Shown piece after piece: positions 1 to 64,000 of a stretch of 64,000 bases of DNA. Below the pieces are notes generated by a model that was not told the DNA's origin, did not search any database, and saw nothing but the letters and a program-made list of their open reading frames with translations. Source of the stretch: Hydrotalea sp. GTDB taxonomy: Bacteria > Bacteroidota > Bacteroidia > Chitinophagales > Chitinophagaceae. Numbering within the stretch: the first letter of the stretch is position 1; every line of letters starts with the position of its first letter. The stretch spans positions 62,001 to 126,000 of the forward strand of contig JAKRSC010000025.1 of the NCBI GenBank assembly GCA_022402565.1, given 5' to 3'. The position numbers were made by a program, and so were the translations under genes.

Positions 1-212
1 TCTTCAGCTAAGGTGAATCCATCTACATTAGGCATCATGACATCCAACAAACAGATATCAAATTTTTCTCTTTGAAAGGCAGCTAATCCCAACCTTCCGT
101 CTCTTTCTAAAACCACATCAAACTCAGACAGTTCCAAATAGTTTTTTAGAACCATACCCAAGTTGGTATCATCTTCACACAATAACACTTTATAGCGCTT
201 CTTATCTTCCAT
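1..212 (-). CDS. Response regulator receiver domain, 3' part outside window
   Basis: Reading the minus strand from the ATG at 212 gives a protein starting MEDKKRYKVLLCEDDTNLG and continuing to the left edge without a stop. The acidic pair (CEDD) near residue 12 and the phospho-acceptor Asp in CLLDVMMPNVDG, around residue 55, are the hallmarks of a CheY-like receiver domain. The DVMMPNVDG form is usual in OmpR/PhoB-type regulators, but the output domain lies outside the window, so the class is not proven. It is transcribed divergently from gldA; about 130 bp separate the two starts. Confidence 0.85.
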   Translation of the reverse strand, partial: MEDKKRYKVLLCEDDTNLGMVLKNYLELSEFDVVLERDGRLGLAAFQREKFDICLLDVMMPNVDGFTLAE

Positions 213-345
213 AGCTAAATATTTTGGTCAAATAAAGGTACTAAAACGCAAAAAATGTGCTAATAGCTGCAAGGAATTGTTAAATCCGTGAATAAATGGA
301 TTTATTTGGATGTTTCGGCAGGCTATCTTTGAAAAAATTGCAGGC

Positions 346-1047
346 ATGAGCATTTTGGTCGATCGTGTTACAAAATGGTATGGTTCACAAGCAGCAGTAT
401 CTCAAGTTCAATTTGAGTTACAGCCAGGTGAAATTGTAGGTTTTCTTGGACCAAATGGCGCAGGTAAGAGTACTACTCTGAAAATGATTACGGGCTACCT
501 GCAACCCGATGAAGGCAGCACATTTGTAGGAGGCTTTGACGTACAAAAGAATGCCCTAGCAGCAAAAAAGCTTATTGGATATTTACCTGAATCGAATGCT
601 TTGTATTACGAAATGTATGTAAAAGAGTATTTGAAATTTGTGGCCAATTTGTACGCTGTAGAAAATGCTTCAGCAGCAATTGCATCTGTAATTGAACGAA
701 CAGGTCTAGCCCGAGAACAGCGAAAAAAAATAGGCCAACTATCAAAGGGTTATAAGCAAAGAGTTGGATTAGCCGCGTCTTTAATTCACCAACCAAAAAT
801 ACTTGTGTTAGATGAACCTACGAGCGGTCTAGACCCTAATCAAATTGTTGAAATCAGAGAACTCATTCGGCAAGAAGCTGCGAATAAAACAGTCTTATTT
901 TCTTCCCATATTTTACAAGAAGTTGAGGCTATTTGCAATCGTGTAATCATTATTCAAAAGGGCAAAATAGTTGCAGACGCTCCTCTGGAAGAGCTGACCA
1001 AGCAAGCATCTTTAGAACATGTGTTTAAGCGTTTAACAAACGTTTAA
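346..1047 (+). CDS. gldA: ABC transporter ATP-binding protein, GldA-like
   Basis: ATPase subunit of an ABC-2 type exporter, acting at the inner face of the cytoplasmic membrane. Walker A (GPNGAGKST), Q-loop, signature (LSKGYKQRVGLA), Walker B plus D-loop (ILVLDEPTSGLD) and switch His (SSH) are all present in a 233-aa protein of normal length. The opening MSILVDRVTKWYGSQ is typical of GldA, the ATPase linked to Bacteroidota gliding motility. An upstream in-frame ATG at 310 would add twelve atypical residues and lies next to a -7-like element (301-308), so 346 is preferred. The gldF/gldG partners are not adjacent, so a role in gliding is inferred from family only. Confidence 0.82.
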   Translation: MSILVDRVTKWYGSQAAVSQVQFELQPGEIVGFLGPNGAGKSTTLKMITGYLQPDEGSTFVGGFDVQKNALAAKKLIGYLPESNALYYEMYVKEYLKFVANLYAVENASAAIASVIERTGLAREQRKKIGQLSKGYKQRVGLAASLIHQPKILVLDEPTSGLDPNQIVEIRELIRQEAANKTVLFSSHILQEVEAICNRVIIIQKGKIVADAPLEELTKQASLEHVFKRLTNV

Positions 1048-1167
1048 AGCAACTACAAACTCTTTGCTACTTTCTAGCAATGAATGTAAATGCATGCTAA
1101 ATTCTTCCTAAAGCATGATAAAAAACATCGTTTTTCGTTTGATTATTTACTTATTTTGCTTTCGCAT

Positions 1168-2516
<1,349 letters not shown>

Positions 2517-2523
2517 TCCACAA

Positions 2524-2556
2524 AATCCCGGTCTGTAAAAGCACCGGGATTTTTTT
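2524..2556 (+). terminator. Rho-independent terminator after eno
   Basis: Inverted repeat AATCCCGGT (2524-2532) and ACCGGGATT (2543-2551) with a 10-nt loop, followed by an uninterrupted T-run to 2556. It starts 8 bp after the eno stop. Confidence 0.9.
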
Positions 2557-2581
2557 AACTAGTTTGTTGTAGTTTTAACGT

Positions 2582-2872
2582 ATGAAGTTCAAATGGAGTA
2601 AGCTAATTAATGTGTACACCCTAACATTATTAGGTTGTTTCACCTGGATGCTATTCTTTGACGAAAAAAATTTCTTTGAACAAAGAGAGCGTAAAAAAGA
2701 ACTGGATCTTTTGCTCAAAAAGAAAGCATATTATGAATCTGCTATTGAGCAAACAAGAAAAGAGCTCAACGACCTACAGAACAACCCCGATGCTATTGAA
2801 AAATTTGCAAGGGAGCGCTATTTTATGAAGAAACAAGGCGAAGAGATTTTTGTGGTTGAAGACCCTAGTTAA
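2582..2872 (+). CDS. FtsB/DivIC-like septum formation protein
   Basis: A 96-aa single-pass membrane protein. A hydrophobic segment near residues 10-26 (LTLLGCFTWMLFF) is followed by a Lys/Glu-rich coiled coil (about 32-70), then a conserved-looking tail NPDAIEKFARERYFMKKQGEEIFVV. Orientation, length and the AREKYxM-like tail match the DivIC/FtsB family, which bridges FtsL and FtsQ in the divisome. The position right after eno resembles the eno-ftsB neighbourhood of many bacteria. The family assignment is firm; which paralogue it is cannot be decided here. Confidence 0.85.
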   Translation: MKFKWSKLINVYTLTLLGCFTWMLFFDEKNFFEQRERKKELDLLLKKKAYYESAIEQTRKELNDLQNNPDAIEKFARERYFMKKQGEEIFVVEDPS

Positions 2873-2916
2873 TAAAGCTTTTGTATGTTCATACATGAGC
2901 AATCGAAAAATGGCCT

Positions 2917-3144
2917 ATGCGTACATTCACCGACGAAGAAATTATCTTGTTCATTTATCAAGAGGCTGAACCAGGCTTGAAAAGAGCTATTGAATTAGCA
3001 TTGGTAAATGATATAGACCTGCAAAGCCGTGTGAACCTATTACGCAACACTGCAGATCAAATTAAACATCTTAAGCCACAATCGCCTTCCAAATCAGTTG
3101 TCCAAAAAATTCTTGAATACAGTCGCAAGAAGCCCAAATCATGA
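2917..3144 (+). CDS. Small conserved-type hypothetical protein
   Basis: A 75-aa acidic-then-basic, soluble protein with no membrane segment. I do not recognise a domain. Predicted helices (EEIILFIYQEAEPGLKRAIELALVNDIDLQSRVNLL) resemble the short N-terminal helices of anti-sigma-like proteins in Bacteroidota. Its stop overlaps the nth start in an ATGA, so the two are translationally coupled, which is the main evidence that it is real. Confidence 0.65.
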   Translation: MRTFTDEEIILFIYQEAEPGLKRAIELALVNDIDLQSRVNLLRNTADQIKHLKPQSPSKSVVQKILEYSRKKPKS

Positions 3145-3806
3145 CCAAGAAAGAAAGGTATGAACAAGTGCTTGCTTTTTTTGAAAGCACACAGCCTGAA
3201 GCAGAAACGGAACTACTCTACGATAACCCATTTGAACTACTTGTTGCTGTTATTTTGTCTGCACAATGCACAGACGTTCGAGTAAATGCAACAACTCCAG
3301 CCATTTTTAGGCGTTATCCAACACCTCAAAAAATGGCTAAAGCCAATTTTGACGAACTTTTTCCACTTATAAAAAGTATTTCCTACCCCAATAACAAAAC
3401 CAAGCACCTCATAGGGATGGCCAATTTATTGCTTGAAAAATTTAATGGGGAAGTGCCAATGACTGTAGATGAATTAATTCAATTACCAGGTGTTGGTCGA
3501 AAAACTGCCAATGTGGTTACCAGCGTAATAGACCGGCAGCCCAATATGGCAGTTGATACCCACGTATTTCGTGTAAGCAAGCGCCTTGGTTTGGTTTCAA
3601 ATAAAGCAACAACACCCCTCGCTGTAGAGAAAGAACTGATAAAATTTATTCCTGAAGAAAAAGTTCATAAAGCTCATCATTGGCTCATTTTACATGGCAG
3701 ATATACTTGTGTAGCGCGCAATCCAAAATGCCAAACTTGCAAATTACAGGCCTATTGTAAATTTTTCGAAACAGAACAGAAAAAACTTCAAAAAGCTAAA
3801 AAGTAA
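3141..3806 (+). CDS. nth: Endonuclease III (DNA glycosylase/AP lyase)
   Basis: Base-excision repair enzyme removing oxidised pyrimidines and cleaving at the abasic site. The helix-hairpin-helix LPGVGRKTANVV carries the catalytic Lys, the catalytic Asp lies in AVDTHVFRVSKRLGL, and the C-terminal [4Fe-4S] motif is C-x6-C-x2-C-x5-C in CVARNPKCQTCKLQAYC. Length of 221 aa is typical. The start overlaps the stop of the preceding 75-aa gene by 4 nt. Confidence 0.97.
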   Translation: MTKKERYEQVLAFFESTQPEAETELLYDNPFELLVAVILSAQCTDVRVNATTPAIFRRYPTPQKMAKANFDELFPLIKSISYPNNKTKHLIGMANLLLEKFNGEVPMTVDELIQLPGVGRKTANVVTSVIDRQPNMAVDTHVFRVSKRLGLVSNKATTPLAVEKELIKFIPEEKVHKAHHWLILHGRYTCVARNPKCQTCKLQAYCKFFETEQKKLQKAKK

Positions 3807-3883
3807 TTACCTCTCTAATAGCTGATTTTCATCATTTTTTGCTATCATTAAGTAGTGCATTTTTGAAACTCAATCATAGCATT

Positions 3884-4327
3884 ATGTCGCATCATGAAAT
3901 CATACCTCAATTAGATCAATTAGTACAAGATTTTATGTTACAAACCAGCGTCATGAATCTTGCAACTACTGTACAAGATGAACCCTATTGTGCTACTTGT
4001 TATTATGCTTATGAACCTATACATCATTGGCTGGTATTTAAGTCTGAATTTGATACTCAACACATTGAAAATGCTTTAAAAAATCCAAAAGTTGCTGGAA
4101 CAATTGTTCCTGATAAGCTAGATAAGTTAATGGTAAAAGGTATTCAATTCAATGGTCTTTTCAAACAAACCGATTCACGTACAGAGCATATTGCAGAAGA
4201 TGTATATATTTCTAAATTTCCAATAGCAAGTTTATTTCGTGGGCGACTTTGGTATATTGAATTAACAAAGTTGAAATACACAGATAACACCCCAATTATT
4301 GGGAAGAAAATTATTTGGGAGAGGTAG
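3884..4327 (+). CDS. Pyridoxamine 5'-phosphate oxidase-like (FMN-binding split-barrel) protein
   Basis: A 147-aa protein with the pattern of small split-barrel flavoproteins: an N-terminal helix (LDQLVQDFMLQTSVMNLAT), strands with TVQDEPYCATCYYAY, the helix TQHIENALKNPKVAGTIV, and a C-terminal strand RLWYIELTKLKYTDN. These folds usually bind FMN or haem; no substrate can be named. The frame opens at a TTG at 3839, but the ATG at 3884 gives the usual family start. It sits upstream of the Crp-type gene with a 60-bp gap, so co-regulation is possible but unproven. Confidence 0.65.
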   Translation: MSHHEIIPQLDQLVQDFMLQTSVMNLATTVQDEPYCATCYYAYEPIHHWLVFKSEFDTQHIENALKNPKVAGTIVPDKLDKLMVKGIQFNGLFKQTDSRTEHIAEDVYISKFPIASLFRGRLWYIELTKLKYTDNTPIIGKKIIWER

Positions 4328-4387
4328 AAGACAACATTTTTTATAAATTTATATAACAACAATACTACAACCAACAACTGTTTTGCC

Positions 4388-4981
4388 ATGATTGATTCAA
4401 ATCTATTATTAGCCTGGGGTGCTGCTGCTAAAAAATTTGAAAAAGGGAGTTTAGTTTTTATTGAAGGAGATAAGCCAAGATTTTACTACCAAATTCTTGA
4501 AGGGAAGATAAGAATGTATCATGTAAATGAAAAAGGTAAAGAATTTACTCAGGGTAACTTTACAGAAGGTGAGTGCTTTGGTGAACCCCCTTTAATCATA
4601 GATGAAACATATCCTGCCTGCGCTATTGCTACAGAAGATACCATACTTTTTAAATTGCCTAAAGAGAGGTTTTTTCAGATCTTAAAAGAATATCCAGGAA
4701 TTCAGCAACAATTTCTTGAAAATCTTGCCAGAAGAATTTACTGTAAAACTATTTCTACCAAAATATTAAGTGAGGATGCGCCAGAACATAGGATTTGTCA
4801 GTACTTGGATATGCATAAAAAAAATAGGGGGTTAAGGTTTAATGAAAAGGCTATAATTCCGCTTACAAGAAAAGAATTGGCAGAACATACAGGCCTCCGG
4901 ATTGAAACCGTAATAAGAACACTTTCAAAACTTCAAAAGACAAAACAAATCGCCATCATCGACAGAAAGTTATACTACTAA
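4388..4981 (+). CDS. Crp/Fnr-family transcriptional regulator
   Basis: A 197-aa regulator with an N-terminal cyclic-nucleotide-binding-type beta barrel (about 15-110; FIEGDKPRFYYQILEGKIRMYHVNEKGKE, then GECFGEPPLI), a dimerisation helix, and a C-terminal winged helix (about 140-197). The recognition helix LRIETVIRTLSKL keeps the E and R that in Crp and Fnr read the TGA half-site. The N-terminal Cys cluster of [4Fe-4S] Fnr is absent, and the four cysteines are scattered. The effector is unknown; haem, NO or none are options. It forms a two-gene unit with the next membrane protein (4-bp gap) and lies beside the nos operon, whose promoter has a matching dyad. Confidence 0.92.
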   Translation: MIDSNLLLAWGAAAKKFEKGSLVFIEGDKPRFYYQILEGKIRMYHVNEKGKEFTQGNFTEGECFGEPPLIIDETYPACAIATEDTILFKLPKERFFQILKEYPGIQQQFLENLARRIYCKTISTKILSEDAPEHRICQYLDMHKKNRGLRFNEKAIIPLTRKELAEHTGLRIETVIRTLSKLQKTKQIAIIDRKLYY

Positions 4982-4985
4982 CAAT

Positions 4986-6212
4986 ATGATAGCATGGGAT
5001 ACACCTAGAAGATGGATGCAGTTAAGCTTACTGGCTTTTATGCTGGTGGCCGCACTAGGGCTCATTATGCGATATAAAATTGGCTTCAGCTTTCCCTATT
5101 TTCACCAAAAATATTTACAACACGCCCACTCTCACTTGGCATTTGCAGGTTGGGTATCCCAAACACTTTGGGTTTGGATCACTTACAATATTGGAGGTAA
5201 TGAGCTATTGGGTAACCAAAAGATGAAACTTTTGTTATTCTCCAATTTTGCAGCAGCAATAGGGATGCTTTTCACCTTCGCCTATCAGGGATATGGAGGC
5301 CTTTCAATCTTTTTTTCTTCATCATCGCTCATCTTCAGTTTTTTGTTAATCGGTATTTGTTACCGGTTTATACAAAAGTGTAATAAAACTATTGCTACAA
5401 AATGGTATGTAGCTTCATTTGTTTGGTTCATTCTCTCAACTGCGGGAACTATTTATCTGATTTACATGATGATTCAGAAAAAGATTCCGCAACATGAATA
5501 CTTAGCCTCTGTGTACGGCTATTTACATTTTCAGTACAATGGCTGGTTCTTCTTTGCTTGCATAGGAATTTGGCTTCAACATTTGGAAAAAAATGGTTTA
5601 CTAAAATCATCCCATAAGTTAGAAAGAAGTTGGCAATTGCTTGCTTGGACATGCCTACCTGCTTATGGCCTTTCTGTTCTTTGGCTAAAATTACCTGCGT
5701 ATATATATCTGGTTATTATAGCGGCTGCTGTACTGCAACTATATGGATGGATTCACATCCTCAGACAAGTGAATATTCGAAATTATTTATCTGAAAAAAC
5801 ATTCTATCAAAAATTACTTATGTATGTCTTATTGGGAACTGTTTCTATGAAGTTCATTTTACAGTTACTTTGTGTAATTCCCGCTATGAGTCATTTTGCC
5901 TTTGGTATCAGACCTATTGTAATTGCTTATCTACACCTGGTGCTCTTAGGTATTATTAGTCTGTTCATTCTGTTTCAAGCCCAAGAAGAAAAATGGATAG
6001 TCAAGCGAAAAGCTGCCACAGTGGGTATTATCATTTTCATAATAGCATTTGGACTCAATGAACTATTGCTAGTATCACAAGGTGTAGCATCGATTTTTTA
6101 CTTCACCGTTCCTTTTATTGACCTTGGTTTATTAATAGCCGCACTGCTACTATTCCTTGGTGTTACAGCCATTTACATGAGCCAAATAACCAAAAGCATA
6201 TCCGAAGACTGA
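4986..6212 (+). CDS. Polytopic membrane protein with HAHSH motif, possible haem-copper-oxidase-like/NnrS-like protein
   Basis: A 408-aa protein with about eleven or twelve hydrophobic segments. The notable motif is QHAHSHLAFAGW at the start of the second segment; further histidines in or near helices are HLQYNG-type (YLHFQYNGW), MSHFAFGIRPIVIAYLHLVLLG. Clustered His in helices suggests haem or metal ligation, as in subunit I-like proteins and NnrS, but no full copper-site set is apparent. Operonic with the Crp-type regulator and next to nos genes, it is likely linked to nitrogen-oxide or oxygen physiology. That role is inferred from context. Confidence 0.6.
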   Translation: MIAWDTPRRWMQLSLLAFMLVAALGLIMRYKIGFSFPYFHQKYLQHAHSHLAFAGWVSQTLWVWITYNIGGNELLGNQKMKLLLFSNFAAAIGMLFTFAYQGYGGLSIFFSSSSLIFSFLLIGICYRFIQKCNKTIATKWYVASFVWFILSTAGTIYLIYMMIQKKIPQHEYLASVYGYLHFQYNGWFFFACIGIWLQHLEKNGLLKSSHKLERSWQLLAWTCLPAYGLSVLWLKLPAYIYLVIIAAAVLQLYGWIHILRQVNIRNYLSEKTFYQKLLMYVLLGTVSMKFILQLLCVIPAMSHFAFGIRPIVIAYLHLVLLGIISLFILFQAQEEKWIVKRKAATVGIIIFIIAFGLNELLLVSQGVASIFYFTVPFIDLGLLIAALLLFLGVTAIYMSQITKSISED

Positions 6213-6213
6213 A

Positions 6214-6229
6214 TATGATTCTACTCATA
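6214..6229 (+). promoter_or_regulatory. Predicted Crp/Fnr-type operator upstream of the fasciclin gene
   Basis: Dyad TATGA-TTCTAC-TCATA, with perfect 5-bp arms and a 6-bp spacer. Its centre (6221.5) is 33 bp upstream of the centre of the -7 element TAAATTTG. The architecture equals that upstream of the nos operon. Confidence 0.6.
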
Positions 6230-6250
6230 ATTTAATTTTTTCACCTCATG

Positions 6251-6258
6251 TAAATTTG
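6251..6258 (+). promoter_or_regulatory. -7 promoter element of the fasciclin gene
   Basis: TAAATTTG fits the Bacteroidota -7 consensus TAnnTTTG exactly. It is 14 bp before the ATG at 6273. No good -33 TTG is seen, as expected if an activator at the upstream dyad replaces it. Confidence 0.6.
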
Positions 6259-6272
6259 GAAAAACTACACAC

Positions 6273-6830
6273 ATGAAAAGAATCATCTACGCATCCTTGT
6301 GCTTAATGATGGCAGTAACTTATGGATGCAATTCAGAGGAAAATAGCAATAGCGCCTCATCTTCATCTACTACAACTGAACAAGTAGGACAATCGGGCGT
6401 TCAGGATGATGTTTCCAACCCAAATATTGTGCAAACAGCCGTAGGAAGTAAGGATCATACTACTTTAGTCACTGCTGTAAAAGCAGCGGGATTAGTAGAT
6501 GCGCTCAGCAACGCAGGACCCTTTACTGTCTTTGCACCAACTAATGCGGCCTTCGATAAATTACCTAAAGGAACTGTTGAAGATCTTTTAAAGCCAGAAA
6601 AAAAAGACGATTTGACCAACATTTTGGGCTACCATACTTACGTGGGTGTTTTAGAAGGTGTAATACTACAAGATGGCCTTGAATTTGAAATGGTTCATAG
6701 CGGAAAAATAAAAATTACTAGAGAAGGAGAAGTAGTTAAAGTAAATGGAACCCCTATTGTTGCATCTATCAAAACCTCAAACGGTGTAATTCACGTAATA
6801 GGTGATGTTTTACTTCCACCATCTAAATAA
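6273..6830 (+). CDS. Fasciclin (FAS1) domain lipoprotein
   Basis: A 185-aa exported protein. The signal peptide MKRIIYASLCLMMAVTYGCN ends in a lipobox Cys, followed by a Ser/Thr/Gln-rich linker. One FAS1 domain (about 53-183) shows NIVQTAVGSKDHTTLVTAVKAAGLVDAL, the H1 motif GPFTVFAPTNAAFDKLP and the H2-type ending SNGVIHVIGDVLLPP. FAS1 proteins mediate adhesion or matrix interactions; the bacterial role is not settled. Its promoter carries the same dyad as the nos operon, suggesting induction under the same conditions. A bidirectional terminator separates it from the convergent nos operon. Confidence 0.93.
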   Translation: MKRIIYASLCLMMAVTYGCNSEENSNSASSSSTTTEQVGQSGVQDDVSNPNIVQTAVGSKDHTTLVTAVKAAGLVDALSNAGPFTVFAPTNAAFDKLPKGTVEDLLKPEKKDDLTNILGYHTYVGVLEGVILQDGLEFEMVHSGKIKITREGEVVKVNGTPIVASIKTSNGVIHVIGDVLLPPSK

Positions 6831-6850
6831 TGGAAGCCCCCTCATACCAA

Positions 6851-6883
6851 AAATAGGCTATCGTTCTGATAGCCTATTTTTTT
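6851..6883 (+). terminator. Bidirectional rho-independent terminator
   Basis: Perfect 12-bp inverted repeat AAATAGGCTATC (6851-6862) and GATAGCCTATTT (6868-6879) with loop GTTCT. It has a T-run on the + strand and a T5 tract on the - strand. It sits between the convergent fasciclin gene and the nos operon tail and can serve both. Confidence 0.9.
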
Positions 6884-6904
6884 AAATACTTGTTAAGTCT
6901 TTAT

Positions 6905-7285
6905 CTAACTAATCAATTTAATCTGCATAACAGTTGCTATACTAATAGCACGCTGCTTAATATTTTCAGCATTATTCCCGCCATATAAATCATCAACTGT
7001 TGTGATAAAAAGCTCTAACCACCTTTTAAAATGAACTGGCGATAGAGACTTTTTAGCACTTAACTGCCTGTGCACTTCCATAGGATTACCATGATAAGTA
7101 CCTGTATGGAAAACCGCATTCTCCCAAAAATTATACATCACTGGAAGATGTTGTTTCCAATTTATCTTAGCTACTTTCCCAAAAAAAGGTGCCAGCATTT
7201 CATCTCTCTTCACTTTTGAGTAAAAACTATTCACCAAGTGTTCAATATCGGATCTATTTTCAATATCAGTTTTCATAATGTTCAA
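6905..7285 (-). CDS. Group III truncated haemoglobin
   Basis: A 126-aa globin. The sequence IENLVNSFYSKVKRDEMLAPFF-type start (here IEHLVNSFYSKVKRDEMLAPFF), HLPVMYNFWENAVFHTG, and the proximal-His region VHRQLSAKKSLSPVHFKRWLELFITTVDDLYGG match group III (trHbP) proteins. These bind O2 or NO; roles in NO tolerance or low-oxygen metabolism have been proposed. It is the last gene of the nine-gene nos unit, 21 bp after the cupin, so it is probably made together with N2O reductase. Confidence 0.9.
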   Translation of the reverse strand: MNIMKTDIENRSDIEHLVNSFYSKVKRDEMLAPFFGKVAKINWKQHLPVMYNFWENAVFHTGTYHGNPMEVHRQLSAKKSLSPVHFKRWLELFITTVDDLYGGNNAENIKQRAISIATVMQIKLIS

Positions 7286-7306
7286 TTCAAAGTCATTTTA
7301 TTCTTG

Positions 7307-7609
7307 TTAACTCACCTTTTTGATTAACACACAGGTACTATCTTCGAGGGCTTTTAAGTCATGCAAAAGATTCGGTTCAATAAACATCTCTGATAAGCTA
7401 TTCAATTCAATACTTCCTTGTTCCGAAGTAAATACAACCAATCCTTTCATAACCACCAATAATGCCTGTGTAGTGGATACATGAGAAGGTATGACCCCCG
7501 ATTTAGGCAGGTGGATAAAAGTACATTTGCTAGGTCTCCCCTGAAAAACTGCACTAGCCTGGTTTTTGCCGGTCTCTGCTGCTTTCTGTATAAGTGCTTC
7601 TAATATCAT
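7307..7609 (-). CDS. Small cupin-like protein of the nos operon
   Basis: A 100-aa protein with a single cupin barrel: LPKSGVIPSHVSTTQALLVVMKGLVVF in the first motif, and EMFIEPNLLHDLKALEDSTCVLIKK in the second, with a possible metal His in each. The start is set by an ATGA overlap with the nosY stop; an ATG at 7663 would run 58 nt into nosY. Substrate unknown. Cupins of this type can act as sensors or ligand binders; in this operon it may handle a metal or a small-molecule signal. Confidence 0.7.
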   Translation of the reverse strand: MILEALIQKAAETGKNQASAVFQGRPSKCTFIHLPKSGVIPSHVSTTQALLVVMKGLVVFTSEQGSIELNSLSEMFIEPNLLHDLKALEDSTCVLIKKVS

Positions 7610-8373
7610 AGATCTTTCCTTTTGAAGATTCGTAATGAGATCAAAAATGGAATAAGTGCCCATAAAACCAAGACAAAAAGAGTGACAAGTGTTCCCAGAG
7701 TTGATCCAAAATATTGTTGAAAAATGGCCCCTGTGTAACCCATCATGGCGGAAGCGTCTAACTGCATCAAATTCATGATGCGCAGTAAATCAATTGGACT
7801 AAGCATACTTACTAATACCATAGGTTTTTCAATTGGATAATCTCCAAATTGAAAAAGAATAAATAAGACTAAGCCATCAAATAACAAGGCGAAAAATAAC
7901 CAGACAAGAAGTGACGTCCCAATTCCCTTTGCCTTATCCCTTTGTTGAATACTGATTAAAAATCCAATTGATATAAAAATAACTGTAATCAAAATTCCAC
8001 CTAGTAATATCCACAGTGCATTCTGTATGTAGCCAAATAATAATAAAGGAGGAATGATGGCAACGATATAAGCTGCCAATAGACATATGACCAAACCAAA
8101 AAATAAACTGATCCAAATTTGAGATCTTTTAATTGGCTGGCTCAATAACAACTCAATAAACTCTGAACTATTGTAAATGTAAATGGTTGAAAACAAGATG
8201 GAAATGAGTGGAATAACCAATAATTCCAAATTCAACATTGTGACCAAAGCCTTGTTCCCCGAATCCTCTAAAAAGAAAATACTCCAACAAGCTAAGGCGA
8301 GAAGAATGGTGTAAGCAATAACTACGCGATTGCGAAAAATATCAATCAATATGAGTTGTAAGATTTTATTCAC
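7606..8373 (-). CDS. nosY: NosY-type ABC transporter permease
   Basis: A 255-aa ABC-2 type permease with six hydrophobic segments. It encodes the membrane part of the NosDFY complex needed to mature the CuZ site of N2O reductase. The stretch SSEFIELLLSQPIKRSQIWISLFFG is the usual cytoplasmic coupling region. It overlaps nosF by 4 nt upstream and the cupin gene by 4 nt downstream, fixing the start and end. Confidence 0.93.
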   Translation of the reverse strand: MNKILQLILIDIFRNRVVIAYTILLALACWSIFFLEDSGNKALVTMLNLELLVIPLISILFSTIYIYNSSEFIELLLSQPIKRSQIWISLFFGLVICLLAAYIVAIIPPLLLFGYIQNALWILLGGILITVIFISIGFLISIQQRDKAKGIGTSLLVWLFFALLFDGLVLFILFQFGDYPIEKPMVLVSMLSPIDLLRIMNLMQLDASAMMGYTGAIFQQYFGSTLGTLVTLFVLVLWALIPFLISLRIFKRKDL

Positions 8374-9083
8374 GCTGCCCCCTCTTTTAAAAAATGAGAA
8401 ATGGCTTTAGACAAACTTTGATGTCCTACCTGATCCTTTAACACTTCAACACTTTTATGAAATTTCACGCTTCCATCTTGCATGAAAATTACCTCTGATA
8501 TGAGCTCATCTAATTCAGCTAATAAATGAGAGGTTATTAAAATCAATTTACCCTCCTGCCGTGCAGATAAAATTTTCTCTTTTAAAATTTCTGCAGCAAT
8601 AGGATCTAATCCGGCTGTTGGCTCGTCTAGAATTAATACGGTTGGATTGAATAAAAATGACAAAACAGCACTCACCTTTTGCCTTGTACCACCGCTTAAA
8701 GTGGACATTCGTTTATGATAGAGTTGCTTTAAATGATAATTATCTATTAAGTCTTCGTCGAGCTTCAAGACATTACTTCTCAATGACTGAATTGTTTCAA
8801 TGACTTGTCCAATTTTCATATTATCTGGGTAGCGGCCTATTTGAGGCATATACCCAATCTTCTCCCGATAATGATCTCCTGTTGAGGCTATATCATTCCC
8901 TTCAAAAAAGATATTCCCTTTTGTCGGAATAACCATTCGAAGGATTGATTTAAGAAGGGTTGTCTTACCACATCCATTTGGACCAATCAAAGCAATTGCC
9001 TGACCTTTCCCAAGTGTTAGCTTGATATCATGCAACACTTCCATTTTTCCAAATTGTTTATATACATGTTCAATTTGAATCAT
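8370..9083 (-). CDS. nosF: NosF-type ABC transporter ATPase
   Basis: A 237-aa ATPase with Walker A (GPNGCGKTTLLKS), signature (LSGGTRQKVSAVLSF), Walker B (VLILDEPTAGLDP) and switch His (ITSHLLAELD). It powers NosDFY, which passes copper or sulfur species to NosZ in the periplasm. The start lies 2 bp after the nosD stop and the end overlaps the nosY start by 4 nt. Confidence 0.95.
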   Translation of the reverse strand: MIQIEHVYKQFGKMEVLHDIKLTLGKGQAIALIGPNGCGKTTLLKSILRMVIPTKGNIFFEGNDIASTGDHYREKIGYMPQIGRYPDNMKIGQVIETIQSLRSNVLKLDEDLIDNYHLKQLYHKRMSTLSGGTRQKVSAVLSFLFNPTVLILDEPTAGLDPIAAEILKEKILSARQEGKLILITSHLLAELDELISEVIFMQDGSVKFHKSVEVLKDQVGHQSLSKAISHFLKEGAA

Positions 9084-9085
9084 AG

Positions 9086-10318
9086 TTAAACGTATTTCAT
9101 AGATGGCTTCGGATCAATAAAATGATCAGGAGTAAGTGTTGGGAATATTTTTTCTGACTGATCCAGCAGAAGTACCATAAAACTTCTGAATAGGAGCATT
9201 GCTGCTGGAACCTTTTCTACCAGAACACCAAACATAGTTAAAGGCCTGTAAGGAACATCTCCAATACCATCTTTATTCAAATCATAACCACTGTACTTGT
9301 CCCAATAATTATGTAGGAATGTATTGAGTACAGTTGTTCCATTTGTACTGACATCAAAAGTATTAGCCAAGAAATTATTCTGCTTGATTTCATTTTCCAT
9401 ACAGCTTGCCTGAATTTTCATAGCCCAGCCATTGTAATCGAACTTATTTTTTTCGACTTTCATTCTATTGGTGCCTTCCATAAAAACCCCTACTGTGTTT
9501 CTTGTAAACTGATTACCCGAAATATGACCGTCCGAAATCTCTTTTAATAGAAGACCATAAGCCGCATCTCCCCAGTTTTCGTAAAAGATATTTTTATACA
9601 TATCTACAGATCTGGAATACATAACAGCAACACCTGCACCATTTCCCTGAAACTTATTTTCCGTATACACATCATTATTAGAAAACATAAAATGTAAGCC
9701 ATAGCGAATATTGGAAACTGCATGATTTGTATGTATGCTTGAATAATGTACAAACTCAAAATAAATACCATCACGGTGACCTTTAATGAAGTTATTTTCA
9801 ATGATTAAACTGTCACTTTTCCAGCAATGGATGCCATTACCTATTTCCTGCTCTTGTTTACCATAAGCTTGAATTCTATTACCTCTTACAATACAGTTTT
9901 TAGAGTACTGTAGATAAACCCCAAAAAAATTATCGAACAACCAATTATTTTCAATGACTACATTTTGTGACTCCAACACTTTAATACCACCAGGATCATC
10001 TAAAGTTGCATATCCAGAGTGCTGAACTTTCAGTCCTCTTATAATCACATCATTCGCTTTTATTGTAAAAACTTCATACTTCTTTTCTCCATCTATTTCT
10101 GGCCATCCTTTTCCAATAATAGTTAAAGGTTTTGTTATTTGAATGTTTCCCTCTTTATATAATCCCTTATTGATATGAATAGTATCGTATGGTTGGGCTG
10201 CATTAATTGCTAATTGAATACTCTTATATGCTTCCCCAGTACCTACTCTAATCTGAGCACCTTTAATAAAAAGTGGAGCAAGAAATAATACAGATAATAT
10301 GACGATTAAACTTCTCAT
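9086..10318 (-). CDS. nosD: NosD, periplasmic copper-handling protein for N2O reductase
   Basis: A 410-aa protein with an N-terminal signal peptide (MRSLIVILSVLFLAPLFIKG) and a right-handed parallel beta-helix of PbH1-type repeats. Examples are VVIENNWLFDNFFGVYLQYS, CIVRGNRIQAYG and SIHTNHAVSNIRYGLHFMFS. The tail HNYWDKYSGYDLNKDGIGDVPYRP is characteristic of NosD. It delivers copper to apo-NosZ with NosF and NosY. It overlaps nosL by 4 nt. Confidence 0.95.
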   Translation of the reverse strand: MRSLIVILSVLFLAPLFIKGAQIRVGTGEAYKSIQLAINAAQPYDTIHINKGLYKEGNIQITKPLTIIGKGWPEIDGEKKYEVFTIKANDVIIRGLKVQHSGYATLDDPGGIKVLESQNVVIENNWLFDNFFGVYLQYSKNCIVRGNRIQAYGKQEQEIGNGIHCWKSDSLIIENNFIKGHRDGIYFEFVHYSSIHTNHAVSNIRYGLHFMFSNNDVYTENKFQGNGAGVAVMYSRSVDMYKNIFYENWGDAAYGLLLKEISDGHISGNQFTRNTVGVFMEGTNRMKVEKNKFDYNGWAMKIQASCMENEIKQNNFLANTFDVSTNGTTVLNTFLHNYWDKYSGYDLNKDGIGDVPYRPLTMFGVLVEKVPAAMLLFRSFMVLLLDQSEKIFPTLTPDHFIDPKPSMKYV

Positions 10319-10737
10319 TTAACGAGATCTTTCCAAGCATACCTTATATATTCAGATGTATCATAAGGTATTTGAGATATGTTCCAATTATTGACTGCGG
10401 CAATATTTCCACGCATTGGACTATTTAATTTTTCAGTATAAAAAAATACAGCAGAATCGGCTTGAATAAATTCACCTTTATTTATAAAAGATCCAATCCA
10501 ATACTGGTTTTCAGTTACTGTATTACCCTTTATATATTCAAGCAAACAAGCTATATCATCAAATTTGTATACCCTTCCCTTTTGGGTAATTGCCTGAGAA
10601 GCAAAACTCAAATCAGAAATAGTCATTTTGCATTGGTAACAAGCATCCTTATTCAGTTCAATTTTTTCAGGACCGCTCTGACCACATGAAATAGCAGACA
10701 GAATTATGAGGATAGTAAAACAGTTTTTCAGATTCAT
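10315..10737 (-). CDS. nosL: NosL copper-chaperone lipoprotein
   Basis: A 140-aa lipoprotein (signal peptide ending ILSAISCGQ). It holds the NosL copper motif CYQCKMTISD at about residues 33-42 and a second region with KGRVYKFDDIACLLEYIKG. NosL binds Cu(I) in the periplasm and hands it to NosD or NosZ. Overlaps: 4 nt with nosD, 1 nt with the upstream membrane gene. Confidence 0.95.
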   Translation of the reverse strand: MNLKNCFTILIILSAISCGQSGPEKIELNKDACYQCKMTISDLSFASQAITQKGRVYKFDDIACLLEYIKGNTVTENQYWIGSFINKGEFIQADSAVFFYTEKLNSPMRGNIAAVNNWNISQIPYDTSEYIRYAWKDLVK

Positions 10738-11330
10738 TATTTCTTCTTGAATTTTTTAAGCCAATTTCCTTCTTTACTACATGCTATTAACAAGAGTAAT
10801 CCTGCGAAAATAAAAAGCCATCCGCCCAAATCAGGTATAGAATAGGCACCAAAATTGAGAAGTTGTTTAAATCCAATTAAAGGAGGTTGATAAGCCATAC
10901 CTGGAACTATGATTGCGGCATTAGGGTCAAGATTATGTCCATAATCATATTCCCATCTCCAAAAATCTATCATGGCTACAATTCCAAATACAACAAACAT
11001 TCCAAAAACTATGTTTAGCCAATTTCTTTTTCCTAGTATCCCTACTAAAATCATTAAGAAAGCAAATGCACCAATAATATATGGCAATACAGTAAATTCA
11101 ATAAAATTATCTGCATGCAATGTTTGCATACCAATATAATGATTCAAACCATTTATTATTTCTACATCTCCCCCTAATTTATGGGGAAAGATTTGCAATG
11201 CCAAACCTTCAGGATATTGAGGGGCATCTAACTCTATTCTCCAAAGTGGAACAAATAGTGAGATTATTAAACTGACTCCTGCTATATAAGACATGATCTT
11301 AGAAGATAGCTGTAAACGATGGGTAGTCAT
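10737..11330 (-). CDS. Nos-operon membrane protein with PQYPEGL motif, function unknown
   Basis: A 197-aa protein with four hydrophobic segments (about 13-31, 82-98, 104-123, 162-183). The first loop carries LDAPQYPEGLALQIFPHKLGGDVEIINGLNHYIGM, with conserved-looking His residues on the outer face. I recall such a protein between nosZ and nosL in Bacteroidota nos clusters, but no defined role. The exposed His and acidic residues would suit metal handling; that is inference. It is preceded by a hairpin after nosZ and overlaps nosL by one base. Confidence 0.75.
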   Translation of the reverse strand: MTTHRLQLSSKIMSYIAGVSLIISLFVPLWRIELDAPQYPEGLALQIFPHKLGGDVEIINGLNHYIGMQTLHADNFIEFTVLPYIIGAFAFLMILVGILGKRNWLNIVFGMFVVFGIVAMIDFWRWEYDYGHNLDPNAAIIVPGMAYQPPLIGFKQLLNFGAYSIPDLGGWLFIFAGLLLLIACSKEGNWLKKFKKK

Positions 11331-11340
11331 AAAGTATTTT

Positions 11341-11382
11341 TAAAATAAAAGGGGAACAAATCTTTTTCAGTATTTGCTCCCC
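11341..11382 (-). terminator. Terminator-like hairpin between nosZ and the accessory genes
   Basis: On the minus strand, arms at 11372-11382 (GGGGAGCAAAT when read 5'-3') and 11351-11361 pair over 11 bp with one mismatch and a 10-nt loop. A T-rich tract TTTTATTTT follows. It lies 22 bp after the nosZ stop inside the operon, so it should act as a partial terminator or 3'-end stabiliser, giving more cytochrome c-nosZ mRNA than accessory mRNA. Confidence 0.65.
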
Positions 11383-11404
11383 ATATTTGAAATGATATGA
11401 ATTA

Positions 11405-13393
11405 TTATTTCTTAGGAGGCAAATTGGTACCTACACTGTAAGTCAGAGGCACATTGCTACCAGACGGTGAAACCCTAATGTAACCTTGCATTTCTTGGTG
11501 TAGTGCGCTACAGAAATCTGTACAATACATAGGATAAATACCCACACGATCTGGAACCCACTTCAAAGTACTTGTCTCACCAGGCATAATAAGTAACTCC
11601 GCATTATTAGCTCCTTTTATAGCAAATCCGTGTGGCACATCCCAATCTTGCTCTAAGTTGGTAACATGAAAATAAACCTCATCGCCCATCTTAATACCTT
11701 CAATATTATCTGGCGCGAAGTGTGAACGAATAGATGTCATATAAACATGAACCTTATTGCCTTCTCTAACAACTTTCGCTTCATTTTCACCTTTAGCTGC
11801 CCTAGGGTGTTTGTTTTCAGCAATTTTGAAAATCTTGAGCTGACCGTTATTTTTTATCAAATCTGCAGGAGCTGCTTGTGCATAGTGTGGCTCACCAATT
11901 GTTGGAAAGTCCAAAATCATCTGCATTTTATCTCCTGAGATATCGTATATCTGAGCACTCTGAGTTAACTCAGGACCTGTTGGCAAGTAGCGATCTTTTG
12001 TAATTTTATTATATGCGATCAAATATTTCGCATTTGGCTTTCTAGTATTACCACCTGGAATTGTCAAGTGACCAACTGAATAATACGTCGGAGCTCTATC
12101 CAACACTTTTAAGTCCTTAATATTCCATTTAACTACCTCAGAAGATACAAAGAAAGATGTGTAAGCGTTACCGCGACCATCAAATTCTGTGTGTAATGGA
12201 CCTAAGCCAGGTTTTTGTACTTCTCCGTACAGTGCTGCTTCATATTTCACCACTGGAATTCCTTCATATTCACCATCAAAAGCCTTATCTGCAATAGCTT
12301 TCTGTAATTTATTAAAACTGAATACGGGAATAACTGCAGCCAACTTACCGCTACCTACAATATATTCACCCGTAGGATCAACATCACAGCCGTGTGGCGA
12401 CTTTGGACAAGGAATAAAATAACAGATATCTTTTAACTCTGCCACATCTAAAACTGTTACTTCAGTTTTGATTTCAGAGGTTGCAGTATGTGCTTCTTCA
12501 TTGTATTTGTTATGTGCATATCTTACTTTAACTTTTTTACCCTTACCAGCTTTAAGATATTCCTCTGCCTTTTTCCAGTTCACAGCCATAATAAAATCTT
12601 TATCCTTCTGAGATGCATTCACCTCTAATAAAGTATTTGCTTGCTCAGTATTATAGCAGCTAAAGAAAAACCAGCCATGCGACTTATCTTTTCCAGCACG
12701 AGCTAAATCGAAGTTAACTCCAGGCGTTCTTAATTGAAATGCTATGTTCATTTCACCTGATTCCTGATTTACGCTTACAAAACTAATATGCCCTTTAAAG
12801 TTTTGCTTATAACTATTAATAGGTACATCCCCATTGGCATCATCAGCAGGAACACTAAATCTGGTTCCAGCAACTATGTATTCAGAGTTTTCTGTACCAA
12901 AAGGAGAACTGTGGTTACCACCACTGTTGGGAAGCTCAATAATCTCCGCGGTTTTGAAGGTCTTCAAATCTATACGAGCTAATCTAGGCGTATTATTCGC
13001 ATTTGCAAATACCCACTTCCCATTAATTTCACCATTTGTTTGTGACATTTCTGTATGATGTAAATCATCCCAAGGAACAAAACCATGCGATGTATTTAAC
13101 ATAGGTTTTGTTTCTTCACTGTATCCATACCCTTTTTCAGGATCAACAGAGAAAACAGGAATTACTTTTAGCATTCTGCCACTTGGTAAACCATAAACAC
13201 TCATTTGACCGCTAAATCCACCTGAAACGAAATTGTAAAATTCATCATGCTTTCCAGGAGGAACATATGCTTTAATAGCAGCATCGGAATCTATAGCTCC
13301 GGTTGCGTTCTTTGGCTTACAAGATGGAAATAGTGTACTTAATGCAATAATGGAGAAAGCCCCAAGTTGCATTGTCATTTTTAGATATCTCAT
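11405..13393 (-). CDS. nosZ: Nitrous-oxide reductase, clade II type
   Basis: A 662-aa enzyme reducing N2O to N2 in the periplasm. The CuZ domain is a beta propeller with DDLHHTEMSQTNG (H112, H113), FFFSCYNTEQ and other His sites (SPHGCDVDP, GPLHTEFD). The C-terminal CuA cupredoxin has DVPHGF and C624-x3-C628-x3-H632 with M635. There is no twin-arginine; the signal MRYLKMTMQLGAFSIIALSTLFPSC ends in a Cys at 25 and looks like a Sec lipoprotein signal, consistent with clade II. The upstream cytochrome c gene (25-bp gap) is its likely electron donor. Confidence 0.98.
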   Translation of the reverse strand: MRYLKMTMQLGAFSIIALSTLFPSCKPKNATGAIDSDAAIKAYVPPGKHDEFYNFVSGGFSGQMSVYGLPSGRMLKVIPVFSVDPEKGYGYSEETKPMLNTSHGFVPWDDLHHTEMSQTNGEINGKWVFANANNTPRLARIDLKTFKTAEIIELPNSGGNHSSPFGTENSEYIVAGTRFSVPADDANGDVPINSYKQNFKGHISFVSVNQESGEMNIAFQLRTPGVNFDLARAGKDKSHGWFFFSCYNTEQANTLLEVNASQKDKDFIMAVNWKKAEEYLKAGKGKKVKVRYAHNKYNEEAHTATSEIKTEVTVLDVAELKDICYFIPCPKSPHGCDVDPTGEYIVGSGKLAAVIPVFSFNKLQKAIADKAFDGEYEGIPVVKYEAALYGEVQKPGLGPLHTEFDGRGNAYTSFFVSSEVVKWNIKDLKVLDRAPTYYSVGHLTIPGGNTRKPNAKYLIAYNKITKDRYLPTGPELTQSAQIYDISGDKMQMILDFPTIGEPHYAQAAPADLIKNNGQLKIFKIAENKHPRAAKGENEAKVVREGNKVHVYMTSIRSHFAPDNIEGIKMGDEVYFHVTNLEQDWDVPHGFAIKGANNAELLIMPGETSTLKWVPDRVGIYPMYCTDFCSALHQEMQGYIRVSPSGSNVPLTYSVGTNLPPKK

Positions 13394-13418
13394 TTGTTAT
13401 GTCTTAAATATGATTAAA

Positions 13419-13898
13419 TTATTTTGAGCTGTCATTTTTTCGCATAAACTCAACTATCGAGCGTGCATCTTCGTCAGTCAAATTTTGATTAGGCATTCTC
13501 ACCAAACAAATCTCCAATTGGGCCTGCACTTCTGGGTCCTTATCAATCATTGGATCTGGATTAGTGATAAAGTTCATTAACCAATAAGGAGTTCTTCTTT
13601 CTGTAACCCCTTTCCAACCTGGACCGACTAATCTTTCATCTGTTAACTTATGGCATGATAAACACTTAGTATTAGATGTTGCTTCTCCCCGTTTTGCCAT
13701 AGTTGCATCTAATTCTCCTAATTGAACGTTCGTTTCATTAAATTTACCTTCTCCTCTATTGGGATCGTAAGTTTCAGAATCAGGAACCATACTTTTTGGA
13801 GCTTCAGCAGTGCTCGATGATTGATCAGATGAGCCACCACAGGAATACATCCATACAGATCCTGAAATGACTAGTAACATCAATGATATTTTTTTCAT
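13419..13898 (-). CDS. Monohaem cytochrome c lipoprotein of the nos operon
   Basis: A 159-aa protein with a lipoprotein signal (MKKISLMLLVISGSVWMYSCGG), a Ser/Pro-rich linker and a class I cytochrome c domain. The haem motif is CLSCH at about residues 79-83, and the axial Met is probably in LVRMPNQNLTDEDARSIVEFM. Being first in the operon, 25 bp before nosZ, it probably passes electrons from the quinol/bc system to NosZ. The operator and -7 element lie in the 150 bp upstream. Confidence 0.93.
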   Translation of the reverse strand: MKKISLMLLVISGSVWMYSCGGSSDQSSSTAEAPKSMVPDSETYDPNRGEGKFNETNVQLGELDATMAKRGEATSNTKCLSCHKLTDERLVGPGWKGVTERRTPYWLMNFITNPDPMIDKDPEVQAQLEICLVRMPNQNLTDEDARSIVEFMRKNDSSK

Positions 13899-13918
13899 GT
13901 AGCTTGTTTTATGTGTTA

Positions 13919-13926
13919 CAAAACTA
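13919..13926 (-). promoter_or_regulatory. -7 promoter element of the nos operon
   Basis: TAGTTTTG on the minus strand fits TAnnTTTG exactly. It lies 21 bp before the ATG of the cytochrome c gene. No TTG is present at -33, which fits activator dependence. Confidence 0.6.
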
Positions 13927-13948
13927 CTTCTGAATATACTCAGTACTT

Positions 13949-13964
13949 TATGATTACAGTCATA
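13949..13964 (-). promoter_or_regulatory. Predicted Crp/Fnr-type operator of the nos operon
   Basis: Dyad TATGA-CTGTAA-TCATA on the minus strand, with perfect 5-bp arms. Its centre (13956.5) is 34 bp upstream of the -7 element centre. This places it near -41.5 from the expected start, the class II activator position of Crp/Fnr proteins. Confidence 0.6.
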
Positions 13965-14050
13965 TATATAGTCAATTTTACTGCTTTATTTAAATGAAAT
14001 TTAACTTAAACCTAAATCTGTATAACAGAACAAGGCCAATGTTTAAACAA

Positions 14051-14605
14051 TTACTGAAATTCCATTTTCCAACTAACTTGAATAATAGAATCAACTTTTA
14101 AAGAACCTAGAAATGCCTTTGGTGGATTTATATTGAATTGTTTCATATTCAGACTGCTAGAACCAATAATAGCATAATAATTTACATCCCTACATAACTT
14201 TGCAAAAGTTACTCTATGTTTCCTTCGCACACCATTGATTTCTAATATTCCCTCAGCTTCCAAAATAGACGTATCTGCATTTTTCAAAAGCGTTTTTGTA
14301 CTTATAGCTGTCCATTTTATTGAGGGATATTCCTTTGTCTTGAATGCATCCTGTGTATGCTTCGTCATAGCATTGTACTTGGAACTTGCTATTTGATTAA
14401 CCGAAACTCTAAGCTCCAAATTTTTAAACCCTACTAATCTGCCTTCTTCAAAAACAGGATCTGCAACAAATTTTGGTTCGTTTACTTCTAATCTCCAAGA
14501 ATTCCATGAACTTCTTCCTTCAATCCACATCGTCATTTTTAGATTTGACATTTGTGGATAGATGAACCCCATAAAAAGAAAGATGAGAAATAAGTAACGT
14601 AACAT
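14051..14605 (-). CDS. YceI-like domain secreted protein
   Basis: About 184 aa from the ATG at 14605, which begins a clear signal peptide (MLRYLFLIFLFMGFIYPQ). A longer frame from 14686 would put 27 polar residues before it and cross the divergent promoter. The body shows YceI-type features: FKNLELRVSVNQIASSKYNAMTKHTQDAFKTKEYPSIKWT, then GILEINGVRRKHRVTF. YceI lipocalins bind isoprenoid-type lipids in the periplasm. The 152-bp gap before it carries the nos promoter; it is downstream of no visible operon and diverges from the FAD/Fe-S gene. Confidence 0.8.
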   Translation of the reverse strand: MLRYLFLIFLFMGFIYPQMSNLKMTMWIEGRSSWNSWRLEVNEPKFVADPVFEEGRLVGFKNLELRVSVNQIASSKYNAMTKHTQDAFKTKEYPSIKWTAISTKTLLKNADTSILEAEGILEINGVRRKHRVTFAKLCRDVNYYAIIGSSSLNMKQFNINPPKAFLGSLKVDSIIQVSWKMEFQ

Positions 14606-14688
14606 ATAATAGGTACAATTTACATTATGAAATGTTGAATTGGAATGTATTTTTTTTATGTACTTGCATTTCGTTACTTTAGTCATTC

Positions 14689-17475
14689 ATGAATCATTTG
14701 CTCAAGATTTTTCCCTCAAATAGGGTGAAAAATAATTTAGTTGACAGACTTGCATATGCAGGTGATGCTGGCTTTTACGAACTTATACCTCAAGCTGTTG
14801 TTCAGCCTAATTCTATTCATGAAATCATCCAATTATTTCAGTGGAGCGATGCAACGGGAACACCTTTGTGCTTTAGAGCAGGAGGAACCAGTTTGTCTGG
14901 ACAAAGTATTACTGACGGAATATTAGTAGATATAGGCAAACACTGGAGAGCTATTGAGCCTTTAGATAATGGGAAGCTGGTAAAAGTTCAGCCAGGTATT
15001 ATTGCAAGTATGGTGAATCACTTTCTTTTACGCTATGGAACTAAAATTGGACCCGACCCTTCTTCTATTCATGCCGCAATGATGGGCGGCATACTCAGCA
15101 ATAATTCCTCCGGCATGTGCTGTGGTGTTGCCTATAATGCATACCATACCTTACAGAGCATTCATTTTGTTCTTCCAAATGGGCATATATACAATACCGC
15201 TCAAGAAGAAGATTATAATCGTTTTATAAATGACGAAAATGAAATTTGTACTACACTCTTGCAATTTCGTAAACAGATACTTGATTCAACTACTTTACTG
15301 CAAAAAATTCGAACTAAATATCAAACTAAAAATACAGTTGGTTATGGGCTAAATGCGTTGGTTGATTATGAACATCCCTTAGACATATTTTCACATTTAC
15401 TAATTGGCGCAGAAGGTACGCTTGCTTTTATTGCCGAAGCTGTTCTTCAAACAATTCCTATTCAACCGCATACTTCTACTGCATTACTATTTTTTAATAC
15501 TATTAGTGATGCTTGTAATGCCATACTTCCTCTTAAAGAAAGTGGTGCAGATGTTTTAGAACTAATGGATAGAGCTTCACTAAGAAGTGTGGAGGATTTG
15601 AAAGGACTACCGTCCTATTTTAAAGATCTTCCCGAATCGGCTGCTTGCCTGCTTTGTGAATATGCCGCACCATCAGAAATAGATCTAGAACAAATTCTAA
15701 AAAGAGCATCTCCAACTATTTCTAAACTAGAGCTTCTTTATCCATCAGAGTTTACTTCAAGCGCTGAACAAAGACAGTTTTATTGGAAAATTCGAAAGGG
15801 CATGTTCCCTAGTGTAGGTGCTGTAAGAGCAAGAGGAACAACTGTTATTTTAGAAGACATTGCTTTTCCTCTTGAACATTTGGCAAACGCAGTGATTGAC
15901 CTACAGCAACTCTTTCGAGATTTCAATTATGAAAATGCCATCATTTTTGGTCATGCAAAAGATGGAAATCTTCATTTTGTCATTACACAATTACTAGACA
16001 CTCCCCAAGAAATTGATCGCTATAATCGATTCATTCAGTCTTTGGTAAAACTTGTTGTAAACAAATACAATGGCACATTAAAAGCAGAACATGGTACTGG
16101 AAGAAACATGGCTCCATTTGTTGAAGCAGAATGGGGTGGTGAGTTGTACACAATGATGAAAGCAATTAAACAAGTTGTTGATCCTAAAAATTTGCTGAAT
16201 CCAGGTGTTATCATTAATGAACATGCAGATGCACATATTCGCAACTTGAAACAAATGCCAGTTGTAGAGGAAGAGGTTGATAAATGTATTGAATGCGGCT
16301 ATTGCGAACCGCTTTGTCCGAGTAAGGATATAACGCTTTCGCCACGACAAAGAATTCAGATTAGAAGACAGCTTAAAAAGTTGGAACAAACAGGACAAAA
16401 AGCTGCGTATAAAAAACTATTAGCTGAATATGAATATGCAGGTTTAGACACCTGCGCAACAGATGGCTTATGCCAGTCCGAATGTCCGGTTTCCATAAAC
16501 ACCGGCGATCTTGTAAAACGATTAAGACAAGAAAACCATAGCAAGTTTGGAAATAGTATGGCTCTTACCATTGCAAGAAATTATAAGCTTGTAGAACAAC
16601 TTACTAGACAAACCATTCAATTAGCCAGCTTCATAAATGGTTTGGGTGGATTAAACATTATTACAAGAATCACAAAAAGACTAAATAAAATTTTTCCAGG
16701 TACACCTGTATGGTGGAATGAAATAAAACCTGCAAAGTCGCTTCCACAATCAAACCCCAATCAACCATCTGCTTTGTACTTCAGTGCATGCATTCATAGA
16801 ATGTTGGGTGATGGTGGCGAATCGTTGCAAGAAAAAATGATTCGGGTTTGTGAAAGGGCTGGTGTAAGCATTTTATTCCCAAAAGATATAAGAGGTCATT
16901 GTTGCGGACAAGCTTTCAGCAGTAAAGGATACCAAGACGCTGCAGTAGTAATTGAAGAGAAAACAATCGATGCTATTCTTGCGTGGACAAATAACGGAGC
17001 ACTGCCAGTTGTTTGCGATTTCACATCCTGCACATACACTTTCCTCAAGCAATCGGCACATTTATCTGCTGACTATCGAACAAAATGGAATAAAATTACC
17101 TGGATTGACTCTATTGAATTTTTCAAAAACAAAATCATTCCAAAACTTCCTATTACTTCAAAAAAGGAGGCTATTGCCCTTCACCCAACTTGTGCAAGCA
17201 CCAAAATGGGTCTTTCAAATGCCATGAAACAGGTTGCAAGCGCTTGTGCAAAAGAAGTTTTGATTCCCGCTTATGCAGGTTGTTGTGGCATGGCTGGCGA
17301 CAGAGGATTTTGGGTGCCCGAAATGACAGAATCTGCTACTCACATGGAAATCAAGCACTTAGAAGACTTTCAGGGCTATTATAGTACTGCTGGAACCTGC
17401 GAAATGAACCTTACCCATTTCTCTGGAAAGGAATTTCAGCACTTAATTCATTTATTAGATGAAGTAAGTTCATAG
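14689..17475 (+). CDS. FAD-linked oxidase fused to Fe-S and CCG domains (D-lactate/2-hydroxyacid dehydrogenase type)
   Basis: A 928-aa fusion. Residues about 35-265 form a PCMH-type FAD domain (FRAGGTSLSGQS, GPDPSSIHAAMMGGILSNNSSGMCCG), followed by the FAD-oxidase C domain to about 505 (FGHAKDGNLHF, KAEHGTGRNMAPF). Two 4Fe-4S motifs follow (CIECGYCEPLCPS; CATDGLCQSECPV), then cysteine-rich CCG domains (HPTCASTKMG, GCCGMAGDRG). The layout resembles GlcD+GlcF or bacterial D-lactate/2-hydroxyglutarate dehydrogenases such as YdiJ, which feed electrons to the quinone pool. The exact substrate cannot be read from sequence. Confidence 0.9.
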   Translation: MNHLLKIFPSNRVKNNLVDRLAYAGDAGFYELIPQAVVQPNSIHEIIQLFQWSDATGTPLCFRAGGTSLSGQSITDGILVDIGKHWRAIEPLDNGKLVKVQPGIIASMVNHFLLRYGTKIGPDPSSIHAAMMGGILSNNSSGMCCGVAYNAYHTLQSIHFVLPNGHIYNTAQEEDYNRFINDENEICTTLLQFRKQILDSTTLLQKIRTKYQTKNTVGYGLNALVDYEHPLDIFSHLLIGAEGTLAFIAEAVLQTIPIQPHTSTALLFFNTISDACNAILPLKESGADVLELMDRASLRSVEDLKGLPSYFKDLPESAACLLCEYAAPSEIDLEQILKRASPTISKLELLYPSEFTSSAEQRQFYWKIRKGMFPSVGAVRARGTTVILEDIAFPLEHLANAVIDLQQLFRDFNYENAIIFGHAKDGNLHFVITQLLDTPQEIDRYNRFIQSLVKLVVNKYNGTLKAEHGTGRNMAPFVEAEWGGELYTMMKAIKQVVDPKNLLNPGVIINEHADAHIRNLKQMPVVEEEVDKCIECGYCEPLCPSKDITLSPRQRIQIRRQLKKLEQTGQKAAYKKLLAEYEYAGLDTCATDGLCQSECPVSINTGDLVKRLRQENHSKFGNSMALTIARNYKLVEQLTRQTIQLASFINGLGGLNIITRITKRLNKIFPGTPVWWNEIKPAKSLPQSNPNQPSALYFSACIHRMLGDGGESLQEKMIRVCERAGVSILFPKDIRGHCCGQAFSSKGYQDAAVVIEEKTIDAILAWTNNGALPVVCDFTSCTYTFLKQSAHLSADYRTKWNKITWIDSIEFFKNKIIPKLPITSKKEAIALHPTCASTKMGLSNAMKQVASACAKEVLIPAYAGCCGMAGDRGFWVPEMTESATHMEIKHLEDFQGYYSTAGTCEMNLTHFSGKEFQHLIHLLDEVSS

Positions 17476-17503
17476 AAATATTTTAATCAATAATCTATTT
17501 CCC

Positions 17504-17511
17504 TACCTTTG
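17504..17511 (+). promoter_or_regulatory. -7 promoter element of the tRNA-Leu gene
   Basis: TACCTTTG matches TAnnTTTG; its end is 28 bp before the mature tRNA 5' end. The -33 region is AT-rich without a clear TTG. Confidence 0.5.
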
Positions 17512-17539
17512 CAACCCCAAAAAGGACATCGGTCCATTT

Positions 17540-17624
17540 GCGGATGTGGCGAAATTGGCAGACGCACCAGACTTAGGATCTGGCGCCGCGAGGCGTGTAG
17601 GTTCGACTCCTATCATCCGCACCA
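17540..17624 (+). tRNA. tRNA-Leu (anticodon UAG)
   Basis: Acceptor stem GCGGATG pairs with CATCCGC at 17614-17620, and CCA is encoded at 17622-17624. The anticodon stem CCAGA/TCTGG encloses loop CTTAGGA, giving anticodon UAG, which reads CUA-type leucine codons. A long variable arm (GCGCCGCGAGGCGT region) and T-arm GTTCGACTC complete a class II tRNA of 85 nt. Confidence 0.97.
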
Positions 17625-17637
17625 CCTTTTTAGGCAT

Positions 17638-17654
17638 CAATCACCTCCTGATTG
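17638..17654 (+). promoter_or_regulatory. Hairpin with CCUCC loop in the trigger-factor leader
   Basis: CAATCA (17638-17643) and TGATTG (17649-17654) pair around loop CCTCC, 23 bp before the tig ATG. The loop resembles the 16S anti-Shine-Dalgarno core. A function is speculative. Confidence 0.25.
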
Positions 17655-17676
17655 CAGGAACAAAATTTGAGTGTAC

Positions 17677-19053
17677 ATGGCTACAGTTACCAGAGAAAAC
17701 ATCGGTTTACTCACCGATAAGATTAGTGTTTCCCTCCAAAAAGAAGATTACTTCGCAGAATTCGAGAAAAGTTTAAAACAATACGCCAAGCAAGCCAATA
17801 TACCTGGTTTTCGTAAAGGAATGGTTCCAGCAGGTCTGGTAAAAAAAATGTACGGTCAAGGTGTGTTTGCTGATCAGGTAATTAAGCAGGTTGAAAAGTC
17901 ATTGATGGATTACTTGCAGAAGGAACAACTTGACATATTCGCTCAGCCGCTTCCTTTAGAAAGTAACAACCAGAACTTAGATATGAATGCTCCAAGTGAG
18001 TATGTTTTCAATTTTGAAGTTGGTTTAAAACCCAACTTTGATGTGAATCTTTCTAATGTAAATGTAAAGCGCTTTGAAGTGATTGTTACCGATGAAATGA
18101 TCAATGAAGAGGTAAGCCGCTTACAGAGCAGATATGGTAAAATGACAGACCCAGAAGAAGTTACTACTGAAGAGAATATGTTGAACGTAACTTTTACTGA
18201 GACTGATGCTGAAGGAAATGTTCCAGAAGGTGGAATTAACAAAGCCAATAGTTTATTAGTTAAATATTTTAGTCCGTCTTTCCGTACTCAATTAATGGGG
18301 AAGAAAAAGGATGATGTATTAGATGTTCATTTAGCAACTGCTTTTGAAGACAAAGAAAGAAGCTGGATTTTAAATGATCTTGGAATTGATGCCAATGTTG
18401 CTGGTGCAGCAGATCGCAATTTTAAAATGACTATCACTAAAGTAGGATTAATTGAAAAAGCGCCTCTTGCAGAAGAGTTGTATAAGGCTTCATTCCCAGA
18501 GCAAAATATTACTACAGAAGAAGAATTCAGAGCTGCAATTCGTACAAATATTGAACAATACTATGCTCAGCAGGCTCGCAACCAAATTCACGACCAAATT
18601 TATCACACATTGGTAGACCATACAACTATGGATTTACCTGAAGGTTTCTTAAAGCGTTGGATTCAAGAAGGTGGTGAACAGAGGAAAACTGAAGAAGAAG
18701 CAGAAAAAGAGTATCCATCATTTGCTAGCAGCTTAAAATGGACATTGATTTCTTCTAAACTACAGCAAGATGAAGCTATTCAGGTAGTTCCAGACGATAT
18801 CCGTGAATTTGCAAAACAGCAATTGTTGGGTTATATGGGGGGGCAATTAGGTGCTTTAGGTGATAACCAAGCATGGATTGATGATTATGTTAATAGAATG
18901 ATGAAGGATAAAAAATATGTTGAAGACAGCTACCACAGAATTGCAACTGAAAAGTTGTTCCATGCCTTAGAAAATAAGGTTACAGCAGTAAGCGAATCTA
19001 TCTCAGCTGAAGATTTTGTGAAGCGTGTAGAGGAACATCAACACCACCATTAA
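17677..19053 (+). CDS. tig: Trigger factor (ribosome-associated chaperone/PPIase)
   Basis: A 458-aa protein beginning MATVTRENIGLLTDKISV. The ribosome-binding loop signature is in NIPGFRKGMVPAGLVKKMYG. A central, FKBP-like region of low conservation is typical for Bacteroidota, and a long helical C-terminal domain ends in a His-rich tail (VEEHQHHH). It binds nascent chains at the exit tunnel. The frame opens with a GTG at 17671; the ATG two codons on is the natural start. A UUCG-loop terminator follows. Confidence 0.95.
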   Translation: MATVTRENIGLLTDKISVSLQKEDYFAEFEKSLKQYAKQANIPGFRKGMVPAGLVKKMYGQGVFADQVIKQVEKSLMDYLQKEQLDIFAQPLPLESNNQNLDMNAPSEYVFNFEVGLKPNFDVNLSNVNVKRFEVIVTDEMINEEVSRLQSRYGKMTDPEEVTTEENMLNVTFTETDAEGNVPEGGINKANSLLVKYFSPSFRTQLMGKKKDDVLDVHLATAFEDKERSWILNDLGIDANVAGAADRNFKMTITKVGLIEKAPLAEELYKASFPEQNITTEEEFRAAIRTNIEQYYAQQARNQIHDQIYHTLVDHTTMDLPEGFLKRWIQEGGEQRKTEEEAEKEYPSFASSLKWTLISSKLQQDEAIQVVPDDIREFAKQQLLGYMGGQLGALGDNQAWIDDYVNRMMKDKKYVEDSYHRIATEKLFHALENKVTAVSESISAEDFVKRVEEHQHHH

Positions 19054-19061
19054 AACATAGT

Positions 19062-19086
19062 ATCCGGCTTCGGCCGGATTTTTTTT
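19062..19086 (+). terminator. Rho-independent terminator after tig
   Basis: ATCCGGC (19062-19068) and GCCGGAT (19073-19079) enclose a TTCG tetraloop closed by C-G, followed by T8. It starts 9 bp after the tig stop. Confidence 0.93.
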
Positions 19087-19188
19087 GCCCAAAGCTGAAA
19101 AGGGATTGTGAATTCCTTCAACTTTGTATTATTGGCCATCATAAAAAATGGCTCATCTTCGTTATAGCAACATAAAGTTTCCTGAAAC

Positions 19189-21258
19189 ATGTCCGTATTC
19201 AACCAGTCAAGAGCCCGAGTTATACAAATTATCTTTGTAGTGATCTTTATTATCATTGCAATACAGCTCATTAATCTTCAACTTTTTTCCAACCAATATA
19301 AAATTGCAGCTGAAAATAATGCCATATACAGAAAAGTAATTTATCCCGATAGAGGTATCATCTACGATAGACAGAAAAAACCTATTTTAGAAAACACCAT
19401 TATGTTTGATTTAATGGTAACACCGGGCGAAACAAGAGGCACCGATACTGGCTTACTTTGCAAAATATTGAATATTGATACTTCAGAATACAGAAAAAGA
19501 ATAGTTACAGCCATTATAAAAAATACCAGTTATAAACCTAGCATTTTTGAAGGCCTACTTACGCAAGAATTGTATGCCAAGTTAAATGAAAACATGTATC
19601 GTTTTCCTGGTTTTACTTTAAGCGATCGCTCGGTTCGTTCTTATCCATACCACACCGCCCCACATGTATTAGGGTATATTGCTGAAGTAGACACTTCGTT
19701 TTTAAGAAGAAATGCAGGGCAGGGATACCAAATGGGTGATTATACTGGTATGACAGGCCTAGAAAGAACTTATGAAAAAGTACTGATGGGGCAGCGAGGA
19801 ATTAAACTGTTTTTGAGAGATAATAAGAACAGAATACAAGGACCTTATGAGAATGGGATGTATGATTCAATTGCTGTAGCAGGTAGAAGCTTATACACAA
19901 GTTTAGACGTTGATGTACAGCAATTGGCAGAGAAACTACTTCAAAACAAAATTGGAAGTGCAGTTGCCATAAACCCAAAAACGGGTGGTATTATAGCAAT
20001 GGCCAGCAGCCCTGGTTATGACCCAAATGAACTTACGGGAAGCTTTCGCAGAAAGAACTTTAGCAGAATGTTTTTGGATACAGCCAAGCCATTGCTAAAC
20101 AGAGCAATCAAAGGTCAATATCCACCTGGTTCAACATTTAAGCCATTAGGGGCACTTATTGCACTTGATCAAAGACTTATTACACCCTCTTTTGGAGTGC
20201 CCTGCTGTGGCGCATACTATGCTTGTGGTATTAGAGTGAACTGTACCCATAAAGACTGTCATCACTCTCAAAATGTACGTTTAGCAATTGCCAATTCTTG
20301 TAACTCATACTTTTCAAAAGTTTTTCAGATGGTGGTTGATAATCCCAAAATCAACAATCCAAGAAATGGCTATCAAATTTGGAAGGATTATGTAAATGGA
20401 TTTGGATTAGGAGTGAAATTAGAAGTGGATTTACCGAGTGAAAATGCGGGAAATATTCAAGACACAAGTAAATACGATCGACAGTTTGGAAGCAGAAAAT
20501 GGGGAAGTTGTTTTGCACTAACCTTAGGTATTGGACAAGATAGAATGTTGGCAACTCCATTACAAATGGCCAACATGATGTGTGCTATTGCAAATAAAGG
20601 TTTTTATTATCACCCACATTTTGTAGATAGTATAGAAAATGAAAATGGAGAAGACAAGGCAATGTTAGCAAAGTTCAGAAAGAAACATCAGGTAGTAAAT
20701 ATTTCTGATAGTGCCTATGAAGCAGTTTTTGCTGGCATGGAAGATGTAACTATTTATGGAACAGCTACGCGCTCCAGAATACCCGGAGTAAGAATGTGCG
20801 CAAAAACTGGAACTGCACAAAACCCCCACGGTAAAGAGCATGCTATGTTTGTTGCCTTTGCGCCTAGAGAAAATCCCCAAATAGCTATAGCTGTGGTTGT
20901 TGAAAATGGTGGATACGGTTCAACTTCTGCTGCCCCCATTGCGTCTTTAATGATTGAACAGTATTTACATGATTCAATCAGCACACCACGATTAGCAGAG
21001 GTTGAAAGATTAGCTAAAATGGATTTGATGCCCGCAGCTATAAAAAAATGGTACTATAGAAGAGATTCAATCCGTCAATCGAAAATTCAGATTGATGAAA
21101 ATACACCAGTTGAAAATGCGGTAGAAGATAGAAAAAACACTTTTGACCCAGAAGCAGAACCTGGAAGAAAAGAAACGCCTCTACCTGAACAGAAAAACAA
21201 GATGCCCATCATTGCTCCCGATCAAAGAAAAAATAAAAAGCCAAATATTACTACATGA
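19189..21258 (+). CDS. mrdA: Penicillin-binding protein 2 (elongasome transpeptidase)
   Basis: A 689-aa class B PBP. It has one N-terminal TM segment (about 10-30), a pedestal domain (VIYPDRGIIYDRQKKPILEN), and a transpeptidase domain with active Ser in PPGSTFKP, SxN as SCN in ANSCNSYF, and KTG in CAKTGTAQNPHG. A Cys/His-rich stretch (CCGAYYACG, then CTHKDCHH) precedes the SxN motif and may bind Zn, as known for E. coli PBP2. A Glu/Pro/Lys-rich tail follows. It overlaps rodA by 4 nt; the mre genes are not here. Confidence 0.95.
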   Translation: MSVFNQSRARVIQIIFVVIFIIIAIQLINLQLFSNQYKIAAENNAIYRKVIYPDRGIIYDRQKKPILENTIMFDLMVTPGETRGTDTGLLCKILNIDTSEYRKRIVTAIIKNTSYKPSIFEGLLTQELYAKLNENMYRFPGFTLSDRSVRSYPYHTAPHVLGYIAEVDTSFLRRNAGQGYQMGDYTGMTGLERTYEKVLMGQRGIKLFLRDNKNRIQGPYENGMYDSIAVAGRSLYTSLDVDVQQLAEKLLQNKIGSAVAINPKTGGIIAMASSPGYDPNELTGSFRRKNFSRMFLDTAKPLLNRAIKGQYPPGSTFKPLGALIALDQRLITPSFGVPCCGAYYACGIRVNCTHKDCHHSQNVRLAIANSCNSYFSKVFQMVVDNPKINNPRNGYQIWKDYVNGFGLGVKLEVDLPSENAGNIQDTSKYDRQFGSRKWGSCFALTLGIGQDRMLATPLQMANMMCAIANKGFYYHPHFVDSIENENGEDKAMLAKFRKKHQVVNISDSAYEAVFAGMEDVTIYGTATRSRIPGVRMCAKTGTAQNPHGKEHAMFVAFAPRENPQIAIAVVVENGGYGSTSAAPIASLMIEQYLHDSISTPRLAEVERLAKMDLMPAAIKKWYYRRDSIRQSKIQIDENTPVENAVEDRKNTFDPEAEPGRKETPLPEQKNKMPIIAPDQRKNKKPNITT

Positions 21259-22586
21259 ATCAAAATTTTGGAACGCAAAAAATTGACTATTGGATAGTTT
21301 GGCTGTACGCAATTTTAGTATCCATTGGCATTTTATGCATTTTTATGGTTGAATACCGATCTAACACAGATTGGATAGAGACTTTTTTAAATGGAAAAAG
21401 CAATTATAGTAAGCAGCTTATTTTTGCGGGAGTAAGCATTCTGGTCGCAACTTTCATATTATTAACCGATAGCAAATTATTTACAGCATTTGCAAATTTG
21501 TTTTATGCATTTGGGATATTATTAATGCTTGCAACTTTTGTAATTGGTAAAAATATTAATGGTTCAAATAGCTGGATACCTCTTGTCGGTGGATTTAACT
21601 TACAGCCCGCAGAATTATGCAAAATTTTTACAGCCCTTGCATTAGCAAAATATTTATCAAGGCAAGAAACAGACTTTTCGAAATTCAGTTCGCAAGCTAT
21701 AGCTGCTGCAATAGCTCTATCACCTGCAGTATTATCTGTTTTACAAAATGAAACAGGACTAGCATTGGTTTACTTTTCCTTTTTTATAGTCATGTTTAGG
21801 GAAGGTCTACCTCCCGCAATTCTAATTATTGGATTTTCATTTGCAGTTCTAGTTGTTGCAACACTTACAATGGACCCGAACACTCTAGCCATGATTTTAA
21901 CTGGTATTGCAGCGTTAAGCATCTATTTATTAAGAAAAGCAATCAAGAGAAAAAAAAGAATTTTAGCCCTTATCTTATCATTATGGGTATTGTGTGTGGG
22001 CGTACAAAGATTTGCAGTTCCATATATTTTCAACAATGTATTTGAGTGTTATCAAAGTCAAAGAATTTATAGTGCTGTTGGTAAGGACTATGATTGTTCA
22101 CAAAATATACATGCAGCGAAAAGGCCTGATAAACAAGTACGAAAACCAGATGACTATAATGTTCGTCAGAGTAAAATTGCTATTGGATCTGGAGGTTTAT
22201 TTGGAAGAGGTTTTTTAAAAGGAACACAAACAAGAGGTAAGTATGTTCCTGAACAACATACAGACTTCATATTCACTTCGTTAGGAGAAGCTTTTGGATT
22301 TATTGGCACATTCACATTTTTAGCGATTTACCTATTTTTCTTAATTCGAATCATCATTATTGCAGAAAGACAGAGAAGTACATTTAGTAGAGTATATGCG
22401 TATAGCGTGGCTAGTATTCTATTCTTCCATTTTGCAGTTAATGTGAGCATGACTATTGGCTTATTTCCAATTATTGGAATTCCACTGCCGCTCATAAGTT
22501 ATGGAGGATCTTCTTTGGTGACTTTTACTGCCATGATTTTTATCTTACTTAGATTAGATGCAGACCGACAAATGGTGTTGAGGTAA
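21255..22586 (+). CDS. rodA: RodA, SEDS peptidoglycan glycosyltransferase
   Basis: A 443-aa polytopic SEDS protein working with PBP2 in lateral wall synthesis. Family marks are GSNSWIPLVGGFNLQPAELCKI, the IAIGSGGLFGRGFLKGTQT loop ending QHTDFIFTSLGEAFGFIG with the catalytic Asp region, and PLPLISYGGSSLVT. It is longer than E. coli RodA (about 370 aa) because of extra segments (about 190-290) that include a Cys-containing extracytoplasmic stretch. The start overlaps the mrdA stop (ATGA), which indicates coupling. Confidence 0.95.
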   Translation: MNQNFGTQKIDYWIVWLYAILVSIGILCIFMVEYRSNTDWIETFLNGKSNYSKQLIFAGVSILVATFILLTDSKLFTAFANLFYAFGILLMLATFVIGKNINGSNSWIPLVGGFNLQPAELCKIFTALALAKYLSRQETDFSKFSSQAIAAAIALSPAVLSVLQNETGLALVYFSFFIVMFREGLPPAILIIGFSFAVLVVATLTMDPNTLAMILTGIAALSIYLLRKAIKRKKRILALILSLWVLCVGVQRFAVPYIFNNVFECYQSQRIYSAVGKDYDCSQNIHAAKRPDKQVRKPDDYNVRQSKIAIGSGGLFGRGFLKGTQTRGKYVPEQHTDFIFTSLGEAFGFIGTFTFLAIYLFFLIRIIIIAERQRSTFSRVYAYSVASILFFHFAVNVSMTIGLFPIIGIPLPLISYGGSSLVTFTAMIFILLRLDADRQMVLR

Positions 22587-22622
22587 AAAGTACATTATTA
22601 GTATCTGTTGTATATTCATTGT

Positions 22623-25600
22623 ATGAATCTTGTCAGGTATCTTTTTTTATACTTAGCAATTTTAACCTATAATAATTGTTTTGGTCAGCTCCCATCATTC
22701 CATCATTTTGATGTAAACAATGGGCTTCCTACAAATGAAGTGTACAATTTATATCAAGACTCTAATGGCTTTCTTTGGTTAGGTACAGAATTAGGATTTG
22801 TAAGATATAATGGCACCAATTTTAAATTAATTAATGGAAAAGGTTTAAGAGGAACCAGCGTAACAGATATTCAAGAAGATAATAGCGGAAAATTATGGGC
22901 ACATAATTTTAGTGGTCAAGTATTGTATATTTCTAATGATACTACTAAAGTATTTGAACCTTGGGAACCATATTACAAAAAACAACTAATTGATTTTTCA
23001 GTTGACCGGACTGGAAGAATATTAATTGTAAATGGGCATAACTTTATATATGAATTCAAACAAAAAACAAGGTTGCCGAATATTTTGGCTGAAGAATCAA
23101 ATCCAAAATATGGTATTTTTCACCTTAACACAGATAGTGTTTTCTACACCGATCTTACAGATAGAAGAATCAAAATACTAACTAATGGGAGAATTAAAAC
23201 TGTTGTATGCAGAAATAAAAAGGGTGAACTTTTACAAACAGAGATAAAGAATACTGTCAATTTCACACGATCATACAAAGAAAAAAAAATTATAGCGTTT
23301 CAGCGACAACCCAGTATAAGTGATAATCCTAAAGTTTGGCTGTATAAGGGCGGAGAACTTATTGAACACCCAGTACTAGAACTGCTGAATGAATTAGATA
23401 TAAACCCAACTTCAATTTTGGATGACGATGAAGGCAACTTTTTTATTGGAACTTTTCAAGGATGCTACTGGTTTAAATACTCGAATGGTATATTTAATTT
23501 AAAAGACCTCTTATTTGAAGGAAATGCTATTTCCAGCATTATAAAATCAAAAGATGGAGGATACTGGTTTGGTTCTTTAAAAAATGGTGTTTTCCATATC
23601 CCCAATCTTTCCATTTTACAATTCAGCCAAAAAGAGATTCCTGTAGATCCTAGTATTATAGGAATTTTATCAAGCAACAGAAAGGACAAGTTATTCATAA
23701 GTACGTACAAAAAAGATTTACTGGTTTGGAATATTCAAAATAGGCGAATTGAATCTGTGCTAGACAGTAAATTCAATAGAGATGCACAAGCTTTAAAATT
23801 CAATCCTTATACAAACGAGTTATTTATTTTTAAAACTTTTCTTGGAATATATTCTCCCAAATTGAAATACAAACAGTATGATGCATTTAATCAAGCGTAT
23901 AAAGACTTTTATTTTGCTTCGAATGGAATTGTATATGTAACTGGAAGTGGATTAACAGCCATCTATAATAAACCTGAGCATCTAACTTTTTTAGAATCGC
24001 AATATAAACAAGACACAATTTTTCAAGTTAAAAGTCAAGGCCAATTCTCATCTTATAATGTTCTTATACAAAGATGTAAATCTGTTTTGTATGATGAGAT
24101 AAATAAATCGCTCTGGGGTGGATTTATAGATGGTACATACGTTTTCAAAGACAAAAAACAAAAAAATATAATTGACCCAATTTCAAAAAAACCAATTATT
24201 GGAAATGCTTTAACACAATTAGCAAATGGATGGATATGCATTGGAACTATTGAACAGGGCATATACTTTGCTGATAATGATTCAATTATTGGAAACCTGA
24301 CAAGCAAAAATGGACTATACTCAGACAGAATAAAGAAAATGCGAGTCTCGGATAAATACCTATGGATCATTGCTGGGGAAGCTGTTCAGAGAATTGAAAT
24401 CAAGAAAAAAGGGTTTGATATAATGTCTTATACCATTCATGATGGGTTACTAAGTAAAGAAATCAATGATATTGAAGTAGTCAATGGAGATGTTTATATT
24501 TCAACAGCTAGAGGATTACAAGTTTTTAAGGAATCCTTCAGTTCAAAAAATTATTATCCTCCTTCTATAAAGGTAAATGCAATTGGAATTGAAAACCATA
24601 AGCAGTCAACATCATTGAATTATAAATCTAATAGTATCGCATTTCAAATTGATGGAGCAGCACTTAAAAGTAGAGGTAGTCTTAAATTCTACTATAGATT
24701 AATTGGTCTTGATAGTAGTTGGAACACTGCTATTGCAGGCCAAACAATTCGCTACCCTAATTTACCATGGAAAAAAAATTATACTTTTCAAGCAAAATCA
24801 GTTCATGAAGACGGTATTGAAAGTGTAACTTCTTCTTTTAGTTTTAGCGTAAACGAACCTTGGTGGTATTCATGGTGGTGGATACTAGTATGCTTTATAG
24901 GATTAGCTGGTGCCGTTTATTTATTGGTACAAAGAATCATAACAAATAATCAAAATAAAATGAATTTGCGTATTAAAGCAATTCAAACACAAGAAGATCT
25001 GCGACAATCACAATTGGCTTCATTAAAAGCACAAATGAATCCCCACTTTATGTTCAATGCTTTAAATTCTATTCAAGAGTTTATAGTACTGAATGAGAAA
25101 AAAAGCGCAAATAGATATATGGGTAAATTTGCCGATTTGATGCGCATGATTTTAGATCAAAGCAACCATGAAACAGTCAGCTTAGAAGATGAGTTAAAAA
25201 TGATTCATTTATACCTTGAACTAGAAGCACTTCGATTTGAAAATGGATTTCAATACAATTTAGAAGTAGATCCAGATATTGACACACTGTACACTTTTAT
25301 TCCTGCTATGATTGTTCAACCCTATATTGAAAATGCAATTAAACATGGCTTATTACACAAGCAAGGAAAGAAAGAACTCACTATTCAATTTAAACAAACA
25401 GATCCCAATTATTTACTTTGCCAAATAAAAGATAATGGAATAGGGCGAAAAAAATCTTTAGAGATAAATGGACTAAGACAAAAGAAACATACCTCTTTTG
25501 CAACTGGAGCAACTCAAAAAAGATTAGAGTTATTAAACCAAGGAAGAAAGGAACAAATTGTGGTTTCGTATACTGACTATGATGGAAGTAACTATCCAGA

Positions 25601-25682
25601 AAGCGGTACTGAGGTGAATTTAAAAATTCCTCTTTTCAACGGAAGCACCTCACAAACTAAAAGCAACATTTCACAAACTTAG
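22623..25682 (+). CDS. Two-component sensor with periplasmic propeller, Y_Y_Y domain and His_kinase
   Basis: A 1019-aa membrane kinase starting at the ATG 22623 (a TTG at 22608 would lengthen the signal peptide MNLVRYLFLYLAILTY). The periplasmic part has reg_prop-type propeller repeats (HHFDVNNGLPTNEVYNLYQDSNGFLWLGTELG), then a Y_Y_Y domain (about 690-755), a TM segment (about 765-785) and a LytS-type kinase. The phospho-acceptor His is in AQMNPHFMFNALNSIQ; the ATP-binding motif is PAMIVQPYIENAIKHGL. The next gene encodes its LytTR regulator. Confidence 0.93.
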   Translation: MNLVRYLFLYLAILTYNNCFGQLPSFHHFDVNNGLPTNEVYNLYQDSNGFLWLGTELGFVRYNGTNFKLINGKGLRGTSVTDIQEDNSGKLWAHNFSGQVLYISNDTTKVFEPWEPYYKKQLIDFSVDRTGRILIVNGHNFIYEFKQKTRLPNILAEESNPKYGIFHLNTDSVFYTDLTDRRIKILTNGRIKTVVCRNKKGELLQTEIKNTVNFTRSYKEKKIIAFQRQPSISDNPKVWLYKGGELIEHPVLELLNELDINPTSILDDDEGNFFIGTFQGCYWFKYSNGIFNLKDLLFEGNAISSIIKSKDGGYWFGSLKNGVFHIPNLSILQFSQKEIPVDPSIIGILSSNRKDKLFISTYKKDLLVWNIQNRRIESVLDSKFNRDAQALKFNPYTNELFIFKTFLGIYSPKLKYKQYDAFNQAYKDFYFASNGIVYVTGSGLTAIYNKPEHLTFLESQYKQDTIFQVKSQGQFSSYNVLIQRCKSVLYDEINKSLWGGFIDGTYVFKDKKQKNIIDPISKKPIIGNALTQLANGWICIGTIEQGIYFADNDSIIGNLTSKNGLYSDRIKKMRVSDKYLWIIAGEAVQRIEIKKKGFDIMSYTIHDGLLSKEINDIEVVNGDVYISTARGLQVFKESFSSKNYYPPSIKVNAIGIENHKQSTSLNYKSNSIAFQIDGAALKSRGSLKFYYRLIGLDSSWNTAIAGQTIRYPNLPWKKNYTFQAKSVHEDGIESVTSSFSFSVNEPWWYSWWWILVCFIGLAGAVYLLVQRIITNNQNKMNLRIKAIQTQEDLRQSQLASLKAQMNPHFMFNALNSIQEFIVLNEKKSANRYMGKFADLMRMILDQSNHETVSLEDELKMIHLYLELEALRFENGFQYNLEVDPDIDTLYTFIPAMIVQPYIENAIKHGLLHKQGKKELTIQFKQTDPNYLLCQIKDNGIGRKKSLEINGLRQKKHTSFATGATQKRLELLNQGRKEQIVVSYTDYDGSNYPESGTEVNLKIPLFNGSTSQTKSNISQT

Positions 25683-25686
25683 CTGG

Positions 25687-25714
25687 TTAAAAAGGGCTTA
25701 AAAAGGGACTTTTG
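25687..25714 (+). promoter_or_regulatory. Tandem direct repeat and -7-like element before the LytTR gene
   Basis: TTAAAAAGGG occurs at 25687-25696 and 25698-25707, one helical turn apart (11 bp), directly followed by GACTTTTG (25707-25714), one mismatch from TAnnTTTG. It may be an operator for autoregulation by a repeat-binding protein. LytTR sites usually have two-turn spacing, so the binder is uncertain. Confidence 0.35.
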
Positions 25715-25751
25715 CGCATAAATTTTTTACACTTTTAGATTAATTATTAGT

Positions 25752-26510
25752 TTGGAACACAAGTTACAAGCAATTATTGTTGATGATGAAGCTAAGGCCA
25801 GAAGAATTCTAGAGACCTTTCTAGCAGAATTTTGCCCTGAAATTTCTGTAATTGCGGTTGCTGAAGATGTTCCACAAGCAGTTAAAGCCATTAGAAAATT
25901 AAATCCAGACGTAGTATTTCTAGACATAGAAATGCCTGGTTACAATGGCTTTCAATTATTAGAATTCTTTGAAGAAATTCAATTTGAAATCATTTTTACT
26001 ACAGCTTATAGTGAGTTTGCATTAAAGGCGTTTCAAGTTAGTGCTATTGATTATCTTCTAAAGCCCATACAAATTGATCAGTTAACAAAAGCAGTTGATA
26101 AGCTTACAAAAATTAAAGGGAATTCTCTAATTAAGGAAAGAATCGAAACATTACAAGCTAACCTAGAGGATAATAAGATAAAAAAAATTGTTGTCCCATT
26201 AAGTGATGGAAGCTTGTTCATTGATATCAGCGAAATCACACATTTAAAAGCTGAAGGCAGCTACGTTCATATCTTTTTAAAAGATGGCAACAAAATACTG
26301 GTAAGTAAAAACATTAAAGATTACGAAGAAATTCTGAATAGAAAAGAGGGTTTCTTTAGAACCCACCGTAGCTATTTGGTGAATATTAAACATATTCTTA
26401 ATATCTCTTCCGATCATGGAGAAATATTACTATCACATAACCATACAGCACAAGTTGCGCGTGATAAAAAAAGCGAATTAATGCAGTTTGTAAGAGAGAA
26501 TAGTCTATAA
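25752..26510 (+). CDS. LytTR-family response regulator
   Basis: A 252-aa regulator. The receiver domain (about 1-120) has the acidic pair in IIVDDEAKARR, phospho-acceptor Asp in VVFLDIEMPGYNG, and the K of DYLLKPIQ. The LytTR DNA-binding domain (about 150-250) has EITHLKAEGSYVHIFLKDG and EGFFRTHRSYLVNIKHI. The start is a TTG: no ATG or GTG occurs in frame between it and the upstream stop at 25719. It is 69 bp after the sensor gene and almost certainly its partner. Confidence 0.93.
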   Translation: MEHKLQAIIVDDEAKARRILETFLAEFCPEISVIAVAEDVPQAVKAIRKLNPDVVFLDIEMPGYNGFQLLEFFEEIQFEIIFTTAYSEFALKAFQVSAIDYLLKPIQIDQLTKAVDKLTKIKGNSLIKERIETLQANLEDNKIKKIVVPLSDGSLFIDISEITHLKAEGSYVHIFLKDGNKILVSKNIKDYEEILNRKEGFFRTHRSYLVNIKHILNISSDHGEILLSHNHTAQVARDKKSELMQFVRENSL

Positions 26511-26551
26511 AAGTTTATTATCATAATCTAGATAAGTGATATCTGCATAAG

Positions 26552-26565
26552 ATGATAAGTATCAT
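26552..26565 (+). promoter_or_regulatory. Predicted Crp/Fnr-type operator upstream of the 954-aa PAS kinase
   Basis: Dyad ATGATA-AG-TATCAT, perfect 6-bp arms, which also reads TGA-N6-TCA and is close to the Fnr consensus TTGAT-N4-ATCAA. The centre (26558.5) is 33 bp from the -7-like element centre, as at the fasciclin and nos promoters. Confidence 0.5.
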
Positions 26566-26587
26566 TTTTTAAAGTTGCTGTTAAGTG

Positions 26588-26595
26588 TTAATTTG
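26588..26595 (+). promoter_or_regulatory. -7-like promoter element of the PAS kinase gene
   Basis: TTAATTTG, one mismatch from TAnnTTTG, placing the transcription start near 26600, about 35 bp before the ATG. Confidence 0.4.
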
Positions 26596-26598
26596 TAG

Positions 26599-26624
26599 TT
26601 ATTAATATGACATCATATTAATAA
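26599..26624 (+). repeat. Perfect 12-bp-arm palindrome at the predicted transcription start
   Basis: Left arm TTATTAATATGA (26599-26610), spacer CA, right arm TCATATTAATAA (26613-26624). It ends 10 bp before the kinase ATG. It also contains TATGA and TCATA, the half-sites of the other predicted operators, but with a 2-bp spacer. It could be a repressor operator or a 5'-UTR hairpin. Confidence 0.75.
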
Positions 26625-26634
26625 ACTAGCCCCC

Positions 26635-29499
26635 ATGAATCCGATCAAACATCTCGAACAAATAAGCCAAGGCTTTATCATTTATGACAATGATGAAATG
26701 ATATTGTTCTGCAATACAGTAGCTGCGGAAATACTAAATGTTAGTAAAGATTGTCTAGGGAAAAAAATAGAGGACATATGGCCAGCATTTGTTAGAGAAA
26801 AAAAACTTCATCCAGATATTCATCATGGATTTGCATTAGCAGCTAATTCAGAATTAAGCAAATTTGAAATAACAAAAGAAAAAGAAAGCACAGGTTTATT
26901 ATTTGAAAAAGTGAACAGTAAAGAAGAGGGGATAATTAATATTAAAATTGATTTTTTACTAGACCACTTACCTCAAGGTATAATTATAGCAGAAAGAATG
27001 TCTCCAAGGTTTTTATATGTAAATCCAATCATTTGTAGCACTTTAGGATATCAAAGAAAGGAACTACTCCAATTAAAATTGAGTGATATCCATCCACCTG
27101 AAGAAATGACAAGGGTTCAAAAATCATTTCAAAATATGGTAGAAGGAGAAATTACCTATGTTCCAAGAATGCTTTTCAAAAGAAAAAATGGAACACTTCT
27201 ACCCATGGATATACATGCAATCAATATCCATTATAAGTCAAAGGAATGTATTTTAGGAATTTTCACAGATATGACCGAAATGGTTGCGAGAGAACAATCT
27301 AACAAAGAAGCATATCAACAAATAAAAAAACAGGAGCAGTTTTTAAAAGAAGCCCAGAAGATAAGTAAAATGGGCATTTGGGAGTACAATTTCGAGAATG
27401 ATGAGCTACTTTGGTCCGATGAGGTGCATGATATATTTGAAACAAATAAGTTTACAGAAAAATTAACTTTAGAATCATTCTTAAACTTTATACACCCAGA
27501 GGATCGAGAAAAAGTCAATGAATCTTACGATAAGCATATTCGTTTTAAAGAAAAATACGACATCATTCATCGTATTATTACAAAAAATGGCAATGTAAAA
27601 TACTTACATGAATCATGTCAAACAAAGTACAATTTTAAAAATGCGCCCGTTAAATCGATAGGAGTTGTAAGAGATATTTCTGAAATCAGATTTCAAGAAT
27701 TAGAGTCTCAAAAGCAAGGTCTCTACTTAAAGCAAATTGCTGAAAATATTGATGAACTTTTCTTTTTAAGAAGTGCAGACTTAAAAGATTTACTTTTTAT
27801 AAATGAAGTATATGAAAGTATGTATCAAAGGCCTGTAGAAGAGGTAAGAAGTAATCCCCAATCATTTGTACAATCAATACACCCAGATGATCTAACCAAA
27901 ATAAAAGAATACTTTAAAACGGGGGAACTAGATACAGAACATAGGATTATAAGACCAAATGGAGAAATTAGATGGCTGCATTCTAAAACCAAATGGGTAA
28001 AAGATAAAGATGGAAACAAAATTGCAAATGTTGGAACTTCTAAAGACATTACCATTGAAAAAAATCAGCGCCTCCTAATAGAAGAAAGAGATGAAAGAAC
28101 AAGGGAAATTACCAACTATGCAAAAATGGTTATTTGGGAGGTAGATAAAAATGGATTATACACTTATGTGAGTGAAAACTGCATAGATATATGGGGTTAT
28201 GATGCATCTGAACTAATTGACAAATTTTATTACTATGAGTTACATCCTTCAGAGAGTCGTGAAGAATTTAAGAAAGCCACTCGTCAAGTTATGACATCAC
28301 ATCAAAATTTTAGTGATTTACATAATAAAATTATTACAAAAGCGGGAACTACTAGATGGATGCAAACAAGCGGAATTCCAACTTATAATGAAAATGGCGA
28401 ATGGAAAGGTTATAGAGGTTCAGATATTGATATTACAGAAAAAAAAGGTATAGAAGATGCTATATATGAAAAAAACAGACAATTAAATATCCTCATACAA
28501 TCAATACCTGGTGCAGTTTTCAGAACTGTACAAGCCGATCCACCAAAATTTACATTTATAAGCGATTATATACAGGAAATTACAGGCATACCTGCTACAA
28601 ACTTTTTAGAAGGCATAACCAATTATAATGACTTGATCGTAGATGAAAGCAAAACTAAACTGTTAGAAACAGTTAGTAAAGCACTAAAAACAAATAAAAG
28701 ATACCAAATCACCTATAGAATAAAAGATATTGCTAATCATTTTAGATGGATTTTGGAAATAGGTGAGTTTGCAACAGTAAATACAAGTATAGATGATTCA
28801 GTAATAGATGGTGTATTGTTTGATATTACTTCTACCGTTAATGCAGAAGAAGAGAAAGTTAAAGCTGTAATGGACGCTACTGATGCTGAAAGAAGTAGAA
28901 TTGCGAGTGAAGTGCATGAAGGATTACAACAGCTCTTAGTTGCTGCAAAAATTAATCTTGAATTAAGCAAACAACAATTACGACTAAAAGAAAATAATGC
29001 TCTGCTTCCAGCCTATAATTTAGTTATTGGACTGATTTCGGATGCTATTCATACAACCAGAAGTATATCTCATAATTTAATGCCAAAACAGGTAAAAGAA
29101 GATGGGCTCATTGCAACTATAAAAAGTATGATTGCTGGTTTTCAACAATCAATTAAAATTAATTTTTATGCCCATGATTTAGATTTAAGAGATGATAACA
29201 TTGGCTTGAATTTGTATAGGATTATACAAGAAGCTATGAATAATATAATCAAACATGCGCATGCAAATAAGGTGAATATTAATCTGACATATGATCATAA
29301 TTTAATTAGCTTAAGTGTAGAAGATAACGGAATTGGATTTGATTATGAAGCCATTAAAAACTCTGGTAAAGGAATAGGTATAAAATCAATAATTAATAGA
29401 GCTAAAGCTATTGGAGCTGAAATAGAAATAAACAGCACACCAAACAATGGAACTTTGTTAATGGTATCTGTTCCATTTGCTAAACAGAGTTTGAAGTAA
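26635..29499 (+). CDS. Multi-PAS sensor histidine kinase (HisKA_3 type), 954 aa
   Basis: A soluble kinase with no TM segment and about six PAS/PAC modules. Their starts are near residues 5, 105, 235, 365, 490 and 615; typical pieces are SKMGIWEYNFENDELLWSDE and the PAC-type GVVRDISEI. The catalytic part has a HisKA_3 H-box (ERSRIASEVHEGLQQ, about 760) and an ATPase domain with N-box QEAMNNIIKHAHA and DNGIGFD. Such kinases usually signal to NarL-type regulators, but none is adjacent. The last PAS plus kinase part is clearly paralogous to the next gene. Upstream lie a Crp/Fnr-type dyad and a strong palindrome. Confidence 0.93.
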   Translation: MNPIKHLEQISQGFIIYDNDEMILFCNTVAAEILNVSKDCLGKKIEDIWPAFVREKKLHPDIHHGFALAANSELSKFEITKEKESTGLLFEKVNSKEEGIINIKIDFLLDHLPQGIIIAERMSPRFLYVNPIICSTLGYQRKELLQLKLSDIHPPEEMTRVQKSFQNMVEGEITYVPRMLFKRKNGTLLPMDIHAINIHYKSKECILGIFTDMTEMVAREQSNKEAYQQIKKQEQFLKEAQKISKMGIWEYNFENDELLWSDEVHDIFETNKFTEKLTLESFLNFIHPEDREKVNESYDKHIRFKEKYDIIHRIITKNGNVKYLHESCQTKYNFKNAPVKSIGVVRDISEIRFQELESQKQGLYLKQIAENIDELFFLRSADLKDLLFINEVYESMYQRPVEEVRSNPQSFVQSIHPDDLTKIKEYFKTGELDTEHRIIRPNGEIRWLHSKTKWVKDKDGNKIANVGTSKDITIEKNQRLLIEERDERTREITNYAKMVIWEVDKNGLYTYVSENCIDIWGYDASELIDKFYYYELHPSESREEFKKATRQVMTSHQNFSDLHNKIITKAGTTRWMQTSGIPTYNENGEWKGYRGSDIDITEKKGIEDAIYEKNRQLNILIQSIPGAVFRTVQADPPKFTFISDYIQEITGIPATNFLEGITNYNDLIVDESKTKLLETVSKALKTNKRYQITYRIKDIANHFRWILEIGEFATVNTSIDDSVIDGVLFDITSTVNAEEEKVKAVMDATDAERSRIASEVHEGLQQLLVAAKINLELSKQQLRLKENNALLPAYNLVIGLISDAIHTTRSISHNLMPKQVKEDGLIATIKSMIAGFQQSIKINFYAHDLDLRDDNIGLNLYRIIQEAMNNIIKHAHANKVNINLTYDHNLISLSVEDNGIGFDYEAIKNSGKGIGIKSIINRAKAIGAEIEINSTPNNGTLLMVSVPFAKQSLK

Positions 29500-29584
29500 T
29501 ATAATCAAGAAAAACAACCATAGAATTATATCAAAGCTTTGTCATTTTCAGTAAATTGCTACAAAAGAGGTAGGTGTTCATATC

Positions 29585-32500
29585 ATGAAAAAGATTTCTA
29601 AAAATATTTATAAAGAGTTTTGTGAGATGTCATCTGTAGGATTTGTTCATCATGAAATGATATATGATTCGGATGGACAAGCCATAGATTATAAATTTTT
29701 AGACGCGAATAAAGCTTATCAAGATATTACGGGTTTCGAACTTAAAAATATCTTAGGAAAAACAATACGTGAAATATTACCAAGCATTTCAGAAGACTCC
29801 TTCAATTGGGTTGAACTATTCGGCAATGTTGTTAAAAATAAAAAGAAAGTAAGCCTTGAGCAATATAGCGCGCCTCTCAAAAAAAGATTCAATCTTGAAG
29901 CACATGCATATAATGAAAGAGAATTTATTGTATTTCTTTATGACCTCTCAGACAAATTCTCAACAAAAGAAGCCAATGAAGAATTTTTTGAATTAAACCC
30001 TGACTTACTTTGTATTGCTGACCTCCAAGGAAATTTTATTAAAGTTAACCAAGCATGGGAGGTTTTATTGGGATATTCTAAAACATTTTTAGAGTGTAGT
30101 AAATTCTTAGACTTTATTCATCCAGATGATTTGGAAGCTACGCTTAGTCAAATGAGTAGCTTAAAAGAGGGAGAAATTGTATTTCGCTTCATAAACAGAT
30201 ATAAGTGCAAAGATGGAACGTACAAATATATTGAATGGCATTCCAGACCAAAAGGAGATTTGATTTACGCAGCGGCAAGAGATGTTTCAGATGTAATCAA
30301 TAGAGAAAAAAGAGCCAAGACTGATCATGATTTTATAAGTTATGTAACAGAAATTGCAACTTCTTATATAAATCTACCTTTAGATGAAATTGAAACTAAT
30401 ATTCAACTTTCTTTAAAAAAGATTGGCGAGTTCTCTAATGCAGATAGGGCATTTATATTTAAGTATGATTGGGATAAAAATATTTGCATCAACACCTATG
30501 AATGGACCCGACTAAATGTTTCTAAATCAATAGCCTCTTTACAAGATGTCAGAAATGCTGAGTTAGATGACCTGCCGGAAAAACACAAGGTCAATAAGCC
30601 ATATCACATTAAAGATGTTAAAAAGCTGTCAAATAAAAGTAGCCTTAAAAAACATCTTGAGGAACAGGGCATTCAATGTGTTGCTACATTCCCAATATAT
30701 CACACCAATAAATGCCTAGGCTTTGTAGGCATAGAGAAGGTTCAATCGAAAGAGTTTTTTACTAATCAAGAAATCCAGCTTTTGCATTTATATGCAAATG
30801 TGGTTTCAAACTTATATCATAGAAGCCGTATTGAATATAAACTTTTAGAAGAAAGAAATAAGCTACAACATGTTTTAAATAGTACGGGAGCTGGCACTTG
30901 GGAATGGGATGTACGTACAGATGAACTTATAATCAACAATGTATGGGCTTCACTAATTGGTTATGACCTAAATGAGTTGTCGTCTGTAATTTTTGAAAAC
31001 TATGCAATCGTAACTTTCCCTACTTGGAAAGGTTTGGTACACCCCGATGATTTACCAAACGCATTAAAAGATATCAACCTTCACTTATTGGGACGAATTA
31101 ACCAGTATAATGTCAATTTCAGAATGAAGCATAAAGCTGGTCATTGGGTTTGGATAAATTCATTAGGTCGTATTACAGAGTTTAATGAACAAGGGAAGGG
31201 AACTAAGATGTATGGTATTCATATAGATCTTACTCAATCAAAAGAAAAAGAAATTGCCGTTCAGGAAAGTGAGACTAAGTATAGAACATTAGCTGACCAT
31301 ACGTTTCATTGGGAATTCTGGATTGATCCAACTGGAAAAGCAGTCTACCATTCTAAGAGTTGCGAAATTTTTACAGGTTTTAGTCCATCTAAATTTTTAA
31401 ATGATAAAAATTTTCTTTTTAGCAGACTACACCCAGAAGACCTTAAAAAATATGAGGAACATCAAGCAGATGCGCTAAAAAATCACAAAGTAACTCATAC
31501 TCAGGATAAAGGTAATCGTTATACACTGCGTTTCAAACACAAAAATGGAGAGTATAAACTATTTCAACACGTAAGTAAACCTGTATATGATCAAAACGGT
31601 TCGTTTTTAGGCATAAGGGGAACCAATATTGATATTACTGAACAAGAAATATTAAGAGAAAAAGCAGCTCAAAGTGAAGAGAAATATAGAAGCTTATTCG
31701 ATGAAAGTCCTTTACCTCTCTACGTCTTTTCGCAAGACAACTTTAAAATACTAAATGCAAACAAAGCAGTTGAAAATTTATTTGGATATAGTAAGGAAGA
31801 ATTATTGAAAATGACTGCGTTGGATATTAGAGATAAGAATGAAGCTAATAGGCTCACTGATAAGCTCAAAAATGAAGCTTCAGAGGAATACAGCTATTTT
31901 GGTGTTTGGCGATACCTAACAAAAGAAGGAAAAACTATTATTGCAGATAAACATTCTAAATTAATTGACTACGAAGGCGCACCCGCCCGACTAACCATGA
32001 TTCATGATATTACTGAACAGTTCCATTTACAAAAAGAAATAGAAGAAAGTAAAAACTTATTGTCTTCCATTTTTGAGAATAGTGGCACTCTTATTTATAT
32101 GAAAGATAAACATGGTAGATATACCATGGTTAACAGACTATGGGAAGAAACAGCAGAAATAGAAAGAGCTAGGGTTATAGGAAAAACCGACTGGGAATTA
32201 TTCAATGAAGAAACAGCCATGCAGTTTGTTAACAATGATCAAGATGTTTTATTTACAGGAATATCAAAAGAGGCTGAAGAAATACTCACTAAAAATGGTG
32301 ATAGCAGGTATTTCATCACTATAAAATTCCCTATAAAAAATGCTGAAAATGAAATTGTGGGCATCTGTGGCATTAGTACAGAAATTACTGATAGAAAATA
32401 TTCTGAAGAAGCCATTAGAAAATTAAGCAGAGCAGTTGAGCAAAGTCCAGCCAGTATTGTAATAACAGATACTCTTGGCAATATTGAATATGTCAACAAA

Positions 32501-35017
32501 AGATTCACTGAAATTACTGGCTATACGTTTAAGGAGGTAGTAAATAAAAATCCAAGGATATTAAAGTCGGGTGATAAATCGAAACAAGATTATGAAATAC
32601 TTTGGGAAAAAATTACAAATGGAGGAGAGTGGAAAGGTGAATTCCAAAAAAGGAAAAAAGATGGTACCCTGTTTTGGGAATCCGCAACGATTTCTGGAAT
32701 CAAAGATGAAAATGGAATTATAACCCATTTTCTTGGTGTAAAAGAAGATATTACTGAAAGAAAGCAAAACGAAAAACTACTGAGAGAAAATGAAGAAACT
32801 TTCAGAAAATTATATGAAGATACCAAAGACCCTATTCTATTAATGAAAGGCGGTAAATTTGTTAGCTGCAACAATGCTGCTGTTGATATGATGGAGGCTT
32901 CGAGTAAAGAAGCTTTACTTGGAAGTACACCAAAAGACATCTCTCCTGAAAATCAGCCTGATGGTACACCTTCAGAAGATCTTGCTAAAGAATATATTCA
33001 AGAGGCAATTGAAAAAGGTTATAAAAGATTTGAATGGTTATCAATAACATTAAAAGGTAACTTAATTTATCAGGAAGTTACCCTTATGCCTATTACTTTA
33101 AAAGGGGAAGAATTGTTACATGTTACTTGGCGTGATATCTCTGAAAGAAAAGAAGCTGAGCTTAGAATTATTAAAAGTGAATCAAGGTATCGTTTATTGG
33201 CAGAAAATGCATCTGATGTAATTTGGGTACTTAATTTGAGTAAAAACAAATTTACTTATATCAGTCCTTCTATTTATGAATTAAGAGGATTAACCGTGGA
33301 GGAAGCGTTAGCTGAGAAAATGGAAGACTCTATGACTCCTGAGTCTTTTAAACATTTTCAAGAAAGAACCTCGGCCAATATCATGGAATTCATTTCTCAG
33401 AAAGGTCAAAATGATTTTCATGAAATCAATGAAATTCAGCAACCATGTAAAGATGGCCGCATTATTTGGGTGGAAGTATCTACCAGATTTTCTTTTACTG
33501 AAGAGGGTGATATTGAAGTAGTAGGAGTTAGTAGAAATATTGAAGAAAGAAAAAAAGTTGAATTAGAACGTATAGCTTATGCCAATAGCATTAAAGAAAG
33601 TAAAGAACAATTAGAAGAACTTGCCGAAAATAGCAGAACAGTAGTTTGGGAAATTGACTTGACAGGTACTTACAAATTTGTGAGTAGAGTAGCCTCAAAA
33701 GTGTACGGTTATGAACCTGAAGAAATTATAGGAAAGAAAACGATTTTTGACTTGCATCCAGAAAAAGGGAAACAAGCATTTATTGAGAAAATTACGTCTT
33801 TCAAAGATCAGCCTGAACTAGGAATAAATGTAGAAAACCCCATACAAACAAAATCGGGTAAAATAATATGGGTAAACTCAAATGGCCTTCCAGTAAGAGA
33901 TGAATTAGGGGATATCATTGGCTATAGAGGAACAGATGTAGATATAACAGTACGTAAAGAAGCAGAAATTGCAATTGAAGAAAAGAATAAACAATTAAGC
34001 CTTGTTATTGATAACATACCAGGTGCCGTTTTCAATGCAAAAAATGACCAAAATTTTACTGTTACATTTATTAGCCATTTTATTGAAAATATAACTGGTT
34101 ATAAACCTGAAGAAATCAATCGTGATAAAGTCATAAGTTTCATTGATTTGGTACACCACGACGATCTACCAAAAAGAGCCAAAGCAATGGAAGATGCTTA
34201 TAATGAAAGAAGAAAATATACATGTAGTTATAAAATGCTTAATAAATCTGGCAACTTTCACTGGGTCTACGAAATTGGAGAGTTTAAGTTTGAAGAAGAA
34301 GCATCATTTCATGAAATAAATGTAGATGGCATTTTATTTGACATTACAGAAAAAATTGCTGCCGAAGAAGAAAAAGTAACTGCAGTTTTAGCTGCTACTG
34401 ATGAGGAGAGAAGCAGAATTGCACACGAATTACATGAAGGTCTTCAACAAACACTTGTTGCGGCTAAAATGAACTTAGAATTATTACAAAAAGAAATTGA
34501 TTTGCTAAGTGCAGGTACACAATCCAACTTCGATAAAGGATTAGAACTTTTAAGAGATGGTATCAAAGAAACAAGAAGTATCTCCCATTCATTAGTACCA
34601 AAACAAGTAAAAGAAGTTGGACTTGTAGCTGCGATTGAGAACCTCACAACGAATATTGGTAAAAAAATTAACTGCAGCTATTATTATCAAAATGATTTAG
34701 AAATATTGAACGATGCAACGGCATTGAACTTATTTAGAATTGTTCAAGAGTCGGTTACAAACGTTTTAAAACATGCTAAGGCGACAAAATTATATATTAA
34801 CCTTACCAAAGAAAACAACTTCCTGATCTTGACTATTGAAGACAATGGACTTGGATTTGATGTTGAATCATTAAATAAGAGTGGAAAAGGCATTGGTCTA
34901 CTAGCCATGAAAAACAGAGCTGTAGCAATTGGCGCCAGTATGGATATCAGTTCAGAAATAGGTAAGGGCACATTGATTTCAATAGAAGTACCGATTTCCG
35001 AAAAAGATGAAGCTTAA
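29585..35017 (+). CDS. Giant multi-PAS/GAF sensor histidine kinase, 1810 aa
   Basis: A soluble kinase. By eye: two PAS modules (about 1-240), one GAF domain (about 245-410; FSNADRAFIFKYDWDKN, CVATFPIYHTNKCLGFVGIE), then nine more PAS/PAC modules (about 415-1590), for example SRAVEQSPASIVITDTLGNI. A HisKA_3 domain (ERSRIAHELHEGLQQ, about 1605) and an ATPase (QESVTNVLKHAKATK, EDNGLGFD) end it. The C-terminal quarter mirrors the previous gene, so the two arose by tandem duplication. There is no adjacent response regulator. The sensed signal is unknown; PAS count is approximate. Confidence 0.93.
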   Translation: MKKISKNIYKEFCEMSSVGFVHHEMIYDSDGQAIDYKFLDANKAYQDITGFELKNILGKTIREILPSISEDSFNWVELFGNVVKNKKKVSLEQYSAPLKKRFNLEAHAYNEREFIVFLYDLSDKFSTKEANEEFFELNPDLLCIADLQGNFIKVNQAWEVLLGYSKTFLECSKFLDFIHPDDLEATLSQMSSLKEGEIVFRFINRYKCKDGTYKYIEWHSRPKGDLIYAAARDVSDVINREKRAKTDHDFISYVTEIATSYINLPLDEIETNIQLSLKKIGEFSNADRAFIFKYDWDKNICINTYEWTRLNVSKSIASLQDVRNAELDDLPEKHKVNKPYHIKDVKKLSNKSSLKKHLEEQGIQCVATFPIYHTNKCLGFVGIEKVQSKEFFTNQEIQLLHLYANVVSNLYHRSRIEYKLLEERNKLQHVLNSTGAGTWEWDVRTDELIINNVWASLIGYDLNELSSVIFENYAIVTFPTWKGLVHPDDLPNALKDINLHLLGRINQYNVNFRMKHKAGHWVWINSLGRITEFNEQGKGTKMYGIHIDLTQSKEKEIAVQESETKYRTLADHTFHWEFWIDPTGKAVYHSKSCEIFTGFSPSKFLNDKNFLFSRLHPEDLKKYEEHQADALKNHKVTHTQDKGNRYTLRFKHKNGEYKLFQHVSKPVYDQNGSFLGIRGTNIDITEQEILREKAAQSEEKYRSLFDESPLPLYVFSQDNFKILNANKAVENLFGYSKEELLKMTALDIRDKNEANRLTDKLKNEASEEYSYFGVWRYLTKEGKTIIADKHSKLIDYEGAPARLTMIHDITEQFHLQKEIEESKNLLSSIFENSGTLIYMKDKHGRYTMVNRLWEETAEIERARVIGKTDWELFNEETAMQFVNNDQDVLFTGISKEAEEILTKNGDSRYFITIKFPIKNAENEIVGICGISTEITDRKYSEEAIRKLSRAVEQSPASIVITDTLGNIEYVNKRFTEITGYTFKEVVNKNPRILKSGDKSKQDYEILWEKITNGGEWKGEFQKRKKDGTLFWESATISGIKDENGIITHFLGVKEDITERKQNEKLLRENEETFRKLYEDTKDPILLMKGGKFVSCNNAAVDMMEASSKEALLGSTPKDISPENQPDGTPSEDLAKEYIQEAIEKGYKRFEWLSITLKGNLIYQEVTLMPITLKGEELLHVTWRDISERKEAELRIIKSESRYRLLAENASDVIWVLNLSKNKFTYISPSIYELRGLTVEEALAEKMEDSMTPESFKHFQERTSANIMEFISQKGQNDFHEINEIQQPCKDGRIIWVEVSTRFSFTEEGDIEVVGVSRNIEERKKVELERIAYANSIKESKEQLEELAENSRTVVWEIDLTGTYKFVSRVASKVYGYEPEEIIGKKTIFDLHPEKGKQAFIEKITSFKDQPELGINVENPIQTKSGKIIWVNSNGLPVRDELGDIIGYRGTDVDITVRKEAEIAIEEKNKQLSLVIDNIPGAVFNAKNDQNFTVTFISHFIENITGYKPEEINRDKVISFIDLVHHDDLPKRAKAMEDAYNERRKYTCSYKMLNKSGNFHWVYEIGEFKFEEEASFHEINVDGILFDITEKIAAEEEKVTAVLAATDEERSRIAHELHEGLQQTLVAAKMNLELLQKEIDLLSAGTQSNFDKGLELLRDGIKETRSISHSLVPKQVKEVGLVAAIENLTTNIGKKINCSYYYQNDLEILNDATALNLFRIVQESVTNVLKHAKATKLYINLTKENNFLILTIEDNGLGFDVESLNKSGKGIGLLAMKNRAVAIGASMDISSEIGKGTLISIEVPISEKDEA

Positions 35018-35031
35018 AATAGGCGCTTAAG

Positions 35032-35057
35032 TTGAATTACAGATATTTGCAATTCAA
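35032..35057 (+). promoter_or_regulatory. Inverted repeat around a -7-like element before the MBL gene
   Basis: TTGAATT (35032-35038) and AATTCAA (35051-35057) flank GATATTTG (35042-35049), one mismatch from TAnnTTTG. An operator overlapping the core promoter is possible. Confidence 0.35.
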
Positions 35058-35066
35058 TGTTTAGAG

Positions 35067-35807
35067 ATGAAATTAATTCCATTATCGGAGGGAAGTTTTA
35101 CTATTGATGCAACTAAAGTGTTTGTTCCATTTGATACTTCAAAAGATTCACTTCAAGAAAGGAATAAAGGTAGTTTATTAGTTGAAGTACAACCCTTTCT
35201 AATAATTACTGCTTCAGACATTATTTTATTAGATACTGGGCTTGGATTTAGTATAAATGGACAAATGCAGATTCATAAAAATTTAGCGGAACATGGAATC
35301 AATCCCAATGATATTACCAAAGTATTACTCTCTCATTTACATAAAGATCATGCAGGTGGAGTAAGCTTTAGAAACAGGTTTGGTCATTATGAAGCTTCAT
35401 TTCCTAAAGCAACTTATTTTGTTCAAGAAAGAGAATTAAATAATGCTTATGAAGTTGGCTTCCCTTCTTATATGCCTGAAGAACTAAGTATTTTAGATGA
35501 CACCAATAGGGTTGTTCTATTGAAAGATGATGAGGGATGGATTGATCAATATATTCATTATCAAGTTACTCATGGACACAGCAAGTTTCATCAAGTTTTT
35601 TCGATACATAATGATAACAATATTCTTTTTTTTGGGGGTGATGATGCGCCTCAACTATCACAAATGAAAAATAGATTTGTAGCGAAATACGATTATGATG
35701 GAAAGAAGTGTATGGAATTAAGAAGAGACTGGTGGGAAAAAGGTCAGCAAGAACATTGGACTTTTCTTTTTTACCATGATATTGCTAGTCCAAATATTAG
35801 CCTGTAA
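35067..35807 (+). CDS. MBL-fold metallo-hydrolase
   Basis: A 246-aa metallo-beta-lactamase-fold enzyme with the di-metal motif HLHKDH in VLLSHLHKDHAGGV, an earlier Asp in IILLDTGLG, and later ligands in VTHGHSKFHQVFSI and FFGGDDAPQ. It has no signal peptide. Families with this layout include lactonases and other hydrolases; the substrate cannot be read. It follows the giant kinase by 49 bp and has its own inverted repeat, so it may be separately regulated. Confidence 0.85.
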   Translation: MKLIPLSEGSFTIDATKVFVPFDTSKDSLQERNKGSLLVEVQPFLIITASDIILLDTGLGFSINGQMQIHKNLAEHGINPNDITKVLLSHLHKDHAGGVSFRNRFGHYEASFPKATYFVQERELNNAYEVGFPSYMPEELSILDDTNRVVLLKDDEGWIDQYIHYQVTHGHSKFHQVFSIHNDNNILFFGGDDAPQLSQMKNRFVAKYDYDGKKCMELRRDWWEKGQQEHWTFLFYHDIASPNISL

Positions 35808-35882
35808 GTTCAAATCATTAGTATAGTTTTAACCAGCTATACCCTATTTTTTGCGTAATCTTGCTCATAATTTATTCATTGA

Positions 35883-37478
35883 ATGAATACAGACTTTCTC
35901 ATCATAGGCTCGGGAATTGCGGGATTGAGTTATGCAATTAAAACTGCTGAAAAATTTCCGGATTCAACTATCACCATCATCACAAAAACACGTAGTGATG
36001 AAACCAATACAAAATATGCACAAGGTGGTATTGCAGGAGTATGGGATCAAGATAATGATAGTCATCAAAAACATATTGAAGACACACTAATTGCAGGAGA
36101 TGGATTATGTAAAGAAGATATTGTAGCACTGGTTGTTAAAGAAGGAACCGATCGAATAAAAGAAATGATTGAATGGGGTGCAAAATTTGATCGACATGAA
36201 GATGGTTTATACAAATTAGGAAAAGAGGGCGGACACAGTGAGCACAGAATTCTACACCACAAAGATGTTACTGGACAAGAAATAGAAAGAGCGTTATTAC
36301 AAGCAATTGAACAGTATAAAAATATTCAAATTATAAATCACTGTTTTGTAGTTGATTTAATCACGCAACACCATCTTGGATTTCTAGTTACAAAATCAAC
36401 TCCAACTATAACATGTTATGGTGTATATGCATTGAATTTACAAACCAATGAAATTGAAACCATTCTTTCTCGAGTAACACTCTTAGCAACAGGTGGATGT
36501 GGCCAAGCTTATAGAACTACAACGAATCCTACAATTGCTACGGGTGACGGTATAGCCATGGTCTATAGAGCTAAAGGAAGAATTGAAAACATGGAATTTA
36601 TTCAATTCCACCCTACCGCACTTTTTGAACCTGGGGTTTCTCCATCATTCTTAATTACTGAAGCAGTTAGAGGCGATGGTGGGATTCTCAGAAACAATCG
36701 TGGTGAAGCCTTCATGGAGAAATATGATAGTAGAAAAGATTTAGCGCCAAGAGATATTGTTGCTAGAGCTATTGACCAAGAAATGAAGAAGAACGGTACT
36801 GAACATGTTTATCTCGATTGCAGACATCTGGACCAAGCAAAATTTGCCGCTCACTTTCCTAACATTTTAGAAAAATGTAAGTCAATTGGTATTGATCCTT
36901 TCCATCAAATGATACCCGTTGCACCAGCCGCACATTATTCGTGTGGAGGTATTCAAACAGATGCAGAAGGTAAAACCTCTATTCATCGTTTATTTGCATG
37001 TGGCGAATGTGCCAGTACTGGACTACATGGTGCCAATCGTTTAGCTAGTAATTCTCTATTAGAAGCATTGGTATTTGCACATAGATGTGCTGAAAGCAGC
37101 AGTAACATATATAACTCAACTTCTTTTGAAAAAAATATTCCAGCATGGAATACAAAGGGCACATCTGAGCCAAAAGAAATGATTTTAATCACACAAAGTT
37201 TGAAAGAATTACAACTCATCATGAGCGATTATGTAGGAATTGTAAGAACAGATGTTCGTTTACAAAGAGCCATGAAAAGACTGGATTTACTTTTTGAAGA
37301 AACAGAAGAGTTATACAGATCAACAAAGGTTTCCCCACAGTTATGTGAATTGAGGAACCTGATAACTGTTGGTTATTTAATAGTAAAGGGTGCACAATTT
37401 AGAAAAGAAAGCAGGGGGCTGCACTACAATACTGATCATCCTGAGAAAAGCAACTTATTACAAAACATTGTATTATAA
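35883..37478 (+). CDS. nadB: L-aspartate oxidase
   Basis: A 531-aa FAD enzyme making iminoaspartate for NAD synthesis. Marks are the N-terminal dinucleotide motif FLIIGSGIAGLSYAIKTA, the TKYAQGGIAGVWDQDNDSHQKHIEDTLIAGDGLC region, the EGGHSEHRILHHKDVTG active-site segment, FIQFHPTALFEPG, and HYSCGGIQTDAEGKTSIHRLFACGECASTGLHGANRLASNSL-type features (seen in part as GLHGANRLASNSLLEAL). Length is normal. nadA and nadC are not in the window. Confidence 0.95.
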   Translation: MNTDFLIIGSGIAGLSYAIKTAEKFPDSTITIITKTRSDETNTKYAQGGIAGVWDQDNDSHQKHIEDTLIAGDGLCKEDIVALVVKEGTDRIKEMIEWGAKFDRHEDGLYKLGKEGGHSEHRILHHKDVTGQEIERALLQAIEQYKNIQIINHCFVVDLITQHHLGFLVTKSTPTITCYGVYALNLQTNEIETILSRVTLLATGGCGQAYRTTTNPTIATGDGIAMVYRAKGRIENMEFIQFHPTALFEPGVSPSFLITEAVRGDGGILRNNRGEAFMEKYDSRKDLAPRDIVARAIDQEMKKNGTEHVYLDCRHLDQAKFAAHFPNILEKCKSIGIDPFHQMIPVAPAAHYSCGGIQTDAEGKTSIHRLFACGECASTGLHGANRLASNSLLEALVFAHRCAESSSNIYNSTSFEKNIPAWNTKGTSEPKEMILITQSLKELQLIMSDYVGIVRTDVRLQRAMKRLDLLFEETEELYRSTKVSPQLCELRNLITVGYLIVKGAQFRKESRGLHYNTDHPEKSNLLQNIVL

Positions 37479-37485
37479 AATTGTC

Positions 37486-38385
37486 ATGTATTATCTAGTT
37501 TACGGTTTTCTTTACTCACTTTCTCTATTACCATTGCGGATATTATATTTATTAAGTGACTTTGCGTTTTTGCTCATGTACCATGTTTTTGGTTATAGAA
37601 AAAAAGTGGTGATGCACAACCTCAGCATTGCATTCCCTGAAAAAACAGAACATGAAAGGAAAAAAATTGCTTTTCAATTTTACAGACAGCTGACTGATAC
37701 GTTTATTGAAACTATTAAACTGATTAGTATGTCAGAAAATGAGTTCAAGAAAAGATTGACTACAAATGCTGAAGTTATTAATGACATATACGCAAGTGGA
37801 CAACCCGTACAACTACATTCAGGACATTTTTTTAACTGGGAATTTCTCAATTTAGGAACTGCTTACAATTGCAACTATCCATTCTTAGGCATTTACCACG
37901 ATGTTTCCAATAAAACAATGGATAGAATAATGAGAAAAATGAGATCTAAGTTTGGAACCATATTAATACCTTCTCATGAGTTCAGGCATAAATTCAAAAG
38001 CTACGCACAGCAGCCCTATTTACTAGGTTTGGTTGCCGATCAGAGTCCATCAAATCCAAAGCAAGCTTTTTGGATTGACTTTTTTGGAGTAAAAACAGCC
38101 TTTGTTACGGGACCTGAGAAAGGTGCTCGACAAATGAATACCGCTATTGTAATGGCCAATATCTACCGTAAAAAAAGAGGCTACTATCATATGCAATTAT
38201 CCCTGCTAACTAAAACACCCAACGATCTTCCACAGGGAGCTATTACTGAAAGTCTAGTTTCATTTATAGAAGATGCAGTAAAGGAACGTCCCTCTAATTA
38301 TTTATGGAGTCATAAAAGATGGAAATTCAAATACAGCGATGAATACAAAGACATGGTTATAGAAAGAACCAGTCAAGCAAAATAG
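37486..38385 (+). CDS. Lysophospholipid/lipid A acyltransferase (LpxL/HtrB family)
   Basis: A 299-aa membrane-associated acyltransferase starting at ATG 37486, 7 bp after the nadB stop. A frame from 37390 would overlap nadB by about 90 nt. The N-terminal hydrophobic stretch (YLVYGFLYSLSLLPLRILYLL), RKKVVMHNLSIAFPEKTEHER, and the catalytic H-x4-E motif HFFNWE in QLHSGHFFNWEFLN fit lauroyl/myristoyl transferases of lipid A. The downstream AVKERPSNYLWSHKRWKFK is also typical. Confidence 0.92.
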   Translation: MYYLVYGFLYSLSLLPLRILYLLSDFAFLLMYHVFGYRKKVVMHNLSIAFPEKTEHERKKIAFQFYRQLTDTFIETIKLISMSENEFKKRLTTNAEVINDIYASGQPVQLHSGHFFNWEFLNLGTAYNCNYPFLGIYHDVSNKTMDRIMRKMRSKFGTILIPSHEFRHKFKSYAQQPYLLGLVADQSPSNPKQAFWIDFFGVKTAFVTGPEKGARQMNTAIVMANIYRKKRGYYHMQLSLLTKTPNDLPQGAITESLVSFIEDAVKERPSNYLWSHKRWKFKYSDEYKDMVIERTSQAK

Positions 38386-38760
38386 TTACTGCTGCTTTTC
38401 TGACCCCGGCTTTCCTAATAAGCCTTGTACAATTCCAGCAAATATGCTGATGAGAATACTTCCTATAATAGCAGACCACCAACCACTCACTTCAAATCCT
38501 GGTATTAGGTCGGCCGCCAAGAACAACATCATTGCATTTAAAAACAAAAGGAAAATACCAAACGTAAAAACAGTAATAGGAATAGTTAGTAAAATCAAAA
38601 GAGGCTTCACAAATTGATTCAGTAATCCCAATACAACTCCAACAGCAAGTGCTGTAGAAGTGCTATTCACCCGAATTCCATCCATCAACCAATCGGTTAT
38701 CCAAACTCCCACCGCTGTTGCCACAGCCCTCGCTAAGAATTTTAAAATTGTATTGGTCAT
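38386..38760 (-). CDS. Small membrane protein, phage-holin-4 superfamily type (PF04020-like)
   Basis: A 124-aa protein with four hydrophobic segments and the family-like stretch ALAVGVVLGLLNQFVKPLLILLTIPITVFTFGIFLLFLNAMMLFLAADLIPGF-type pattern (recognised by NQFVKPLLILLTIP and LIPGFEVSGWW). Despite the name, these are ordinary chromosomal genes and no phage genes are near. It overlaps the next M16 gene start by 4 nt, so it is the last gene of that operon. Confidence 0.85.
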   Translation of the reverse strand: MTNTILKFLARAVATAVGVWITDWLMDGIRVNSTSTALAVGVVLGLLNQFVKPLLILLTIPITVFTFGIFLLFLNAMMLFLAADLIPGFEVSGWWSAIIGSILISIFAGIVQGLLGKPGSEKQQ

Positions 38761-40037
38761 ATCACAGTCAATTCATAAAATTTTTCAGGATGAAGGTACT
38801 CATTTGCCAATCGTTGAATTTCTTTACTATCTATTGTTCTAATAGTTGCAATTGTCTTTTGAAAATATCGTTCATCTACCCCATGCAAAATATAGTTCTT
38901 CCAACGAGCACACACTTGAAAAGGTCCATCTACATCTCCTAATAAAACACCCATCATGTAATTCTTTACTAAATCTAACTCTTCTTCATCAACCAACTCT
39001 TCTCTAAGTCGCTTCATTTCAAGATGCACTTCTTGAATAGTAGCTTTACAAACATCCCTACCTGCTTCTGTGCTAATGATCCATGCACTTTCACCTAAAT
39101 GATTTTGAAGATAACTATAGATTCCGTAGGTATAGCCTTTATCCTCACGAATATTACTCATTAAACGAGACCCAAAAAATCCACCAAATAAATTATTGAG
39201 AATTTGCGCGCCAATAAAATCGGGGTGATGGCGATTATGAAAAGGGCGAGCCATTCTAATTGCACCTTGAACTCCATTAGGGTCTTGTACTATTTCATAA
39301 TGAAGCTGTTCTGCTGGAGCAGCTTTATGTTCAGGTCTTGCTAAAGAATGAGGTTGAATTGACAAATGTCCAAAATGCTGGTCTAACAGTGTTTGAATGC
39401 CTGCTTGCATTTTTCCGGAAACAAAAATTTTACAATGTCCATTTACGTAATACTTATTGTAAAACTCAACCAAATCATTTTGAGTAATAGCAGTGTAATC
39501 TTCTGGTGTGCTGTATTTACCATAAGGATGATCTTTACCATACAAGTAGGCATCGATCAATCTATTTGCTACAAAATCACACTTCTTCAAATTAACCTCT
39601 AATCGCTGTAATTGATTTTGTTTGTAAATAACCAATTCTTCTTCAGGAAAATTAGCTGAAGTTAACAACTCCTCCATCAGTGGTAAAAGATGTGCAACAT
39701 CTTTATTCAAACAATGCAATGTAAGAGTAGCCGTTTCGTTATAACAACTTCTATTTAAATAAGCACCATAAAAATCAACAGCGGCATTTATTTCAAAAGC
39801 CGACTTTTGTGTAGTTCCATTTTTCATTAAAAAATTGGCTGTTGCTGCAACCAAGTTTTTTTCTTCAAACCAATTGCCCGCATCAAATACGCACTCAATT
39901 TGTAAAACCTCCTGAGCGCCTCCTTCCACCAGATAAACTGGAATACCATTTTTTAAGTAAAATGCTACATAGGGTTGTAACTGGATATCTACATCTACTG
40001 GCGCCTTAATAGCCGGTGCATTCTTTCTAACTATCAT
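38757..40037 (-). CDS. M16 peptidase family protein, non-catalytic subunit
   Basis: A 426-aa protein with the two-lobed M16 fold. The position of the zinc motif HxxEH reads ATANFLMKNGT, so the metal site is lost. The R/Y-type second-lobe motif is present (SRLMSNIREDKGYTYGIYS). Together with the HxxEH-bearing partner directly upstream it should form a heterodimer in which this chain binds substrate. No signal peptide is evident. It overlaps both neighbours by 4 nt. Confidence 0.92.
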   Translation of the reverse strand: MIVRKNAPAIKAPVDVDIQLQPYVAFYLKNGIPVYLVEGGAQEVLQIECVFDAGNWFEEKNLVAATANFLMKNGTTQKSAFEINAAVDFYGAYLNRSCYNETATLTLHCLNKDVAHLLPLMEELLTSANFPEEELVIYKQNQLQRLEVNLKKCDFVANRLIDAYLYGKDHPYGKYSTPEDYTAITQNDLVEFYNKYYVNGHCKIFVSGKMQAGIQTLLDQHFGHLSIQPHSLARPEHKAAPAEQLHYEIVQDPNGVQGAIRMARPFHNRHHPDFIGAQILNNLFGGFFGSRLMSNIREDKGYTYGIYSYLQNHLGESAWIISTEAGRDVCKATIQEVHLEMKRLREELVDEEELDLVKNYMMGVLLGDVDGPFQVCARWKNYILHGVDERYFQKTIATIRTIDSKEIQRLANEYLHPEKFYELTVI

Positions 40038-41278
40038 GATGCTTGTTTACTTAAGTAATATAATGTGTGGCTATTTTCTTCTCTAAATATTTCATTTGCA
40101 TGATTTAAAATATCAGAAGCAGTTACTTGATGATACCTTGCCAACTCTGTATTCATCATTTGAGCATCGCCTAACAATTCGTAGAAGGCCAAACTATTAG
40201 CTCTATTCATTAAACTCATATCTTCAAAAGTGATGACACTTTCAGTTTTGTTTTTAACTTTCTGTAATTCGTGGTCACTAATTTTTTCATGCATAAGTTG
40301 TTGAACTTCTTTTTGAACCGCAGCTTCTGCTTGCTCAGCAGAAACTCCTCTTACCAACTTTCCATCTATGGTTAAAAGTCCAGGTTCAACACTTCCAAAA
40401 TGATAACAATCAATATTGGTAAACAGCTTTTGCTCTTTCACCAAACGTTGATACAATCTTGAAGATCCCCCTCCACCCAACACTTCAGTAATTAAATCAG
40501 CAACATAATATCCTTCACCTACCCTATCAGCCATGTGCCATGTTTTTATAAATGCATCTACAGGCACATTTGCTTCTACTATTTTTCTAACTGCTAATAA
40601 TTGTCTTTCTTCTTGCGGAAGTTGACGAGCATAGAAATCACCCGAAGGAATATCACCAAACCATTTTTCAGCCAAATTTCTCACCTGTTCGACCTCTACC
40701 CTACCAGCCACTACTAAAATAGCATTAGAAGGACGATAAAACTTGAAGAAGAAATCTTTAACATCTTGCAACTGCGCATCTTCCACATGTTTTAACTCTT
40801 TTCCAATGGTCATCCATCTATAAGGATGCTGCTCATATGCCATATTGCGCATAATATGCCACACATCGCCATAAGGTTTATTAATATAATGCTCTTTGAA
40901 CTCCTCACAAACAACTTTACGTTGCACATCTAAACTCTTCTTGCTAAAGGCAAGACTCAACATACGATCGCTCTCCAACCAAAAAGCTGTTTCTAAATTA
41001 TCGGCTGGCAACTGACAATAGTAGTTTGTTAAATCATTTGTTGTGTAAGCATTGTTCTCACCCCCAGCTCGTTGTAAAGGTTCATCATAGTCAGGAATAT
41101 GAATACTTCCTCCAAACATAAGGTGCTCAAACAAGTGGGCAAATCCTGTTTTGTTAGGATCTTCATCACGTGCACCAACATTATACATGACATTTACTAC
41201 AGCCATTGGTGTAGAATGATCAGGATGCACCAACACCCTCAATCCATTGCTTAGTGTAAATCTTTCAAATTGTATCAT
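40034..41278 (-). CDS. M16 zinc metallopeptidase, catalytic subunit
   Basis: A 414-aa protease with the inverted zinc motif HLFEH in GFAHLFEHLMFGGS and the third ligand Glu in RKVVCEEFKEHY, followed by the second lobe GGGGSSRLYQRLVKEQKLFTNI. No signal peptide is evident, so it may act in the cytoplasm. Operon partner of the inactive M16 chain. It lies 33 bp downstream of the aspartyl protease gene, on the same strand. Confidence 0.93.
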   Translation of the reverse strand: MIQFERFTLSNGLRVLVHPDHSTPMAVVNVMYNVGARDEDPNKTGFAHLFEHLMFGGSIHIPDYDEPLQRAGGENNAYTTNDLTNYYCQLPADNLETAFWLESDRMLSLAFSKKSLDVQRKVVCEEFKEHYINKPYGDVWHIMRNMAYEQHPYRWMTIGKELKHVEDAQLQDVKDFFFKFYRPSNAILVVAGRVEVEQVRNLAEKWFGDIPSGDFYARQLPQEERQLLAVRKIVEANVPVDAFIKTWHMADRVGEGYYVADLITEVLGGGGSSRLYQRLVKEQKLFTNIDCYHFGSVEPGLLTIDGKLVRGVSAEQAEAAVQKEVQQLMHEKISDHELQKVKNKTESVITFEDMSLMNRANSLAFYELLGDAQMMNTELARYHQVTASDILNHANEIFREENSHTLYYLSKQAS

Positions 41279-41311
41279 AAAATGGGCTGCAAATTACAAT
41301 AGTAGATTCGT

Positions 41312-42547
41312 TTAAAATGCTTTTCTTTCTCTTCGGTACTTTTTTCTAATATCATGTACCAACAATTTTAACTCAACTGGTCTTCCTTCTCTAAAAACAA
41401 CCACTTTTAGAACTTGTCCAGGTATTTGTAACATTGACTTATACACCTGAATACTTTTACTAAAGTTTCTATCAACTGCAAAAAGTATATCCCCTTCTTT
41501 AAATCCAGCTCTAGCTGCCGGAGAATCTTGCATAACTTCCAACACTTTTATTTCACCCTGAACAAGATAAATACCTAATCCAGAGTAAGCATAATCAAAT
41601 GGCTCATTAAAATGTGTATTAGGCTTAAGAAAAATATTTTGCTCTGGATAGTTGATAATTATATTGAATTTCCGAAGCATATCATTTCCAATAATTCCTG
41701 CCAAACTTGGATACTGCGTAACATTATACTCATCATCAAAAATATAGGTAGGTATTTGACGAAATTTATAAGGTCCAATTTTAAAAGATTTAATCAAGGT
41801 AAGCACCATATTTTTCTTTCCCCCTAACCCTTCTGCCATAGTTTGGTACATACGCTTATTTTTCAATAGAACACTACTATCTTCAACAAATTCGCGCGAT
41901 AAAATGAGGCTTAGACCAGCTCCTGTATCAAAAATGAAGCGCTGCAAAATAGATCTGCTGTCCTCTACAAGTCCCTCTGGCAATGGTAAAGTTGAAAATT
42001 GAGGCTTTAAAACATAGCCTCCCTTCGGATAACGGATCGAACCAGGTGTTAGAATTTCAATGGTATGATCGTCATAATTAATTTTAAACACATATCTGCG
42101 TAATACGCTATAACCAATAATACCATCAATTTTCATCCCATACACACTTGACAGTAATTCATAGTCATTAATATGAAAATCAAGGTTCCGAATAGAAATT
42201 CCAGGCATGTGTAAACTATGGCCATAGGTAAACTCAACCTGTCTAATTCCTGCAATTCCTCTAATTAAGCGGTTGGTTGGTTTTTTTTCAAGCTTTAACT
42301 CAATTACAGTTGTAGAGTCAAGGGAAATTCCCCCACTTCCTGTATCTAAGACAAAATTCAGTGAATCTGGATAATCGTTTAAAACAGCTTTCAGTATAAT
42401 TATTCCCCCAGTAAGTTGTATAAAGCTGAACTTAGTAATACTTTGTGCAGGAGCGGGCATGAATTCTTCCTGCGCTTGAAGCCTCAAAGTATTCAAAAAT
42501 AGAAATAGACTTATTAAAAAATTATATAATACAATTCGTTTTGGCAT
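41312..42547 (-). CDS. Retropepsin-like aspartyl protease with C-terminal PDZ domain
   Basis: A 411-aa exported protein with signal peptide (MPKRIVLYNFLISLFLFLNTLRLQA). Two aspartyl-protease half-domains carry D-T-G motifs: VLDTGSGGISLD (about 68) and IFDTGAGLSLILS (about 207). A PDZ domain follows (about 325-395; GIYLVQGEIKVLEVMQDSPAARAGFKEGDILFAVD). It probably acts in the periplasm on damaged or regulatory substrates. It is divergent from mqnC with 90 bp between. Confidence 0.92.
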   Translation of the reverse strand: MPKRIVLYNFLISLFLFLNTLRLQAQEEFMPAPAQSITKFSFIQLTGGIIILKAVLNDYPDSLNFVLDTGSGGISLDSTTVIELKLEKKPTNRLIRGIAGIRQVEFTYGHSLHMPGISIRNLDFHINDYELLSSVYGMKIDGIIGYSVLRRYVFKINYDDHTIEILTPGSIRYPKGGYVLKPQFSTLPLPEGLVEDSRSILQRFIFDTGAGLSLILSREFVEDSSVLLKNKRMYQTMAEGLGGKKNMVLTLIKSFKIGPYKFRQIPTYIFDDEYNVTQYPSLAGIIGNDMLRKFNIIINYPEQNIFLKPNTHFNEPFDYAYSGLGIYLVQGEIKVLEVMQDSPAARAGFKEGDILFAVDRNFSKSIQVYKSMLQIPGQVLKVVVFREGRPVELKLLVHDIRKKYRRERKAF

Positions 42548-42618
42548 TATTTCTTACCTACTTTCGAAAGACTACAACAAGTTAGTCCAAGAAATGTAGG
42601 TTACAACAATTGGAGCCG

Positions 42619-42626
42619 TATTTTTG
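42619..42626 (+). promoter_or_regulatory. -7 promoter element of mqnC
   Basis: TATTTTTG matches TAnnTTTG and ends 11 bp before the first ATG, so the leader would be about 6-12 nt. No -33 TTG at the usual spacing was found. Confidence 0.4.
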
Positions 42627-42637
42627 TTTCTACTATT

Positions 42638-43768
42638 ATGCATATGACTTTAGCCGATTTGTACCAAAGAGCCTTAAATTTTGAGTTTCTTACTATTGAG
42701 GAAGGCATGTTTTTGTTTGAACAAGCACCTTTAAACGATTTAATGTGGGTAGCTAATGAACTTAGAAAAAAGCAGGTACCCCATGGGAAAGTCACTTGGC
42801 AGATCGACCGAAATGTAAATACCACCAACGTTTGTATAGCAAATTGTAAGTTTTGCAATTTTTATAGAATTCCAGGGCATGCCGATGCGTATATCACGGA
42901 TATGGATACTTATCGAAAAAAAATTCGGGAAACCTTACGTTGGGGTGGCGACCAATTATTGCTACAGGGAGGCCATCATCCTGAGCTTGGATTACAATTT
43001 TATGTAGACACATTCCGCCAAATTAAAGCTGAGTTTCCCGATATCAGGCTTCACGCACTCGGACCACCCGAAATTGCCCACATTACCAAACTAGAAAAAA
43101 GTACCCACCATGAGGTGCTCAAGACTTTGCAGGAAGCTGGTTTAGACAGTTTACCAGGTGCAGGTGCTGAAATTTTAGTTGACAGAGTACGCAGATTAAT
43201 TTCAAAAGGTAAATGTGGAAGCGATGAATGGCTTGAAATTATGCACCAAGCGCATTTGTTGAATATTACTTCTAGCGCAACCATGATGTTTGGGCATGTT
43301 GAAACCATTGAAGAACGATTTATTCATTTAACGCGTATTAGAGAAGTTCAATCACGCAAACCAGCAGATGCAAAAGGATTTTTAGCATTTATACCTTGGA
43401 CATTCCAAGATGTTGATACCCTTCTTACGCGTATAAGAGGTGTACAAAACCTTACCACGCCTGATGAATATATGCGCATGATTGCAATTAGTAGAATTAT
43501 GCTTCCAAACGTTATTAATATTCAAGCTAGCTGGTTAACAGTTGGAAAAGAAACAGCTCAACTATGCTTATATGGAGGTGCAAATGATTTTGGAAGTATT
43601 ATGTTGGAAGAAAACGTAGTAAGTGCAGCAGGTGCGCCGCATAGATTTACATATAAAAGTATTCAAGAAGCAATTAGAGAGGCAGGGTTTGAACCGCAAC
43701 TCAGAAATCAGCAATATGGCTGGAGAGAGATTCCGTCGGCAATTGAAGAACAGGTTATTGATTACTAA
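42638..43768 (+). CDS. mqnC: Cyclic dehypoxanthinyl futalosine synthase (radical SAM)
   Basis: A 376-aa radical SAM enzyme of the futalosine route to menaquinone. The Fe-S motif is C-x3-C-x2-C in VCIANCKFCNFYR; other marks are WQIDRNVNTTNVC, LLQGGHHPELGLQFY, LPGAGAEILVDRVRR and SATMMFGHVET. The family includes CofH and MqnE, but the GHHPELGL and PGAGAEIL forms and the length suit MqnC. ATGs at 42638 and 42644 are both usable. Menaquinone supplies electrons for the N2O reductase branch. Confidence 0.92.
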   Translation: MHMTLADLYQRALNFEFLTIEEGMFLFEQAPLNDLMWVANELRKKQVPHGKVTWQIDRNVNTTNVCIANCKFCNFYRIPGHADAYITDMDTYRKKIRETLRWGGDQLLLQGGHHPELGLQFYVDTFRQIKAEFPDIRLHALGPPEIAHITKLEKSTHHEVLKTLQEAGLDSLPGAGAEILVDRVRRLISKGKCGSDEWLEIMHQAHLLNITSSATMMFGHVETIEERFIHLTRIREVQSRKPADAKGFLAFIPWTFQDVDTLLTRIRGVQNLTTPDEYMRMIAISRIMLPNVINIQASWLTVGKETAQLCLYGGANDFGSIMLEENVVSAAGAPHRFTYKSIQEAIREAGFEPQLRNQQYGWREIPSAIEEQVIDY

Positions 43769-43817
43769 ACTGGATTGAATTTTGAACTAAAATAATGTAT
43801 CTTCATTCCAAAAAAGA

Positions 43818-44255
43818 ATGGGCATCTTAGAGTCCGTTATAAGTAACCAATATTTCAAAGGGAAATCACAATATCGCAAGATCAATAGATCTGGCGCTTT
43901 TAACTTCTTGTTTATTGCTGTGTTCTGCAACTTGTTAATGATAACATCTATTGGTATAGTATTATACTTTTTTTCACTTCCAACAGAATACGAAAAAGAG
44001 CTTTTTCATAAATTTATAGAAGAACATCCTGTACTCATCCGCTCCATTTCATTATTAAGTATTGGTATTCTGTACATGGTTATTTACGGTGTTTATGGAA
44101 CACCTTCCCGCTTTATTTATATTATAAAAAAATTTAATCACCTCTCACGGGAACAGAAAGTTACTGTCATAACAGTTGCTAATTACTATTTTAGGCTCTC
44201 ATGGATTTTAGCTGTAGTAACTGTAGCTCTTTGTTATATACTGATTTTCAATTAG
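43818..44255 (+). CDS. Hypothetical membrane protein
   Basis: A 145-aa protein with three hydrophobic segments (about 27-50, 73-95, 120-144) and a basic N-terminus (KGKSQYRKINRSG). I do not recognise a family. It lies between mqnC and the ECF sigma gene, on the same strand but separated from each by 50-90 bp. Confidence 0.6.
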   Translation: MGILESVISNQYFKGKSQYRKINRSGAFNFLFIAVFCNLLMITSIGIVLYFFSLPTEYEKELFHKFIEEHPVLIRSISLLSIGILYMVIYGVYGTPSRFIYIIKKFNHLSREQKVTVITVANYYFRLSWILAVVTVALCYILIFN

Positions 44256-44347
44256 TTATATTTATTCGTATACCATCAATCCTTTTTTTTCTATTTAGCG
44301 TAACATTTGGTGAATAGCTTCGTATAATAATAAAGCGTAACCAAAAA

Positions 44348-44842
44348 GTGACTGAGCAAGCTTATAATGAATGTGTAGATCTGTATGCAGATGGCGTATT
44401 TCGCTTTATAGTGAAAAATCTTCGTCATGAAGAAGATGCCCGCGACATTGTGCAAACTGCATTTGAAAAACTTTGGAAGAACCGAGAATCGGTCGAATAC
44501 GAAAAAGCAAAATCGTTTTTATTCACGGTTGCTTACAATCAAATGATTGACCACATTCGAAAGAATAAGCGAATGACATTGAAGGAATCCTTCTCACCTG
44601 AAACAAAAATTCAAGAAAGGAGTGGATCCAGCAGTCAGCGAACTAAGCAATTATTAATGGAGGCTTTGAATAGGTTAAATGATACACAGAGAAGCTTAGT
44701 TATGTTGAAAGACTATGAAGGATATAGTTATGAAGAAATAGGAAAAATAACAGGATTGAGTGAGAGCCAGGTTAAAGTGTATTTACACAGAGCTCGTGTG
44801 AGTTTAAGAAACTATTTGGTAAGTCCAGAAAACGTATTATAA
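44348..44842 (+). CDS. ECF-type RNA polymerase sigma factor
   Basis: A 164-aa sigma factor. Region 2 (about 5-75) shows GVFRFIVKNLRHEEDARDIVQTAFEKLWKNRE and FLFTVAYNQMIDHIRKNKR; region 4 (about 105-160) shows LNDTQRSLVMLKDYEGYSYEEIGKITGLSESQVKVYLHRAR. The start is a GTG (44348); the next in-frame Met would remove region 2. The anti-sigma gene follows after 1 bp. Confidence 0.93.
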   Translation: MTEQAYNECVDLYADGVFRFIVKNLRHEEDARDIVQTAFEKLWKNRESVEYEKAKSFLFTVAYNQMIDHIRKNKRMTLKESFSPETKIQERSGSSSQRTKQLLMEALNRLNDTQRSLVMLKDYEGYSYEEIGKITGLSESQVKVYLHRARVSLRNYLVSPENVL

Positions 44843-44843
44843 C

Positions 44844-45893
44844 ATGAACATCAACCGAATTAATTACGAAGACTTTTTCTTGCTCTATGCAGATCAGGAA
44901 TTAAGCGCTGCAGAAATGCAGGAAGTAGATAGGTTTGTTCAGGAAAATCCCGATTTAGCCATTGAACTAAACGACTTCGTTGCTACACGTCTTACTTTAG
45001 AAGAAATTGATTTTGATAAAACATTTTTATATAAATCTAGCGAAGACGGAATCAGACAAGAGAATGCAACAGAATGGTTTTCGAAGTTTGTAGATGAAGA
45101 ATTGAGTCCTAAGCAACGCGAATCTGTTGAAGAATATGTACTTCAACACCCAGAACAGCAAGCAACTTTTTTAGAATGGCAACAAACGAAACTTCCGCAA
45201 GAAACTATTTCTTGTCCACGCAAAACCGATTTATATAAAAAATCTACTCCATTAGTAGTTGTAATGGTAAAGCGCTACTGGTCAGTTGCAGCGTTATTAC
45301 TCATTTTCTTAGGCCTATACCTAACAACCAAAATGGACATTAGCAATCCAATTTCCGAGCCAGTAGCTCAACAAACAAAAAAAAGTGAATCTAAAGAAGT
45401 TGTTCTTAAAGATGAAAATACAACAATACCATCCGTCGAAAATTCAACAGCTAAAGTCAATCAATCGAAAAGTGCAATAAAATCTCTAAGAGAAACAAAT
45501 TCTATAGAAAAAACAGCAACAGGGATAAATACAACAATTACAAAAGAAGAGAAACAGGAGGAAATTATTGCATTCAATGAAACAGAATCCAACTATTCAT
45601 CTGAATCAAATTTCAATACTACATTAAACACTGTTTCTAGTATTGAACCAAAAACGCTTCAAGTAATATCAGCAAAAAATGATGAAACAAATGTTAGTAC
45701 GAACTATACCTATAAAACTCTTGAAATTGAAGATGATGAAAAATCAATGTATGTTGGTCCACTCGAAATAAACAAAGACAAATTAAGAGGCTTTGTTCGG
45801 AAGGCAGGCGGACTATTCAGATCGAAGATGAAAAACGAAGGTGAAGAAGTTTTAAACAGCATCACTTCAATTGCACAACCCACATTAAAATAA
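44844..45893 (+). CDS. Anti-sigma-factor-like single-pass membrane protein
   Basis: A 349-aa protein: a cytoplasmic part (1-140), a TM segment (about 147-164; YWSVAALLLIFLGLYLTT) and a Ser/Thr/Asn/Glu-rich periplasmic tail. Two similar N-terminal modules are seen: FFLLYADQELSAAEMQEVDRF and WFSKFVDEELSPKQRESVEEY. Each resembles the short helical anti-sigma domain. There is no Cys/His zinc site. The position right after the sigma gene supports anti-sigma function; the tail would sense the periplasm or outer membrane. Confidence 0.8.
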   Translation: MNINRINYEDFFLLYADQELSAAEMQEVDRFVQENPDLAIELNDFVATRLTLEEIDFDKTFLYKSSEDGIRQENATEWFSKFVDEELSPKQRESVEEYVLQHPEQQATFLEWQQTKLPQETISCPRKTDLYKKSTPLVVVMVKRYWSVAALLLIFLGLYLTTKMDISNPISEPVAQQTKKSESKEVVLKDENTTIPSVENSTAKVNQSKSAIKSLRETNSIEKTATGINTTITKEEKQEEIIAFNETESNYSSESNFNTTLNTVSSIEPKTLQVISAKNDETNVSTNYTYKTLEIEDDEKSMYVGPLEINKDKLRGFVRKAGGLFRSKMKNEGEEVLNSITSIAQPTLK

Positions 45894-45910
45894 TTTTAAC
45901 CAAATACATT

Positions 45911-46840
45911 ATGACAAGTAAAATCATGTTGGCCGCTTTTACAATATTGGCCATTAGAGGAGTAAATGCACAGCAAAACAATAATAGTGCCCAGGAAAAA
46001 GAAATCACTGTAATTGGCAAACCAAGTAAAGACACAACTCAACCAAAAGCAGATACCATTAGGGTTGGAAATTTTATAATTGTGCAAAAAAACGACGGCT
46101 CAAAAGAGGTGAACGTTTCTAATAAAAGTAGAAATATTGAAATCAATTTCGACAGGAACCAGAGTGCAAGAAAAAAGAAAAATATTAATACCAACTGGTG
46201 GATTCTTGATTTAGGTTTCGCCAACTGGAATGACCAAACCAATTATGCCGCTGCGCAAGCAGGTGGATACTTACGAAGTGTAGGAAATGGTTCCACTCCA
46301 AATGCAAGCAGCTTTGATTTACGCAATGGTAAAAGCTCCAACGTAAATCTCTGGTTCTTTATGCAAAAGGTAAATTTAAGTCACCATGTAGTTAATTTAA
46401 AATATGGCTTAGGTCTTGAAATGTACAATTTCCGATTCCAAAGAAATTTGAGCTACCGTTCTAATCCAACAGATTTTGCATTTATGGATACAGTAAGTTT
46501 CAGTAAGAATAAACTATTTGCTGGCTATTTAACTGTTCCGTTTATGATTCATTTTGATCCAACACCAAAACAAAAAGGTGGATTTAATTTTGCAGCGGGA
46601 GTAAGTGCAGGTTACTTGGTTGGCAGCAGAAACAAACAAATCAGTAATGAAAGAGGAAAAGAAAAAATTAGAGGTGACTTTGACTTAAATCCATTCAGAA
46701 TTGCTGCTATTGCAGAAGTAGGTTTGGGACCAGTTCGCTTATATGGCAGCTACAGCTTAAATAACTTGCATAAAGACAGAACACGTATGGAGCAAACCCC
46801 CTTTGCAATTGGTGTTAGACTATTAAGCTCCAGCTTCTAA
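45911..46840 (+). CDS. Outer-membrane beta-barrel protein of the sigma operon
   Basis: A 309-aa protein with a signal peptide (MTSKIMLAAFTILAIRGVNAQ), a charged linker (about 22-95, including KSRNIEINFDRNQSARKKKN), and about eight amphipathic strands ending in an aromatic-terminal strand (FAIGVRLLSSSF). This fits a small OMP/PorT-like barrel. It lies 17 bp after the anti-sigma gene, and a terminator follows, so the three genes form one envelope-stress-type unit. Confidence 0.8.
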   Translation: MTSKIMLAAFTILAIRGVNAQQNNNSAQEKEITVIGKPSKDTTQPKADTIRVGNFIIVQKNDGSKEVNVSNKSRNIEINFDRNQSARKKKNINTNWWILDLGFANWNDQTNYAAAQAGGYLRSVGNGSTPNASSFDLRNGKSSNVNLWFFMQKVNLSHHVVNLKYGLGLEMYNFRFQRNLSYRSNPTDFAFMDTVSFSKNKLFAGYLTVPFMIHFDPTPKQKGGFNFAAGVSAGYLVGSRNKQISNERGKEKIRGDFDLNPFRIAAIAEVGLGPVRLYGSYSLNNLHKDRTRMEQTPFAIGVRLLSSSF

Positions 46841-46862
46841 ACAACCATCCTATATAAATAAG

Positions 46863-46891
46863 TGCCGGTCTTTATGATCGGCATTTTTTTT
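46863..46891 (+). terminator. Rho-independent terminator after the sigma operon
   Basis: GCCGGTC (46864-46870) pairs with GATCGGC (46876-46882) with one G-U pair and a 5-nt loop, then T8. It starts 22 bp after the barrel gene stop. Confidence 0.88.
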
Positions 46892-46966
46892 ACATATTTT
46901 AATCCGCATCAAAATAATAAGGGTAAAAAAAGATCTACCTTTACATAATCCTAGAAAAACTACACA

Positions 46967-47518
46967 ATGAACACCGGCTGTTTTACGTTCTTGAATAAAA
47001 ATCCAATGAAGTACGGATTATTTTTCTTTATAGTTGTACTTGCTTCAACTTCATTCAAAAATCCCGAAGCAACAGCAGATACCTATGTCATTGTGGTAGA
47101 TAAAAGTGATAATACCCTACAAGTTTTTGAAGATGATGAATGTTTAGTAACCTATCCTGTAGTTTTTGGAACATGGGATAAGTCGGATAAACTGATGGAA
47201 GGCGACAAAAGAACACCTGAGGGAGCTTATAAAATCATTCACAAGAAACCTCATAATAAATGGAGCAAATTCATGCTGATTGATTATCCGAATAAAGAAG
47301 ATCAAGAAAAATTTGAGCAAAGAAAAAGAGATGGCATAATCCCTAAACATGCTAGAATTGGAGGAAATATTGGAATTCACGGAACATGGCCCCGCGAAGA
47401 TTTTGCTATTGATTATAAACAACAATGGACAGAAGGTTGCATAAGCACCAAAAATAAATTCGTTGAAAAGCTATATACTGTTATACCTAATGGAACAAAG
47501 GTGGTGATACAGCAATAA
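46967..47518 (+). CDS. L,D-transpeptidase (YkuD family), exported
   Basis: A 183-aa protein with an N-terminal hydrophobic segment (YGLFFFIVVLASTSF). The YkuD catalytic domain has VIVVDKSDNTLQVFEDDECLVTYPVVFG, the His in IGIHGTWP, and the catalytic Cys in EGCISTKNKFVEKLY. It would form 3-3 cross-links or anchor proteins to peptidoglycan. The start could also be the ATG at 47006, which gives a shorter signal peptide. It converges with the CHAT gene with an 8-bp gap. Confidence 0.9.
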   Translation: MNTGCFTFLNKNPMKYGLFFFIVVLASTSFKNPEATADTYVIVVDKSDNTLQVFEDDECLVTYPVVFGTWDKSDKLMEGDKRTPEGAYKIIHKKPHNKWSKFMLIDYPNKEDQEKFEQRKRDGIIPKHARIGGNIGIHGTWPREDFAIDYKQQWTEGCISTKNKFVEKLYTVIPNGTKVVIQQ

Positions 47519-47526
47519 CTCTTCAT

Positions 47527-50500
47527 TTACTTCAATAACACAAATGCTGCCCATTGATAAGGATCATACTTTTGACTCATTGTAAGTTGTGTTGCTCTAA
47601 ATGCTTCCTCAATAGCCATTCCTTTGAGTGCATTATTATACAACAACTCCATAAACACCTGCGTTTCTTGGTCGGGCACCTGCCATAAACTCATAATTAA
47701 ATAATCTACACCAGCCAATTTAAATGCTCGTTGTAAACCATACACGCCCTCTCCACTTTGAATATCACCCAAACCTGTTTCGCAAGCACTTAAAATAACC
47801 AACTTGGTCTTACTCAAATCCATTACCGAAATTTCGTAAGCAGTTAATATTCCATCTTCCTTGCTACCCTTAATCTGTGTAGAGTCCCACCCAATATTCG
47901 CGCCACTAAGTGCCAATCCGGCTCTAAGCATAGGATCCTTTGCACCCATAAATCTATTTAAAGTTTGAGCAGATGCTGCATCTTTTGAAGGTTCTGGATA
48001 AAAGAAACCGTGTGTGGCAACATGTAACACTGCTGGACTTTTTCCGTCTAATTGTTTAAATCGTTCTTCTTTTGCTATTGTTCCTGTTATTACAGTTGAT
48101 TTACCAGTTGTCATTCCTTTAATCTTATTCACTTCAGTAAGTGTGCCAGGCAAATAATTGAAAACGGGTGCTTTTGCAGTTGAATAATCTATCCCACCCC
48201 AAAGCTCTATTTGATTCATTTGTACCGAAGCCGTTTGGACCAATAAATTTCGAGTGCTTGCCATTTGTACAAGTTGATAAGACTCCACGAGTCGTTGCCT
48301 ATTAGGCTGAAGCACTGCAGCTAAATTTAATTGATTGATTTGTCCATCAGTGCTGAAGTAAACCTTACTCACATCTTTAAGATAAGGCTGTAACGGTCGC
48401 CATAAAATACCATACAAAGAATCGGTATTGGCATTTGCCGATGCTTTCCCTCCAATAGTACTTCTATACAAACGCTTGACTAAAATTTCCTGTTGAGATG
48501 ATTTTTTAGTCAACAATTGAAATGCACTATCATTCTTTAGAAAAACAAGAGTGGGCTCACTCATGTCAGATCGCAAAACAAATGCAGCGTAGTAATTAAA
48601 ATTATATTTGGTCTCGTTGAATTTATAAAAAGCAACATACTCAATAGCGGCTTCACCTTTCTTTAATTTCTTCTGAACGTTGGTATAAGATGCTTTTTGT
48701 CGTTCCTGCCAACCAGAAAAAACAGAAGAATTTCTAAAGAGTTGACGCTCTATATCATTCACTTCGTTTTTCCATTGATCTAACAGTTTCGAATCCACAC
48801 TCATCTCTTTACTAAGCATTGCCTGCCCAATCTTCTTTTTCAAGGCTTGATATTTTCCAAATTGCTCTTGTAGAGTTACATCACCTGTTGACTTCACTGC
48901 TGCTGCCAACCCTCTTGAGCTTTCTAGTAATAACCCTTTGTAAAAAAGAATTGCGTCTAATAACCAAGCATGGTTCTTTAAATGATTCCCTGTTTCTTGT
49001 CGAAGATTCAATCCAGAAAAAACAATAAAGCGCATGGTTTGAGCTACATCTGCTTTTTCAGACTCAGAAAGCCCGGTTGTATATTCAATGATATAATCTT
49101 GTTGTCGCCTTGCACTCACTCGCACCAATGAATCAGCCTTGTTCCAATTTTTCAAATCCTTATAAGCAGCAAACATATTCATGGTAATGCTATTTACATA
49201 AGGATGAACCAGCGGGAAAGTTTTAATTGCATTTTTATACCCAAAATCATAATATACTAAAGCACTATCATATCTTTTTTGTTCAAAAAAATTAGTCCCT
49301 ATATTGGTGTAGATACTAGTGAGCCCATTATAGCCATCTCCATAAATTTTTTTCATTAATCGAATGGCTTCTCTGTTATAAAAGTTACTGCTATCATATT
49401 TCTTTAATCCACTGTACGCCACTCCTAAAGTATTTAAACAAGAAACCGCTTTAGAAGACTCTTTTCCAAACTTCCCTGTATAAAAATTATATGCATACAG
49501 AGCAAAGTCAGTTCCAGATCTATAGTTCCTCAAATCAACATAAGTAGCTCCCATGTTCAGAATAAGTCCAACTGTCAACTCATGACGCATACCCAAAACT
49601 CTTCTTGAAATAACAAACGCCTCATCGAAAGAATACAAAGCATCTCTAGAACGGCCCACTTCTTTGTATAATAATGCAATTGAATTAAGTAAACCAATAT
49701 AATCGGTCGATATTGTATCACCCATTTGCCTTAATACAGTTCGTTCTTGATCGTAATAATAAAATGCATTACTATAATCTTTTTGTAGGCTATAGTAATA
49801 TCCTAAAAAGTTTAATGATAAACTATACTGCCTGTTTATTTTACCAGCAGTTCTTTGTATAATGCCTATGGCTTTTTGCAGCATAGGTACAACATCATTC
49901 ATTTCACCCAATGCCATACTCACCTGAGCTAATGATCGAAGGCAAATACCATATTGTAGGGTCTCTTCATTATACACTTTTTTTGTTCTCTCTTCAACTT
50001 CAGTAATAATTGTTTTAGCTTCTTTGTAAAGCTGCAATGCCATATATGACTCAAATAAACGCATGCCTTCCATGTAAATAATATCACGACTGGCATCACT
50101 ATTAACTAAAAATTCCGCATAAGCTTTTTTCAAATGAATAATAGCTTGTTCATGGTATCCCAATTTTGCATACGACTGACCCAAAGAAGAGTTTAAAAAT
50201 GCATAATAGGTTGCATTAGGTTTTCGATTCTTTTCATAAAAATTATAGGCTGCTTTACCTGATACTATTGCCGAATCATGCATGCCTGTTTGAGTAAATG
50301 AAATTGTGAGCATTAAAACTTGAAAGTAATATTGATTATCAGACACAGAAGTATCTGAATGACATTGTTGCAATACCTTCTGATACATTGCTACTGCTTC
50401 TTTGAATTTTCCTCCAGCTACTAATCCTTCTGCAGTTTTCATTAAATCTAAGCAAGGGCTCTTAGGTTGTTGTGCATTTGTTGTTATTATATATGTAGTT

Positions 50501-50532
50501 AATACAAATGATATTAAGAAAAACTGTTTCAT
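47527..50532 (-). CDS. TPR-CHAT domain protein (caspase-like), exported
   Basis: A 1001-aa protein with a signal peptide (MKQFFLISFVLTTYIITTNA). TPR-type helices fill about 25-480 (SLGQSYAKLGYHEQAIIHLKKAY; NSIALLYKEVGRSRDALYSFDEAF), then a helical linker and a C-terminal CHAT domain (about 700-1001). The catalytic dyad is visible: H841 in VLHVATHGFF and C917 in LVILSACETGLGD. Family proteins are caspase-like proteases or scaffolds. No obvious substrate gene is adjacent, and it is not in an operon. Confidence 0.93.
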   Translation of the reverse strand: MKQFFLISFVLTTYIITTNAQQPKSPCLDLMKTAEGLVAGGKFKEAVAMYQKVLQQCHSDTSVSDNQYYFQVLMLTISFTQTGMHDSAIVSGKAAYNFYEKNRKPNATYYAFLNSSLGQSYAKLGYHEQAIIHLKKAYAEFLVNSDASRDIIYMEGMRLFESYMALQLYKEAKTIITEVEERTKKVYNEETLQYGICLRSLAQVSMALGEMNDVVPMLQKAIGIIQRTAGKINRQYSLSLNFLGYYYSLQKDYSNAFYYYDQERTVLRQMGDTISTDYIGLLNSIALLYKEVGRSRDALYSFDEAFVISRRVLGMRHELTVGLILNMGATYVDLRNYRSGTDFALYAYNFYTGKFGKESSKAVSCLNTLGVAYSGLKKYDSSNFYNREAIRLMKKIYGDGYNGLTSIYTNIGTNFFEQKRYDSALVYYDFGYKNAIKTFPLVHPYVNSITMNMFAAYKDLKNWNKADSLVRVSARRQQDYIIEYTTGLSESEKADVAQTMRFIVFSGLNLRQETGNHLKNHAWLLDAILFYKGLLLESSRGLAAAVKSTGDVTLQEQFGKYQALKKKIGQAMLSKEMSVDSKLLDQWKNEVNDIERQLFRNSSVFSGWQERQKASYTNVQKKLKKGEAAIEYVAFYKFNETKYNFNYYAAFVLRSDMSEPTLVFLKNDSAFQLLTKKSSQQEILVKRLYRSTIGGKASANANTDSLYGILWRPLQPYLKDVSKVYFSTDGQINQLNLAAVLQPNRQRLVESYQLVQMASTRNLLVQTASVQMNQIELWGGIDYSTAKAPVFNYLPGTLTEVNKIKGMTTGKSTVITGTIAKEERFKQLDGKSPAVLHVATHGFFYPEPSKDAASAQTLNRFMGAKDPMLRAGLALSGANIGWDSTQIKGSKEDGILTAYEISVMDLSKTKLVILSACETGLGDIQSGEGVYGLQRAFKLAGVDYLIMSLWQVPDQETQVFMELLYNNALKGMAIEEAFRATQLTMSQKYDPYQWAAFVLLK

Positions 50533-50684
50533 ATAAGCTAATTGTCATTCAAATTACTACAAGACGTTTATTATTTGTTACATTTTTGATGAACAACAAT
50601 TTCAGCAATGTTGCAAAAACTTCCGTTCATTCAATAAAAACGACGATTCGTGAACTAAAAACGACAGTTCACAAAATGATTACA

Positions 50685-50713
50685 TTGTAAATGATTGAGC
50701 AGTAGTATATTTG
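50685..50713 (+). promoter_or_regulatory. Strong Bacteroidota-type promoter for a short transcript
   Basis: TTG (50685-50687), an 18-bp spacer and TATATTTG (50706-50713) match the -33/-7 pattern. Predicted start is near 50719. No open reading frame of plausible size follows; a terminator lies about 60 bp downstream. Confidence 0.6.
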
Positions 50714-50719
50714 CATTGT

Positions 50720-50800
50720 TAACTCGAAGAGATCAACTCAACATAAGTGTTTATTATCGGGGGGTACTAAACATTATGCCGGACCAAGTCCGGCATTTTT
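50720..50800 (+). ncRNA. Candidate small RNA of about 80 nt
   Basis: A promoter and a + strand terminator bracket this stretch in the 271-bp gap between two minus-strand genes. The transcript would include TCGGGGGGTACTAAAC, then the terminator stem. There is no start codon with a meaningful frame before the stem. It matches no RNA family I know. The 5' end is inferred from the promoter. Confidence 0.5.
50776..50800 (+). terminator. Rho-independent terminator, + strand
   Basis: Perfect ATGCCGGAC (50776-50784) and GTCCGGCAT (50788-50796) with CAA loop, followed by T5 and more T-rich sequence. On the minus strand the hairpin, 8 bp after rnhB, is followed by few T residues, so + strand use is favoured. 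Confidence 0.85.
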
Positions 50801-50803
50801 ATT

Positions 50804-51403
50804 TTATGGAAAAAGTGTTGGATTAGGCAGAATTGAAAAGCTTTTCCTATGGTATTTACACAAACCATATTGCTCAATTGCTTTTCTATGTTTTAATGTT
50901 CCATAGCCCTTGTTATTCTTCCAATCGTATTGCGGAAACTCATCGGCCAATTGTTGCATATAAGCATCTCTCTCAGTTTTAGCCAATATACTTGCTGCAG
51001 CTATACTCGCAAATCTTCCATCACCTTTTACCAAACATGCATGATCAACCCCTTTATAGACCTTAAATCGGTTACCATCAATTAGCAAAAACTCAGGCTT
51101 CTGTTTCAAGCCCTCAATGGCCCTATGCATAGCTAAATAGGTGGCCTGTAAAATATTGATGCTATCAATTTCTTCCACCGTTGCCTTTCCAATTGCATAA
51201 GCCAAAGCACTGCCTTCAATCACATCCCTTAGCTTAGTTCTATTTTCAGCAGAGAGTTTTTTACTATCGTTTAATAAAGGATGGGAAAAACTTGGGTCAA
51301 GTATAACAGCAGCAGCAACAACCGGACCGGCATAACAACCCCTCCCAGCCTCATCAACGCCAGCTTCTAATCTTCCTTCTGTATAAAATGCAGCTAATTT
51401 CAT
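50804..51403 (-). CDS. rnhB: Ribonuclease HII
   Basis: A 199-aa enzyme removing ribonucleotides from DNA and RNA-DNA hybrids. The catalytic DEAGRG motif is in AGVDEAGRGCYAGPVVAAAVIL; other marks are NDSKKLSAENRTKL, LLIDGNRF, KGDGRFASIAAASILAKTERD and YDWKNNKGYGTLKHRKAI. Length normal. It is divergent from ctaA with a 74-bp gap. Confidence 0.97.
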   Translation of the reverse strand: MKLAAFYTEGRLEAGVDEAGRGCYAGPVVAAAVILDPSFSHPLLNDSKKLSAENRTKLRDVIEGSALAYAIGKATVEEIDSINILQATYLAMHRAIEGLKQKPEFLLIDGNRFKVYKGVDHACLVKGDGRFASIAAASILAKTERDAYMQQLADEFPQYDWKNNKGYGTLKHRKAIEQYGLCKYHRKSFSILPNPTLFP

Positions 51404-51454
51404 AAAATCTGGTTCATTAAGCGCACAAACAGCATCCTCCTTTGTTATTGCTTA

Positions 51455-51462
51455 TACATTTG
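51455..51462 (+). promoter_or_regulatory. -7 promoter element of ctaA
   Basis: TACATTTG matches TAnnTTTG, ending 15 bp before the ATG at 51478. It shows that a TTG frame opening at 51442 cannot be the start. Confidence 0.5.
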
Positions 51463-51477
51463 CAAAAAAAAGGAATT

Positions 51478-52560
51478 ATGGACTCAGTTGCGACAGGAAA
51501 GAAAGAAAGAGCAGTTGCTATTTGGCTTTGGATTGGGGTAGGAATGACAGTTTTCCAAATAGCTTTGGGGGGAATTACCCGACTCACGGGAAGTGGTCTC
51601 TCTATTACTGAATGGAATGTAGTAACGGGCACTTTACCTCCTTTATCGGCTGCCGACTGGCAAGCTGAGTTCCTGAAATACCAGCAAACACCTCAATTTC
51701 AGTTGCTGAACATGGACTTTACATTGGGCGATTTTAAGTTTATTTATTTCTGGGAATGGTTCCACCGCCTTTGGGCCAGACTTATTGGATTGGTATTTGC
51801 CATTGGATTCATCTACTTTTTAGTTACAAAATCTTTCAAAAAAACTATGGTCACCCCGCTCATTGGACTATTCTTACTTGGTGGTCTGCAGGGTGCTATT
51901 GGGTGGATTATGGTTGCAAGCGGATTAACAGGCGATGCTGTTTATGTAAAACCAACTCGTTTAGCACTTCACTTTATCTTTGCACTTACATTACTATCTT
52001 ATACCACCTGGATTGCTCTTCGACATAGCATTTCCAGCAAGTCAAATATTGAAGCGCCCCAATTGAAAAAATGGTTGTTATGGGGAATTCCACTGGTAAT
52101 TGTTCAATTGATGTATGGAGCACTTATGGCAGGACATAAAGCAGCAACAGCAGCACCCACATGGCCAGATATTAATGGCGCAATTGTTCCAGATGGATTG
52201 TTTTTTCATCAACCTGCACTCATCAACTTCATAGATAATACCATACTGGTGCATTTCATTCACCGCGGAATTGCTTATGTATTGGTTATTGGTGTACTCC
52301 TTTGGACTTGGAAAGCATTGCAATTAAAAAATGTGTCGAACACCTTCGCTAAGTGGAGATGGGTCCCAGCTACTTTGATTCTTGTACAATTGATTTTAGG
52401 TATTGCATCTGTTTTATTCAGCACTCAAATTATTCCCAATACATGGGGCTTATTTGAATGGGCAGCTCAATTACACCAGTTAGTGGGTATGGCCTTTTTA
52501 TTGTCTCTAATTAGCCTTTGGTACTTGATGACACCCAGACAAAATGAGTTAGCCGCATAA
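51478..52560 (+). CDS. ctaA: Haem A synthase (COX15/CtaA family)
   Basis: A 360-aa, eight-TM protein oxidising the C8 methyl of haem O to make haem A for aa3-type cytochrome oxidase. Family marks: ALGGITRLTGSGLSITEWNVVTG, WEWFHRLWARLIG, QGAIGWIMVASGL, LALHFIFALTLLSYT, FIHRGIAYVLVIG and LHQLVGMAFLL, which supply the haem-binding His in helices. A weak hairpin (52594-52613) with few Ts follows. Its presence implies aerobic respiration alongside N2O reduction. Confidence 0.95.
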   Translation: MDSVATGKKERAVAIWLWIGVGMTVFQIALGGITRLTGSGLSITEWNVVTGTLPPLSAADWQAEFLKYQQTPQFQLLNMDFTLGDFKFIYFWEWFHRLWARLIGLVFAIGFIYFLVTKSFKKTMVTPLIGLFLLGGLQGAIGWIMVASGLTGDAVYVKPTRLALHFIFALTLLSYTTWIALRHSISSKSNIEAPQLKKWLLWGIPLVIVQLMYGALMAGHKAATAAPTWPDINGAIVPDGLFFHQPALINFIDNTILVHFIHRGIAYVLVIGVLLWTWKALQLKNVSNTFAKWRWVPATLILVQLILGIASVLFSTQIIPNTWGLFEWAAQLHQLVGMAFLLSLISLWYLMTPRQNELAA

Positions 52561-52621
52561 GTTGACAAACCATTAACGGACTGAACACAGCTTTTCCCCT
52601 ATTTTTAAGGGAAGTTTTGTT

Positions 52622-54850
52622 ATGCGCATACGCTCGTTTTTAAAAGGATGCTGGTTTTCGCTGCCTATGCAACTTTTGTTGCTTCATTTTAGGAAGTACC
52701 AAATATTGTTGCTGTTTTGGTATATTCTATTTGCTACTGTAGGCGGAGAATTTATGACAAGTTTTGGTGCGTACTCTCTTTATTTAGCTCCTGAGTATTA
52801 TGGTCAGGTAAATGCACTCAGCACCGCCATAGTTGGAGTTGCTTTTGCTGTGTTTATGATGAGTTGGAACATCACTACATTTATTCTGCATGCAAAACAC
52901 CTTCGATTTTTAGCTACTACTGCACAACCTTTCTTGAAATATTGTATCAACAACGCCATCATCCCCATCATTTTTCTCGTTTTCTATTCGGTGCATGCTA
53001 TTCAATACGACCAACAACAAGCATTGTTAACCGATCGTGAGATTATTGAATTAATGCTTGGCTTTGCAGGTGGATTTGTGGGAACTATTATACTTAGCTT
53101 TCTCTACTTTTTTGGAGCTGATAAAACTATTTTTTTCACACTGGGTAAAGAAATAACAGTTGCCAATCAAGAATATACATATAAACAACACGAAACACTT
53201 CCCGAAATACAGTCGGAAATGAAAGTACATTGGTTTCTTTCTGCTGGACTTCGACTTAGAAAACCTCGCGATGTTCGACATTATAGAGAGGCATTTTTGG
53301 ATGCCATCTTTAAAAGGCACCATCTTGCAGCAGTTGGATCTGTATTCATAGCATTTTTGTTTTTAATTTTCGTTGGATTTGCACAAGACGAATCTTTCTT
53401 TCAAATTCCTGCTGCAGCTAGTATTACCATCTTATTTGCTATTTTGATTGCTGTAGCAGGTGCATTATCGGTTTTATTCAAAACATGGACCATTCCTGTT
53501 TTACTTGTTGCCTATCTTTTGTTTAACTACCTCTATATAAATGAAATTTTCGATCCTAGAAACAAAGCCTATGGCATTAACTACACAGATAAATCTAATC
53601 GACCTGCGTATAACAGAACTACTTTATTAAATCAGACTCAGGACTCAGCGTTAGAAGCCGATAAAAAATATTACCTACAATTATTAAATAATTGGAAAGC
53701 GCGTCAAACAGCCGAAAAGCCGGTTATGATTATCATTAACACCAGTGGTGGGGGTACAAGATCGGCCACTTTTACTATGAATACCCTTCAAAGACTCGAT
53801 AGTCTTACTGGCGGACAACTTATGCGTAAAACCTTACTTATTAGTGGAGCTTCGGGGGGAATGTTAGGAGCAGCATATTTCAGAGCACTCTATGAAGCGA
53901 AACAAAAAGGTAAACCCATTTCCTTACGAGACACAACTTATGTAAATGATATTTCAAAAGATTTGCTAAACCCACTTTTCTCGTCTTTGGTAGCGAGAGA
54001 TATTATTGGACCGGTTCAAAAATTTACCTTTCGGAAGCAATCTTATACAAAAGACAGAGGTTATGCATTTGAGAAAAAACTGAATGAAAACACAAGAGGA
54101 CTGCTCAACAAAACTTTATATGACTATAAAGATGCAGAGTTACAAGCAAAAGTGCCGCTTATGCTGTTCAATGCAGTCATTACAAGAGATGGGCGAAAAA
54201 TGATTATGGCTAGTCACCCTGCACGTTTCCTCATGAAAGCGCAACATCGTGCGAGTGATAGTTTAGCCAATGATCCAGATGCAGTTGATTTTTATAGCCT
54301 GTTTAGGAACCAACATGCTGGCGATTTGCGTATTCTTTCTGCATTGAGAATGAATGCAACCTTTCCATATGTACTTCCCAATGTTTGGCTGCCTTCTGAT
54401 CCAATTATAGATGTAATGGATGCTGGATTAAGGGATAATTTTGGAACAGAAACAGCACTTCGATTTGTGAATACTTTTCAAGATTGGTTGAAAGAAAACA
54501 CTTCGCAAATTATCCTCATTCAAATTAGAGATCGAAAGAGAGGCGATTGGGACAAGGTTTTAGAAGACAATAGCTTCATCAGCTTTTTTACCAAACCAAT
54601 GCTATTACTTCAAAAAAATTGGTTCAAGCTGCAAGATTATTACCAAAACGATCAATTGGAATATAGCATTCGCAATTTTGATGGCAAACTCCATAGAATC
54701 AGCTTTCAATATATACCTACCTTATCTAATAATCCTGCTAGTTTAAGTTTTCATTTAACAGCTGCTGAAAAGAAAGATATTGCTGTTTCGTTAAATACAA
54801 CTGAAAATCAAATAGAAATGAAAAGATTACGAAGCCTACTTCGTAAATAA
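52622..54850 (+). CDS. Patatin-like phospholipase with N-terminal membrane domain
   Basis: A 742-aa protein with about seven hydrophobic segments in residues 20-310, then a patatin domain (about 370-700). The oxyanion loop NTSGGGTRSATF, nucleophile Ser in SGASGGMLGAAYF (G-x-S-x-G) and catalytic Asp in DVMDAGLRDNFG are visible. It should be a membrane-bound lipid acyl hydrolase. A -7-like AAGTTTTG directly before the start makes a later start such as ATG 52667 possible. Confidence 0.88.
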   Translation: MRIRSFLKGCWFSLPMQLLLLHFRKYQILLLFWYILFATVGGEFMTSFGAYSLYLAPEYYGQVNALSTAIVGVAFAVFMMSWNITTFILHAKHLRFLATTAQPFLKYCINNAIIPIIFLVFYSVHAIQYDQQQALLTDREIIELMLGFAGGFVGTIILSFLYFFGADKTIFFTLGKEITVANQEYTYKQHETLPEIQSEMKVHWFLSAGLRLRKPRDVRHYREAFLDAIFKRHHLAAVGSVFIAFLFLIFVGFAQDESFFQIPAAASITILFAILIAVAGALSVLFKTWTIPVLLVAYLLFNYLYINEIFDPRNKAYGINYTDKSNRPAYNRTTLLNQTQDSALEADKKYYLQLLNNWKARQTAEKPVMIIINTSGGGTRSATFTMNTLQRLDSLTGGQLMRKTLLISGASGGMLGAAYFRALYEAKQKGKPISLRDTTYVNDISKDLLNPLFSSLVARDIIGPVQKFTFRKQSYTKDRGYAFEKKLNENTRGLLNKTLYDYKDAELQAKVPLMLFNAVITRDGRKMIMASHPARFLMKAQHRASDSLANDPDAVDFYSLFRNQHAGDLRILSALRMNATFPYVLPNVWLPSDPIIDVMDAGLRDNFGTETALRFVNTFQDWLKENTSQIILIQIRDRKRGDWDKVLEDNSFISFFTKPMLLLQKNWFKLQDYYQNDQLEYSIRNFDGKLHRISFQYIPTLSNNPASLSFHLTAAEKKDIAVSLNTTENQIEMKRLRSLLRK

Positions 54851-54858
54851 ATGAAATA

Positions 54859-54887
54859 TTGAAATCCTAATCATTCCCCTAATTTTG
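54859..54887 (+). promoter_or_regulatory. Promoter of gcvT-rlpA
   Basis: TTG (54859-54861), an 18-bp spacer and TAATTTTG (54880-54887) match the Bacteroidota -33/-7 promoter. The predicted start is near 54893. Confidence 0.6.
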
Positions 54888-54914
54888 CCCCTCAATAATT
54901 AAATGCTCGTTTAT

Positions 54915-55988
54915 ATGAAAAATACTCCTTTTACTGCTCACCACCAGGCACTTGGCGCTAAAATGGCAGAATTTGCCGGTTATAATATGCCCATTAGTTA
55001 TACGGGTATCAACGACGAACATGCTGCCGTTCGTAATCGTGCTGGCGTGTTTGATGTTAGTCATATGGGTGAGTTTATTTTGAAAGGACCGAATGCTTTA
55101 GCATTAATTCAAAAAGTTACTTCTAACGATGCATCTAAACTAACTAAAGGAAAAGCACAGTACAGCTGTTTAACAAATGAAGAAGGTGGTATAGTGGATG
55201 ATTTGATTGTGTATTGTGTTGAAGAAAATAACGTGTACATGTTGGTGGTGAATGCCAGTAATATCGAAAAAGATTGGAATTGGATAAGTAACAGAAATAC
55301 TGATCAAGTGGAAATGCACAATATCAGCGACAAAACTTGTTTGTTAGCTATTCAAGGTCCACAAGCTTGTAAGCTCCTTCAACCTCTTACACAAATAGAT
55401 ATCCTCAACTTAAAGTATTACACATTTGAAAAAGGTGAGTTTGCTGGAGTAAAAAATGTATTGGTCAGCGCAACAGGTTATACTGGTTCTGGTGGAATTG
55501 AAATTTATTTTGAAGATGTAGATGGTGCTGCTGATAAAATTTGGAAAGCGATCGCTGATTTAAGCATTCCTCCTATTGGATTAGGTGCGCGTGATACCCT
55601 TCGCTTAGAAATGGGTTATTGCTTGTATGGCAACGATATAGATGATACCACTTCTCCTTTAGAAGCTGGTTTAGGATGGATTACCAAATTCACGAAAGAG
55701 TTTACAGCTCGTCCAATTCTAGAAGCACAAAAAGCTGCTGGTATTACCCGAAAACTAGTTGGATTTGAAATGGTTGAAAGAGGTATTCCAAGACACGACT
55801 ACCCTATTCTAGATGCATCTGGAAATACAATTGGAAAGGTTACCAGTGGTACACAAGCTCCTAGCTTAAACAAAGCAGTTGGATTGGGTTATGTGGCGTT
55901 ATCCCATGCTAACCTTGATGCAGAAATTTTTATTGAAATCCGCAACAAGCCTGTTCTTGCTAAAGTGGTGAAGTTTCCTTTTCAATAA
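54915..55988 (+). CDS. gcvT: Aminomethyltransferase (glycine cleavage T protein)
   Basis: A 357-aa folate-dependent enzyme of the glycine cleavage system. It begins [29 protein letters not shown], shown in part as [20 protein letters not shown]; marks include [51 protein letters not shown] and [18 protein letters not shown]. An ATG at 54903 would add four residues. The stop overlaps the rlpA start by one base; gcvH and gcvP are not here. Confidence 0.95.
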
Positions 55989-56374
55989 TGAAATGGAATA
56001 AAAACATTGTACTGCTACTGCTCTTCACCTTATTTTTTTGGAGTTGTAGCAGGAAGTCAAATCCAAGTAAATCGGGTTTTGTAACTGAAGAGGGACAAGC
56101 TTCATTTTATGCAGATAAGTTTGAAGGAAGACCTACCGCAAGTGGAGAAACTTTTCAACAAAGAAAGCTGACAGCTGCGCACAAGACACTACCTTTTGGT
56201 ACAGAAGTAAAAGTGACCAATCTTCAAAACAAGAAATCTGTACTTGTTAAAATCAACGATCGTGGTCCATTTGTACGTGGACGAATCATTGATTTAAGTC
56301 GTGCTGCTGCCCAAGAAATTGATATGATTCGCGCGGGTGTTGTACCAGTAAAAATTGAATACAAGAAGCAATAA
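55988..56374 (+). CDS. rlpA: RlpA-like septal ring lytic transglycosylase lipoprotein
   Basis: A 128-aa lipoprotein (signal ending LFFWSCSRK) with a double-psi beta-barrel. Marks are [37 protein letters not shown] and [22 protein letters not shown], with the catalytic Asp in NDRGP. RlpA proteins cut denuded glycan strands at the septum. It lacks the SPOR domain found in many homologues. It shares a transcript with gcvT. Confidence 0.93.
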
Positions 56375-56553
56375 AGGGATTTAATCATTGGTCTGTCTTA
56401 CAAATTATTTTAGTTGCGGCTTGAAATATCCTTATAAAATAACGCTCTACACATTCTACAATTCAATACAACAACAAATTAGATATCTCCCTTTCAAAGC
56501 TTACCCTAGCTAAAAGGTTTCTTAATTCGTAGTTTCCTGTTTTATACACGCAG

Positions 56554-56561
56554 TATATTTG
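56554..56561 (+). promoter_or_regulatory. -7 element of comB, suggesting a leaderless mRNA
   Basis: TATATTTG matches TAnnTTTG and ends 5 bp before the ATG at 56567, so transcription would start at or next to the A of the start codon. The 192-bp gap upstream holds nothing else that I can identify. Confidence 0.5.
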
Positions 56562-56566
56562 CAGCT

Positions 56567-57298
56567 ATGCAACAACCTACCCTACATACTATTCTTTCTC
56601 CTAGGATGCTGGACATATATGATGTTCGTCAAAGTATTTTTGTAATTATTGATGTGTTTAGAGCTACTTCTACCATTGCAACTGCCTTATACAATGGAGC
56701 TAAAAAAGTAATACCAGTCGACCAGGTTGATCAATGTATTGAATTAGGAAAAAAACTGAATGCCATCACTGCAGGTGAAAGAGATGGTAAGATAATACCC
56801 GGACTACAATATGGCAACTCACCTGCTGAATATCCGCGCAACTTTATTGAAGGACAAACTTTGGTGTTAACCACCACCAATGGAACCAAACTTTTACACA
56901 TGGCGCTTCAAGCAGGTGCAGATGATGTTATTACCGGATCATTTCCTAATTTATCTGCCGTAGCCAATTATTTAATCGAACAAAAAAAGCCCGTTTTCTT
57001 AGGTTGCTCTGCGTGGAAAGATCGTTTCAATTTAGAAGATACCCTCTTTGCAGGCGCAGTTATTCATGCAGTAAAATCACATTTCACCATTCACTGCGAT
57101 AGCTCACTCATGGCTGAACAAATGTATCTCCAGCATAAAGATGATATGCATGGATTTGCTCGCCTAACAACCCATTGGCATCGCCTATCTCAATATGGAT
57201 TAGAAAAAGATCTCGAATACTGTGTTACTCCAGATGGGGCTCCCATTCTTCCTCGATACGTTGATGGAGCTTTAATTCCGCATAGCAAAACCGTGTAA
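56567..57298 (+). CDS. comB: 2-phosphosulfolactate phosphatase family protein
   Basis: A 243-aa protein with the ComB pattern: IIDVFRATSTIATALYNGAKKVIPV, AGERDGKIIPGLQYGNSPAEY, LVLTTTNGTKLLHMA and FLGCSAWKDRFNLEDTLFAGAV. In methanogens ComB acts in coenzyme M synthesis. In Bacteroidota it may make sulfolactate or serve sulfonolipid metabolism; no comA/comC is near, so the role is open. Confidence 0.9.
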   Translation: MQQPTLHTILSPRMLDIYDVRQSIFVIIDVFRATSTIATALYNGAKKVIPVDQVDQCIELGKKLNAITAGERDGKIIPGLQYGNSPAEYPRNFIEGQTLVLTTTNGTKLLHMALQAGADDVITGSFPNLSAVANYLIEQKKPVFLGCSAWKDRFNLEDTLFAGAVIHAVKSHFTIHCDSSLMAEQMYLQHKDDMHGFARLTTHWHRLSQYGLEKDLEYCVTPDGAPILPRYVDGALIPHSKTV

Positions 57299-57397
57299 GA
57301 TACAACTAATATTGAGTTATACCAACCTAATAAAAATATAACTTACAATTCATCCACATAAAGGCTTTTAGGCTTTTTATTGTCACTTGCATTCCTT

Positions 57398-57405
57398 TAC
57401 TTTTG
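57398..57405 (+). promoter_or_regulatory. -7 promoter element of the SWIM-SNF2 gene
   Basis: TACTTTTG matches TAnnTTTG. It lies within the extended frame that opens with a TTG at 57380, showing that translation begins later, at ATG 57449. Confidence 0.5.
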
Positions 57406-57448
57406 CAGATTCACCAATCCTGAACGGTTCGGAATTTTTGCAAACAGC

Positions 57449-60400
57449 ATGGCACTAACGCACTTAATTAAACATATTTACGCGAATGCAAGTGATGAAG
57501 TTATTCGCAGAGGGAAAAAAATTCAATCACTTGGACAAGTTGAATTGATTGAACACGACGATTTAATGGGTAGCATTCATTTTAGAGTGAAAGATGATGC
57601 TTACAACACCTATTATAAAGTCTATATCACACAATTCAAAGATCCAAGTAGTATGAAACTACGCTGCGGATGTCCTTATAACCTTACTGAGGTTTGCAGA
57701 CATAAAGGTGCAGCGCTTTTCCAACTACAAGACCTATTAGATCGAAACTTGCTGGGGGAAAGAGATATGCAGTACGACCAACGTCATACCCTGCTCAAAA
57801 TGAAACAGCTGGACCTTAAAATGATTCGTCTGTTTGCAAGTAAAACAACTTTAGAGGAAGCGGAAGAAGTGTTGCGAAGTGCTCGTGCTAATATAATTTC
57901 TGCAAAGGATGAAAGGGTGCAAGCTGAGTTAGATATTGAAGGAACAACATATCAGGTTTTGATTCAAAAAAATGAAGAAAGAAATTTTGATACTTCTTGC
58001 AATTGTCAATCTGAAACCGAATACCCACTCTGTGTACATAAAACTGTGGTGCTTCTGCAGCTAATTAATAGTCACGGAAAAGATTATTTTGATTCCATTC
58101 GGAATTGGGATAAAGAAAAGGGGAAACTTCTTGCTTTATATGGCTATACGCTGAACGACGACCTCTCGGGAAAATTTGAATTTACTTACCAAGACGGAAA
58201 ACCTTTCTTAAGAGTATTAGATCCATCTATTAAGCGTGTTGGAACAGTTGCAAGAGAGGCTAGGTTTATTCCTCCGCCAGAAGAAACAGTGGTGCAAGAT
58301 ACTGCTTCAGAACCAACAAATATTAAACTGGGCTTTGTTATTAAATACCATCACGAGCAATATCCTTTTGTAATTGTAGATGCCATTCAAGGAGAGATCA
58401 ATGAAGAGAAAAATGGATTTTTAGGTAAGATTACCCGCATAGATCTTAATAAATATGTTCAAACAGAAGTGTTTGATGAAGATGATAAAATGCGCGTGCA
58501 ATTATTACGTAAGCTTTTACCATCAGAAGTGAATCGCTACCTAAATAAAAATTCTCCTTTCAGTGGTATTTGGGAAAATATTATCCAATCAAATGATGAA
58601 ACCCTACCAGCAGAAACGCGACAATTAATTCATGAATACTTAATTCCTAAGTGGAGAAAAGTTCAAGAAGAAACTTTGGAGACTCCGTTTTTATTTTATC
58701 TACCATCAGGTAAATCTTTTGTAACGCAACATATACAAAAAGCAAGTTGGGGAAGCGAACCCATTCAACCGAGATTCACTGTTTCAATGATCGAAGGTGA
58801 AACACCTAGTTATAAAATTCATTGTCGTTTACAAGTTGGTAATGTTGAACTAGAAATTGCAGATAATGAAGCGCCTGTTCATTTTGTTTTTCAGTGGCAA
58901 GATGAAATTTTTCTTTGGCGCAAACCAGAGGATCTATTCTTAATTGAACCTTTTATTGAAAAAGGATATCTGGAAATCAACCAACAAAATTGGCCTAAGT
59001 TTCTACATGAATTTATTCTTCCTGTTGCAAAAGAATATCCTGTTCATTTCCTAAATGTTCATAAACAGGAAGTGAAAAATATGGTGCCAGAATCGAGCAT
59101 TCTTCTCAAAGAACGAGGAGAGTACTTACTATTCCAACCTGTTTTTCGTTATTTGACTTACCAAGTTAGAAAAGGAGATCCCGAAAAAATTATTGTTCCA
59201 TCGGAAGATAAAATTTTACTAATTCATCGCAACATTGAAGCAGAGCAAGCTTTTCTTAAGAAAGTTGAAAACCTGCATTCTCAATTTATAAAAACTGCTG
59301 ATAGTGATGTCCTTGCATTGAAAGGAGCTGATGCACTAAAAAACAATTGGTTCTTTTTATTTGTAGATGCTATTAAAGATTTACAAATTCAAGTAGAAGG
59401 ATTGCCTACACTGAAAAATTTCCGATTCAATACAGCAAAACCTTCCACTAAAATTTATATCAGTAGTCATACCGATTGGTTTGATGCGAAAGTAGAAATC
59501 CACTTCGGCGATCAAAAAGTTACAGTTGCCGATGTAAAAAAAGCCTTGGCAAATAAACAACAGTATGTACCACTATCTGATGGCTCTTTAGGTATTCTTC
59601 CAGAGGAATGGTTGCGTAAATATTCGCTTCTGTTCAAAGTAGGTGAAGGAAAAGCTCAAAATATAAAATTGAGTAAATACCACATTAGTGTTATTGAAGA
59701 CTTATACGACCAGCGAAATGAAGAAGAACTTTTTTTCAAGCTGGAAGAAAAATATGAGAAACTCAAACAACTACACACCATCCGTCAAATTGAACCTCCT
59801 GAACACCTATTACCCATTTTAAGACCTTATCAAACAAGTGGATTCCAATGGCTGAATTATTTGCGTGAAGTAGAATGGGGTGGCATTTTAGCAGACGATA
59901 TGGGTCTTGGTAAAACTATTCAAGCACTTTCCTTTTTACATCATTTAAAAGTGCAACAAGGCAGCATAAAAGCCTTGGTGGTTTGTCCAACTACACTCAT
60001 GTTCAACTGGCAAAATGAAATCAAGAAGTTTACACCTAAATTGAAATATTATACGCACCACGGTGGAACTCGGAGTCAAGCTCAATTGCTGGAAGAAGAT
60101 GCGGAAGTTATTATAACAACATATGGTACTTTACGAAGTGATATTAAGCATTTCATTGAAATTCAATTCGACTATGTCATACTTGATGAGAGTCAAGCAA
60201 TTAAAAACCCAAATAGTAAAGTAACGAAAGCTGCTTGTTTACTTCAAACACGCAACCGACTTTGTTTGAGTGGTACACCTTTGCAGAACAACACATTCGA
60301 CATATTTGCGCAAATGAATTTCTTGAACCCAGGTATGCTAGGTACTATGGATCATTTCAAACAAGAGTTTGCAATTCCTATTGATAAATTTGGAGAGAAA

Positions 60401-61213
60401 GAACAAAAAGAACACTTAAGAAAAATATTATTCCCCTTTATCTTAAGACGCACAAAAGAACAGGTAGCACGCGATTTACCAGAGAAGCAAGAAATGATTT
60501 TGTATTGCGATATGGGCAAAGAGCAGCGAGAAATATATGATGCTTTTAGAAATGATTTTAGAGATCGCATTTTAGGTGTGGTAGATACACAAGGAATTCA
60601 GAAATCACAATTAACCATCTTACAAGGATTGATGAAGCTTCGCCAAATTTGCGATAGTCCGGCTATTATGCGCGATAGCGAAGGAGATAAATATCCAAAT
60701 GTCTCTGTTAAACTCGAAGAGCTTGGAAGAGAAATCACCGAAAACATCAGCAACCACAAAGCATTGGTGTTTTCTCAATTCCTCGGTATGCTTTCATTAA
60801 TAAAAGAAAAGATGGAAGAGTTGGGAATTGAATATGCTTATTTCGATGGAAGCTCTAGTGCCGCAGAACGTGAAAAAGAAATCAATCGCTTTCAGAATAA
60901 TGAATCCTGCCGTGTGTTCCTGATTTCATTAAAAGCCGGTGGTGTGGGTTTAAACCTAACAGCAGCCGACTATGTATATATTGTTGATCCATGGTGGAAC
61001 CCTGCAGTAGAGCAACAGGCCATCGATAGAACGCATCGCATAGGACAAACGAAAAATATCTTTGCGTATAGAATGATTTGCACGGATACAGTTGAAGATA
61101 AAATCATTCAATTGCAGGAAAGAAAGAGAGCACTTGCAAAAGATTTGATTTCTGATGAAGAAGGATTTATGAAGAGCTTAACCAGAGAAGATGTAGAATA
61201 CTTATTTAGTTAA
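57449..61213 (+). CDS. SWIM-containing SNF2/RAD54-type DNA translocase
   Basis: A 1254-aa ATPase. Two SWIM zinc motifs precede the motor: C73-x-C75-x7-C83-x-H85 and C184-x-C186-x8-C195-x-H197. A long middle region (about 230-780) of unknown fold follows. The SNF2 core (about 800-1254) has Walker A DDMGLGKTIQALSF, motif II as DESQ in YVILDESQAIKNP, SGTPLQNN, and the C-terminal lobe ending with DPWWNPAVEQQAIDRTHRIGQ. Such proteins remodel protein-DNA complexes or transcription complexes. Its stop overlaps the convergent DUF1501 stop by 4 nt. Confidence 0.92.
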   Translation: MALTHLIKHIYANASDEVIRRGKKIQSLGQVELIEHDDLMGSIHFRVKDDAYNTYYKVYITQFKDPSSMKLRCGCPYNLTEVCRHKGAALFQLQDLLDRNLLGERDMQYDQRHTLLKMKQLDLKMIRLFASKTTLEEAEEVLRSARANIISAKDERVQAELDIEGTTYQVLIQKNEERNFDTSCNCQSETEYPLCVHKTVVLLQLINSHGKDYFDSIRNWDKEKGKLLALYGYTLNDDLSGKFEFTYQDGKPFLRVLDPSIKRVGTVAREARFIPPPEETVVQDTASEPTNIKLGFVIKYHHEQYPFVIVDAIQGEINEEKNGFLGKITRIDLNKYVQTEVFDEDDKMRVQLLRKLLPSEVNRYLNKNSPFSGIWENIIQSNDETLPAETRQLIHEYLIPKWRKVQEETLETPFLFYLPSGKSFVTQHIQKASWGSEPIQPRFTVSMIEGETPSYKIHCRLQVGNVELEIADNEAPVHFVFQWQDEIFLWRKPEDLFLIEPFIEKGYLEINQQNWPKFLHEFILPVAKEYPVHFLNVHKQEVKNMVPESSILLKERGEYLLFQPVFRYLTYQVRKGDPEKIIVPSEDKILLIHRNIEAEQAFLKKVENLHSQFIKTADSDVLALKGADALKNNWFFLFVDAIKDLQIQVEGLPTLKNFRFNTAKPSTKIYISSHTDWFDAKVEIHFGDQKVTVADVKKALANKQQYVPLSDGSLGILPEEWLRKYSLLFKVGEGKAQNIKLSKYHISVIEDLYDQRNEEELFFKLEEKYEKLKQLHTIRQIEPPEHLLPILRPYQTSGFQWLNYLREVEWGGILADDMGLGKTIQALSFLHHLKVQQGSIKALVVCPTTLMFNWQNEIKKFTPKLKYYTHHGGTRSQAQLLEEDAEVIITTYGTLRSDIKHFIEIQFDYVILDESQAIKNPNSKVTKAACLLQTRNRLCLSGTPLQNNTFDIFAQMNFLNPGMLGTMDHFKQEFAIPIDKFGEKEQKEHLRKILFPFILRRTKEQVARDLPEKQEMILYCDMGKEQREIYDAFRNDFRDRILGVVDTQGIQKSQLTILQGLMKLRQICDSPAIMRDSEGDKYPNVSVKLEELGREITENISNHKALVFSQFLGMLSLIKEKMEELGIEYAYFDGSSSAAEREKEINRFQNNESCRVFLISLKAGGVGLNLTAADYVYIVDPWWNPAVEQQAIDRTHRIGQTKNIFAYRMICTDTVEDKIIQLQERKRALAKDLISDEEGFMKSLTREDVEYLFS

Positions 61214-62466
61214 TACAATCCTTGCAACAATTTCCCATCCCAACCTGGAAATAGTTTTGCTGAATCTTGTATACCTAAATGCCCCTTCGCAACAGCAGCA
61301 AATACTTCTCTGAAATCTGTTGTTACTGGAACATCTCTATTGTCTTCTAGTAATTCAGGTGCAAGACTTCCCATACGCTCAAACACTTGTCCGCCCTTCA
61401 ATGCACCACCCAGCATGAACATACAACTGGCTCTTCCATGATCGGTTCCTCCTGTTCCGTTTTGTTTTACAGTTCTTCCAAATTCAGTCATAGTCATCAC
61501 TTGTACATTCGATTCCAGTCCGCCCATATCTTGCCAAAACGCAGCAATACTATCACCTAAATCTTTAAGGTTTCTTGCAAAAGATCCCTGAACAGTACCT
61601 TGATTGATATGTGTATCCCAACCTCCGCTTTCAGCAAAAGCTAATTCTAATCCTACATCGAGCTTAATAAGCATAGCAATTTGCTTCAATGCATTTCCAA
61701 GTGGACTATTCGGATACTGTACTCCCTCTTTCGGTTTATAGTTTCGAATTTGAGCAGGCTTCAACATTTGCATGGCTTCAAAACTTTCTTTGCCAGCTTT
61801 CTGTAGCAATTGATGTGCTGTTTGATCGTATAATGATTCAAATGATGAGGATGCTTGCTGATTGAGTTGAGGACGATTTCTCGACTGAATAGCAAAGTCT
61901 TCTAAATTGCTAATGGCTAACGCGCCATTTGGACCGTACATGCTTCTTGGAAGAGCTGCTGTTAAACTAACTGAACGAAAAGGTGTGCCTTCATGACCCA
62001 GTAAACCTATTGCTCTGTTCAACCAACCTGTTTCAGTACTCTTGCTGAAAGGTGTTCCACTCTCCATATAATCCTGTGCATCAAAATGACTGCGTGTTGT
62101 GTTTGGACTACCAACTCCATGCGCAATAGCCAGTTGATTGGATTGAAAGTAAGGATATAAAGAAGATAACCCTCTATGTAAAGAGAAGCGATCATTCAAT
62201 TCAATTTGCGCACCACGATTGCTAGCAGGACTCATGAATAAATTGGGACGAGCAGCTGCGAAAAAGGAATCTTGAAAGGGTGAAACCGCCATCAAGCCAT
62301 CCATGGCACCTCGCTGAAATATGCAGACCAAGGTTTTCTTTTTTCCATACAAGGGCACAAGTTGATGTTGCGCTGCGGCTCTCGCTAAAAAGCCCGGAAT
62401 ACCATTAGCAAATCCTGTTGCAAACAAGGCCAATGCGCCCGACTTTATGAATGCTCTACGATGCAT
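61210..62466 (-). CDS. DUF1501 family protein, Tat-exported
   Basis: A 418-aa protein with a twin-arginine signal (MHRRAFIKSGALALFATGFA). The start is the ATG at 62466; the frame itself opens with a TTG two codons earlier. Family marks include LVCIFQRGAMDGLMAVSP, ESGGWDTHINQGT and VQVMTMTEFGRTVKQNGTGGTDHGRASCMFMLGG, characteristic of DUF1501, a fold related to alkaline phosphatase/sulfatases with unknown substrate. It is paired with the DUF1800 gene 6 bp upstream. Confidence 0.92.
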   Translation of the reverse strand: MHRRAFIKSGALALFATGFANGIPGFLARAAAQHQLVPLYGKKKTLVCIFQRGAMDGLMAVSPFQDSFFAAARPNLFMSPASNRGAQIELNDRFSLHRGLSSLYPYFQSNQLAIAHGVGSPNTTRSHFDAQDYMESGTPFSKSTETGWLNRAIGLLGHEGTPFRSVSLTAALPRSMYGPNGALAISNLEDFAIQSRNRPQLNQQASSSFESLYDQTAHQLLQKAGKESFEAMQMLKPAQIRNYKPKEGVQYPNSPLGNALKQIAMLIKLDVGLELAFAESGGWDTHINQGTVQGSFARNLKDLGDSIAAFWQDMGGLESNVQVMTMTEFGRTVKQNGTGGTDHGRASCMFMLGGALKGGQVFERMGSLAPELLEDNRDVPVTTDFREVFAAVAKGHLGIQDSAKLFPGWDGKLLQGLY

Positions 62467-62472
62467 AAACAA

Positions 62473-64000
62473 TTATTTTCTTTGAAACTCTGGTGAACCA
62501 ATAATGATACCTAAAACATGCGCTAACATATCTTTTCGTGTTACTGCTGCTGAAGTTGAATAGTCGATTATAGCAGATTTATCCATTTGATCTGTAGCTT
62601 TCTCAATAGCAGCTGCTACATTTCTATCTTGTACCATTGCTTCCAGTCTTTGCAAATGCGATTCTAGTGGTCGCTCAGGAAGAATTTGTTTACTGAATAC
62701 TTCTAAAGCTTCTGTTACACTTTCTGGTTCTCTGTTTTGATGAATCTTTGCTAGATCTATTTGCACGCCTTGCACCCTACCCGAAGCCAATGCTAATCCA
62801 AAATTCATCCTATTTAACACAGAACCACTGTTGATCCAATAACTGGCTCTATCGGGATAACCTGTTGGAGCTTGATAAGCATACAAACGCTGTCCCATAC
62901 GGGTGCACCATTGTGCCAAAGCTTGTGGTTGACGAACCTTTGCATCAGTTGTACGAACAGCACTTACAATTAATTCGAAGGGCGATTTAATTTTTTGACG
63001 GCCAGCTGATTTCCAAAATAATGGATGTGCAACCATAGTCTTTAGTACACTGGCAATATGTCCCTCACTAGCTGCAAACTCTTTTGCCATGGCATTGACC
63101 AAAGCTGGCGGTGGCGTATCAGATACAAAACGAATAGCTAATTTCTTTGAAATGAATTGAGCGGTTGAGGCATGTGCAGCCAACATGGCAAGCACTTCTT
63201 TTCCTTCTTCATATCCTCTGCCCGCAGGGAATGTTTTGCCTAAAATCATTTTCTCTCCTTCATCATGTCTATCTCCACGAAACATAAAATCACCTTCAAT
63301 AATCAATGGCTGAACCCCATTTCTATTTTTAGCTTGTGCAGCTCTTTCTCTAACTCGCTCTAAATTATTTTTATTCTGCAATGGGAGAATGCTCCATCCT
63401 GTTAATGCTCTTGCAACTTCTGTCACATCTTTTTGTGTATAGCCGCCATCAACTCCTAAAGTATGCAACTCCATTAATTCTCTAGCATAATTTTCATTCA
63501 ATCCTTGATTACCAGCCAATCCATTTTGTTGCAACACTTGCATCATGGCGCTATCTTCTTTTGTCATATTCTGACGCTGCATTTGCTGAACACGCTGCTG
63601 CACACCCGGCCTGTTTCTAAAATTAGAAATCCGATTGTTATTGCTACCGCTTCTTGCATTATCGAGGTATTCAAGCATAGCAGGATGATGCGCAGTTGCT
63701 TCTAACAAATCCAAAAACTTACCTGTTGTATGCGGACGAATAGCATCTCTCTCATAGGTCATAACATAAGGCTGTGATTGTCCTTTAGTAATGGCTACAT
63801 TAAAATGATTGAACCAAAAATCAGTTAGCACTTCTTGTAACTGATTCTTACTATAAATAGCTCTAATCATTTTATGCTGAATCAATGGTTGTTGAATTTG
63901 TCCAATTGGTTTCAATCCTTCTTTCAGCATGAACTCACGAAGCTCCTGACGATAGTTGCTATTATTAATTTGAATAGAATCATTTGGCTTAGCCCATCCT
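62473..64000 (-). CDS. DUF1800 family protein, N-terminus outside window
   Basis: At least 509 codons. The frame has no stop between 63930 and the right edge, giving ...NYRQELREFM before the first internal Met, so the Met at 63930 is internal. DUF1800 marks: LTDFWFNHFNVAITKGQ, GLNENYARELMELHTLGVDGGYTQKDVTEVARALTGWS, FISKKLAIRFVSDTPP and YPDRASYWINSGSVLNRMNF-type segments. A Gln/Arg/Asn-rich loop sits near NFRNRPGVQQRVQQMQRQNM. DUF1800/DUF1501 pairs recur in Bacteroidota and Planctomycetes; their function is unknown. Confidence 0.93.
   Translation of the reverse strand, partial: GWAKPNDSIQINNSNYRQELREFMLKEGLKPIGQIQQPLIQHKMIRAIYSKNQLQEVLTDFWFNHFNVAITKGQSQPYVMTYERDAIRPHTTGKFLDLLEATAHHPAMLEYLDNARSGSNNNRISNFRNRPGVQQRVQQMQRQNMTKEDSAMMQVLQQNGLAGNQGLNENYARELMELHTLGVDGGYTQKDVTEVARALTGWSILPLQNKNNLERVRERAAQAKNRNGVQPLIIEGDFMFRGDRHDEGEKMILGKTFPAGRGYEEGKEVLAMLAAHASTAQFISKKLAIRFVSDTPPPALVNAMAKEFAASEGHIASVLKTMVAHPLFWKSAGRQKIKSPFELIVSAVRTTDAKVRQPQALAQWCTRMGQRLYAYQAPTGYPDRASYWINSGSVLNRMNFGLALASGRVQGVQIDLAKIHQNREPESVTEALEVFSKQILPERPLESHLQRLEAMVQDRNVAAAIEKATDQMDKSAIIDYSTSAAVTRKDMLAHVLGIIIGSPEFQRK

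Follow-up and report, generated by a model that had tools for sequence, protein, structure and literature searches.

Clade II nitrous oxide reductase is common in the Bacteroidota (its gene, nosZ, was found in 212 of the 394 genomes of the family studied here). In the window, the stretch of Hydrotalea sp. DNA of 64,000 nucleotides analysed here, the ORF list and the profile matches delimit a nine-gene nos unit, i.e., nine ORFs on the minus strand running from 13898 down to 6905. The first gene codes for a cytochrome c (13419–13898) and the second is a clade II nosZ (11405–13393), both with profile matches over the cut-off (NosZ_Gp in the case of nosZ). They are followed by a nosB-like gene (10737–11330), a nosL-like gene with a NosL match below the cut-off (10315–10737), nosD with a match over it (9086–10318), a nosF-like gene with ABC ATPase matches (8370–9083), a nosY-like permease gene (7606–8373), and the genes of a cupin-like (7307–7663) and a globin-like protein (6905–7285). 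The names nosB, nosF, nosY, cupin and globin are putative and go largely by position.

Upstream of the cytochrome c gene, at 13949–13964 of the plus strand, lies the dyad TATGATTACAGTCATA, a TATGA-N6-TCATA motif in which both 5-bp arms are free of mismatches, as had been said in a preliminary description of this DNA. Read on the minus strand, in the direction of the nos operon, the order is TATGACTGTAATCATA, 22 bases, the box TAGTTTTG and the cytochrome c gene from 13898. The box (13919–13926, CAAAACTA on the plus strand) fits in full the -7 element TAnnTTTG. The distance from the dyad centre (13956.5) to the box is 30.5 bp when measured to its first base (13926) and 34 bp when measured to its middle, the latter being the value that the same description had given. 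Class II Crp/Fnr activators bind near -41.5, and a near-fixed spacing without a -33 box is the layout of an activated promoter. No TTG was found at the place of the -33 box in the nos promoter of the window, again as had been claimed, and this spot is taken by the downstream arm of the dyad. In the transcriptome of Flavobacterium psychrophilum the sigma-A box TAnnTTTG spans -12 to -5 (excerpt of PMC9723704), and by this rule transcription would start near 13914, with a leader of about 16 nt, and the dyad would be centred at -42.5. With the start predicted from the box in this way, the putative operator is found near -41.5 and overlaps the upstream promoter element. The class II position that had been proposed largely stands, the predicted centre being -42.5 in the window and usually -41.5 in its relatives. 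Very probably, a dedicated activator of the Crp type binds at this dyad.

We followed the conservation of the site in 160 nos loci, comprising the window, 25 regions from a first search for relatives and 134 from the 150 nosZ matches listed, which come from 149 of the 212 nosZ-bearing genomes of the family; the upstream regions of 59 of these 212 genomes (12 with the regulator described below and 47 lacking it) lie outside the set. Loci were taken as regulator-positive when their genome had an orthologue of the 4388–4981 regulator at E ≤ 1e-28 (G046 and the other genomes outside the list were judged by a separate search). In 155 of the 160 loci the first gene was preceded by 120 bp or more of available sequence, and the five dropped as too short were all regulator-positive. 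This left 106 regulator-positive loci (each from a different genome, with the window among them) and 49 regulator-negative ones; the counts and Fisher tests on them treat related genomes as independent, which related genomes are not. Within 250 bp before cytochrome c-nosZ, TATGA-N6-TCATA with at least nine of its ten bases was present in 104 of the 106 regulator-positive loci (59 perfect), compared to 17 of the 49 regulator-negative ones (five perfect) and 2.2% for letter-shuffled sequence, a control that keeps the letter composition only. When all 5-bp inverted repeats with spacers of 0 to 12 were tallied, TATGA with N6 ranked first in the regulator-positive loci (59/106).

The distance between the dyad and the -7 box is also kept. 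With gaps from 0 to 44 open, the best box (at least five of the six fixed bases) was located at a gap of 21 in 81 of 104 regulator-positive loci and at 22 in another 10. When the box was made strict and the dyad core relaxed, gaps of 5 to 45 gave 73 regulator-positive loci at 21, 10 at 22 and on average 0.16 at any other gap. A gap of 21 corresponds to a centre at -41.5, the usual case, and the window belongs to the minority with 22 (-42.5). Searching gaps of 20 to 22 only and allowing also GCATA as the right arm, a class II site was found in 101 of the 106 loci (90 at 21, 10 at 22 and one at 20), and TAATCTTG was the commonest box among them (57 of 101); the gap counts of this last search were dropped as spacing evidence, since other gaps were disallowed. 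The class II site was absent within 350 bp in five of the 106 (G021, G030, G080, G212 and G265), and in G021, with the regulator orthologue present, the nos upstream region is without any good dyad. The preliminary description had made its case depend on conservation of the dyad in close relatives, where we found site, spacing and regulator kept together.

The regulator in question is coded at 4388–4981 (plus strand) and is a member of the Crp/Fnr superfamily, having a beta-roll of the cNMP type at the N-terminus and a helix-turn-helix of the Crp type at the C-terminus, with matches over the cut-off to PF00027 (E 1.1e-20), PF13545 (E 1e-9) and PF00325 (E 1.8e-6) and matches in the PDB, the best of them to CrpPg of Porphyromonas gingivalis (2GAU, E 7.2e-15). 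Orthologues are present in at least 134 of the 394 family genomes, 121 of which also have nosZ, against 91 nosZ-bearing genomes among the other 260; at most eight candidates per genome were scored, and the orthologue counts are lower bounds. Among 139 regulator genes, 99 share a contig with a listed nosZ and 40 are on contigs without one, and for the nosZ matches listed 98 of the 99 pairs on the same contig are no more than 20 kb apart. Most of these 99 regulators (83) are divergent and within 2 kb upstream, 15 are found at the far side, 5–14 kb away and facing nosZ, as in the window, and the only distant one is a second copy in G277. The protein had been called the obvious candidate, and by this linkage it is the best one. 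A quick tree built from 96 orthologues placed all 13 regulators lacking the divergent arrangement, the one in the window included, in a single group (SH-aLRT 99); several end branches of this group are long, also that of the window protein, and placement inside it is unsure. A regulator 49% identical to that of the window was also seen in a MAG contig titled Bifidobacterium breve (L266, CALPUN020000002.1), probably a mislabelled or contaminated bin.

In E. coli CRP, R180 contacts the G of TGTGA, E181 and R185 contact the conserved TGA core, and R82 and T127 are the cAMP contacts. Over the 96 orthologues (window included) E181 and R185 are kept in 95, with one gap, while the R180 position is V in 91, I in two (one of them the window protein) and T in two. 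The replacement of R180 by V or I agrees with the change from TGTGA to TATGA, because this residue contacts the changed G. G71 is kept in all 96 and E72 in 94, but R82 is replaced by Y in 88 and T127 by K in 94 (Y and K in the window), and the protein is not CRP proper. It does not qualify as FNR proper either, which is marked by N-terminal cysteines that carry a 4Fe-4S cluster: the 14 residues that precede its PF00027 match contain no cysteine, and across 12 aligned orthologues, the window one included, no cysteine is invariant. In 54 of the 96 orthologues (e.g., L036 and L038; the window protein is not among them) a CxxC motif immediately precedes the helix-turn-helix, and in 46 of the 54 there is also a cysteine among the last 22 residues. 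The promoters of these CxxC-type regulators often carry the right arm GCATA (ACGCATA) instead of TCATA: GCATA was found in 39 loci with CxxC, one without and one of unassigned status, and TCATA in 12, 40 and 6, respectively. Although this raw association is strong, co-evolution of motif and arm was discarded as a proof of pairing, as the two independent supported-branch pairs by CxxC (five by arm) are too few for significance.

A second perfect dyad, TATGATTCTACTCATA (6214–6229, plus strand), which the preliminary description had passed over, has the same layout. It follows a gene near the regulator that we name nosO (4986–6212, plus strand), which codes for a membrane protein with no Pfam or NCBIfam match, is near the regulator in many nos loci and was detected in 90 of the 111 regulator-positive ones. 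The -7 box TAAATTTG (6251–6258) comes 21 bases after the dyad, which gives a predicted centre at -41.5 and a start near 6263, before the gene of a fasciclin-domain protein (6273–6830, plus strand, PF02469). This gene, beside the regulator, would be its second target; a strict class II site precedes it in eight of the 111 regulator-positive loci, the window included. In the genome of the window, the pattern ATGA-N6-TCATA followed after 19 to 24 bases by TANNTTTG has exactly three matches (26 in 15 genomes, and none for the reversed pattern), which are the nos site, the fasciclin site and one on contig C19 (95613–95658, L060/L122), before the gene of a 256-aa protein, where the box is TAGTTTTG and the gap 22 as in nos. 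A large regulon drawn from mismatched dyads was rejected, as the one-mismatch dyad alone occurs at 211 places of this genome and the reversed pattern at 191. In 1.53 Mb around the 111 regulator-positive nos loci we found 105 strict sites at gaps of 21 or 22 and five at eight other gaps together. By gene, the 105 are distributed between cytochrome c (83), fasciclin (8), nosO (6), the regulator (2), nosB (2) and other or unassigned genes (4), a tally that is a biased sample of the regulon because the stretches were picked around nosZ. Among 80 named loci, mostly of Flavobacterium, there are 22 (counted by eye) where the regulator gene has a perfect class II site in front of it and the regulator likely controls itself. 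In the same 80 loci the site was present in 22 of 25 assessable nos promoters and absent in three (L334, L336 and L340); 15 others had too little upstream sequence.

The nos loci that lack the linked regulator present a different picture. A TATGA-type class II site was found in 14 of the 49, and a looser TGA-N6-TCA at gaps of 20 to 22 before a strict -7 box in 31, 29 of them at gap 21. A further gap peak at 43, seen in 25 of the 49, suggests that the first dyad is preceded, 22 bp upstream, by another TGA-N6-TCA. An Rrf2-like gene is located within 3.4 kb upstream in 23 of 48 regulator-negative loci and in 2 of 106 regulator-positive ones, the queries being three proteins from the regulator-negative loci themselves, recognised as Rrf2 by eye. 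In the 31 loci with the looser dyad there are 17 dyads of the AAAGA/TCTTT type; they begin 11–18 bases past the initial T of the -7 box, in 13 cases at 15–16, and one regulator-positive locus also has such a dyad after the box. Five loci (L048, L049, L050, L237 and L240) show both an opposite-strand Rrf2-like gene upstream of cytochrome c-nosZ and the AAAGA/TCTTT-type dyad after the box. The Rrf2-like gene and this dyad are likely a repressor system that replaces the linked Crp, and the nos promoters of the family appear to be of two kinds, one with the linked activator and another with some other Crp/Fnr factor, often together with a likely Rrf2-type repressor. Near some regulator-negative loci (L048 1636–2694, L049 14601–15656, L240 2015–3073) we noticed by eye proteins, about 350 aa long, that resemble fusions of a response-regulator receiver domain with a Crp-type protein, adjoining a probable kinase gene. 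A tally of such proteins in the loci was discarded, as the query matches the linked regulator too.

These loci bear on the most serious alternative, namely that the dyad is indeed a class II operator but that its activator is a general FNR-like protein, the linked regulator acting elsewhere or fine-tuning. The genome of the window codes for five proteins with a cNMP-binding domain, and one of them (L343) has N-terminal cysteines, is presumably an oxygen sensor and could bind a similar dyad. Such a protein would account for the looser dyads kept at class II spacing in regulator-negative loci, and also for ATGA-N6-TCATA class II sites that precede anaerobic-looking genes of the relatives (by eye, those of pyruvate formate-lyase and its activase, of cytochrome bd and others). 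Because these genes have the motif as well, it is not exclusive to the linked regulator, and dyads of this type may serve more than one factor. However, the outermost arm bases, T and A, are nearly fixed in the class II sites of regulator-positive loci (94 and 96%) and loose in those of regulator-negative ones (35 and 52%), the composite pattern is concentrated where the linked regulator is present (106 of 134 genomes vs. 36 of 260), and the regulator and nosZ genes are tightly linked. We regard L343 as the activator of the nos unit as unlikely on these grounds.

That the bound protein represses, blocking RNA polymerase until a signal releases it, is much less probable still. Crp/Fnr proteins are capable of repression, but the near-fixed spacing at -41.5 and the missing -33 box are the layout of an activator. 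A negative effect on nosZ has been deduced from expression data in Nitrosophilus labii, but there the nosZ upstream sequences overlap the predicted start, which is not the case in the window (portion of PMC11539149). As for a chance palindrome in an AT-rich spacer, the dyad alone is a common object, with nine perfect copies in the 2.98-Mb genome of the window, six of which fall inside ORFs of at least 60 codons. Copies with one mismatch at most number 11 in the window against 4.66 expected, a value reached by one of 100 shuffles, and a composite similar to that described above has 203 matches in 142 of the 394 family genomes and 16 (counted by eye) when reversed. Conservation, spacing and linkage contradict this reading and, as far as sequence goes, rule it out; we give it practically no credit.

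The reading that we favour with good confidence is a class II operator of the nos-linked Crp/Fnr regulator, which would activate both the nine-gene unit and the fasciclin gene. A dimer of this cAMP-independent protein (4388–4981 and its orthologues) would bind TATGA-N6-TCATA near -41.5 or -42.5 in answer to low oxygen, NO, N2O or redox state, substitute for the missing -33 contact and recruit RNA polymerase to the TAnnTTTG (typically TAATCTTG) box at -7, turning on the whole unit from cytochrome c-nosZ onwards, and the fasciclin gene likewise. The class II promoters of E. coli CRP, with the dimer site centred near -41.5, share with this system the TGA-N6-TCA core and the residues E181 and R185; they differ in the cAMP residues (R82 to Y in 88/96, T127 to K in 94/96), in R180 (V or I here), in the arm (TGTGA vs. 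TATGA) and in the -10 TATAAT of E. coli, in place of which the Bacteroidota promoters have the -7 box. FnrP and ANR/DNR recognise TTGAT-type half-sites, and we know of no divergent pairing of their genes with a clade II cytochrome c-nosZ unit. They are the Crp/Fnr-family proteins that control nos in P. denitrificans and P. aeruginosa (part of PMC10100939), i.e., in Proteobacteria with clade I nos, whereas the window system belongs to another phylum and a clade II enzyme. The nearest published cases found come from Campylobacterota, namely the Nss regulators (PMC6682613 and PMC11539149, both in excerpt). NssA, NssB and NssC of Wolinella succinogenes, which has clade II nos, are of the Crp/Fnr superfamily and are reported to raise nitrous oxide reductase on nitrate, NO or N2O, and also the nitrate and nitrite reductases (passages of PMC6682613). 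Their site is TTGA-N6-TCAA (passages of PMC11539149) instead of TATGA-N6-TCATA, and the distinction drawn here goes by this site. CrpPg is likewise from Bacteroidota and is named a cAMP-independent Crp homologue (portion of PMC12040651), but it has other targets, and the word "nitrous" is absent from the main text of that article.

Regarding the signal, neither nirK nor nrfA had a match in the genome of the window, and its two COX1-family proteins look by eye like cbb3-type and aa3-type oxidases. For these reasons the signal is unlikely to be NO of the cell's own making, and the organism appears to be a non-denitrifier. Flavobacterium azooxidireducens, a published N2O consumer that does not denitrify, has a clade II nos cluster, and the term Crp is absent from the main text of the article (excerpt of PMC9697520). 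A bolder possibility, which we hold only tentatively and think rather doubtful, is that the nos-linked Crp proteins of Bacteroidota are a new sensor family dedicated to N2O reduction, with the CxxC present in part of them as a possible metal or redox switch in the DNA-binding domain. If so, this switch would contrast with the N-terminal cluster of FNR, and the signal in non-denitrifiers would be N2O, foreign NO, oxygen or redox state, not self-made NO.

The kind of promoter described here, class II Crp/Fnr, is already known. Among the literature matches listed, judged by titles and first abstract lines and with most subscription journals outside the scope, we recognised no Crp/Fnr regulator or operator of Bacteroidota nos genes, and within the literature searched neither the regulator subfamily nor its TATGA site nor the small target set appears to have been described. 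For a family in which more than half of the genomes carry nosZ, the candidate regulator, its site, the spacing and the small candidate regulon would offer a testable handle on the switch that governs the removal of the greenhouse gas N2O.
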